From IMG/VR virus record IMGVR_UViG_3300049215_000176, positions 1 to 35,310 of that record: a DNA stretch of 35,310 nt; one strand, 5' to 3'. The translations under genes were made by a program, and so were the position numbers. How positions within the stretch are numbered: the first letter of the stretch is position 1; each line of letters opens with the position of its first letter. Source of the DNA: a virus. Positions 1 through 35,310 of this stretch are shown piece by piece. Below the pieces are notes generated by a model, which was not told where the DNA came from, ran no database searches, and saw nothing but the letters and a program-made list of their open reading frames with translations.

Positions 1-17
1 GGAGTCCAGGCTGCTCC
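1..17. repeat. Terminal direct repeat, left copy (assembly overlap of a circular genome)
   Basis: The 17 bases GGAGTCCAGGCTGCTCC at the start are identical to bases 35294-35310. Because a coding frame passes through the junction without interruption, this is best read as the overlap left when a circular or terminally redundant genome was linearised by the assembler, not as a biological terminal repeat. Confidence 0.9.
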
Positions 18-999
18 TGTAGCTTCTCAGCCTTTGCAAGCGCCTGATGCTACTCCGCAGACCAATCTTAAAGCCCCCAATCCTTATGATGATGAGCTTT
101 CGAAGCTTGATCAGATCAGGAATATTCCCGGAATCGATCCTAAGCTGGCGGCAAGGTATGACAGCCGATACGATCAGGTTCTGGCGAAGAAGGTTGCTTG
201 GGATGATAAGCAACAAAAAGATAATGATAGCATTATCACGCCTGATAATCAAAACTTGACTGGCGATGCTTTTAAAGAAACTATTCAGAATAAAGATGTC
301 CTGAATAAGGCCAATGCTTTGCTTCGTGGCGATATGCCGCCACCGACTATTAATTCCCGGACACCGACTGTGATGAAGCAAGCATTGGAAGCAGCGCAGC
401 AGATTGATCCTTCTTATAGTGCGGCAACGTATCCCGTAAGGAAATCTGTAAAGACAGCTTTTGCTACAGGCCCAGAGGCCAAGAATGTTAATGCCCTCAA
501 TACGGTCATTAATCACTTAGACGAATGGGATAAAGCTGTCGGAGATCTAAATAATCATGGATCGACACTAATAAATTATGCTGAGAACAATTCATTTAAA
601 AACCTTAGTGATAGTCTGAATGCAAAAGTAAAATCAGCAAACGTTGCCGCATCAGCTGTAGCTTCAGAAACCGCTAAAGCCTATCGTGGTGTTGGTGCAA
701 TCACAGAAGGTGAGCAAAAAGAATGGCAAGATGCTTTGTCACCCAATCTTGGGCCTGATGCTCGTGCTGCTGTTAAAAAACAAATCGGAACACTATTGCT
801 TGGGAAAATTGATGCATTGAATCAGCAATGGTCATCAGCTTTTCCGAACGAGCCTAAGAATTTCTTATCCCCGAAAGCTGCTAAAGTTTTGCAGAAGTTT
901 GGTATTGATCCGGGTGATATGATGCCAGCAGAACAGGTATCTGGAACATCAGGGCAGGCATCGAGCGGAACTGTCAGTTATAAGGATTATTTCCAGTGA
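1..999 (+). CDS. Ejection (internal virion) protein, C-terminal half of the gene starting at 34352
   Basis: Base 1 is the first base of a codon in an open frame that ends with TGA at 997-999. The frame is in phase with the gene starting at 34352, so this encodes residues 315-646 of a 646-residue protein. This half is hydrophilic, helical and rich in Ala, Lys, Asn and Asp, with no membrane segment; the segment from about 120 onwards suggests a long rod or coiled structure. Large helical proteins carrying a lysozyme-like domain near the end of the structural block are typical podovirus internal proteins that travel into the host envelope with the DNA. An internal TTG at 34 could be mistaken for a start but is not needed. 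The stop overlaps the next GTG start (GTGA at 996-999), so the two proteins are probably made together. Confidence 0.8.
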   Translation, partial: GVQAAPVASQPLQAPDATPQTNLKAPNPYDDELSKLDQIRNIPGIDPKLAARYDSRYDQVLAKKVAWDDKQQKDNDSIITPDNQNLTGDAFKETIQNKDVLNKANALLRGDMPPPTINSRTPTVMKQALEAAQQIDPSYSAATYPVRKSVKTAFATGPEAKNVNALNTVINHLDEWDKAVGDLNNHGSTLINYAENNSFKNLSDSLNAKVKSANVAASAVASETAKAYRGVGAITEGEQKEWQDALSPNLGPDARAAVKKQIGTLLLGKIDALNQQWSSAFPNEPKNFLSPKAAKVLQKFGIDPGDMMPAEQVSGTSGQASSGTVSYKDYFQ

Positions 1000-2690
1000 C
1001 AGTAGTTGCCATGCCAGATGGAACCAATGTTGACTTCGGGGATCTTCCTCCGGATCAAATTAGATCTTTGATTGCATCTAAATTTCCTGATGTTGTTCCG
1101 CATCAACCTCTGCAAGCACCGGATGATCTTAATCCTGCTCAATCTATAGCCCATGCGATCACTCCCAATATTTATGATGCAAGGGCTACAAAATCTAAAG
1201 AAATAGACCAAGCCCAAGCATCCGGTCAACAAGGCCCTATCCAAAGCTATTTGCAGCATTTGGGCAATACAGCAGGGTATGCTACCGATGTTATCGGCGC
1301 CGGTTTAGGATTAGGAAACGATGTCGCAAAATGGGCTATACCGGGCCTGTCTTCAGCTGAAGATCTTGGCCAATCGGCACTTAGCAAGGTTGGAGGTGCC
1401 ATAGGATCTTTGCCTACGTTTAATGGCAGCACCTTGGTCCAGACTGTTCCGGGCGAGGTATCAGCGCTTCAGAAGGCTTATCCGGTTGCCAATAGAGATA
1501 TTGGCGCATTGGCCAATATTGCATCGGTTGCTTTGCCCGTTCCTGGTGTGGAAAAATCTGTGGGTGAGATGGCTTTGGATGCCGGTGTGGCAGGGGCTAA
1601 GATGGCACCTGATGCAACAAAGTTAGCAGGAAAAGTTGCGGCTTCTCCGTTTAAAGGCGTTTCCACTCTTGCTGATGCCTTAAATACCCCGACTATTAAT
1701 CCGGTTAAACAACCAGTAATAGATTTGGCGAAAAAACATGACATTCTTCTTGGCGTAGATGATCTGACTGATGATGAAGGATACAAAAGGCTTATCAAGC
1801 AAGGGGAAAGTTTGCCTGGTTCTGGCGCATCACCACTGAAGGAAGAGGCGCAAAAGTCTTTCAATAGGGCTGTATCGAGAACATTCACTGATGAGGTTGA
1901 CCACATTACTCCTGAAGTAATGGAAAATGCCAGAAAATCATTAGGATCAGAGTTTCAAGATTTAACTAAAGATAAAGAGTTTTCTTTAAACAAAGATTAC
2001 TACAACAAAGTAGAGCAAATAAAAAATATGGCCAGCCGTGGCGGTTATGGTGATGCAGAAAAATATATTCCAAAGTATCTTTCTGATATAGAAGAAACTC
2101 TTGTTGGAGGAGATACCATTAAAGGTGATCGCCTTGACAAGTTGCGCCGCACTTTCGCCGATTTAGCCAGAACTTCTAAAAATGATGACATCTCAAAATT
2201 AAATAGTGATTTTGAAGACGCTATAACGAATATTATATCTTCTGGCGATCCAGAAATTAAAAAACAAATAACTGATCTAAAATATAGATACAAAAATTTC
2301 AAAACTGTTCAAGGACTTTCACTGAAAGACCAGGTTGGCGGCAATATTAGTCCAACACTTCTTATGAACCGTGTTAGAAATAAATTTGGTGAAGACGCAA
2401 TCGCGACTGGTGCTGCGGGAGATTTGGGAGAAATTTCAAGAGTCGGTCAAGCAATGAGAAGCCTTAGCGATAGCGGAACGGCTTCGAACACGCTTGCAAA
2501 AGGATTTTTAACAGGAAATACTTTGTTGGCCGTCCCGTCTTTGTTGGCTGGTGGCGTTCCCGGCTTAGCATTGCAGGGCGCAGCATCAGGCGGCGGCTTG
2601 TTGGTTAATCGTGGTCTGCAGGGCGCAAATTACACAACAAAGAAGATAGAAAAGGCCCTCGCCAAATATGAAAAGACGAGGGCCAAATGA
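996..2690 (+). CDS. Putative second ejection / pilot-type virion protein, 564 aa
   Basis: The start is GTG at 996, overlapping the previous stop as GTGA. The N-terminus (VAMPDGTNVDFGDLPPDQ) resembles a short opening segment seen in many phage virion proteins that starts around 'MPDG...V.F'. The middle (about residues 240-460) is charged and helical. Near the C-terminus (about 505-545) lies a long Gly/Ala/Leu/Val-rich stretch (FLTGNTLLAVPSLLAGGVPG and onwards) that could insert into or cross a membrane, followed by a basic tail. Its position after the lysozyme-bearing internal protein fits a DNA-ejection protein helping to form the trans-envelope conduit, as in P22 or T7 types. The family is not identified with certainty. 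Confidence 0.6.
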   Translation: MTVVAMPDGTNVDFGDLPPDQIRSLIASKFPDVVPHQPLQAPDDLNPAQSIAHAITPNIYDARATKSKEIDQAQASGQQGPIQSYLQHLGNTAGYATDVIGAGLGLGNDVAKWAIPGLSSAEDLGQSALSKVGGAIGSLPTFNGSTLVQTVPGEVSALQKAYPVANRDIGALANIASVALPVPGVEKSVGEMALDAGVAGAKMAPDATKLAGKVAASPFKGVSTLADALNTPTINPVKQPVIDLAKKHDILLGVDDLTDDEGYKRLIKQGESLPGSGASPLKEEAQKSFNRAVSRTFTDEVDHITPEVMENARKSLGSEFQDLTKDKEFSLNKDYYNKVEQIKNMASRGGYGDAEKYIPKYLSDIEETLVGGDTIKGDRLDKLRRTFADLARTSKNDDISKLNSDFEDAITNIISSGDPEIKKQITDLKYRYKNFKTVQGLSLKDQVGGNISPTLLMNRVRNKFGEDAIATGAAGDLGEISRVGQAMRSLSDSGTASNTLAKGFLTGNTLLAVPSLLAGGVPGLALQGAASGGGLLVNRGLQGANYTTKKIEKALAKYEKTRAK

Positions 2691-2926
2691 GTTATCCGAA
2701 TGAACAGTGCGCGCCTGATAAAAGGAGTATCGCCCATATTACTCCCAGCGGGATCCATGAATATATGAGGGCATATACAAAAATTTCTCCGAATTTGAGT
2801 TTCATGATTTTAGGCTCCATCTCTAAGGTTACGGCCAGAACGGCCAAGGTAGGCAAGCTGATCATCAGCCTGTGGATAATGTATATACTTTGTATTGTAC
2901 CGTGTCAACAATTAAAAAGGGCTTAA
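2687..2926 (+). CDS. Hypothetical protein with one possible membrane segment, 79 aa
   Basis: Starts with ATG overlapping the previous stop (ATGA at 2687-2690) and ends just before the fibre gene at 2932. The only notable part is a hydrophobic stretch near residues 56-73 (KLIISLWIMYILCIVPC) that could be a single membrane span; the rest is mildly basic. I do not recognise it. Translational coupling supports expression, but the composition is not strongly protein-like, so it may be a poorly conserved spacer gene. Confidence 0.4.
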   Translation: MSYPNEQCAPDKRSIAHITPSGIHEYMRAYTKISPNLSFMILGSISKVTARTAKVGKLIISLWIMYILCIVPCQQLKRA

Positions 2927-2931
2927 TTTAG

Positions 2932-4224
2932 ATGTCAGGCGACACGACCTACCAGATGTTGAAAAGGCTGACTTGGCTTCCTGAGAGGGATCCCAATCAT
3001 AATGGCACTGTTATTGCTGGCCAAGAATACGATAACGTCGATTTCATCGGTGGCAACATCAGCAATGTTACGCTTACCAATGTCACAGCTTCGTTTTCTG
3101 GTCCCATTATTGTTCCTGGCATTACTTCCAGCGGTGTTGGCTCGGCTACCTCTGCCGATACGACTGCTCAACCAGCAATCTTTACAGGCGGTGCATCGCC
3201 CACTGCTGGAAATCTCTATGGCATTGCCATTATCAAGACTGGATATGAAGAAGGCCTTATCGGGATCAATAAAAATTCCATTACTGGTTCCGTCCCGGCT
3301 TCTGCTCTTTATATTTCAACTTATAACGGCACAGGTCAAATTGCGCTTGGCCGTGGAAACACTGGAGGCCTTCCCAATAGCGTTGATCTTCTTATTGGTT
3401 CTACGGGCAACGTATCTATTGCAAACAATCTGAATGTTACTGGGACGATTTCTGCTAGCAATCTTCCGATGGCGCAGACCACTTCTGGCACCACAAACAG
3501 AATTACGGTTACGAACGGATCAACAAATCCTGTCATTGATATTGCTGCAACCTACGTTGGCCAAAGCAGCATCACCACGACTGGCACCTTAACAACTGGC
3601 GCAGCAGGAACTGGGTTTACGCTTAACTTCGGTCAAGTAACGCAAACTGGTTCTATTGGATCAACGCATGGCGGCGCAGGATCTGTGACTGGAATTATGA
3701 AGGCCAACGGATCCGGAACTGTAACTGCGGCATCATCTGGTACGGATTATGCTCCTGCAACCAGCGGATCATCATTGCTGTACGGAAATGGCGCAGGCGG
3801 GTTCAACAATGCAACTATTGGAACGGGCCTATCATTTTCTGGTGGTACGCTCACAAACACTGGCGGCGCGGCAGCGTTCACCAAGACTTATGTTAGTACG
3901 AGTCAGACAATCACTGCTGCCGGATCATTGACGCTTGCTCATAGTTTGGGCGCCACCCCAACCTTGCTTGTGGTGCAGATAGTCAACAGCACTGGAGAGT
4001 TGGGATACTCATCTGGCGACAAGCTATTTATCAATTCTTGCGAAAACGCCGATACAAACATTGGAAACTATGGGGTTTCCGTGGTTCCAGATGGCACAAA
4101 TTTGAATGTTCGCTTCGGCTCTCAGGCAACGGGATCGTTAAAAATAATCCGTAAGGATACTGGCGCAACAGCAAGCATCACAAACGCTAACTGGGCAATC
4201 GTTTTCGGAGCATATGCGCCATGA
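2932..4224 (+). CDS. Tail fibre / virion appendage protein, 430 aa
   Basis: Gly/Ser/Thr/Asn-rich throughout, as in beta-structured fibre shafts. The N-terminus (MSGDTTYQMLKRLTWLPERD) looks like a particle-attachment segment. The middle contains repetitive short beta motifs such as NVTLTNVTASFSGPI and LTTGAAGTGFTLNFGQ. The last ~110 residues (from FTKTYVSTSQTITAAGSLTL) form a distinct beta domain common at the C-termini of phage fibres and tail-surface proteins, the likely host-contacting tip. It overlaps the next small gene by ATGA (4221-4224), a typical fibre plus accessory-protein arrangement. It is the first of three fibre-type genes in the 2.9-8.1 kb region. Confidence 0.7.
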   Translation: MSGDTTYQMLKRLTWLPERDPNHNGTVIAGQEYDNVDFIGGNISNVTLTNVTASFSGPIIVPGITSSGVGSATSADTTAQPAIFTGGASPTAGNLYGIAIIKTGYEEGLIGINKNSITGSVPASALYISTYNGTGQIALGRGNTGGLPNSVDLLIGSTGNVSIANNLNVTGTISASNLPMAQTTSGTTNRITVTNGSTNPVIDIAATYVGQSSITTTGTLTTGAAGTGFTLNFGQVTQTGSIGSTHGGAGSVTGIMKANGSGTVTAASSGTDYAPATSGSSLLYGNGAGGFNNATIGTGLSFSGGTLTNTGGAAAFTKTYVSTSQTITAAGSLTLAHSLGATPTLLVVQIVNSTGELGYSSGDKLFINSCENADTNIGNYGVSVVPDGTNLNVRFGSQATGSLKIIRKDTGATASITNANWAIVFGAYAP

Positions 4225-4517
4225 CAAAATATTATGTAGATACAGATGGAAAATATCTTGGTGGATTCGAAGGTTGTGAACCACCAGAGAATTCCGTAGA
4301 GGTCTCAGCCGCACCAGATCATGCGTCTCAAGCATGGAATTTCCAAGATAATTCATGGAATGCTATCCCCAATAATATTTTGGTTAGGCAGCAAATCATG
4401 TCTTTAGAGCTTCTGCAAACTGACAGACGTATCCGTGAAGCCGCTTTGGGAATTGATAATGGATGGTTGCAAAATCTGAATAATCAGATTGAAACTCTTA
4501 GACAGCAACTAACCTAA
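4221..4517 (+). CDS. Fibre-associated accessory protein, 98 aa
   Basis: ATGA overlap with the fibre gene. The N-terminal half resembles small tail-fibre-assembly or tail accessory proteins (YYVDTDGKYLGGFEGCEPP, then AWNFQDNSW), followed by a helical C-terminus (LLQTDRRIREAALGIDNGW, then a coiled tail). A similar helical ending is common in phage proteins encoded just after fibres. It may act as a fibre chaperone or be a minor virion part; the sequence does not distinguish these. Confidence 0.55.
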   Translation: MTKYYVDTDGKYLGGFEGCEPPENSVEVSAAPDHASQAWNFQDNSWNAIPNNILVRQQIMSLELLQTDRRIREAALGIDNGWLQNLNNQIETLRQQLT

Positions 4518-4549
4518 ATGATACTATTTAACCTTGGGGAGAATTATAA

Positions 4550-4870
4550 ATGTCAGTCGTAAACCTAGCATCTATCAATGCAACTGGTGTTGATATGGCC
4601 GTAACAACTACGTCCGGCAGCACTCTTGCTACTTTGCCTTATGGAGCACCATTTGTAATGGTAAAAAATGTTGGATCGAATGAGGCATTTTTAAAAATGG
4701 GAACTGCAAGCACTGTAACCATTGCCTCTGCATCCGCTGCAAATGGCATGTCGATTCCAGCAGGCGCAATTGAAGTCTTCAAAACCAGCGGATTGGCGGA
4801 AATTTATGCAGTGGCTATTTGCGGAACGAGCACCACGACACTGCGTGTTTATCCTGTAGACGGTAAATAA
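4550..4870 (+). CDS. Small beta-rich virion protein, 106 aa
   Basis: Has a good ribosome site (GGGGAG, 4537-4542 region) before ATG. The protein is almost Lys/Arg free, rich in Ala, Thr, Ser, Val and Gly, with alternating hydrophobic residues (for example PFVMVKNVGSNEAFLKMG and AGAIEVFKTSGLAEIYAV), a pattern of a compact beta-sandwich. Such proteins in structural blocks are usually small head or tail surface decorations. No specific family is recognised. Confidence 0.5.
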   Translation: MSVVNLASINATGVDMAVTTTSGSTLATLPYGAPFVMVKNVGSNEAFLKMGTASTVTIASASAANGMSIPAGAIEVFKTSGLAEIYAVAICGTSTTTLRVYPVDGK

Positions 4871-4879
4871 GGAGTTATC

Positions 4880-5383
4880 ATGTCGAGACAAGTTATCCAG
4901 CAACAATTAGACGGCCTCGCCATGCTGCGAGAAGTCGTAGAGTTGGTAAAGAATCCGAAACTGGTTATTGAAGCTCATGAAGCCGCCAGAAAAGAAGTGG
5001 CATTGACCGAAGAGGAAACGGCAATGGTTAATGCGGCTCGGGAGAATATTAAAATTAGTGCTAAAATTTCTTCCGATCTTCAGGAAAAACAAGTCATGAT
5101 TAATTCTGCACGAGAGCAGAACGAAAAAATGGCGCAGGATCTGGCAGCAAGGGAAGCGGTTGTATCGGCCAAAGAAAAAGAACTTGATGCGCGCGATGTT
5201 CAATCTGTTCAAGTTAATAAGCGATTGCTTGCCACTCAAAAAGAAATTATGGCTACCAAAGATGCCCTTGATGTAAGAGTCAGAGAAAATGAAAAAGAAA
5301 CTGCGCGTTTGCAGGAGATGAATAATTCTCTTAACATTCGTCTTGAAAAAATCAAGCTCCGAGAAAAGGCAGCTGATCTATAA
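4880..5383 (+). CDS. Coiled-coil protein in the fibre region, 167 aa
   Basis: Starts after a strong AAGGAG site eight bases upstream. From about residue 50 to the end it is nearly all charged heptads (EKQVMINSAREQNEKMAQDL, then KEKELDARD and ENEKETARLQEMNNSLNIRL), predicting a long parallel coiled coil without a globular domain. Its stop (5381-5383) directly abuts the ATG of the next fibre gene, so translation is likely coupled. Possible roles are a fibre trimerisation scaffold, a spacer, or an assembly chaperone; none is proven by sequence. Confidence 0.55.
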   Translation: MSRQVIQQQLDGLAMLREVVELVKNPKLVIEAHEAARKEVALTEEETAMVNAARENIKISAKISSDLQEKQVMINSAREQNEKMAQDLAAREAVVSAKEKELDARDVQSVQVNKRLLATQKEIMATKDALDVRVRENEKETARLQEMNNSLNIRLEKIKLREKAADL

Positions 5384-6829
5384 ATGTTAAGGGCGCTTGC
5401 TCAAATTACTGGAGGTGGTGGCGGTTCTGGTACGGTGACAACCGTTACCAGCTCTGACGGGTCTCTAACTGTTACCAATCCGACAACTACGCCTGATATT
5501 ATTCTGAATGTCGGCCACGCCAATACCTGGAGCGCAGTACAAACATTCACCAATCCTATTGTTGGGACGCAATCTCAGTCTGATAATTCCACAAAAGCCG
5601 CATCAACGTCATATGTCATGACCGCCGTAAATAATGCGATTTCTGGCGTGAATCCGGCTGTGGCGGTCCAAGTGGCGACCACTGCAAATCTTTCGGGATA
5701 TACCTACAATAATGGTGCATCTGGCATAGGTGCGACATTGACGCAAAATAGTGCGGCTATTGTCATCATAGATGGATACACACTGCTATTGAATGACCGT
5801 GTTTTGTTTAAAAACCAAAGCACAGCTGCAAATAACGGGGTTTACGTCATAACGACCTTGGGAACAGGCTTGATCCCTGCCGTTTTCACACGAGCAACTG
5901 ATTACAATCAGCCTTCGGATATAAACAATACGGGAGCAATTCCTGTTGTTAACGGCACCGTCAATTCCACGACTTCTTGGTTGCTGACCTCTACAGTTAA
6001 TACTGTGGGAACGGATGCACTGACATATGTTCAATTTTCAATTAATCCGACCACTATTCTTTCTAATACCTTATCAAGTGCCAATATATTTGTTGGTAAT
6101 GCATCCAACATCGCTACTGGCGTTTCTTTATCTGGCGATGGGGCATTAAACAATGCCGGAAGCCTGACTATTTCAAAAATAGGCGGTAAATCAGTTTCAT
6201 TGGCAGCAGCATTCACTACTGCTGGGGCCAATTCCCTAACTTTAACGACAACCGGAACAACGAATGTAACACTTCCGACATCTGGCACTCTTCTTTCTAC
6301 GGCTACCGCTGTTACTGTTGGTCAAGGCGGAACGGGAGCAACAAATGCTCAGGTGGCTACACAAAATTTAGGAACTTGGTGGATAGCCGGTCAGTCAGGA
6401 GCGTCCGCCTCCCATACCGGAGATACGACGGAAACGACCTTGGCAACCATCACAATTCCCGCAAATTCTTTGGGAAATAATGGCTCAATAAGGATTACGA
6501 CTTTCTGGACTTATACAAGCAGTGCAAATAATAAAAATTTCAAAATCAGATATTCTGGTGCATCAGGGACACAATATTTGCAGCTTTCTGCCACAGCCAC
6601 ATCGACCTTGCAGACACAACAAACAATTACTAATGCCAATGCTACCAATTCTCAGATTGGTTGGGCGTCAAACGGTCTTAATCCTTTTACAACCAGCTCA
6701 AGCGCCACGATTACATCAGCCGTTGATACGACGGCAAGCACGACAGTTGTTATCTCATGTTTGTTGTCAAACACTGGGGAAACGATAACCCTTAACCGAT
6801 ATTTAGTCGAAGTATCATTCGGAGCATAA
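5384..6829 (+). CDS. Tail fibre protein, 481 aa
   Basis: Begins MLRALAQITGGGGGSGTVTT, a short helix, then a Gly linker and a Thr/Val/Ser beta shaft. Residues about 90-225 match a widespread phage tail module of the form 'V.VATTANLSG.Y.NGASG.GATLT...I.IDG..L..NDRVLFKNQ...NNGVYV' followed by a T-x-W segment. The later part has the VGQGGTGATNAQ motif found in many fibres and a C-terminal beta domain probably involved in receptor contact. It follows the coiled-coil gene with no gap and precedes two further small or fibre genes. Confidence 0.75.
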   Translation: MLRALAQITGGGGGSGTVTTVTSSDGSLTVTNPTTTPDIILNVGHANTWSAVQTFTNPIVGTQSQSDNSTKAASTSYVMTAVNNAISGVNPAVAVQVATTANLSGYTYNNGASGIGATLTQNSAAIVIIDGYTLLLNDRVLFKNQSTAANNGVYVITTLGTGLIPAVFTRATDYNQPSDINNTGAIPVVNGTVNSTTSWLLTSTVNTVGTDALTYVQFSINPTTILSNTLSSANIFVGNASNIATGVSLSGDGALNNAGSLTISKIGGKSVSLAAAFTTAGANSLTLTTTGTTNVTLPTSGTLLSTATAVTVGQGGTGATNAQVATQNLGTWWIAGQSGASASHTGDTTETTLATITIPANSLGNNGSIRITTFWTYTSSANNKNFKIRYSGASGTQYLQLSATATSTLQTQQTITNANATNSQIGWASNGLNPFTTSSSATITSAVDTTASTTVVISCLLSNTGETITLNRYLVEVSFGA

Positions 6830-6831
6830 AA

Positions 6832-7086
6832 ATGCCTGTCGTGATAGCAGTTAGCAAAATTCAGGGTGATGGAGGAATGGTCAATGCACCTTCCGAAACT
6901 CCACCCGATGATTACGTTTCAATGCAATGTGACGGCATAAATTACACTTATTACATGGCGGATGATAGGGCGCCAGAAATTGACTACAAAAATGATCCCA
7001 ACGCACGACAACTCACGATAGATCAGCTCTATCAAGAAGCTCAGGACATTCTTAACCAAATTCAGCAGATAAGAGGACAAGACTAA
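6832..7086 (+). CDS. Hypothetical small fibre-region protein, 84 aa
   Basis: Acidic protein of two parts: an N-terminal beta segment (MPVVIAVSKIQGDGGMVNAP to YTYYMADDRAPE) and a helical C-terminus (LTIDQLYQEAQDILNQIQQI). Its stop overlaps the next ATG (TAATG at 7083-7087). The layout (beta head plus coiled tail beside a fibre) recalls the 98-aa protein at 4221 and suggests an accessory to the neighbouring fibre; not recognised as a named family. Confidence 0.5.
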   Translation: MPVVIAVSKIQGDGGMVNAPSETPPDDYVSMQCDGINYTYYMADDRAPEIDYKNDPNARQLTIDQLYQEAQDILNQIQQIRGQD

Positions 7087-8111
7087 TGACAAAAGATTTA
7101 ACTATTAATTGGCAAATCCAAACATTTGTTGGCGGGATGGGCATTGCAATGTTGCCTGGCAATGATGAAATCACATATTTAAATACACAAAATACCTTCG
7201 GCCCTTATAGCCAGGGATATACTTTAGTTGGCCCTGGCCTTGGAAATTCATCTTTGTTTGAATTTGAAAGCCAGGATGCTGCTGTGGCCTATATAGTAAA
7301 TTTGACTGCTCCGACAATCGTAAACGATGTAAATACCTTCTTCGGGTCAACATTATATTCTTACTCGGGAAATTATTCGGAATTTAGCCGTGACGCTGCG
7401 AACGCCCTTGCCGCAAAGGTCGATAAGGTTGCTGGGAAAGGACTTTCGACAGAGGATTATTCGACGGCTGAAAAAACAAAGCTTGCTGGAATTTCCACTG
7501 GAGCAACCGCAAACGATACTGACGCTAACTTGAAAAGTCGCGCCAATCATACGGGAACTCAATCAGTATCTACTATTACTGGCCTTGCAACCGTAGCCAC
7601 TAGCGGCAGTTACAACGACCTTTCCAGCAAGCCCTCAATCCCTGCCGCGCAAATTCAATCTGACTGGACACAGGCCAGCAGCGGATCTCTTGATTTCATC
7701 AAGAACAAGCCATCGCTGGCAACTGTTGCTGCGAGCGGTTCTTATACTGATCTTTCCAATAAGCCAACCATTAACAATATGACGGTTTATTCTGGAACGA
7801 CGGCTAAATCTTCTCCTGTTTTATATACGGCTTCAGCTACAGTATCGTCCGGTGTTGCAGTTTTTAATTTGACTGATAATGGCGCAGCTGGAGGTAATCC
7901 GTTATTCCCCAATGGTCCAATCACAGCCAGTCTGAACTGTTTCGTAAGTGATTCGGCGGCATCGTATCAAATGGCTGGCGCATGGTCTAATAGCAATAAG
8001 ACGCTGACAGTTACAACAAATAAGCTTGGGACCGCCAGCCTTTTAACTGGCATTCTTGGCCAGGTTGCCGGTAACGGTGCGGTTGTGAACGTTCAAGTCT
8101 GGGGTAACTAA
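7086..8111 (+). CDS. Tail fibre / receptor-binding protein with tandem repeats, 341 aa
   Basis: Coupled to the preceding gene by TAATG. Residues about 110-145 carry the common fibre segment VDKVAGKGLSTEDYSTAEKT with KLAGISTGATAND. Two similar repeats follow: LATVATSGSYNDLSSKPSI and LATVAASGSYTDLSNKPTI, separated by a SDWTQASSGSLDFIKNKPS unit; these modules recur in many unrelated phage fibres. The C-terminal ~100 residues form a separate beta domain. It is the last gene before the lysis cassette and a good candidate for a host-range determinant. Confidence 0.7.
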   Translation: MTKDLTINWQIQTFVGGMGIAMLPGNDEITYLNTQNTFGPYSQGYTLVGPGLGNSSLFEFESQDAAVAYIVNLTAPTIVNDVNTFFGSTLYSYSGNYSEFSRDAANALAAKVDKVAGKGLSTEDYSTAEKTKLAGISTGATANDTDANLKSRANHTGTQSVSTITGLATVATSGSYNDLSSKPSIPAAQIQSDWTQASSGSLDFIKNKPSLATVAASGSYTDLSNKPTINNMTVYSGTTAKSSPVLYTASATVSSGVAVFNLTDNGAAGGNPLFPNGPITASLNCFVSDSAASYQMAGAWSNSNKTLTVTTNKLGTASLLTGILGQVAGNGAVVNVQVWGN

Positions 8112-8116
8112 ATAAG

Positions 8117-8332
8117 ATGGCAGGGATAGCGGCCATATTGGCAGCAATTGCCTCTGGTATAGCGACTGTATTTTCATACGGCAATATCGCGATCTCAGTA
8201 TCTATTGTTTGTTTGGCGCTATCCCTGTCCCTTAATTATATTTTTATTCGTAAGCTCTTTGTAATGCTGGAAGTATTAAATGGTGTTAAGGACGCCGTTT
8301 CAGCTTTAAACGATAGGATTAAACATGATTAA
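8117..8332 (+). CDS. Small membrane protein, candidate holin, 71 aa
   Basis: Two hydrophobic stretches are visible: GIAAILAAIASGIATVF near residues 3-19 and IAISVSIVCLALSLSLNYIF near 24-43, followed by a hydrophilic helix with charged ends (VKDAVSALNDRIKHD). Size, two-span topology and position immediately before an endolysin fit a holin that opens the inner membrane. No holin family signature is recognised, so a different lysis membrane protein is possible. Confidence 0.5.
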   Translation: MAGIAAILAAIASGIATVFSYGNIAISVSIVCLALSLSLNYIFIRKLFVMLEVLNGVKDAVSALNDRIKHD

Positions 8333-8492
8333 GATCGTCCAGCTTACCAAGAAACTAAAAGAAATTAACAATTTGTGTACAGCCATTAACCAGGAAACAC
8401 GAAAAACCATCGATCATGTAATGGTTAATGGCAAGCCTCTAGACAAGTTAAAAAGTAAGATTGATGTGAGTCCGGCTAATGGGAGATTTTGA
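8325..8492 (+). CDS. Small hypothetical protein between holin candidate and endolysin, 55 aa
   Basis: The ATG lies within the end of the 71-aa gene (8-base overlap) and the frame ends inside the start of the endolysin gene (14-base overlap). The product (begins MIKIVQLTKKLKEINNLC) is basic and probably helical, with no membrane segment. The tight overlaps on both sides argue for a real gene of the lysis operon. It could be an antiholin or regulator by position only. Confidence 0.55.
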   Translation: MIKIVQLTKKLKEINNLCTAINQETRKTIDHVMVNGKPLDKLKSKIDVSPANGRF

Positions 8493-8979
8493 TAAGTGTT
8501 TTGATTTTACCGTTGGTGTCGAAGGCGGATATTCAAATAATTTGCACGACAAGGGCGGTCCTACAAAATATGGCATAACATTGCCTGTATTGTCAGCATG
8601 GCGCGGTGGTATAGAATTAGATGCCGAAGATGTTGAATGTATGGATCTGGCCGAGGCCAAGGATATTTACAAACATAATTATTGGACCCCTATCCATGGG
8701 GATGAACTTCCACAGGGCATAGATCTTTGCACCTTTGATGCGGCTATTAATAGCGGTGTAAGCAATGCCATCCGGTGGCTTCAGGCTGTTATAAAAGTTA
8801 AGGTTGACGGCCTTCTTGGCCCAAAGACCATTATTGCCGCTCAGACATGCGAACCAGGAGAAGTTATCAATGATCTTCTCAATCTACGCGAAGCTTATTT
8901 AAGATCCCTTCCGGACTGGAAATATTTCGGAAAAGGATGGAAGCATCGTATCGATAACTTGCGATGCGCGGCTTTATAA
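8479..8979 (+). CDS. Endolysin, GH108-type N-acetylmuramidase, 166 aa
   Basis: Residues 14-34 contain the family signature VEGGYSNNLHDKGGPTKYGI, in which Glu15 is the expected catalytic acid of glycoside hydrolase family 108. The C-terminal half has a predicted peptidoglycan-binding region around KVDGLLGPKTI (about residues 110-120), as in the usual two-part GH108 endolysin of about 160-180 residues, so it looks complete. It has no signal peptide or N-terminal membrane anchor and therefore should need the adjacent holin candidate to reach the cell wall of a Gram-negative host, where it would cut the glycan backbone. Confidence 0.92.
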   Translation: MGDFDKCFDFTVGVEGGYSNNLHDKGGPTKYGITLPVLSAWRGGIELDAEDVECMDLAEAKDIYKHNYWTPIHGDELPQGIDLCTFDAAINSGVSNAIRWLQAVIKVKVDGLLGPKTIIAAQTCEPGEVINDLLNLREAYLRSLPDWKYFGKGWKHRIDNLRCAAL

Positions 8980-9011
8980 GATAGAATCTATATATAACAA
9001 AGGGGCCAATC

Positions 9012-9338
9012 ATGACCGATTTCAAAGATACCGCTGTAGGGAAAGCCTTAAATTATGTAGCTTCGCTTGGTGAAAGCGCCTTGCATTCGGCAATGAATGC
9101 TCTGGAGCCGCTTATTAAAGCTGTTGAAGATGAAATTAAGGCCCATGGCCCTGAGCTTATCAAGGCGGCTACTTTGGCAGCTGTAGAAGCTGCAGCGGTT
9201 GCCAAGACTGCCGGTAAAAGCAATTCTGATGCTGGACAAGAGGCCCTGAAGGCCGCTGAGGCCGCTGCTTTGAATGCTGGCAAGGTTCTTGGCCAGGATG
9301 CGCTTCATGCCATTGCTACGGCAGCTGTGGCCTCGTGA
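9012..9338 (+). CDS. Ala-rich helical protein of the lysis region, 108 aa
   Basis: Preceded by a clear AAAGGGG ribosome site. Composition is dominated by Ala with amphipathic helices (LIKAATLAAVEAAAVAKTAG, then ALKAAEAAALNAGKVLGQD). It has no strongly hydrophobic span, so it is not an obvious holin, although an amphipathic membrane-active helix cannot be excluded. The stop overlaps the next GTG start as GTGA (9335-9338). Family not recognised. Confidence 0.55.
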   Translation: MTDFKDTAVGKALNYVASLGESALHSAMNALEPLIKAVEDEIKAHGPELIKAATLAAVEAAAVAKTAGKSNSDAGQEALKAAEAAALNAGKVLGQDALHAIATAAVAS

Positions 9339-9520
9339 TAGATATTGCGAAGATCGTTCTTAGTATTATAAATTTTATTCTTGGCTTTCTATCCAGGCCT
9401 GGTGCAACCGATGAAGACAAAGAAATCCAAATTCTACAGTCTCAGAGGGATAATACTATTCGCAGCGTTGATGACGCTGACAAGCTGTTCAACTCTATCC
9501 GGGACAGCCACGGAAAGTAA
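9335..9520 (+). CDS. Short membrane-anchored protein, candidate inner-membrane spanin, 61 aa
   Basis: GTG start overlapping the preceding stop. Residues 3-19 (DIAKIVLSIINFILGFL) form one membrane span; the remaining 40 residues are hydrophilic and helical (EIQILQSQRDNTIRSVDDAD). A lipoprotein gene overlaps it in another frame, the hallmark of Rz/Rz1-type spanin pairs. It is much shorter than usual inner-membrane spanins (commonly over 100 residues), so it may be a minimal version or a different membrane protein of the cassette. Confidence 0.5.
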   Translation: MIDIAKIVLSIINFILGFLSRPGATDEDKEIQILQSQRDNTIRSVDDADKLFNSIRDSHGK

Positions 9521-9668
9521 GTTTCAGGCTATAGTTCCCCAAGCGATAATTCCCACAGTCGATGAACAGCGTCTTCTTCATGAAGATCTACCCAATTTTT
9601 ATATCAGGTTTGCCAATCAGCAATGCCAGCTTATGAACGCACATAAGGCGGAAAGTTGTCACATATAG
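9411..9668 (+). CDS. Lipoprotein, candidate outer-membrane spanin (Rz1-like), 85 aa
   Basis: Starting at ATG 9411, the protein has a lipoprotein signal: basic start (MKTKKSKFYSLRG), hydrophobic core (IILFAALMT) and lipobox LTSC with Cys26 as the expected lipidated residue. It overlaps the 61-aa membrane protein gene in a different frame by 110 bases. This embedded arrangement and the location after the endolysin fit an o-spanin that helps disrupt the outer membrane. At 85 residues it is longer than many Rz1 proteins. An upstream TTG at 9381 would add 10 residues and weaken the signal peptide. Confidence 0.7.
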   Translation: MKTKKSKFYSLRGIILFAALMTLTSCSTLSGTATESKFQAIVPQAIIPTVDEQRLLHEDLPNFYIRFANQQCQLMNAHKAESCHI

Positions 9669-9817
9669 AAGCTATTCCTTTGAAAGAATCAAAAAGTCCA
9701 GATGCTATTGTCTGGTTTTTGCAAGGATTGTTGGCATCAGCATATGGAACTGAAATAAAAGAAATTAAGATTGACTATCTGACTGACAATGGCTGGATAA
9801 GAACGCAAATAAAATAA
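9656..9817 (+). CDS. Small hypothetical protein with TTG start, 53 aa
   Basis: An in-frame stop at 9644-9646 leaves TTG at 9656 as the only reasonable start, and a strong AAGGCGGA ribosome site sits just upstream. The product (begins LSHIEAIPLKESKSPDAIVW, later GTEIKEIKIDYLTDNGWI) has a natural protein composition. It overlaps the o-spanin gene by 13 bases and is the last rightward gene, ending directly against the first leftward gene. Function unknown. Confidence 0.6.
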   Translation: MSHIEAIPLKESKSPDAIVWFLQGLLASAYGTEIKEIKIDYLTDNGWIRTQIK

Positions 9818-9994
9818 TCAAGATTTACTGTTAATCCTTTTTACAATCCATCCTTTGTCTCGGCCATAATCTTTAGCCCATTTTTCAAATTGGTCAGCCT
9901 TTTCCTTAGATTCCATGTTATATGAATGCTCAACCGGACCATCAGGCGATGGTTCCTGGATGTTGACGCGTTCTACGACAGCATTATTTTTCAT
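9818..9994 (-). CDS. Small hypothetical protein, 58 aa
   Basis: Last gene of the leftward unit. The product begins MKNNAVVERVNIQEPSPDGP and ends with a charged helix plus WIVKRINSKS; it is soluble and basic at the C-terminus. The start overlaps the end of the upstream ribbon-helix-helix gene by 11 bases. Its stop (9818-9820) directly abuts the stop of the rightward gene at 9815-9817, so the two units converge with no space for a terminator. Not recognised. Confidence 0.65.
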   Translation of the reverse strand: MKNNAVVERVNIQEPSPDGPVEHSYNMESKEKADQFEKWAKDYGRDKGWIVKRINSKS

Positions 9995-10139
9995 TGATAG
10001 CTATATATTCCTTCATAAATTTGCGAATCTCTGTGCTGGCATTAGAATCTTTAATTCTAGCCAATTTTATAAACTTTTTCCAAAGTTTTTTATCGGTGCG
10101 AAAAACTACCGAATGATCTTTATTATTGCTTGGTTGCAT
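9984..10139 (-). CDS. Ribbon-helix-helix (Arc/CopG-like) DNA-binding protein, 51 aa
   Basis: Short protein with the expected order of a ribbon-helix-helix fold: a beta strand (HSVVFRTDKKL), helix A (WKKFIKLARIKDS), a turn beginning NAS, and helix B (TEIRKFMKEYIAIN). Such proteins bind palindromic operators as dimers and commonly control phage or toxin-antitoxin genes. I see no toxin partner beside it. The palindrome at 13235-13247 and the repeats at 20301-20577 are possible targets by inference only. Confidence 0.6.
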   Translation of the reverse strand: MQPSNNKDHSVVFRTDKKLWKKFIKLARIKDSNASTEIRKFMKEYIAINEK

Positions 10140-10256
10140 TTTTGCTCTCAATCATGGCCTCCAGATAAGGATCTGGTTCATTGGTAAGGTCAAAGAATTC
10201 CTTGGGAAACGTCCAGGAAATAGGTTTGCTGTAATCAGAAGAGTTGGCTACCCTAT

Positions 10257-10448
10257 CTAATTAGTGCCATCTCTTTTCTCTGGCATCTTCTCGATCAGCC
10301 GCGACAGGATGTTACCGGCCTGAGAAATATCCCTCAGAGCACGATCATAATTTAGATAGTCTTCATCCTGCATAATGTTGTCGTGGTTGTTCAGGTAGGC
10401 AACAGCCTCATCAATCCTGTTCTTGAGGTCGGAGAGCGTGGTTTTCAT
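10257..10448 (-). CDS. Small acidic helical protein, 63 aa
   Basis: I chose ATG at 10448 because GGAGG lies just upstream in the complementary strand; a longer frame to 10481 has no ribosome site. The product (MKTTLSDLKNRIDEAVAYLN onward) is nearly all helix and charged. Its start overlaps the stop of the upstream 46-aa gene (ATGA). Downstream, a coding-like frame without a start continues (see findings), so it may once have been longer. Function unknown. Confidence 0.6.
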   Translation of the reverse strand: MKTTLSDLKNRIDEAVAYLNNHDNIMQDEDYLNYDRALRDISQAGNILSRLIEKMPEKRDGTN

Positions 10449-10585
10449 TGTGGTATTCCTCCTCCGATTAGCACCATGCAATGTTCATAAGCTTGCTCTT
10501 TTGTTTTTCCTGATGCGCGATATTTACCAATGGTAATAACCCATTGACCATCTATACTTTCATATTCGTAATCTCGCCAACTCAT
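10445..10585 (-). CDS. Small hypothetical protein, 46 aa
   Basis: The product begins MSWRDYEYESIDGQWVITIG and looks like a small alpha/beta protein (strand WVITIGKYRA, helix TKEQAYEHCMVL). The ATG directly follows the stop of the HNH gene (10586-10588), and the stop overlaps the next start as ATGA. The tight coupling on both sides supports a real gene. Not recognised. Confidence 0.6.
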   Translation of the reverse strand: MSWRDYEYESIDGQWVITIGKYRASGKTKEQAYEHCMVLIGGGIPQ

Positions 10586-11137
10586 CTATTTCCCCTCCTC
10601 GAACGCGGCGATGGCTGCGAGGGCTTTATCCGAAAGCTTAGTATATTTATTTTTAATACCTAATTCCCGCATAGCTTCATAATATTTTACAGAGGCGTCT
10701 TCTGGTGTTCTTGAGTAACCAAGAAATATATTTTTTCCTTTAAAAATTATATCAGACCTCCAGAGACTTCTCTTTTTTTCCAATCTAACGCCTGTATATT
10801 TATTTTTTGCGCCTTGGCCATGAGTTGCATTCTCTCTATTGGTAACATATTCCAAATTCTCAATTCTATTATCGTTTCGTACGCCATTAATGTGGTTTAC
10901 AAAATTATTTCCCGGATCCCCTAAAAATGCCAATGCCATTATTCTATGAACGCACACAACATATCCTTTATTGTTCTTTCTGAGGCAGACACGTGGATAA
11001 CCTTTATATAAATACCAAGATAAAAATCTATTTTTTGTCACAGATTTAACTTGTCCAACAGAAGACACCTCATAAAGACCTTCATAGCCAGGGACAGTCC
11101 TCCACTCTTCCGGCATAATCTCATCGCTGGCGGTCAT
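10586..11137 (-). CDS. HNH homing endonuclease (NUMOD4-HNH-AP2 type), 183 aa
   Basis: Three modules are visible in order: a NUMOD4-like segment at about 10-32 (EEWRTVPGYEGLYEVSSVGQ), an HNH nuclease at about 64-108 (VHRIMALAFLGDPGNNFVNH, then INGVRNDNRIENLEYVT with the expected His/Asn pattern), and an AP2-like DNA-binding segment at about 113-158 (YTGVRLEKKRSLWRSDIIF). This is a common free-standing phage homing endonuclease that cuts DNA and spreads with its flanks. The start overlaps the upstream stop by ATGA. It may be a selfish insertion in the leftward operon; no intron is evident next to it. Confidence 0.9.
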   Translation of the reverse strand: MTASDEIMPEEWRTVPGYEGLYEVSSVGQVKSVTKNRFLSWYLYKGYPRVCLRKNNKGYVVCVHRIMALAFLGDPGNNFVNHINGVRNDNRIENLEYVTNRENATHGQGAKNKYTGVRLEKKRSLWRSDIIFKGKNIFLGYSRTPEDASVKYYEAMRELGIKNKYTKLSDKALAAIAAFEEGK

Positions 11138-11346
11138 GATATTGCCCCATCTTTTTTCGGCAATGACTTGGGGTCATACGTGGCCACCATGCACAGAAAC
11201 TGACGAGCTAAAAGGCATATATCACCATCGGGATCAATAAATGGCTTATCCAAAACACGACCCGACAAAGCAATGGCTTCTCTGTATTCTTGGTTTTGAT
11301 GTTTTAATTCTTCCGCCGTTGCATAAATTTTGTTTACTAAAGTCAT
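11134..11346 (-). CDS. Small hypothetical protein, 70 aa
   Basis: Begins MTLVNKIYATAEELKHQNQE (helix), then a segment DKPFIDPDGDICLLARQFLC and a soluble tail. ATGA overlaps on both sides tie it to the HNH gene and to the 71-aa gene. I do not recognise the family. Confidence 0.65.
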   Translation of the reverse strand: MTLVNKIYATAEELKHQNQEYREAIALSGRVLDKPFIDPDGDICLLARQFLCMVATYDPKSLPKKDGAIS

Positions 11347-11558
11347 CCCTTGCTCTCCTCATCTAACTCGTGTTGCGGCGGTTGCGGTAATGGCTGCCAG
11401 TGGGTAGGTTTTCCTGTATCCCCGCATCCTGCTTGGCAGTCACTACCATTTAAGATCACGAAAATTCTTGCATCGGTTGTGCTACATAAATGGCCGACAT
11501 AGATTACATCTTCAGGCCGATCTGTATCAGGCGCGTAAAGTAATATAGGAATATCCAA
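11343..11558 (-). CDS. DUF551-like phage protein, 71 aa
   Basis: TTG start at 11558 with a weak GAGAG site. The C-terminal segment GKPTHWQPLPQPP matches the 'THWMPLPEPP' ending seen in DUF551-type phage proteins of unknown function, preceded by beta strands (DVIYVGHLCS, RIFVILNGSD). It has four cysteines, two as CQAGC. The stop overlaps the next start by ATGA. Confidence 0.6.
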   Translation of the reverse strand: MDIPILLYAPDTDRPEDVIYVGHLCSTTDARIFVILNGSDCQAGCGDTGKPTHWQPLPQPPQHELDEESKG

Positions 11559-11568
11559 TGGTGCACTC

Positions 11569-11670
11569 TCAATCGTCCTCCACCCATATTCCCTCCCAGC
11601 ACTCCTCTCCCGTTGCGCCGGAATGTTCGGAGGGTTTCAGGATGCGTTTGCAGATGAAGTATTGGGTCAC
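11569..11670 (-). CDS. Very small hypothetical protein, 33 aa
   Basis: GTG start at 11670 overlapping the stop of the upstream gene (GTGA). The product (MTQYFICKRILKPSEHSGAT then a Trp/Glu-rich acidic end) has protein-like composition, and the neighbouring gene starts ten bases after its stop. A competing longer frame across the same bases (11504-11704) has a less natural composition. Confidence 0.45.
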   Translation of the reverse strand: MTQYFICKRILKPSEHSGATGEECWEGIWVEDD

Positions 11671-11858
11671 AGTCTTTTCCCGTTTTGATCATAAACCACA
11701 GCATGGACCATATTCTTTACGCGCTTTTCGGCCTCTTCAAATGTGGCTGCAGTGTCCAGTCCTTCCCATGAAAACCTTGTTTTGGCTAGAATGCGGAAAT
11801 ATCCTGCTTCAGTGGCTTCGATTTTATATTTTGGTTTGCGCTTTATATTCATCCTCAT
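11667..11858 (-). CDS. Small hypothetical protein, 63 aa
   Basis: Alpha/beta protein (IKRKPKYKIEATEAGYFRIL, then TAATFEEAEKRVKNMVHAVV) ending with a beta strand. The compact strand-helix-strand pattern with a basic N-terminus resembles many small phage accessory proteins. Two start codons, 11858 and 11852, are possible; the second has a better spaced GAGATGAGG ribosome site. Function unknown. Confidence 0.65.
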   Translation of the reverse strand: MRMNIKRKPKYKIEATEAGYFRILAKTRFSWEGLDTAATFEEAEKRVKNMVHAVVYDQNGKRL

Positions 11859-11892
11859 CTCCTCATTGTTGGTGGATATGGCCGGGCTTGAA

Positions 11893-11976
11893 TTATCGTA
11901 TCGCCAAAACTAACCCGACGATCAATATCGCTGCCGTATAAACGCATACGATTACATCTAAATCCAGCTCGGTCAT
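11893..11976 (-). CDS. Tiny single-span membrane peptide, 27 aa
   Basis: ATG overlaps the stop of the upstream gene (ATGA at 11973-11976). The product is one acidic N-terminus (MTELDLDV) followed by a hydrophobic span (IVCVYTAAILIVGLVLAI) and a terminal Arg, so it would sit in the inner membrane. Coupling supports translation, but at this size chance is possible. Confidence 0.45.
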   Translation of the reverse strand: MTELDLDVIVCVYTAAILIVGLVLAIR

Positions 11977-12320
11977 TTCTTCATATCCTTGAGTGTTTCA
12001 TTGATGGCTTGGGCCAACTTATATATTTCATTATAAATCGTGAAATCGTGCGATGAGATGGGCTGATGTATTTTACCTTCAATCCACTCCTCCAGCGGCG
12101 TTTTCTTCTCTGCCGCTGGCTCTATGGCGACAATACAAAACGGACTATTTTTTGATAAAAATGTTCCATCGCTTTGAAAGACCATGGCATAGCCATTTTG
12201 GGAAAATCTTAACCAAAAATATTTATCACTATCCATCCAGACAGAAGTTATTTTAGATTTGCCGCCATTCCTATGAACGACTGTATCGCCGGGTTTCAAC
12301 TTCGATAAATCTACGGTCAT
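11973..12320 (-). CDS. Hypothetical protein with beta-rich N-terminal part, 115 aa
   Basis: The start at 12320 is favoured by GGAGAAG just upstream and by TAATG overlap with the preceding 40-aa gene. The N-terminus (VDLSKLKPGDTVVHRNGGKS) is a small beta-barrel-like motif also found in phage or host proteins that begin 'L..GD.V..RNG', followed by strands with aromatic residues and a helical C-terminus (YNEIYKLAQAINETLKDM). Function unknown. Confidence 0.65.
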   Translation of the reverse strand: MTVDLSKLKPGDTVVHRNGGKSKITSVWMDSDKYFWLRFSQNGYAMVFQSDGTFLSKNSPFCIVAIEPAAEKKTPLEEWIEGKIHQPISSHDFTIYNEIYKLAQAINETLKDMKK

Positions 12321-12442
12321 TATATCTTCTCCACATATTTCATCTGACACTGCACCATGGAATTCTGATCATAGAATATCCCAAGATCGCGCTTGGTCGT
12401 TATTAATCTCATTATTCTGCCAGTCAATATATGCCTGTACAT
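12320..12442 (-). CDS. Very small hypothetical protein, 40 aa
   Basis: Linked at both ends by TAATG: its ATG overlaps the stop of the 76-aa gene (12442-12444) and its stop overlaps the next ATG (12320). The product is basic (MYRHILTGRIMRLITTKRDL, then GIFYDQNSMVQCQMKYVEKI). Not recognised; the precise double coupling is the main support. Confidence 0.5.
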   Translation of the reverse strand: MYRHILTGRIMRLITTKRDLGIFYDQNSMVQCQMKYVEKI

Positions 12443-12672
12443 TAAAAGCCGTTTCTAAGGTCGCTGGCGCTCTGGATGGCTGCATCAAGCGTGTTATACA
12501 ATTGACTGATTTCTTCTCGTTTCAAGCTCATCTCAACATCAGCCAAATCATCAGAAAGCGTATTAAGCCTATCGATCATTTCTGACCAATTCTTGCAATG
12601 ATCCATGATGTCCTTATCGGCTGCGACTTCAAGTAAGTCTTTGCGGAGTTCTTTGATGGTGGATGAGAACAT
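12442..12672 (-). CDS. Small helical protein, 76 aa
   Basis: Entirely helical and charged (MFSSTIKELRKDLLEVAADK, later LSDDLADVEMSLKREEISQL), probably a coiled-coil dimer. The ribosome site AAAGGA lies upstream of ATG. It sits just downstream of the GC-rich mini-gene patch. Function unknown. Confidence 0.65.
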   Translation of the reverse strand: MFSSTIKELRKDLLEVAADKDIMDHCKNWSEMIDRLNTLSDDLADVEMSLKREEISQLYNTLDAAIQSASDLRNGF

Positions 12673-12773
12673 GGTTGGGGTCCTTTGGCTTTGATAATTA
12701 CAGATTGTGCATATCCATATGATTCAGAAATATCACTCATAAACCTGTTTCAGGATGTCGGGGGTCTGGACGT

Positions 12774-12854
12774 TCATGCTGCGGCCCTCTCCGAAAGGAT
12801 TTCTTTGATTGCGGTAATCTTGTCGCCGTCCGCCAGCTTGCCTGGCGGCGTCAT
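12774..12854 (-). CDS. Tiny GC-rich ORF, 26 aa
   Basis: MTPPGKLADGDKITAIKEIL plus six residues, with ATGA overlap to the upstream 33-aa gene. A further ATGA leads into a 14-codon frame (12733-12777). The order and overlaps resemble a real polycistronic string, but the size makes each call uncertain. Confidence 0.35.
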   Translation of the reverse strand: MTPPGKLADGDKITAIKEILSERAAA

Positions 12855-12952
12855 GCCCGCGCCGTGCCACGCATGCGCCACGAGGCCAGTTCTTTCTCCA
12901 CCTGCTTCGTGGTTTTCTTCGCCCAGACTGCTTTAAATTCTTCGTAGGTCAT
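12851..12952 (-). CDS. Small GC-rich gene, 33 aa
   Basis: Begins MTYEEFKAVWAKKTTKQVEK with a helical, basic character. An AAGGGGGC ribosome site precedes ATG 12952, ten bases after the stop of the upstream gene. Third-position GC is much higher than in neighbouring genes. Not recognised. Confidence 0.5.
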   Translation of the reverse strand: MTYEEFKAVWAKKTTKQVEKELASWRMRGTARA

Positions 12953-12962
12953 GGTTGCCCCC

Positions 12963-13151
12963 TTACGCCTGCTGGAGGATGCGATAGACGTGCGCCCGCG
13001 AGAAGTGGGTGGGCTTCGCTTTCGCCTTAGGCTTGTAACGCCCGCCCTTGACGTATTTGACGGGGATGCCGATAAAAAGATGGTCAAGGTGTTCTCCGGC
13101 CTTGCCGATCACCTGCACGAATTGGTTGTTTGTCATCTCGACGACCTGCAT
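12963..13151 (-). CDS. Small basic GC-rich gene, 62 aa, first of the short-gene operon
   Basis: The start is ATG 13151 because AAGGAG lies at ideal distance; a longer frame to 13193 lacks such a site. The product begins MQVVEMTNNQFVQVIGKAGE, has a middle beta segment (HLFIGIPVKYVKGGRYKPKA) and ends with a basic linker and a short helix (AHVYRILQQA). The base composition is GC-rich and unlike the AT-rich promoter region just upstream, which suggests acquisition from another genome. Function unknown; basic charge could allow nucleic-acid binding. Confidence 0.65.
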   Translation of the reverse strand: MQVVEMTNNQFVQVIGKAGEHLDHLFIGIPVKYVKGGRYKPKAKAKPTHFSRAHVYRILQQA

Positions 13152-13208
13152 TTGTATCTCCTTTTTATATTGTGTTGTCATTCTCTGCTCCATTTCGTTA
13201 ATACAATG

Positions 13209-13236
13209 ACTATATATCTATCTTATCACTTGTCTA
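13209..13236 (-). promoter_or_regulatory. Sigma-70-like leftward promoter for the small-gene operon
   Basis: On the minus strand, TAGACA (13236-13231) and TATAGT (13214-13209) are separated by 16 bases; each matches five of six consensus positions. It lies in an AT-rich gap about 60 bases upstream of the start codon at 13151. A palindrome, TATACA-T-TGTATA (13235-13247), overlaps its upstream edge. Confidence 0.55.
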
Positions 13237-13247
13237 TACATTGTATA
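13235..13247. promoter_or_regulatory. Palindrome at promoter edge, possible operator
   Basis: TATACATTGTATA is a perfect inverted repeat around a central T, overlapping the -35 box of the promoter at 13209-13236. It could bind a dimeric regulator such as the ribbon-helix-helix protein encoded at 9984; that link is inference. Confidence 0.35.
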
Positions 13248-13274
13248 TACATTTATAAAGAAAGCAATAATGTT

Positions 13275-13527
13275 TCAAAGGTTAATGTTTAATATATGAT
13301 TTAATAATTCCTGAGATAAATCATATGTCTGGCTTTCTCCAAATAAGCCGTCTTTTTGTCCTGCAAAAAATCCCCTTTCAAACATTCTTTCAATGACGTC
13401 TTTGTCTGGTATATAACCGTTGGACAAAAACCAATAATCATCATTGTCTTTGACAAGTTTGTGACCAGACAAAATATAATCGACTATTTTTTTTTCGTGC
13501 TTGAGTAAGAAGAAATGGTTTTTTCAT
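13275..13527 (-). pseudogene. Hypothetical protein with apparent +1 frameshift in a T9/A9 run, 83 aa if repaired
   Basis: The frame from ATG 13527 (ATGA overlap with the upstream stop) gives MKKPFLLTQARKK and then enters nine A residues (plus-strand T9 at 13487-13495). The downstream frame, KIVDYILSGHKLVKDNDDYW to the stop at 13275, has no good start of its own; only a TTG at 13472 without a ribosome site. Removing one A joins both into an 83-residue protein. This may be a sequencing error, a real mutation, or slippage used for expression. Product function unknown. Confidence 0.55.
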
Positions 13528-13691
13528 GACACCCTGCTTACCCTAACTTTTTTCTTCAACTTCTTTGTCCGAAACTTCCAGCCATATCTCTTGCCGGTAA
13601 AATGCGCCGACATGCGAACCTTGTCATAGAGGTCCAAAGAAAATAGCTTTGATTGGCCTATTTGCAGGCTTGCTAGATTATATTTATTCAT
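13524..13691 (-). CDS. Small basic phage protein, 55 aa
   Basis: AAAGGGA ribosome site before ATG 13691. The product (MNKYNLASLQIGQSKLFSLD, then YGWKFRTKKLKKKVRVSRVS) has the pattern of small phage proteins ending 'GWKF.TR...G..V.RV', probably nucleic-acid binding by charge. It overlaps the next gene start by ATGA. A stable hairpin (13708-13735) sits just upstream. Confidence 0.65.
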   Translation of the reverse strand: MNKYNLASLQIGQSKLFSLDLYDKVRMSAHFTGKRYGWKFRTKKLKKKVRVSRVS

Positions 13692-13707
13692 GGTGATCCC
13701 TTTGGTT

Positions 13708-13735
13708 TTGGGGATGCCTTTTACAGCATCCCCAA
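13708..13735. terminator. Strong hairpin between SSB-like gene and following gene
   Basis: TTGGGGATGC (13708-13717) and GCATCCCCAA (13726-13735) form a perfect 10-bp stem with an 8-base loop. No T tract follows on the minus strand, so it could attenuate transcription or protect the 3' end of the SSB message, not necessarily terminate it. Confidence 0.4.
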
Positions 13736-13742
13736 TATTGGG

Positions 13743-14168
13743 TTAAAAGGGGATGCTATCGTCCACAATTTCTTGTTTTTTGGGCGTATCAACCCTGTCA
13801 ACCAAATAATCCACGATAGAGTTTTTATCCGGATATTCTCCGTTTTTATCTACCGCAATGCCCACCTTGGCCATGCCAGTTTTTCCGACAAAGTTATATG
13901 CCTCGATTTCGCCCTGCTCATATTGAGGCAGCAATCCGCTGGCCTCGGCCAAATGACGAAGCTTGAACTCCATCCAAGTTCCAGAAACATAATCAAAGAC
14001 ATTTTGGCTTTGACCAGAATCTTTGAAGATTTTGACCTTAAGTTTGAGCATGTCGTTTTGATTTTTATCCTTGGTTTCTTCCGATTCCAGGATTTCAAAA
14101 GCATATTCGCCCTTGGGCCAGACATTTTGTGATTGGATTTCTTTTTCAGTTTTTGCAGCAAATTTCAT
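13743..14168 (-). CDS. Single-stranded DNA-binding protein-like, 141 aa
   Basis: Starts MKFAAKTEKEIQSQNVWPKG, followed by an OB-like strand pattern (YAFEILESEET...MLKLKVKIFKD, then VFDYVSGTWMEFKLRHLAEA) as in DUF669-type phage proteins. It ends with the acidic tip VDDSIPF, typical of bacterial and phage SSBs that recruit partners with this tail. It lies next to the Sak4-like ATPase, a common pairing in which SSB coats DNA and Sak4 anneals or exchanges strands. Ribosome site AAAGGA upstream. The fold assignment is from pattern, not alignment. Confidence 0.65.
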   Translation of the reverse strand: MKFAAKTEKEIQSQNVWPKGEYAFEILESEETKDKNQNDMLKLKVKIFKDSGQSQNVFDYVSGTWMEFKLRHLAEASGLLPQYEQGEIEAYNFVGKTGMAKVGIAVDKNGEYPDKNSIVDYLVDRVDTPKKQEIVDDSIPF

Positions 14169-14186
14169 GGTTTTAGTCCTTTCTGT

Positions 14187-14891
14187 TTAAGCGTTTGCAA
14201 GTTTCTTCATATCAGCCAATGCTTCCGGTCCTTTATCATAGAATCGGCAAGGATTAATATCATAGCCACTGGCAGCATAAATAAGTTGAGCAGCCAATGG
14301 TGTATTGTGGAATTTCTCTAGAGCGTATCCTGCTTCACCCGCCAAATGCACAACCCATCCGGCGCGGCAATGAGTGGTTTGGCAAGAATGCCAATTAGAC
14401 ATATCCAGAGCGTAATCTTTGGAAACGGCTTCATAAACAACTTTATGAATGTTTTCAATGACCGGAACTATGGGAGCGCCTTTATATGGAGTAGCATCCG
14501 GATCGGCTTTTAGATCTTTTTTGTTCCACAGGAAAGCGGTATGAAAGCAGTCCGAGCAGTCCGAGCAGCGCGAGCAGTCCGAGCAGCGCGAGCAGTCCGA
14601 GCAGCCCGAGCAGCGCGAGCAGCGCGAGCAGCGCGAGCAGCCCGAGCAGCCCGAGCAGCCCGAGCAGTCCGAGCAGCGCGAGCAGCGCGAGCAGCGCGAG
14701 CAGTCCGAGCAGTCCGAGCAGCGCGAGCAGTCCGAGCAGCGCGAGCAGTCCGAGCAGCCCGAGCAGCGCGAGCAGTTAATACAATTTTTGCAATTCTCCA
14801 AACTTTTCAAAGCTTCTTCTGCTCGTTCTTTTGTGACGAAATATTCGACACTACATTTATTTCCATTTTCATCTTCGATCCAAGTGGTCAT
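14187..14891 (-). CDS. Cys-Ser-X triplet repeat protein with C-terminal 'THCRAGW' domain, 234 aa
   Basis: Residues 1-40 are an acidic/helical N-terminus ending CKNCINC. Residues 41-115 are 25 triplets of Ser-X-Cys with X only Arg, Asp or Gly. Residues about 140-234 form a separate domain with DMSNWHSCQTTHCRAGWVVH and LAGEAGYALEKFH; this domain recurs in phage and prophage proteins of unknown function, often downstream of Cys-rich segments. With some 30 cysteines the repeat could bind metal or make a rigid rod. The start overlaps the Sak4 stop by ATGA. The repeat DNA is strikingly uniform and GC-rich, suggesting recent expansion. Function unknown. Confidence 0.75.
   Translation of the reverse strand: MTTWIEDENGNKCSVEYFVTKERAEEALKSLENCKNCINCSRCSGCSDCSRCSDCSRCSDCSDCSRCSRCSRCSDCSGCSGCSGCSRCSRCSRCSGCSDCSRCSDCSRCSDCSDCFHTAFLWNKKDLKADPDATPYKGAPIVPVIENIHKVVYEAVSKDYALDMSNWHSCQTTHCRAGWVVHLAGEAGYALEKFHNTPLAAQLIYAASGYDINPCRFYDKGPEALADMKKLANA
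14547..14771. repeat. Coding minisatellite, 25 perfect-length 9-bp units
   Basis: On the plus strand the units are GCAGTCCGA, GCAGCGCGA or GCAGCCCGA, 25 in a row without length change. They encode Cys-Ser-X on the minus strand; only the X codon varies (CGC, GAC, GGC). An eight-unit order, R-G-D-R-D-R-D-D, occurs at both ends, 17 units apart, showing a block duplication within the array. Confidence 0.95.
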
Positions 14892-15796
14892 TGTTTAGTT
14901 TCCTTTGTTTGTTCAGTAGTTAAATAAGTTTTGTTCACGTAGTCGATGATTTTTTGAAGTTTGTCTTGGTCCATTTCAGCAAAAGATTCACAGTTGGCTG
15001 CCTTATACCATTTTTCAATCTGGCCCTCAGGCAGCTTAATCCTTGACACCAAATCTTCGACTGTTTTTATTTGTTCGGCAGTCGCCAACATTACTTGCTT
15101 TACCTGCCCTTCCAAGATTTCTCGGCCATATCTTTCCGCGAAGGTATCGTAAGACCATTCAAAAATGTCAGCATCCTTGAATCCCTCAAGCCTGGATTTG
15201 GTAACACGGGCCTTGTGTTGTCCAGCCATCTTGAAAATGTTCAGGCACAGGTGCAGCTCATATTCCAGCTTGTCATAGGCATCGAATGTCACGCCAATAA
15301 CTCCGCGCTGTTTCTTTTCGTCAAGACCGTAAAGATCTTTTTCATGTGCAATCAGCACAACATTCATATCCATGCGCGTAAGCCATGAAATCAGGCGGCG
15401 CATATATGCAACGGCAGGTTTTTTAGATGCACCGTAAACATCTTTGTCGCCTAATCGTTCAGTTTCTTTTGCAATTTCCAGACCAAAAATCTTGCTGATG
15501 CTATCAATAACCAAGGTTTTATATTGATGCTTTTCAGTTGCCAGTGCTTCCATCTGCTCAAGAACAGTATCAAAGGACAAAGATCCTTGATCCTTGCCAA
15601 GATACGCCCCTCCTGACTTCTTGAGCTTTGCAATGTAATGGGCCATGTCCGCCCCCGATTCAGTGTCAATGAAGAATACTGACGGGAAATCCATGCTGAC
15701 CCAGGTTTTCCCAACCCCAGGCTTGCCGAAAATTAAAACTTTAGGCTTGGACGGTTCGGCTGCTTTCGGGTCAACCGCCTTTAGCTTGCTTGCCAT
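14888..15796 (-). CDS. Sak4-like RecA-fold ATPase (single-strand annealing / recombination), 302 aa
   Basis: Walker A is GKPGVGKT at 24-31 and Walker B TLVIDS at 94-99, with a RecA-like core (FFIDTESGAD at 41-50, MNVVLIAHEK near 170). This is the AAA_24/Sak4 group of small phage ATPases that promote strand annealing with an SSB partner, here encoded nearby at 13743. The C-terminal ~80 residues form a helical extension (AEQIKTVEDLVSRIKLPEGQ, then YKAANCESFAEMD), similar to tails seen in this family. AAAGGAG ribosome site before ATG 15796; the region upstream separates it from the divergent VRR-NUC gene. Confidence 0.85.
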   Translation of the reverse strand: MASKLKAVDPKAAEPSKPKVLIFGKPGVGKTWVSMDFPSVFFIDTESGADMAHYIAKLKKSGGAYLGKDQGSLSFDTVLEQMEALATEKHQYKTLVIDSISKIFGLEIAKETERLGDKDVYGASKKPAVAYMRRLISWLTRMDMNVVLIAHEKDLYGLDEKKQRGVIGVTFDAYDKLEYELHLCLNIFKMAGQHKARVTKSRLEGFKDADIFEWSYDTFAERYGREILEGQVKQVMLATAEQIKTVEDLVSRIKLPEGQIEKWYKAANCESFAEMDQDKLQKIIDYVNKTYLTTEQTKETKQ

Positions 15797-15871
15797 TGTG
15801 TAGCTCCTTTGTTAATATTTATGTGGTGTGAGAAAAAACTAGACTAAAACAAAACATGGATCAAGCATAAA

Positions 15872-16300
15872 ATGAAAAAAAATGATGAAACTTATCTACA
15901 TATCCACATTGTAAGTTTTCTGAGGAAATTACAGTTGGCGGGTATTGACTTTGTATTTTTTCATTGCCCTAACGGTGGTGGTAGAAGCAAATCAGAAGGC
16001 GCAATGCTGAAGATGATGGGTGTTTTGCCGGGGGTTCCGGACTTGTGTTTTTTGAGCGAAGAAGGAACATTTTTTGTTGAATTAAAAAAAATAGACGGCA
16101 AGCCATCTAAAGAACAAAAAAGATTTTTTGAGTGGACCAGGCGTTATAATGTAGAAACATATTTGGTTTGTCCTGAAGATGTAAGGACTGCAATATTGGT
16201 CATGGCAGATATTCTAGATATTAAGTTTCATGAAAAATATCACCACTTAATATCCCAAGTTTCATCTTCTTTTTTAGCAACGCTACCAGATCCTATATAG
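15872..16300 (+). CDS. VRR-NUC family nuclease, 142 aa, rightward inside leftward block
   Basis: Shows the compact PD-(D/E)xK pattern of VRR-NUC: HCPNGGGRSKSEGAMLKMMG (31-50), PGVPD with Asp57, FFVELKK with Glu70 and Lys72, then KPSKEQKRFFEW with Gln82. Free-standing VRR-NUC proteins are frequent in phages and likely act as structure-specific nucleases in replication or recombination. It is the only rightward gene between 9.8 and 20.2 kb. Its last 61 bases overlap, antisense, the end of the SF2 helicase gene, and its final ~20 residues may be an extension. Only a weak GGATCAAG ribosome site is visible. Confidence 0.88.
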   Translation: MKKNDETYLHIHIVSFLRKLQLAGIDFVFFHCPNGGGRSKSEGAMLKMMGVLPGVPDLCFLSEEGTFFVELKKIDGKPSKEQKRFFEWTRRYNVETYLVCPEDVRTAILVMADILDIKFHEKYHHLISQVSSSFLATLPDPI

Positions 16301-18003
16301 GTTAAGCTGGACACGTCGCCATGTTGTGGCTCTCGCAATACATCATGCCTGACAATCCTGTCAAACTTTCCTTCTTTGACAACAGATATAGTTTTAGGGA
16401 TAAGCAAATCATCACAAGCCAGATCATTGACTAAATCCTCAATGGTTTCCCAATTGTCAAGATTTGCGCCGTTCCTTTGTTTCCACCAGAATTCAGCTTT
16501 ATCTCTGGCTGCGCCTGAGTGCTGCAAACATATATATTCCTTGGTTGCTCTGCCATTTTCATGAAGATATTTCACCATTAAACAAGGTGTTTTTCCCTCT
16601 TTATTAACATTGTGCGCTGAATAGGTAACTCCCAAGACGTTTCTTTCATCAGGAATATTCGATATAATACCGCCATCATAAGATTCTGACAGGCCTACAG
16701 TCGTGTTTCTTGGAAATTCGCATCCACAATCTTTGCATTTACGTGCCGATAAATGATTTATTGTCGCGCATTCATCGCAAATTTTCATGGGCGGTGCGCC
16801 ATCACCAATCTTTTTAGATTTTTCTTTAGCCTTGATTTGGTCTAAAAATCCATGACGCTCAATATTCCTAGCAAAATCCAAAAACAGGCAATTCGGCTTT
16901 GCGCTGTCTGCAATTGATGCACGGCGTGCCTGTGCAGATTCCCCCCCAATCTTTCCAACTGTCCTTGTTCCTCGTCCGCCTATCTGCAATAAAAGCCCTG
17001 CAGACATTGTATGGCGTAACATACCAATCAGATCAATTTCAGGAATGTCAATGCCCGTTGTCCAAACACCATTGTTTGTAACAGCCCTTATTTTTCTGTC
17101 TGCAAATTGTGACTTTATTCTTTCGCGCTCTGACCGGGGGGTGTCGCCGACTACTGTTTCAGCAGCAATACCGCAGCGCCTTAGCTCATCACGAACTGCG
17201 AAGCTGTGCGCCACACCATTGCAAAAAATCAGCCATGTCCTGCGATCTTTTCCTTTTTCAATCATTTCCTGCACGGCTTGTGCGGTCAAGCGGTCAACGT
17301 TCGTGACAGTTTCTAACTGTTTCTGGTTAAACTCTCCCCCAGCTTTTCCTACGCCACTAATATCATAGATAGTTTTTGTGCCTTTGCTGACCAGGGGTGC
17401 TAAATAACCATCCTGGATTGCCAAACCTATGCCATAGTCAAAAATGATATCATCAAACAGCGCATCATCGCCATCCGTCAGGCTTCCCGTATCGGTCCTG
17501 AATGGCGTGGCCGAAAAGCCAACGATCCTTAGGCCAGGATTTTTTGCTTTCAGCTTTTCAATGAAAGTTTTCCACATGCTCTGATCTTTGCGGGATATAG
17601 ATTGGACTTCATCGACAATTAAAATGTTGGTAAACTCAGGCTCTGCGGAATATATAGACTGGATACCAGCAAAGACAAAATCTCCTGAAAGGTCTTTTTG
17701 TCCAAGCTCGGTGCTATAAAATGAAATGCTTAGCCCTGATTGCAGCTGCTGCAGCTTTTCAGCATTCTGGTTCAGTAATTCCGCAACATGCGTCCCTATG
17801 ATTATTCGAGCTGCAGGATTTGCCCTTTTTACGCGTTGGCAAAGCCTTCCTATGATGACGCTTTTTCCGGTGCCAGTCGCTGCGCATACAATAGGATTCT
17901 TTCCAGGATTTTCGCGCAGATATTTAATCGTAATATCAACAGCATTTTCCTGATAGGTGCGCGGAATAATCACATTTTGTGACACAAACAGATCTGCGGT
18001 CAT
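16240..18003 (-). CDS. SF2 DEAD/DEAH-box-type helicase with zinc-binding C-terminal part, 587 aa
   Basis: Start at ATG 18003 (ATGA overlap with the primase-helicase stop) is preferred to the 18024 start. Motifs: Q-like RTYQENAV (15-22), Walker A ATGTGKS (42-48), DEVQ (131-134), SATPFR (164-169), motif VI QIGGRGTR (340-347). A C-x2-C-x10-C-x2-C cluster (409-426, KICDECATIN...CKDCGC) probably binds zinc. This domain order is common in phage helicases related to restriction-enzyme and UvsW-like translocases that unwind or remodel recombination and replication intermediates. It works next to the primase-helicase gene; an antisense overlap with the VRR-NUC gene lies at its 3' end. Confidence 0.88.
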   Translation of the reverse strand: MTADLFVSQNVIIPRTYQENAVDITIKYLRENPGKNPIVCAATGTGKSVIIGRLCQRVKRANPAARIIIGTHVAELLNQNAEKLQQLQSGLSISFYSTELGQKDLSGDFVFAGIQSIYSAEPEFTNILIVDEVQSISRKDQSMWKTFIEKLKAKNPGLRIVGFSATPFRTDTGSLTDGDDALFDDIIFDYGIGLAIQDGYLAPLVSKGTKTIYDISGVGKAGGEFNQKQLETVTNVDRLTAQAVQEMIEKGKDRRTWLIFCNGVAHSFAVRDELRRCGIAAETVVGDTPRSERERIKSQFADRKIRAVTNNGVWTTGIDIPEIDLIGMLRHTMSAGLLLQIGGRGTRTVGKIGGESAQARRASIADSAKPNCLFLDFARNIERHGFLDQIKAKEKSKKIGDGAPPMKICDECATINHLSARKCKDCGCEFPRNTTVGLSESYDGGIISNIPDERNVLGVTYSAHNVNKEGKTPCLMVKYLHENGRATKEYICLQHSGAARDKAEFWWKQRNGANLDNWETIEDLVNDLACDDLLIPKTISVVKEGKFDRIVRHDVLREPQHGDVSSLTYIGSGSVAKKEDETWDIKW

Positions 18004-20177
18004 TGAGCGTCTTCCCTGCACCATAATCTCATACTTTTCTTATACTTCTGGTGCCAAACAACCCTGCTTTGGTAGTTATTCATTTTCAAGATAGTAGCTA
18101 CGCGCTTCATGGTTTTTTCGTTTTTTTCAGTTAGTCTTAGGTCCAGCTTCTCCATAACTTGATCAATTTTGAATTCATCCAGACCTATTTTGTCAATCGC
18201 AGACAAGACCATATCTTCCCAGGCATCGGAGGCCAGTCTTTTTTTACGCTCATAATCAGCCAGTAAGTTTTCTTCTGGTGTGGGGCCTATATAAATTCCA
18301 TCCTTATATAGCTGAACGGCCTCTGCCCACAATTGTCCTTTTATTTCATCTATTTTTTGTATGTCTATGATCTTGTCAATCGTCAGCGGCCAATATCTTC
18401 TATTGCCAGTTGGATCTTTCAGATAATATGAATTATTTGTAGTCGCCGCGAACACAAACTGTCTAGGAAACTTGCTGACCTCACGATTATAGGGCAATCT
18501 TACTTCGTCAATTTCCTGCGTCAGCCAATTTTTAACCGCATTATCGTCCTTGGCGCTGAAACCATCTAATTCTGCCAACTCAATAATTATATTGCCCTGC
18601 AGCTTTAAAATCGTGTCTTTATCTCCCAACGCTCCAATATTGACTGCATCGGTGTGGTAGCGCTCGCCATTGAAAGTTGCCAGACATTTCAATAGGGCTG
18701 ATTTATACAATCCTTGTTGCTGGCTTTCGAAAACCAACATGTGATCGAACTTGCAGCCAGGATTAAATATCCTCGTGACTGCTGCGCACATCCATTTTTT
18801 GAAGATAAATGATAAATATCTTTGATCTTCTTCTTTACATCCCAGATCTTCAATCAAAAATCTTTCTAAGCGTGGTGTCTTGTCCCACTTCAGCGTATTC
18901 AGATATTCCCGTGCGGAGTGAAATTTATTTTCATCGGCCACTACACCGATAGCTTTCGCGACTTTTTCAATGGTTGGTGTTAGTCCATAGGCTTCAAGAG
19001 TTGCCGCACATTGGGTTATATGGATGTCTGAAAGTGATCCGACTTTAAATTTTTCTTCTTCAGTCCATATCGGACACTGTTTTATCAGCACAGCTTGTTT
19101 GAATTCGTCAAAATAAAATGTATCTTTAAAGTCTTCATGATACATAAGGTGCAAAATTATGTTGGCCAGACTTGTTCCGACAATGCGCTCTTTGCTGTCC
19201 AGAATTAATTTGCTTGCCCAAGCAACGGGGACCAGATTTCCTTTATCTGACAGCGAATCAAGAACAGGATTCTGGTCCCCGCCCTCTTGCACACCAAAAG
19301 CCTTTTTTGTGGCTTCCGATGGAAGATCATTAAAGTCTGCGCCAATTATGGGGCAAATTATGCTAGTAGAATTTGTTACATTCTTTACAATTTTTGCCGC
19401 CGCCTTTTGGCCCGTCTGACTTTCATCATTGTCGGCTGCCACCACAATAGGGGCAAACTTATAAATTTTCCTTAAATTTTTAGCAACGGGCAGTAGATTC
19501 CCAGCATCCAGTGCCACCACTACACAATCTGTTCCGGTTGCCTCTTTAATGCTGCAACCAGTGGCCCAGCCTTCACATATTATAATATTTTTTGTTGGAT
19601 TTATTTGCCCAATTATTGCAAAACATCCATTTTTTTTGCCACCAAATGGGAATTTCTTTACCCCATCTTCTTCAATGGTTTGCCAGGATACTAAATCTAG
19701 TTCACCATCCTTTTGCAGCTCATAAACAGGTATCCATAGCAATCTTTGCCCATAGATGCCCGCTGAATGCAGCTGAATATGTTTGGCTTCATTATATAGG
19801 GTTCCGCCAGACTTCTTACACAGAGCCCATTTCTGCTTTGCCCTTTGAGCTATTTTTACATGACGTTCGGCAATCTGGCGATCTTGCTCCAGCTGCCTTT
19901 GCTTTATTATGGTCTTTATCGCGGCAAGATCAGCCCTGGTTATATTTTCTTCGTCTATAACACTATTAAACCGTGCTTCTATACCTGTTTTGAAATCCTT
20001 TGCATATCCATAAGCAAATTCTTTTTCAATCCTTAACCAGTAACTAATAGATCTCTTGCCACCGCGATCTGTTTCGCTGGCAATACGCCTGAACCTGTTT
20101 GTTGGAATTATGTTTATATCTTTGGGTATGATACCCGAATTCACAATAAACGTAATAAACTTGGATGTGAAATCCAT
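18000..20177 (-). CDS. Toprim / VapE-type primase-helicase, 725 aa
   Basis: I chose ATG 20177 because AGGGGAAAG precedes it; the frame extends to 20228. Residues about 184-290 have Toprim features: IIICEGWATG with Glu202 and VVAADNDES near 245-253. The C-terminal half is a virulence-associated E (SF3-like) helicase: QGLYKS (488-493) as modified Walker A, IIELAELDGF (531-540) as Walker B, FVFAATTNN sensor (574-582), and the family end motif GNRRYWP (591-597). Such proteins prime and unwind DNA for genomes that lack their own polymerase. It is the first gene of the leftward unit, beside the candidate origin. Confidence 0.88.
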   Translation of the reverse strand: MDFTSKFITFIVNSGIIPKDINIIPTNRFRRIASETDRGGKRSISYWLRIEKEFAYGYAKDFKTGIEARFNSVIDEENITRADLAAIKTIIKQRQLEQDRQIAERHVKIAQRAKQKWALCKKSGGTLYNEAKHIQLHSAGIYGQRLLWIPVYELQKDGELDLVSWQTIEEDGVKKFPFGGKKNGCFAIIGQINPTKNIIICEGWATGCSIKEATGTDCVVVALDAGNLLPVAKNLRKIYKFAPIVVAADNDESQTGQKAAAKIVKNVTNSTSIICPIIGADFNDLPSEATKKAFGVQEGGDQNPVLDSLSDKGNLVPVAWASKLILDSKERIVGTSLANIILHLMYHEDFKDTFYFDEFKQAVLIKQCPIWTEEEKFKVGSLSDIHITQCAATLEAYGLTPTIEKVAKAIGVVADENKFHSAREYLNTLKWDKTPRLERFLIEDLGCKEEDQRYLSFIFKKWMCAAVTRIFNPGCKFDHMLVFESQQQGLYKSALLKCLATFNGERYHTDAVNIGALGDKDTILKLQGNIIIELAELDGFSAKDDNAVKNWLTQEIDEVRLPYNREVSKFPRQFVFAATTNNSYYLKDPTGNRRYWPLTIDKIIDIQKIDEIKGQLWAEAVQLYKDGIYIGPTPEENLLADYERKKRLASDAWEDMVLSAIDKIGLDEFKIDQVMEKLDLRLTEKNEKTMKRVATILKMNNYQSRVVWHQKYKKSMRLWCREDAQ

Positions 20178-20211
20178 GTCTTTCCCCTGTTCTTTTTTCG
20201 CTGTTGAACAA

Positions 20212-20241
20212 AGGATAGATCGGGACAAAGCAGGATGTAAA
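20212..20241 (-). promoter_or_regulatory. Possible leftward promoter for the replication genes
   Basis: On the minus strand TTTACA (20241-20236) and TATCCT (20217-20212) with 18 bases between them; the spacing is acceptable but the -10 is weak. It would start transcription about 30 bases before ATG 20177. Confidence 0.3.
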
Positions 20242-20300
20242 GTCCCTGTGCTTGTAATATACTTTCTTTTTATTTTCTCTAATGTGGCATATATTCAATT

Positions 20301-20577
20301 CCTTACACGTGACGTGTAAGGCGTGTAATGAACTAAGTTTTTGATTTTGTTGAGACCTTACGCATTACACGTATATTACCTTTAAAAGAGATATAATAGA
20401 ATATTTATATATATATATATATATATATCTACCTATATATACGCATGTCTGTAAAAATGTTTTGGAGGATTTTTTGGTGTAAGGTGTAAGGAATTAACCT
20501 AAGCCATTGATCCTGTTTTTGTATTCGCCTTACACGTATCCTTACACGTATGTCGTTTTGGTGTAAGGCGTGTAAGG
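20301..20577. other. Iteron-rich control region, candidate replication origin
   Basis: The non-coding gap between 20178 and 20725 carries repeated TTACAC/GTGTAA elements on both strands. CCTTACACGT (20301-20310) and ACGTGTAAGG (20312-20321) form an inverted repeat around one G. ATTACACGT lies at 20364-20372; GTGTAAG-type repeats at about 20477-20491; CCTTACACGTAT occurs twice in tandem (20528-20539, 20540-20551); two GTGTAAGG copies follow (20561-20577). A TA tract lies among them. Iterons plus an AT-rich segment next to the primase-helicase gene are typical of an origin, or of operators controlling the divergent units. Confidence 0.65.
20406..20428. repeat. TA dinucleotide tract
   Basis: A 23-base run of alternating T and A inside the iteron region; such tracts melt easily and could be the unwinding element of an origin. 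A TATAAT hexamer (20392-20397) is just upstream without a good -35 box. Confidence 0.8.
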
Positions 20578-20667
20578 AATATTGTTCCTCCACAACAACT
20601 TAACAGGATAACAGGTTTTTTTAAGATGGCAAGGAACTGTTTTGTGGTGGGCATCTTTTATTCCTGC

Positions 20668-20695
20668 TTGCATCATTTAATTTTGTGTTTATAAT
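20668..20695 (+). promoter_or_regulatory. Rightward promoter for packaging and structural genes
   Basis: TTGCAT (20668-20673), a 16-base spacer and a consensus TATAAT (20690-20695). Transcription would begin near 20702, followed by a GGAGC ribosome site and ATG 20726. It is the best sigma-70-like promoter in the hub. Confidence 0.55.
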
Positions 20696-20725
20696 TAACC
20701 TATCTTTCATTTTATGGAGCAAAAA

Positions 20726-20881
20726 ATGGCTAAGAAATCTCATCCTGGCTTTAAGAAGGTTCAAAAAAAGATCGAGTCAGAAGGCTACAGCAAAAAATCC
20801 GCTGGAGCGATTTTGGCGAATGCCAGCAGGAAAGCTTCTCCTAAGGCTAAGAAGGCTAATCCGAAGCTTAAGAAAGTTTGA
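20726..20881 (+). CDS. Small basic conserved phage protein, 51 aa
   Basis: The product begins MAKKSHPGFKKVQKKIESEG and ends SPKAKKANPKLKKV. This short pattern, 'GFK.VQ..I...G.S...A.AILA...RKASP.AKK.NP.LKKV', is a recurrent tiny phage protein placed near terminase genes; its function is unknown, and its charge suggests DNA or RNA binding. A GGAGC site precedes ATG. First gene of the rightward unit. Confidence 0.75.
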   Translation: MAKKSHPGFKKVQKKIESEGYSKKSAGAILANASRKASPKAKKANPKLKKV

Positions 20882-20893
20882 GCGGACGCCTGA

Positions 20894-21193
20894 ATGGCAG
20901 CTCGTAAAAACAAATATTGTTCCAATGAAACCAGGGAAAAAATTCAAGGTTCCTTGCTTGTTAACAAATTGATGGCATTTGTTAATGGCGATATTAAATT
21001 GGAAAAATCACAAGTTACTGCCGCGCTTGGTCTTTTAAAGAAAGTTCTTCCTGATTTATCTTCTACACAAATGAGCGGCCCTGATGGCGGGCCTTTGGAA
21101 GTTTCTCAATCAATTAGTGTGCAAGACCAAGAGATCATTAATCGTCATTTTGAACGTTACATTGAATCTAAAACCAAAAAGGAGCCGAAATAA
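20894..21193 (+). CDS. Terminase small subunit-like protein, 99 aa
   Basis: The middle (KLEKSQVTAALGLLKKVLPD, then LSSTQMSGPDGGPLEVSQ) matches short phage small-terminase proteins that have a helical DNA-binding part followed by 'LLRKVLPDL.S.E..G..GGPL'. It would recognise phage DNA and bring it to the large subunit encoded at 22313. Its stop overlaps the next ATG as TAATG. It is short for a small terminase, and the C-terminal region (residues 75-99) is charged. Confidence 0.65.
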   Translation: MAARKNKYCSNETREKIQGSLLVNKLMAFVNGDIKLEKSQVTAALGLLKKVLPDLSSTQMSGPDGGPLEVSQSISVQDQEIINRHFERYIESKTKKEPK

Positions 21194-21438
21194 TGAAGCC
21201 TAGCGAACAACTGAAGGCATGGGCGGTTGACCGTGCGATTGAACTGCTGAAGATCTGGCCTGAAAAGGTTAAGCTTGAAATTGCTGAGAAAATGACCGTT
21301 GATCTGGCGGTAACGAGCATTGCGGATACGCTGGCTGGTTATTGCTATACGCAGGAAGCCGTGGAGGCTTTTGACAAAGAACATGCTGATTTGCAAAAGG
21401 CTAGCGCAGAAGATGAAGTTGCTGGAGCCGTGCAATGA
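21193..21438 (+). CDS. Helical hypothetical protein, 81 aa
   Basis: Begins MKPSEQLKAWAVDRAIELLK; entirely helical with an acidic C-terminus. Coupled to its neighbours by TAATG (start) and ATGA (stop). It lies between the small terminase and terL; a role in packaging is possible only by position. Not recognised. Confidence 0.6.
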   Translation: MKPSEQLKAWAVDRAIELLKIWPEKVKLEIAEKMTVDLAVTSIADTLAGYCYTQEAVEAFDKEHADLQKASAEDEVAGAVQ

Positions 21439-21875
21439 GTGATGCAGAGCCGGTAAAAGCCAAGCGAAAGTATACTCGTAAAGTGGCTGAAAAGCTTAAC
21501 ATCAAGCACACTGATAACGCTTCTGATGAAAACCTTGCTCATCAGATTGCGCAGCAACCGAAGTCCTTGATTGCCAAGGCTGTCAATGAAGCAGCGGCAG
21601 AGCTTAAGCATGTGGCTGAGGTTCCGAAGGCTGCAGTGTATGAGAATACGCCTGAGCAAGTGATGGAAACTATTAAGGCAATCGCTGCAAAGGATGAGTT
21701 CAAGGTAAACTTCCCCGGCGATGGCACTTGGCATTTTGCTTATAAAGGTGCCGAAGAATGCGGCAATCTTTCCATTCCGCTGCGCGTTATCAAGATGAAG
21801 GCGGAGAACGTGGCCAAGGGTGCGCGTAAGATCAAAGGATTTCGAGACGAATCCGGATTTTGCATGTGGGGCTGA
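21435..21875 (+). CDS. Hypothetical protein, 146 aa
   Basis: Basic Lys/Arg-rich N-terminus (PVKAKRKYTRKVAEKLNI), a helical middle and a C-terminal segment with beta character (FKVNFPGDGTWHFAYKGAEE, then SIPLRVIKMKAENVAKGARK). A similar ending is seen in the 124-aa protein at 21942 (LHLSFDHERWYMKFGKK, then VRMPLRTVLSCANAV), which suggests the two share a small domain. ATGA overlap with the preceding gene. Function unknown. Confidence 0.6.
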   Translation: MSDAEPVKAKRKYTRKVAEKLNIKHTDNASDENLAHQIAQQPKSLIAKAVNEAAAELKHVAEVPKAAVYENTPEQVMETIKAIAAKDEFKVNFPGDGTWHFAYKGAEECGNLSIPLRVIKMKAENVAKGARKIKGFRDESGFCMWG

Positions 21876-22078
21876 TGTCTAACATAATCTGGCTTGGACA
21901 ATCAGCATTTTATATTTTTGATGGCAAAGAGGTAAAAGAGCTTGAGTTCTCTCCGCGAGAAATCGCTTCATCAATTGCGAGGAATAGCTCAGTCCTATGG
22001 GATCGGAGACATCTTCTCAAAGGATGCCAAGCAACTTGCACAAGCAATAGAGTTTCATCAACAAGAATTGATCCCTGA
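21875..22078 (+). CDS. Possible overlapping small gene, 67 aa
   Basis: Its ATG overlaps the previous stop as TGATG (21873-21877). The first ~40 residues (MSNIIWLGQSAFYIFDGKEV and on) look protein-like, but from 21942 the same bases also encode, in another frame, the 124-aa protein. The second part is less natural (RRHLLKGCQATCTSNRVSST). It may be a genuine overlapping gene or chance. Confidence 0.35.
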   Translation: MSNIIWLGQSAFYIFDGKEVKELEFSPREIASSIARNSSVLWDRRHLLKGCQATCTSNRVSSTRIDP

Positions 22079-22316
22079 TGTAGTCATTGATATTCCAAAG
22101 CCGGAATACGATGCGCGGTTGATGACTAAGCCTCCTTCGCGCAGGTCTGATGAAGAATCGATTAGGGAGTTATTGGCTCAGCATGTAGATCAAGGACTTC
22201 ACTTGTCATTCGATCATGAGCGCTGGTATATGAAGTTTGGCAAGAAGACTGATGAAGGTACAGTTAGGATGCCTCTTCGAACGGTCCTATCCTGTGCTAA
22301 CGCCGTAATGAAATGA
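21942..22316 (+). CDS. Rho-N/SAP-like N-terminal protein, 124 aa
   Basis: An in-frame stop just upstream forces a TTG start at 21942, served by GAGG nine bases before. The first 40 residues (LREKSLHQLRGIAQSYGIGD, then IFSKDAKQLAQAIEFHQQ) resemble the short helical SAP/Rho-N type nucleic-acid-binding motif. The C-terminal part has strands WYMKFGKKTDEGTVRMPLRT similar to those in the 146-aa protein upstream. The stop overlaps terL by ATGA. A DNA-packaging accessory role is inferred from position. Confidence 0.6.
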   Translation: MSSLREKSLHQLRGIAQSYGIGDIFSKDAKQLAQAIEFHQQELIPDVVIDIPKPEYDARLMTKPPSRRSDEESIRELLAQHVDQGLHLSFDHERWYMKFGKKTDEGTVRMPLRTVLSCANAVMK

Positions 22317-23863
22317 CCGACTCTCGCACATTAGACGCTGTTTGCCGTGAAAGCTTCGATGCTTTTGCAGCGCGAGCTTTTCGTGAAGTAGAGCCTGGCA
22401 TCAATTACGAGTGGAGCTGGCACATAGGAGCTATTGCAGAGCATCTGCAAGCTTTGCATGAAGACAAGCTACCTGATGGTAAGAGACGCCTTTGCATTAA
22501 CATCCCGCCGCGTTCGCTAAAGTCTTATCTATCATCGATTGCTTTCCCTGCATGGGTCATGGGGCGTGAGCCGCATAAAAAGTTTATTTGTACATCATAT
22601 GGCTTCTCGCTTGCTAAAGAGATGGCGCAGAAGTCGCGCATACTGATTGAATCTGATTGGTATAAAAACCTTTTCCCTGAAACGCGTATCGATCCAACGC
22701 AGAATGAGAAGCATAATTTCTGGACTGATAAGCGCGGAATGTATTATTCATCGGCGCTTCAATCGGTAACAGGGCGTGGCGCTGATTACTTTACGCTTGA
22801 CGATCCGCTTAATCCAAAAGAAGCAATATCCGACACGATCAGGACGGAAACTAATTCTACAATCAGCGCAACCGTTCCTACGCGTTTCAATGATGTTCGC
22901 TATGCCAAGTGGCTTATGATCATGCAGCGATTGCACGATGATGATCCAACAGGACATTTTGCCTTGAAAGATCCGCGTTGGTATGTGTTAAAGCTTCCAG
23001 GAGAAAATAAAACTGAGAAATCTTTTTATTACAAACTAGGCAATCGTGAATGGGAGATGAAGCCGGGCCAGTTGTTGTTTCCGGTGAGATTGTCACGCCA
23101 GATCCTAGATGAGCTTCGCATAGATCTTGGTGATTATAACTATGCCGGTCAGATATTGCAGGAGCCAGTCCCAATCGGTGGTGGCGCATTCAGGACAGAA
23201 TGGATTCAGTACTATGCACAAGGCTCTATCAAGCCTCGTGATATGAATATTGTTATTCTGGTTGATCCCTCAGGCGGCGAAGAAGTTAACAAGAAAAAAC
23301 GCAAACTATCTGACTGGTCAGCGTTTATGGTTGTGGGCCTAGCTCCGGACAATAACTATTATCTTCTGGATATTATTCGGGACCGGCTCAACCCCACAGA
23401 GCGCGTTGAAGTCCTTTTTATGTTGCATCGCAAATGGAATGAACTGTCTGGCAAACCGCCCAAGGTTGGTTACGAGCGCTATGGGATGATGGCCGATACT
23501 CATTATATTACAGAACGTAAGAAGATGGAGAGTTATAACTTTGCGTTGATTGAGCTTGGCGGGACGATGGCCAAGGAAGATCGTATCATGCGATTGGTCC
23601 CTGACATGCAGAATGGCCGCTGGTATTTTCCTCAATCATTGATTTATGTGGATGGCGAAGGACGCAAGTTTGATCTTGTGCAAGAGCTGGTTACAGGTGA
23701 AATGCCTACCTTTCCTCGTGCCAGGTTTGATGATATGCTAGACGCATTGTCTAGAGTTTACGAAACTTGTCTAAGCTTGGTATTTCCCAAGCCAAGAGCT
23801 GGTATGGTTGAAAAAGCAATTCATAAACGACCAAAGCAAGAGCGTTCTTGGAAGTCGTTTTAA
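22313..23863 (+). CDS. terL: Terminase large subunit, 516 aa
   Basis: ATPase motor: NIPPRSLKS (63-71) is the adenine/Walker A region of the 'PPR..KS' type, TLDDP (161-165) the Walker B with the acidic pair. Nuclease: IVILVDPSGG with Asp318, SDWSAFMVVG with Asp334, and a late RFDDMLDALSRV segment. It would cut concatemeric DNA and pump it into the prohead through the portal encoded next. Length fits the family (about 450-550). ATGA overlap with the upstream gene. Confidence 0.93.
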   Translation: MTDSRTLDAVCRESFDAFAARAFREVEPGINYEWSWHIGAIAEHLQALHEDKLPDGKRRLCINIPPRSLKSYLSSIAFPAWVMGREPHKKFICTSYGFSLAKEMAQKSRILIESDWYKNLFPETRIDPTQNEKHNFWTDKRGMYYSSALQSVTGRGADYFTLDDPLNPKEAISDTIRTETNSTISATVPTRFNDVRYAKWLMIMQRLHDDDPTGHFALKDPRWYVLKLPGENKTEKSFYYKLGNREWEMKPGQLLFPVRLSRQILDELRIDLGDYNYAGQILQEPVPIGGGAFRTEWIQYYAQGSIKPRDMNIVILVDPSGGEEVNKKKRKLSDWSAFMVVGLAPDNNYYLLDIIRDRLNPTERVEVLFMLHRKWNELSGKPPKVGYERYGMMADTHYITERKKMESYNFALIELGGTMAKEDRIMRLVPDMQNGRWYFPQSLIYVDGEGRKFDLVQELVTGEMPTFPRARFDDMLDALSRVYETCLSLVFPKPRAGMVEKAIHKRPKQERSWKSF

Positions 23864-23884
23864 AGTATCGGGGGTCTTTGGGGA

Positions 23885-26044
23885 ATGAGTGATTTAGCTA
23901 CAGCTGAGCTGTGCAAGAAGCAGCAAAAGATTGCGCGTCAAGGACTTTCTACACAATACAACAACACTATGACATGCCTTGAATTCTATAATGGCGATTC
24001 CATGTCATACGAAGATAGAATTCAATTTATAGACGACTTCGGCAATCGGCGCTGCGCTCTGGTTCAGTTCAATAAAGTACGCCCTCCTGTTGATGCTGTC
24101 GTTGGCTTTATGGCACAGAACAGACGCCAGGCTAAATATATTGCTCGTATGACGGCCACTGATAAGCAGCAAGTTTATTCCAAGAACATGAACGCCCTTT
24201 ACGGCTTTCATCGTGAGCGTACCAATTCCGATCAGATCGAGACTGATCAGGATGCTGACATGATGATCAATGGCTATGGGGCCACTGAGACAGATCTTTC
24301 ATACATCGTAGGCAATTCGACTACCGATCCTAACGGTGAAATTATCAAGATGCGTCTTGATCCCATGCGTACTTATTGGGATCCGATGGCCAAGGCCAAG
24401 AATCTTCTTGATGCCAGGTGGGCGGGATATTGGGAAGATTTTGATTTGCGTGAGGCTCTCGATCTTTTCCAGGGTAGTAAAGAAGAAGATTTTGAGCGTG
24501 TTGGCGAATCACAGCCGAACGACACTGGATATATCTACAATCCTTGGGGCGGTCTATACGACAAGATCAAGCTTGAAGATAATATTGAATGGGCTAATCG
24601 TGATGAAGATTTAGTCCGTGTTTATAACCATCAATGGTACGAATACGAAACTTTTTATAGGGCTGACAATCCTATCTATGAAGCTAAAACCCCTGAAGAT
24701 GCCTCGTTCTATGCTCAGAAACTGCAGGCGATAGCATCAACGCAAGATCCTTATGAAGGGCCTGAAGGCATTAAGTCTGGCGACATGTTTGACTTCGATC
24801 CGATGGCTGAGATACTGACGTTTGACGACAAGATGAAGCGTTTGTTGATCGAGCAGTTTGATGATTTAATTCAGCCGGTTTCTTTCAAACGCAAATGTTT
24901 TTATACGGCTGTTTTATCTGGACGTCATGTTTTCACTAAGTTTAAGTCAATCTGCCAGCAAGGCTTCAGCATCAAATTCAAGACTGGCATTTATAATGCT
25001 GCTGGCAAGTACTGGGTTGGTATGGTCAATGACATGATGCAGCCAGCAGAATACAGCAATAAAGCTTTGACTGAGCTTATGTTCACCATTGCTTCCAATT
25101 CTAAAGGCGGAGTGATGGTGGAGGAAGATGCCGTTGAAGATATCGAAGATTTCGAATCCAAATGGGTGCAAACAGATTCTGTTATTATTGTTGCTCCTGG
25201 TGCTATTGCCGGGCAGAAAATTCTTCAGAAAGCGCAGCCCGCTTTGCCGACAGGATTGGACAGCATTATTCAGCTTTCAGATCAGGCTGTATCGTCTGCT
25301 GGCGTCGATCCGTCATTCCTTGGCGCAAATATGGATGATGGTCAATCCGGCATTCTTTACAAGCGCCGCATTCGTCAAGTCATCAGCAAAATGGCGCGTT
25401 ATTTTGATAGCATTACGATGTATCAAAAAGAAGATGCAAGGCTGTGCGCTGATCTTATCCGCGTATGGGTTGAGAATAATGCCGGTCAATGGGTAAGGAT
25501 TACCGGACCTGATAACAAGGAAGTTTTCCAACAGGTTTCTGAAGACATGATGGCCCCTGAGTATGATGTTGACATTCAGGAAGCGCCGCAATCGCCTGAG
25601 GACCAGCAGCAGACATCTGCTGTTTTGGGAACATATGGCGACAAATTAATGCCGGTTAATCCGCAAGCTGGCTTGGCATTCTATGCTGAAAGCCTGAATT
25701 ATCTGACAGGCATTGATGCTGATGTAAGGAATAGACTTATTCAGACTCTTCAGCCCCAAAAGCCGCAGATTGATCCTCAGCAGTTCCAAGCCATGCAGCA
25801 ACAGCTGCAAGCGTTACAAAGTGAACAAAGTAAAGCGGCGCTTGATAAGGTCAAGAGCGAGACAAAGAAAACTGATAGCGAAACCATGCTTAACATGGCC
25901 AAGACCCAAGGAGAAGTTATTGGGACTGGGACGAAACGCGCCAGCACTGCCAAGGCTCTTGAAGAAGCAGCAAGGACAAGTGCTGAAACTCACTTGATTA
26001 GGTCTGGAAAATTCAAAGTAGATATGCCTAAAGTTACTGTCTGA
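23885..26044 (+). CDS. Portal protein (P22-type), 719 aa
   Basis: Placed directly after terL, with a length close to the P22-type portal (about 725). The start (CKKQQKIARQGLSTQYNNTM) and the conserved region VRPPVDAVVGFMAQNRRQAK followed by MDPMRTYWDPMAKAKN-like segments are typical of this group; the C-terminus is Gln-rich and helical (DPQQFQAMQQQLQALQSEQ), matching the long helical barrel of portal proteins. It would form the dodecameric DNA channel. GGGGA ribosome-like site upstream. Confidence 0.88.
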   Translation: MSDLATAELCKKQQKIARQGLSTQYNNTMTCLEFYNGDSMSYEDRIQFIDDFGNRRCALVQFNKVRPPVDAVVGFMAQNRRQAKYIARMTATDKQQVYSKNMNALYGFHRERTNSDQIETDQDADMMINGYGATETDLSYIVGNSTTDPNGEIIKMRLDPMRTYWDPMAKAKNLLDARWAGYWEDFDLREALDLFQGSKEEDFERVGESQPNDTGYIYNPWGGLYDKIKLEDNIEWANRDEDLVRVYNHQWYEYETFYRADNPIYEAKTPEDASFYAQKLQAIASTQDPYEGPEGIKSGDMFDFDPMAEILTFDDKMKRLLIEQFDDLIQPVSFKRKCFYTAVLSGRHVFTKFKSICQQGFSIKFKTGIYNAAGKYWVGMVNDMMQPAEYSNKALTELMFTIASNSKGGVMVEEDAVEDIEDFESKWVQTDSVIIVAPGAIAGQKILQKAQPALPTGLDSIIQLSDQAVSSAGVDPSFLGANMDDGQSGILYKRRIRQVISKMARYFDSITMYQKEDARLCADLIRVWVENNAGQWVRITGPDNKEVFQQVSEDMMAPEYDVDIQEAPQSPEDQQQTSAVLGTYGDKLMPVNPQAGLAFYAESLNYLTGIDADVRNRLIQTLQPQKPQIDPQQFQAMQQQLQALQSEQSKAALDKVKSETKKTDSETMLNMAKTQGEVIGTGTKRASTAKALEEAARTSAETHLIRSGKFKVDMPKVTV

Positions 26045-26069
26045 TTACTTAACCCTAAAGGAGCCGATA

Positions 26070-26990
26070 ATGGGACTGATGGAAGAAATTGAAGAAACTA
26101 AAAAGCAACTTGCTGAAGCTGTCAAAGCTGAAGATAAAGAACCTGAGCAAGAGGAAGAAGTTGAAAAAACATCTGAAGCTGCTCCAGAAGAAGAAGCGCA
26201 AGAAGCTGAAGCAGATAGCAAAGAAACTGCTGAAGAGCAGCCTGATCCTGCTGCTGAAAAGCCTGATGATTCTAGCTTTGCTCGGATGCGTAGGGAGAAA
26301 AAGGCGCTAGAGCGCCGCGTTCAAGAGCTTGAAGCAAGACAAAATCAAGCTCCTGTTCATGAAGAGCCGAAGAAGGTTGAGGCGGTTGCTGACGCAGATC
26401 CCGAGCCGGATCGTCAGGTTAAATATGAGGCTTGGCTTGAATGGAATCTGCGTCAGCACAAAAAAGAGCTTGCCGAGATCAAAGGTACTGTTGCAAAAAC
26501 AACACAGCTAACTGAGCGTGAGCGCTTGGTTAATGCCGCAGTGCAAGAGTTTCAGGGATATGAAGCTGATTATAGGGCTGTAAACCCCTCATATGATAAA
26601 GCAGCTGAGTTCTATACCAAAGAGCTGACGCGCAGTTTCAAGCTTCTTAATCCTAAGATTTCATCTGCTGAAGCTGGTGAATTGATCAGGAATACGGTTC
26701 TTAATAAAGCATCTTCTTACGCCAAACTTGGCCTTGATCCTGCTGAAGAACTTTACAATGAAGCGGTTTCGTTTGGTTTTAGGGATAACCAAGAAGAATC
26801 GATTCAGGAAGAAGTCAAGCCTAGTCTTAGAAAGATTGCCGCTAATAAATCGCGTAATTCTGGCATGGCCGGAGCCAAGGGCCGCGGTACTGGCGGACCT
26901 CTGACGCGTGAAGCGGCATCTGAGCTTAGTGTTGCAGAATGGGCGAAGCTTTCTCAATCTGAGAAAAAGCGCCTGTTGACTGGCGGATGA
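26070..26990 (+). CDS. Capsid scaffolding protein, 306 aa
   Basis: Highly acidic, Glu-rich first 80 residues (MEEIEETKKQLAEAVKAEDK and on) followed by a coiled coil (MRREKKALERRVQELEARQN) and a basic C-terminus (NKSRNSGMAGAKGRG, then SEKKRLLTGG), the usual layout of a scaffolding protein with a charged capsid-binding end. It sits between portal and capsid genes. AAAGGAG ribosome site before the start. The last codons overlap the promoter for the capsid gene. Confidence 0.85.
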   Translation: MGLMEEIEETKKQLAEAVKAEDKEPEQEEEVEKTSEAAPEEEAQEAEADSKETAEEQPDPAAEKPDDSSFARMRREKKALERRVQELEARQNQAPVHEEPKKVEAVADADPEPDRQVKYEAWLEWNLRQHKKELAEIKGTVAKTTQLTERERLVNAAVQEFQGYEADYRAVNPSYDKAAEFYTKELTRSFKLLNPKISSAEAGELIRNTVLNKASSYAKLGLDPAEELYNEAVSFGFRDNQEESIQEEVKPSLRKIAANKSRNSGMAGAKGRGTGGPLTREAASELSVAEWAKLSQSEKKRLLTGG

Positions 26991-27004
26991 TATTAATATA
27001 TTCT
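26976..27004 (+). promoter_or_regulatory. Promoter for the major capsid gene
   Basis: TTGACT (26976-26981), exactly 17 bases, then TATTCT (26999-27004). It lies in the last codons of the scaffold gene and would give a roughly 180-base leader for the capsid transcript, allowing extra capsid expression. Confidence 0.55.
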
Positions 27005-27010
27005 TAACAA

Positions 27011-27192
27011 AAGTCCTCGCCAGACTTAAACCCGGCAGGCTGGAACAAGCTTAAATGTTCCGTTTAGCGCAACGTAAAAGCGCCACCGCACCACGATTCG
27101 CCCACGTTACGGGCAGGGGGCGCAATACCTCTGTAAAAACCTTGTTCGCGGTTGATGTGTTTACTTTCATCAACAACTGACAAGGGGAAACT
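27011..27192 (+). promoter_or_regulatory. Structured 5' leader of the capsid message
   Basis: No ORF is evident. Potential hairpins: GGAACA (27042-27047) with TGTTCC (27056-27061); GCCC-ACGTTAC-GGGC near 27108; GTTGATG (27151-27157) with CATCAAC (27168-27174) just before the AAGGGG ribosome site. The leader is GC-richer than most intergenic DNA here. A role in message stability or translation control is inference. Confidence 0.45.
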
Positions 27193-28317
27193 ATGTCAAG
27201 TACAACTATGAGTTCTGCCAATTCTCTGACCCGTAAGCTATGGGCTACAGAAGATTGGGTTAACATGGGCCAACGAACGATGTTCGGCCACATGTTCAAA
27301 CGCGGCTCCGTCTTTTATGTCGAGGAATTCCTCGGCTCTAAAGCTCGCGGCGATCAAATCACCTATGATTATACCAACAAACTGACGGGCATTCCGATTG
27401 GTGAAGGTGGTACGCTGGACGGTAACGAAGAAGCCCTGAACCTGGGTTCGTTCGTTATGGCGATCAACGTAACGCGTATCGGCGTTCTTAACCCGAACGA
27501 TGACACGATTGAGCAACAGCGAACGCTGGTTGATTTCCCGGATCGTACCCGTCAAGTCATCCCGAACCGTCATGCAGAGCTTCTGGATACCTCGGTATTC
27601 TATCAGCTCGGCGGCTCGGCTCCGACTTCGTTTACCCTGAACGGCACGACCTGGAGCGGCAACAACCGTTTTTTTGTCTGGGGTCACAACACGCCCCCGG
27701 CTCCGTCTACCAATCGTATTATTCGTGCTGGCGCAGCTGCCAACGATCAGTCGCTGACTTCGGCAAACACGATGACGCTCGATCTGATCGATTATGCTCT
27801 GGAGAAAATCGATAACTCGGATCAGCCGATTGATCGTCTGGACGATGATACTTACGATCTGTATGTATCTCCGGAACAGCTTGTCGATCTGAAGCAGGAT
27901 ACGACCGGTCGCATTCAATGGTTCAACATTGAATTGGCACAGATCACTGGTGGCGATAGCGAAGCTGTTAACATCAGCCCGTTCCAGGCTAAGCGTCCGC
28001 AAGCTCAATATGCCGGTGTCAATATTTACTCGGCACCGCGTGTAGCTTACGGCCTGAATAGCTCGACTTCGGCAGTCATCACGACCGTTCGTCGTGCTGT
28101 TCTGGTTGGCAAGAACGCCCTGTCGTTTGCATCGCCGTTTGGTGGCCGTCCGTCTGACAATTCCACTCCGCTGAAATATTTCTCGCAGTTGAAAGACTAT
28201 GAATATTTCAAAGGTCTGGAAGGCCGACTGATCTATGGCGCTAAAAAGACTGTTCCGTCGAATGGCGAGGACATCGGCGTCATGGTTATTTCCACCTATG
28301 CAGCCGCTCATAGCTAA
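27193..28317 (+). CDS. Major capsid protein (N4-gp56-type), 374 aa
   Basis: Start MSSTTMSSANSLTRKLWATE; then DQITYDYTNKLTGIPIGEGG and NVTRIGVLNPNDDTIEQQR-like segments followed by YDLYVSPEQLVDLKQDTTGR and a C-terminal DYEYFKGLEGRLIYGAKKT. This pattern is that of the N4 gp56/DUF4043 major capsid family found in many podoviruses. The gene has a strong AAGGGG ribosome site and a codon choice visibly more C/G-ended than its neighbours, as expected for the most abundant virion protein; this also leaves the opposite strand open over 505 codons. Confidence 0.85.
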   Translation: MSSTTMSSANSLTRKLWATEDWVNMGQRTMFGHMFKRGSVFYVEEFLGSKARGDQITYDYTNKLTGIPIGEGGTLDGNEEALNLGSFVMAINVTRIGVLNPNDDTIEQQRTLVDFPDRTRQVIPNRHAELLDTSVFYQLGGSAPTSFTLNGTTWSGNNRFFVWGHNTPPAPSTNRIIRAGAAANDQSLTSANTMTLDLIDYALEKIDNSDQPIDRLDDDTYDLYVSPEQLVDLKQDTTGRIQWFNIELAQITGGDSEAVNISPFQAKRPQAQYAGVNIYSAPRVAYGLNSSTSAVITTVRRAVLVGKNALSFASPFGGRPSDNSTPLKYFSQLKDYEYFKGLEGRLIYGAKKTVPSNGEDIGVMVISTYAAAHS

Positions 28318-28329
28318 GGAGTATAAACA

Positions 28330-28806
28330 ATGACTACACCTTCTATTGTCCCGACTAAATGGAATGGCACTTCGACCGACTTTCTTAAAACGAAAGTTGA
28401 TCGTAGTGGCGCAAGCCGTGCACAGCGCACGACTGTTTCTGTCCCGTCTGGCACGACTGTAAACACGATTGTTGGTCTGGTTCCGTTCAACAAAGGCGAA
28501 CAAATCACGGGCTTCCGCCTGTATTGCGATGCCTTGGGAACCAGTGTCACGGCGAATGTTGGCGTTGTTTATGACGACAACACCAATAACACGAACAACC
28601 AAACTCTTTTCCTGAGTGGATCTACCAACCCGGCTGCTGGCGGTGAACTGACGTTCACGACCTCTGCCGCAAATTCGGTATATGTCACGACTGATAGTGG
28701 TTGGCTGGTTGCAACGATCACGGGCGCAACGACTGGCAGCACTGGTAACATCCAAGGCACTGTCTTTGCGGTCTATGATGGTCTGTCGGGCCTGACGCCT
28801 AACTAA
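28330..28806 (+). CDS. Head decoration / capsid-associated protein, 158 aa
   Basis: AAGGAG upstream of ATG and codon use like the capsid gene. The product is beta-rich, Thr/Asn/Gly-rich (VDRSGASRAQRTTVSVPSGT; GFRLYCDALGTSVTANVGVV) with no transmembrane segment, fitting a surface decoration or capsid stabiliser co-expressed with the capsid protein. Followed directly by a strong hairpin. Confidence 0.65.
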   Translation: MTTPSIVPTKWNGTSTDFLKTKVDRSGASRAQRTTVSVPSGTTVNTIVGLVPFNKGEQITGFRLYCDALGTSVTANVGVVYDDNTNNTNNQTLFLSGSTNPAAGGELTFTTSAANSVYVTTDSGWLVATITGATTGSTGNIQGTVFAVYDGLSGLTPN

Positions 28807-28810
28807 AGAA

Positions 28811-28852
28811 TCTCAGAGGCGCGGATCGGCTCCATCCTCCGCGCCTCTGAGA
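28811..28852 (+). terminator. Strong hairpin after capsid and decoration genes
   Basis: TCTCAGAGGCGCGGA (28811-28825) pairs perfectly with TCCGCGCCTCTGAGA (28838-28852), 15 bp with a 12-base loop. No T tract follows (CCAAATAG), so it may be a partial terminator or a 3' stabiliser separating capsid expression from tail genes. Confidence 0.6.
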
Positions 28853-28873
28853 CCAAATAGATAAGGGATAGAA

Positions 28874-29527
28874 ATGGCCAACTTCAGTAGCATGATTACT
28901 TATATTGCTAAGCGGCTCATTGATCCGAACAATACGGCTGTCTCCACTGATGATATCGGCCAAGCTATTAATGATGCGATTTCCTATTGGAAGTTTCGCC
29001 GCTTCTGGTTCAATGAAGTCAATGATACGGCAACACTAACCGCGCAAGATGGCTCATTTCCTTATCCTGATGATTTTTTAGTGCCGTCCCAGCAAGACGA
29101 TGGATTTAATATCCAGTACGGCAATATGCGATATCCATTGGTTAAGATTACCTCTGGCCAGTATGACGCATTGTTTTTGAATAACGGATATGGTCTGCCG
29201 CGTTGGTATGCGCGATTGGCAAGCGGTCAATATCAGTGTTATCCGTTGCCTGATCGTGATTATGTGGTTGGCAGATATTACCTGAAAGATTATGCCGATC
29301 TTACGAATGCTACGGGCCAAGATACCAATGATTTCACTGATCATGCGCCACGTTTGATTGAGCTTTGGGCGCTTGCAAATCTTAGTGCTGAACTTCGTCA
29401 AGATGATAAGATGGAAGCTTATTATCGATCCGGTGCAGCCGATGAATATAGGAACTTGCGTGTCATGACCAACAAGGCCAATGGCACTGGTAAACTTGTA
29501 ATTAAATCCAAACTTTACGCTTATTAA
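28874..29527 (+). CDS. Head-tail adaptor (tail accessory) protein, 217 aa
   Basis: N-terminus MANFSSMITYIAKRLIDPNN, a helical start with DIGQAINDAISYWKFRRFWF, followed by a beta-rich part (FPYPDDFLVPSQQDDGFNIQ; PRWYARLASGQYQCYPLPDR) and a helical end. This is the pattern of phage adaptor/connector proteins that attach below the portal (P22 gp4-like function). It lies between capsid genes and tail genes, as expected. Confidence 0.7.
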   Translation: MANFSSMITYIAKRLIDPNNTAVSTDDIGQAINDAISYWKFRRFWFNEVNDTATLTAQDGSFPYPDDFLVPSQQDDGFNIQYGNMRYPLVKITSGQYDALFLNNGYGLPRWYARLASGQYQCYPLPDRDYVVGRYYLKDYADLTNATGQDTNDFTDHAPRLIELWALANLSAELRQDDKMEAYYRSGAADEYRNLRVMTNKANGTGKLVIKSKLYAY

Positions 29528-29538
29528 GGAGAAAAAAC

Positions 29539-30138
29539 ATGACTGCAGGCGCACCTACTATTGGCGGTTTGAAAAGACTTCGTACTTATCTGGCAGGTCA
29601 ACTGGCCAGCGCTGTTGCCATTACTGGCGGCACAATTGATGGAACTGTTATTGGCGGCACTACTCCGGCAGCTGGTACATTCACGACCTTGACGGCAACT
29701 TCTATGGCCGGGAACACGCCTCAAGCTGCAGGTGCTACTTTGGCAGTTACCACTGCAATGAATGGTAAGGCAATCTTGCTTGACACGGCAGCTGGCTCTG
29801 TTTGCACGCTTCCTGCCGCGACTGGCTCAGGTGTCAATTATAAATTTATTGTTAAAACCACGACAACGTCCGGCGCTCATAAAATCCTGGCAGCTTCAAG
29901 CTCTGATTTTCTGAATGGCATTGTAACTGGCGAGAATGCCAATACGGCTAAATGCTTCGCTTCAGCCGCTGCAACTAACCATTCTATTCAGATGCCGTTC
30001 GCTGGTAGTCAACCCAGCGGTGGCTTTATTGGGGATTGGTTTGAAGTGACCGATATTGCTGTCAATCTATGGACTGTTAAAGGCATGTATCAAGCTGGTA
30101 CTACGCCGACCACGCCTTTTAGTGCGGCTACTTCGTAA
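29539..30138 (+). CDS. Beta-rich structural protein with 'TGGTIDG' fibre module, 199 aa
   Basis: Contains GLKRLRTYLAGQLASAVAIT followed by GGTIDGTVIGGTTPAAGTFT, a short repeat frequent in fibres and head/tail surface proteins. The remainder is beta-rich (AGATLAVTTAMNGKAILLDT; TKCFASAAATNHSIQ). AAGGAG ribosome site. It could be a decoration, head fibre or tail collar protein. Confidence 0.55.
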   Translation: MTAGAPTIGGLKRLRTYLAGQLASAVAITGGTIDGTVIGGTTPAAGTFTTLTATSMAGNTPQAAGATLAVTTAMNGKAILLDTAAGSVCTLPAATGSGVNYKFIVKTTTTSGAHKILAASSSDFLNGIVTGENANTAKCFASAAATNHSIQMPFAGSQPSGGFIGDWFEVTDIAVNLWTVKGMYQAGTTPTTPFSAATS

Positions 30139-30147
30139 GAGGATTAA

Positions 30148-30948
30148 ATGAGTACAACCACCCCTAACTACGGCTGGATCCTTCCCGGCGTAAACGATCC
30201 CACGGATCAGGATTTGTGGGGTGGTTATCTCAATTCGAATATTAGTAGCCAGGACACGATTGTTAAGGCGATTAGCAATTTGGCCAGTGGTTTTACAGAG
30301 GCAAAGACCGCTGACTATACTTTGCTCTCAACCGACAATGGATCGACAATTCTTGTTGATGCAACATCTGGGAATGTAACAATTACCGGCGATGCAACTT
30401 TAGCTGATGGTTTTCATCTAACTATTGTTAAGAGCGATTCATCTGCAAATACTGTTACATTCAAAGGATCTGGAAGCCAGACAGTTAATGGCGCGGCAAG
30501 CGTACTGATTTCCAATCAGTATGATACGTTACAGCCAGTCAGTAACGATTCGAACTGGTTCATGCAAAATCAAACCAGCTTGCCTTTGGCAAGTGCAGCA
30601 GAGACATTGACCGGAACGTCCACTACAAAGGCTATAACTCCGGGTGGTTTTGCTGGTAATAAATCTTTAGGAACGAATGGATACTATAAATTTCCTGGCG
30701 GATTTATTGTTCAGTGGGGAGAAGTAACGAATGTTTCGTCAGTTACTTCGTCTGTAACTTTTCCAGTGGCATTTCCCACTGCATGCGTTCATGCAAATAT
30801 TGCTAAAAGCATCATAAATAGTGGAGCAAATGGGGTCAGAACTTGGAATCTTATTTCTTTGAGCACTACCGGCTTTAGCTATGATCCTTGGTATTCAGGG
30901 TCTTCTGGCACTACTGCAAATGTTTACTGGTTCGCCATAGGTTATTAA
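30148..30948 (+). CDS. Tail collar / short fibre-like protein, 266 aa
   Basis: N-terminus MSTTTPNYGWILPGVNDPTD then DLWGGYLNSN is a common opening of phage tail fibre/collar proteins. Residues about 55-140 form a beta domain (TKADYTLLSTDNGSTILVDA-like, SDSSANTVTFKGSGSQTV) and the C-terminal ~90 residues form another beta domain that could contact the host. Stop at 30946-30948 directly abuts the next ATG. Confidence 0.65.
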   Translation: MSTTTPNYGWILPGVNDPTDQDLWGGYLNSNISSQDTIVKAISNLASGFTEAKTADYTLLSTDNGSTILVDATSGNVTITGDATLADGFHLTIVKSDSSANTVTFKGSGSQTVNGAASVLISNQYDTLQPVSNDSNWFMQNQTSLPLASAAETLTGTSTTKAITPGGFAGNKSLGTNGYYKFPGGFIVQWGEVTNVSSVTSSVTFPVAFPTACVHANIAKSIINSGANGVRTWNLISLSTTGFSYDPWYSGSSGTTANVYWFAIGY

Positions 30949-33009
30949 ATGTCAACCAAGATTTCTGCACCCGTACCGATTAATATAAATCCGGGCGTGC
31001 AGCCGTCTACGGACCAAACTGCTGCCAAGACAAATTGTTATACAGATACATTAGCAGTGAGATTTGTTAATGGTATTCCCCAGAAACGCGGGGGCAGCTC
31101 ATCCATAGATTTTGATTATGGCGATACTGTCGACGGCACAATCCGCAATGTTTTTACGTCCATTATCAATGATAAAATATATTGCGTCATTGGAACCAAT
31201 GTAAGACTTTATGCGGTTATTGGTTCCAGGCTGGAGAACATTACACCCTTTCAAGCAAGCTCTACAGCAGCAGCAAATAGTCTTTCGACGCAATATAATA
31301 CGCTAGGCAGCAATCCTTTTGCTGCTGTATCAGGAAGTGCTGTTCTGACTGTCACTGATAGTGACGGAGCAAGCAGGCTTCAACCAGGAGATAATGTTAC
31401 ATTCTCTGGAGCTACAGGTTTTGCAGGTATTTTGGCAGGATCCATCAACGGAGTAAAACTTGTAAGATCAACAAATCCTTTAGCTGGAACCTACACAATT
31501 AATGTCGGAACGAACGCCAATGCAACGACATCTGGCGGTGGTGCATCTGTTGTAAGATCAAGCGGCTTAATAAGAGTTACTGTTGCCAACACCCTGATGG
31601 AAGATGACCGTGTAAAAATATCAGGCGCGGCCAACACAGGTGGCATTTCAAACACTCTTATTAATGCTGAGTTCATTATAAGAAATGTTACCGCAGCTCA
31701 CTTTGATTTCATGACCACAGGAACTGCGACAAGTTCCGTTACGGCTGCTGGCGGCGGATCGACTGTGTTTTATCCGCCTATTGCTGCCGGTAATTTAAAT
31801 GAGATCGTTGGCCAAGGTTACGGTGCAGGACTTTATGGTGCGGGACTATATGGTACAGCCTTAGTTAGCTCATCAGCACGAGAACTGCCGCAAATATGGT
31901 TCTGTGATAGGTACGCCAATACCTTTATTGTGACGCCGGGCAATCAGGGTGGTATTTATCAGTGGATGGGAAGCGCCGCAACGGCCCCTACGCCAATCAC
32001 TGGATCTAATGCGCCAACGGCCGTTAACTATGCATTCGTTGCAAGTAATATTTTAGTAACATTGGGTGCAGGCGGCATTGAAAATCGTATCTTTGCAAGC
32101 GATCAAAACGACATCACCACATGGATAAGCTCTAGCACCAATCAGGTTTTTGATGATGACACTGAAGGTGCAGGGCGATATCTGTCTCATTGTCCAGTTG
32201 ATAACCTTAATCTTTTGTTCACCGAAAACCAAACTTATACTTTCCGTTATATCGGCTTGCCCTTGGTTTGGGAAGTCCTGCAGCTTGACGAAAGCATAGG
32301 TATTATTGCCCCTATGGCTCGCGTTCCTGTTAAGGGCATGGGCTTTTGGATGGGGACAGAAAACTTTTATATGTATCGTGGCGGTAAGGTTGAAGTTATC
32401 CCGGCTAATACGCAGAGGCAATGCACGGCTTTAAATTATGTTTTTGGCAATATCAACTGGGGCCAGAAATCCAAGTGTTTTGCATGGTATAATCCTCAAT
32501 ATAACGAGGTTTGGTTCCATTACCCTTCTGCCACAAGCAACGAATGTGATAGTTTGGTGCGTGTAAATCTTTTAGATTTTACGTGGTCAATCGATCAGAT
32601 GGATAGAACAGCTGGTGAAAATCCTGCTGTTACGCAGAATAATCCTATCCTGGCAAATGTTGGTGTTCTTTATAAAGAGGAGGTTGGCACTGATGATGAC
32701 GGCGAACCTTTGCCGTTCAGCTTGACGGGTCCTAAGCAATATCTGGTTCAAAACAACTCATTTCTGTCAGGGATCATTCCGGACAGCTTGCAGACGGGCA
32801 ATATAAACCTGACCACTGCGGGATATAGATTCCCTCAGTCAGCTGTGGCTTCTCAAAACCAGGTATATACCGTTGGTCCCACAACCGAGCAGATCAATAT
32901 TACAGGTGCGGCCAGATATTGGCAGCTCAATTGGTCCGGGAACGAACTTGGCCAGGGCTGGCAAATGGGCGAATGGGCCACGTTCTATCAGGATGGGGCA
33001 AGGCAATGA
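30949..33009 (+). CDS. Tail nozzle / stabilisation-type protein, 686 aa
   Basis: Large protein with a first segment VPININPGVQPSTDQTAAKT and LAVRFVNGIPQKRGGSS, which fits tail hub or stabilisation proteins of podoviruses (P22 gp10 or T7 gp12 function) that begin by describing 'parameters' and then form a beta-propeller-like body. An insert of Gly/Ser-rich strands at about 120-270 (LTVTDSDGASRLQPGDNVTF) may be a surface domain. The later part has QIWFCDRYANTFIVTPGNQ and GGKVEVIPANTQRQ. Size and position after the adaptor support a tail tube tip. Confidence 0.65.
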   Translation: MSTKISAPVPININPGVQPSTDQTAAKTNCYTDTLAVRFVNGIPQKRGGSSSIDFDYGDTVDGTIRNVFTSIINDKIYCVIGTNVRLYAVIGSRLENITPFQASSTAAANSLSTQYNTLGSNPFAAVSGSAVLTVTDSDGASRLQPGDNVTFSGATGFAGILAGSINGVKLVRSTNPLAGTYTINVGTNANATTSGGGASVVRSSGLIRVTVANTLMEDDRVKISGAANTGGISNTLINAEFIIRNVTAAHFDFMTTGTATSSVTAAGGGSTVFYPPIAAGNLNEIVGQGYGAGLYGAGLYGTALVSSSARELPQIWFCDRYANTFIVTPGNQGGIYQWMGSAATAPTPITGSNAPTAVNYAFVASNILVTLGAGGIENRIFASDQNDITTWISSSTNQVFDDDTEGAGRYLSHCPVDNLNLLFTENQTYTFRYIGLPLVWEVLQLDESIGIIAPMARVPVKGMGFWMGTENFYMYRGGKVEVIPANTQRQCTALNYVFGNINWGQKSKCFAWYNPQYNEVWFHYPSATSNECDSLVRVNLLDFTWSIDQMDRTAGENPAVTQNNPILANVGVLYKEEVGTDDDGEPLPFSLTGPKQYLVQNNSFLSGIIPDSLQTGNINLTTAGYRFPQSAVASQNQVYTVGPTTEQINITGAARYWQLNWSGNELGQGWQMGEWATFYQDGARQ

Positions 33010-33293
33010 ATCCGTATCCAAAGTTATATAGTGAAACGTTTCCGGACATTGTTCGTGTTATGGAAGTTATTGTCAGGGAAAGACCGACTGATATTAAAGA
33101 TTTTGATAACTTGAATAATCGCTTTATGAGCGGACGAATTGTTGGTAAAATACCAACTGGAGCCGCAGATATTTCTCCTTCTGATAGAGTAGGGGATACT
33201 AACTTCGATTATGCGACTGGTTATATGTATCGCGTAGTTGACAATTCCGGAACTGCTGTATGGGCCCGGGTGCCTATAGAGACGAGTTGGTGA
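33006..33293 (+). CDS. Small virion-region protein, 95 aa
   Basis: ATG 33006 overlaps the previous stop by ATGA; a longer frame from 32919 is a shadow of the upstream gene. The product begins MNPYPKLYSETFPDIVRVME and has a beta C-terminus (TGYMYRVVDNSGTAVWARVP). Not recognised; a minor tail component or assembly factor is possible from position. Confidence 0.55.
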   Translation: MNPYPKLYSETFPDIVRVMEVIVRERPTDIKDFDNLNNRFMSGRIVGKIPTGAADISPSDRVGDTNFDYATGYMYRVVDNSGTAVWARVPIETSW

Positions 33294-33431
33294 ATGGCTC
33301 TAAAAATATGTCGCATATGTATTGAACAAAAAGATATAAAGGATTTTTATAAATCCAAGAACGGATATCTGCGCTCTGAATGTAAAACAGGGACAGCTGA
33401 GTGGCGCAGAGCCACGCTGTCATCATGGTAA
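33294..33431 (+). pseudogene. Remnant of an HNH/zinc-finger endonuclease, 45 aa
   Basis: The first 30 residues (MALKICRICIEQKDIKDFYK, then SKNGYLRSECK) match the opening zinc-binding segment of free-standing HNH nucleases, 'KIC..C...K....FY......Y.SECK.C'. After that the protein runs for only 15 more residues (TGTAEWRRATLSSW) and lacks the HNH motif. ATG follows the previous stop directly. Most likely a truncated homing endonuclease left inside the structural operon; whether the short protein is made is unknown. Confidence 0.6.
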
Positions 33432-33440
33432 GGGGGCTTC

Positions 33441-34352
33441 ATGGGATTTTTTAGCGGTTTATTTAGTACACCTTCTATAAGCACTCCTGCTTCTGGATTT
33501 TATTCCAATACGCCTGGTTATCAGAGCCTTTATAATCACACTGTTAACAATGCTAACAGCACTCTTTATCCTAATGGTCAGCTTAATACGGCTATGTTTC
33601 AGCCGGTTGCAAACAACCAGTTCGAGAATAACGCTCAAGGCATGATCTCGCAGGGCGTAACGCCAACTGCACAATCTTTGCAGTCTGATATTTCTATGCT
33701 TACCAATCCTTATGATAGCTCAGTTATTGACGGCATTAATAAACAGGCAACTGGTCAGAATAGTCTGGTTAATCAAGCTGCGACTTTGGCTGGTCAACAA
33801 GGATCTAATAGATCTTTCTTGGGAACCAGTGATGTTGAGCAGAACAGACTTAACTCAATCGGGCAATTCCAGCAGTCGCAATACAATAATGCTATCAATC
33901 AAGCGTTGGGTCCGTTGGCTGGATTGCGTCAACAGGACATCAGCAATAATTTGGCTGAAGGTCAGCAGCAGCGCGGTATTGATACGCAATCTCAGCAAGC
34001 ACCTTACAATGCACTACTTGCGGCATTGGGTGTTCTGCAGGGGACACCACAAAGCCAGGGACAGCAAGCGGCAAGTGGCTTGGGCGGCGGCGTAAATGCG
34101 GGCAGCATCTTGAATACTGTAGGAACGCTTGCTGGTATTTTCTCTGATCGTTCACTTAAAGAAAACATCGTTCCTATTGGCATAGAAAATGGCTTCCCTA
34201 TTTATGAGTTTAATTATAGGGGAAATGGCCAACGCTTTATTGGTGTCATGGCACAAGATGTTGAAGAAATTATGCCTGAAGCGGTGCATGAAATTGATGG
34301 TTATCTAGCGGTTGATTATAATAAAATTGGCGTAAAAATGAGGGCCGCTTAA
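33441..34352 (+). CDS. Virion protein with S74-type chaperone C-terminus, 303 aa
   Basis: Residues 1-230 are Gln/Asn/Ala/Gly-rich (TLAGQQGSNRSFLGTSDVEQ; NLAEGQQQRGIDTQSQQAP), similar in style to podovirus internal or tail-needle-like proteins and not a fibre shaft. The last ~65 residues are an intramolecular chaperone of the S74/endosialidase type: FSDRSLKENIVPIGIENGFP and VMAQDVEEIMPEAVHEIDGY. The Ser and Lys of SDRSLK sit five residues apart, as in the self-cleaving dyad of S74. Its stop overlaps the next ATG as TAATG. Confidence 0.75.
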   Translation: MGFFSGLFSTPSISTPASGFYSNTPGYQSLYNHTVNNANSTLYPNGQLNTAMFQPVANNQFENNAQGMISQGVTPTAQSLQSDISMLTNPYDSSVIDGINKQATGQNSLVNQAATLAGQQGSNRSFLGTSDVEQNRLNSIGQFQQSQYNNAINQALGPLAGLRQQDISNNLAEGQQQRGIDTQSQQAPYNALLAALGVLQGTPQSQGQQAASGLGGGVNAGSILNTVGTLAGIFSDRSLKENIVPIGIENGFPIYEFNYRGNGQRFIGVMAQDVEEIMPEAVHEIDGYLAVDYNKIGVKMRAA

Positions 34353-35310
34353 TGGGGATTCTGGACAGCATTGCTGGCCTTTTTAGTTCTCCTGAGACTA
34401 TCAACTGGAATCAAGGCGGTTCCAGTGTATTAAGCAATGGCGGAGCATTGGGCAGATTAGGAAATGCCGTAACGGCTTTGCAGCCTTTAGCCAATCAGCT
34501 AAGCAACTATCAAAATCAGTCTCAGATGAATAGCGTATTTAATGCTAATCCTGCATTTGGTGAGGCATTATACGGTGCAAGAAATAATGCACAACAAGTT
34601 GCCAATCAAACCGCACTTGCACAACTTCAACAAGCTCAGGCTCAGCAGCAGTTATCTAAAAATAAAATATTAGATAATCTTGCTAGTCAAGTGACAGGCT
34701 CACCGCTTGAGCAGCTTTTGGCCTACACTTCGCCTGGTGAACTCGGACAGTATGAGCAGCAATCCCGCGCTTTGGCTCAGCAACAAGCGGCGCAAAAGCA
34801 AATACAGGCAATCGAAAGCGGACAAAGTAACAATACGCAACAGCCGCAACTGCAGAACAATCAGGCAACTGCTGGCGCTGCGTCGGGACAAAACCCGCTG
34901 AGCGTTAAGAACAATAATCCTGGAAACATGAAAGATCCTAACACTGGTGAATTCCAGTGGTATTCCTCGCCGTCTGATGGAATGGCTGCCATGACTAAAG
35001 ATCTGGCGCTAAAAGTGTCTGGTAAATCGCCCGCCATGATTTCTAAGTTTGGCAATGGTTATTCACCCACTCTTTCTAATGTTATTTCTACTTGGGCACC
35101 TCAAGAAGACAATAATGATACGCAAGGCTACATTAATTCTGTTGCACAAAAAACTGGACTGTCACCCAACCAACCTTTGACTGTTCAGGATCTGCCGAAG
35201 CTTCAACAGGCCATGATTCATCAAGAAGGTGGCGATGTAGCCAGTGAATATTTCAGCGGACAAAGACAGGTGTTGCAACCGCCGAGCATTGGGGGAGTCC
35301 AGGCTGCTCC
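34352..35310 (+). CDS. Ejection protein with virion lysozyme-like domain, N-terminal part (continues at base 1)
   Basis: Open from ATG 34352 (TAATG overlap) to the end of the window and in phase with base 1, giving 646 residues overall. Residues 1-180 are Gln/Asn/Ala-rich and helical. Residues about 181-295 carry a lysozyme-like domain seen in phage internal proteins: NPLSVKNNNPGNMKDPNTGE, then FQWYSSPSDGMAAM, VISTWAPQEDNNDTQGYINS and MIHQEGG. Such domains locally open peptidoglycan during DNA entry. The gene directly follows the S74 protein and precedes a second ejection-type protein. Confidence 0.82.
   Translation, partial: MGILDSIAGLFSSPETINWNQGGSSVLSNGGALGRLGNAVTALQPLANQLSNYQNQSQMNSVFNANPAFGEALYGARNNAQQVANQTALAQLQQAQAQQQLSKNKILDNLASQVTGSPLEQLLAYTSPGELGQYEQQSRALAQQQAAQKQIQAIESGQSNNTQQPQLQNNQATAGAASGQNPLSVKNNNPGNMKDPNTGEFQWYSSPSDGMAAMTKDLALKVSGKSPAMISKFGNGYSPTLSNVISTWAPQEDNNDTQGYINSVAQKTGLSPNQPLTVQDLPKLQQAMIHQEGGDVASEYFSGQRQVLQPPSIGGVQAA
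35294..35310. repeat. Terminal direct repeat, right copy
   Basis: Identical to bases 1-17. Removing one copy gives a 35,293-bp circle in which the gene beginning at 34352 joins in frame to the coding sequence ending at 999. Confidence 0.9.

What the first reader, a model, noticed from the sequence alone, without database searches (positions are those of the whole stretch)
14547..14771. Perfect 9-bp coding minisatellite giving 25 Cys-Ser-X triplets
All units have the same length, every Cys is TGC and every Ser TCG; only the third codon changes between CGC, GAC and GGC. The order R-G-D-R-D-R-D-D recurs at both ends, so a block of eight units was duplicated inside the array. Such uniform DNA within a phage gene implies recent slippage or recombination and probable copy-number variation between phages. 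The encoded cysteine rod, joined to a THCRAGW domain and placed between Sak4 and SSB genes, has no known function and is the strongest candidate for an undescribed phage factor.
Basis: partly seen in the sequence, partly recalled or inferred. Interest (0 to 1): 0.8.

Follow-up and report, generated by a model that had tools for sequence, protein, structure and literature searches.

The report
Shuffled cysteine-triplet rod in phage protein
Many uncultured phages carry, usually among their DNA-recombination genes, a protein whose middle is a rod of three-residue Cys-Ser-X steps; the steps are constantly re-copied and re-ordered while a mixture of exposed X residues is kept, the evolutionary pattern known from fast-evolving recognition repeats.

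Summary
The array is real: 25 nine-base units (minus strand 14550-14774, 3 bp from the quoted place) encoding (Cys-Ser-X)25 inside a 234-aa gene coupled to Sak4 (ATGA overlap) and followed by an SSB gene. An exact 77-bp block recurs at both ends. It is one member of a phage family (hundreds of IMG/VR loci; one cultured phage found, FL-1): a small N-terminal cap, 4 to about 60 units, and a conserved 'WHxC..THCRAGW' domain. The same C-terminal domain also sits behind pentapeptide repeats, a known beta-helix. Within an array every synonymous base is usually fixed, while the two X-codon bases are mixed D/G/R(/Y); between phages the synonymous bases differ. Linked synonymous markers show that each X type is a clonal unit lineage, swept within its type but not displacing the others. 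Paralogues in one phage share 98% identical caps and C-domains but have different arrays. Same-motif minisatellites outside the family lack this X mixture. Best reading: a Cys-core solenoid with a rapidly reshuffled, selectively mixed surface, probably a binding rod serving the recombination module. The fold is only partly supported by AlphaFold and the partner is unknown.

The parts
14187..14891 (-). Rod gene, 234 aa: cap + (CSX)25 + linker + C-terminal domain; start codon overlaps the Sak4 stop (ATGA, 14888-14891)
   Evidence: relatives
14775..14891 (-). N-terminal cap (residues 1-39, MTTWIEDENGNKCSVEYF...LENCKNCIN), conserved with relatives; confidently modelled
14550..14774 (-). 25 x 9-bp array, (Cys-Ser-[R/D/G])25
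14703..14774 (-). Units 1-8, X order RGDRDRDD (first copy of the duplicated block)
14550..14621 (-). Units 18-25, X order RGDRDRDD (second copy of the duplicated block)
14190..14471 (-). C-terminal domain (residues 141-234) with WHxC..THCRAGW motif, shared with pentapeptide-repeat proteins
14888..15796 (-). Sak4-like ssDNA-annealing ATPase, upstream in the same operon
   Evidence: AAA_24 5.8e-21; phrog_124 6.1e-20
13743..14168 (-). SSB-like protein (DUF669 / phrog_378), 18 bp downstream
16240..18024 (-). DNA helicase, same strand and module
18000..20228 (-). VapE-like primase/helicase, same strand and module

Best explanation
The gene makes an intracellular phage protein with a small N-terminal cap, a regular rod of Cys-Ser-X triplets and a helical C-terminal domain. 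SHOWN: the same C-terminal domain is carried behind pentapeptide-repeat rods; arrays are rewritten quickly by copying and shuffling whole units; synonymous bases are homogenised inside each array while a mixture of X residues (D, G, R, sometimes Y, H, N, S) is kept in nearly all; unit types behave as clonal alleles that sweep within their type without displacing the others. INFERRED: the rod is a beta-solenoid with Cys facing inward and X outward; selection keeps a mixed surface because the rod binds a partner along its length; the rewriting is done by unequal recombination or annealing, which phage recombinases coded next door could promote; the protein serves the replication/recombination module or counters a host factor acting there.
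For: Heterozygosity per unit base over 111 arrays: wobble positions .005/.035/.012, X codon .444/.475; X bases polymorphic in 107 and 109 of 111, Ser wobble in 12. Between arrays the Ser codon is TCG, TCC, TCT, TCA, AGT or AGC. Linkage: L147 Tyr 11/11 on TCA and all D/G/R on TCG; L084 Asp 8/8 on TCA; L130 Gly 19/19 on TCT with R and Y only on TCC; L056 and L144 similar. Control: 33 non-family arrays of the same 9-bp motif are nearly monomorphic at X (.09/.18) against .44/.44 in 25 family arrays. L172: two paralogues in one contig, cap and C-domain 98% identical DNA, arrays 46 and 53 units in different order; L075: three copies with the same cap and different arrays. Pentapeptide rods on the same C-domain show the same pattern: wobble fixed, non-core codons variable. 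AlphaFold puts a bridge every third residue (32-53) right after the cap in two runs. Neighbours: YqaJ/RecE nuclease, ERF, Sak4, NinB.
Against: AlphaFold loses confidence (pLDDT below 50) beyond about residue 55, so the solenoid is not demonstrated through the array; no solved structure matches (weak hit to a beetle antifreeze beta-helix, E 0.02). Selection for the mixture could be for solubility or folding rather than for binding. No partner, expression or phenotype is known. Several copies are frame-shifted (FL-1, L446, L308), so the gene is dispensable or error-prone in some phages. Short-read assemblies can misjoin such arrays.
Confidence: 0.5

Rival explanations
1. Structural spacer: the rod only holds cap and C-terminal domain apart; the D/R/G mixture is selected for solubility and correct folding, not for recognition.
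For: X residues are nearly all polar or turn-forming (NRY codons); unit order is close to random in the unbiased set ('new'); length varies widely.
Against: A solubility need could be met by a fixed alternation and would not require within-type sweeps and constant reshuffling; pentapeptide rods on the same C-domain also keep their variants mixed.
Confidence: 0.22
2. Metal- or redox-active cysteine store (metallothionein-like), X residues being incidental.
For: One third of the array is Cys with CxxC spacing throughout; the C-domain has conserved H and C.
Against: The Cys rod is interchangeable with pentapeptide rods that mostly lack Cys on the same C-domain, so Cys chemistry is not needed for the shared function; the X mixture is not explained.
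Confidence: 0.14
3. DNA-mimic rod of the pentapeptide type (MfpA/Qnr-like) acting on gyrase or a recombination protein.
For: Shares its C-domain with pentapeptide-repeat proteins, a fold known to mimic B-DNA (established knowledge); sits in recombination modules.
Against: Charge is mixed, not uniformly acidic: the window array has 11 R and 9 D; 16 of 75 arrays are net positive (a set biased by its search pattern).
Confidence: 0.12
4. Neutral coding minisatellite: slippage expands the array, nothing selects X.
For: Block duplications and large copy-number change.
Against: Neutral X sites should be no more variable than fourfold Ser sites, but are about 13 times more so; non-family arrays of the same motif lack the mixture; frame, cap and C-domain are conserved across distant phages.
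Confidence: 0.05

Closest known systems
Pentapeptide-repeat proteins (Pfam PF00805), including those with the same C-terminal domain (L098, L100, L106, L112, and a Bordetella plasmid copy)
   Same: Same C-terminal domain, tandem short repeats, and the same pattern of fixed synonymous bases with variable non-core codons.
   Different: Five-residue A-D-L-x-x units with a hydrophobic core instead of three-residue Cys units; different N-terminal cap; the triplet array does not match PF00805.
High-internal-conservation (HIC) WD40 repeats of the fungal NLR genes het-d/het-e (PMC12222747)
   Same: Repeats kept nearly identical by concerted evolution, unit number and order polymorphic, and only a few surface codons variable under diversifying selection. 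Works-like comparison only.
   Different: No sequence relation; 9-bp units instead of whole WD40 repeats; phage, no NLR, partner unknown; selection here is inferred from the synonymous/X contrast, not from a codon model.
PHROG families 15341 and 31265 (unknown function)
   Same: The window protein matches both (E 4.8e-21 and 4.8e-25): cap/array part and C-terminal part.
   Different: These are unannotated clusters; no function, architecture or repeat behaviour is recorded.
Tenebrio antifreeze protein 1EZG (Cys-containing beta-helix)
   Same: Only PDB sequence hit, E 0.02, Cys/Ser-rich short-coil beta-helix.
   Different: 12-residue coil, secreted and disulfide-bonded (established knowledge); the similarity is probably compositional.

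Membership tests
Pentapeptide-repeat protein (PF00805) | Tandem A(D/N)LXX units recognised by the Pfam model | tested here: not met
   No Pfam family at E<=0.1 for the window protein; units are three residues
Pentapeptide-repeat protein (PF00805) | Right-handed quadrilateral beta-helix fold | tested here: inconclusive
   Bridges every third residue over residues 32-53, then low confidence; Foldseek finds nothing
WHxC..THCRAGW C-terminal domain family (this family) | C-terminal domain with invariant M, C, H-C, G, AG..G pattern | tested here: met
   Alignment A1 and hits in phages and genomes
HIC-type recognition repeats | Repeats homogenised at synonymous sites, variable at few codons, unit number polymorphic | tested here: met
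HIC-type recognition repeats | Variable residues lie on a binding surface and set specificity | not testable with these tools
   Needs a structure and a partner
Metallothionein-like metal binder | Stoichiometric metal-thiolate clusters | not testable with these tools
   No biochemical data; no metallothionein model matched in Pfam
DNA mimic of MfpA/Qnr type | Strongly acidic rod surface | tested here: not met
   Window array R11, D9, G5; mixed charge in relatives
Anti-phage defence protein | Match to a PADLOC model | tested here: not met
   0 families for P0001

The most novel reading that the evidence does not exclude
Phages carry a combinatorial recognition system: a common C-terminal domain is combined with interchangeable solenoid rods (Cys triplets, pentapeptides, perhaps LRR-like) written from a small alphabet of unit types whose order and number are reshuffled by recombination and kept diverse by an arms race with a host or competitor target, a viral counterpart of HIC or TALE-like repeat recognition, built on a previously undescribed three-residue Cys-core solenoid.
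Probability: 0.25. Interest if true: 0.88.

Novelty: new variant of a known kind. Interest (0 to 1): 0.68.

Why it matters
It would be the smallest unit (9 bp, 3 residues) known to me to show the homogenised-core, mixed-surface signature of recognition repeats, and in viruses of many bacterial phyla. The family gives a natural experiment (two rod types on one C-terminal domain, paralogues with different arrays in one phage) that makes questions about how viruses diversify repeat proteins, and what their recombination-module orphans do, directly testable. A three-residue Cys-core solenoid would also be a new protein-fold building block.

Tried and rejected
(1) Charge alternation: RR depletion and DR enrichment at neighbouring units in the first loci is an ascertainment artefact, since those loci were fetched with the peptide pattern DCSRCSDC; loci fetched by the C-domain do not show it. 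Rejected. (2) Copy-number differences at 100% identical flanks (L001/L003, L055/L067) may be reassemblies of one sample, so they are not used as proof; L032/L037, L070/L097, L172 and L075 carry that argument. (3) Codon preference as the reason for uniform codons: rejected for the window. (4) A universal DNA motif as the selected feature: rejected by different Ser/Cys codons between arrays. (5) Diversity-generating-retroelement-type or other targeted mutation: not needed; linkage shows clonal unit types, and the G/C transversion at position 7 is not A-directed. (6) Foldseek on both models gave noise. (7) Literature searches for a Cys tripeptide repeat or a phage repeat system of this kind found none; the library held is open-access only. 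(8) Tree-based counts (28 Ser-codon changes) rest on a poorly resolved 99-column tree and are only rough.

Full report
Observation. The array is exactly as described except for a 3-bp offset: 25 units at 14550-14774 on the minus strand, every Cys TGC, every Ser TCG, X = CGC/GAC/GGC, X string RGDRDRDDRRRDGGGRRRGDRDRDD, with RGDRDRDD at both ends as an exact 77-bp repeat. TRF gives it by far the highest score in the window. The gene (14187-14891, 234 aa) starts inside the stop of a Sak4-like gene (ATGA) and is followed 18 bp later by an SSB-like gene; helicase and VapE-like primase genes lie upstream on the same strand. The window is a 35.3-kb IMG/VR virus record with terminase, portal and major head protein.

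Family. 113 stretches in IMG/VR encode relatives of the whole protein, 420 and 380 stretches match C-domain profiles (overlapping sets), and 36 loci lie in bacterial genomes, in Alpha- and Betaproteobacteria, Xanthomonas, Bacteroidota, Acidobacteria, Patescibacteria and others; seven genomes checked hold one or two copies each. Among deposited phages only Flavobacterium phage FL-1 was found; it has about 36 triplets and a frame shift in the C-domain. Arrays run from 4 to about 60 units. At least two N-terminal caps (WIxDxNGNKCS... and KIF.DY..FL.R.DK..NGVS...), a third (GNIGVSY...) and rare other C-termini occur. Of deduplicated C-domain loci, 74 carry Cys triplets and 56 pentapeptide repeats (the two searches were aimed at the two forms, so this is not a natural ratio); one truncated locus shows LRR-like repeats (L096). 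So one C-domain is served by different repeat rods.

Signature of evolution. For 111 distinct arrays the mean heterozygosity at the nine unit bases is 0, 0.005, 0, 0.035.444.475.012: synonymous positions are fixed inside an array, the first two bases of the X codon are mixed in nearly all. The zeros at bases 1, 2, 4 and 5 follow partly from counting only Cys-Ser units; the informative contrast is between the wobble bases and the X bases. Between arrays the synonymous state differs (TCG, TCC, TCT, TCA, AGT/AGC; TGC or TGT; NNC or NNT), even crossing between the two Ser codon families, which needs replacement of a whole array from few founders. In the window the fixed codons are not the genome's preferred ones. 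Neutral turnover would remove X variation as it removes synonymous variation; it does not.

Unit types as alleles. In the few arrays with two synonymous states the state is tied to X: Tyr only on TCA in L147 (11/11), Asp only on TCA in L084 (8/8), Gly on TCT in L130 (19 of 19 Gly, with R and Y only on TCC), Gly on TCG in L056 (6 of 7) and on TCA in L144 (6 of 7). L057 (two Gly sublineages) and L005 (Cys wobble) are less clear-cut. A new variant therefore swept through the units of one X type without replacing the other types. This is what balancing selection for a mixture, with copying of whole units, predicts. As a control, arrays of the same DNA motif that lie outside the family (33 arrays found by the same pattern search) are nearly uniform at the X bases (.09/.18, deviants usually a single unit), against .44/.44 in 25 family arrays. 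The pentapeptide arrays on the same C-domain behave alike: in L105 only 2 of 15 bases vary over 14 units, in codons 4 and 5, which are outward-facing in the known fold (49 arrays; orientation from established knowledge of the PF00805 fold).

Speed. L172 holds two paralogues with 98% identical cap and C-domain DNA but 46 and 53 units in different order. L075 holds three copies with one cap sequence and three arrays. L032/L037 (93% identical flanks) have 26 and 59 units, L070/L097 (92%) 28 and 22. Pairs with 100% flanks may be reassemblies. The longest exact repeat inside arrays has a median of 53 bp and a maximum of 133 bp (77 bp in the window), within reach of long k-mers, so most orders should be trustworthy, but a ceiling imposed by assembly is likely; the Bosea copy has an N gap exactly in the array (L091).

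Structure and context. Two AlphaFold runs agree: confident cap, then isolated bridges at every third residue from 32 to 53, then loss of confidence; the C-domain is helical. Foldseek and PDB sequence searches find no relative; the only weak hit is a beetle antifreeze beta-helix. The solenoid is therefore inferred from this start, from Cys invariance against X variability, and from replacement by a known solenoid. Downstream genes in 142 scanned ORFs include YqaJ/RecE-type nucleases (9-10), ERF annealing proteins (8), NinB/Orf, Sak4, Rad52 and SSB types, and HNH nucleases, so the recombination-module setting recurs, although no formal background rate was computed.

Judgement. Shown: architecture, family, concerted evolution with mixed X, clonal unit types, rapid rewriting, shared C-domain with pentapeptide proteins. 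Inferred: Cys-core solenoid, selection for a mixed binding surface, recombinase-driven shuffling, function in or against the recombination machinery. The evolutionary pattern matches that described for HIC repeats of fungal NLRs (PMC12222747), which is a works-like comparison, not membership. I score it 0.68: a specialist would be surprised by the unit-type behaviour and the swap with pentapeptide rods, but fold and partner remain unproven.

Noticed in passing
L172:1504-3300: Two tandem paralogues of the rod gene in one phage contig with near-identical ends and different arrays.
   Followed up: yes
L075:2953-6900: Three rod genes in one phage sharing an identical cap, with different arrays and different short tails lacking the usual C-domain.
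   Followed up: partly
L082 (KY421186.2, about 26400-27271): Flavobacterium phage FL-1 has an unannotated 36-triplet array; its C-domain is frame-shifted, and only the 3' part is annotated as a CDS.
   Followed up: partly
L303, L284, L288: Cys-triplet arrays with other caps and other C-termini (CGCFxGDL... type; a divergent THCLSGW form).
   Followed up: no
L096:1-409: The same C-terminal domain behind LRR-like repeats (LTVGGGLYLSGTPITALP), possibly a third rod type.
   Followed up: no
L446, L308, L150, L434, L462: Arrays with internal frame shifts (CSX changing to LLG or AP frames): assembly errors or slippage by non-multiples of nine.
   Followed up: no
window 15872-16300 (+): Small plus-strand gene resembling phrog_824 and, weakly, endonuclease and Holliday-junction resolvase families, next to the Sak4-rod-SSB operon.
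   Followed up: no
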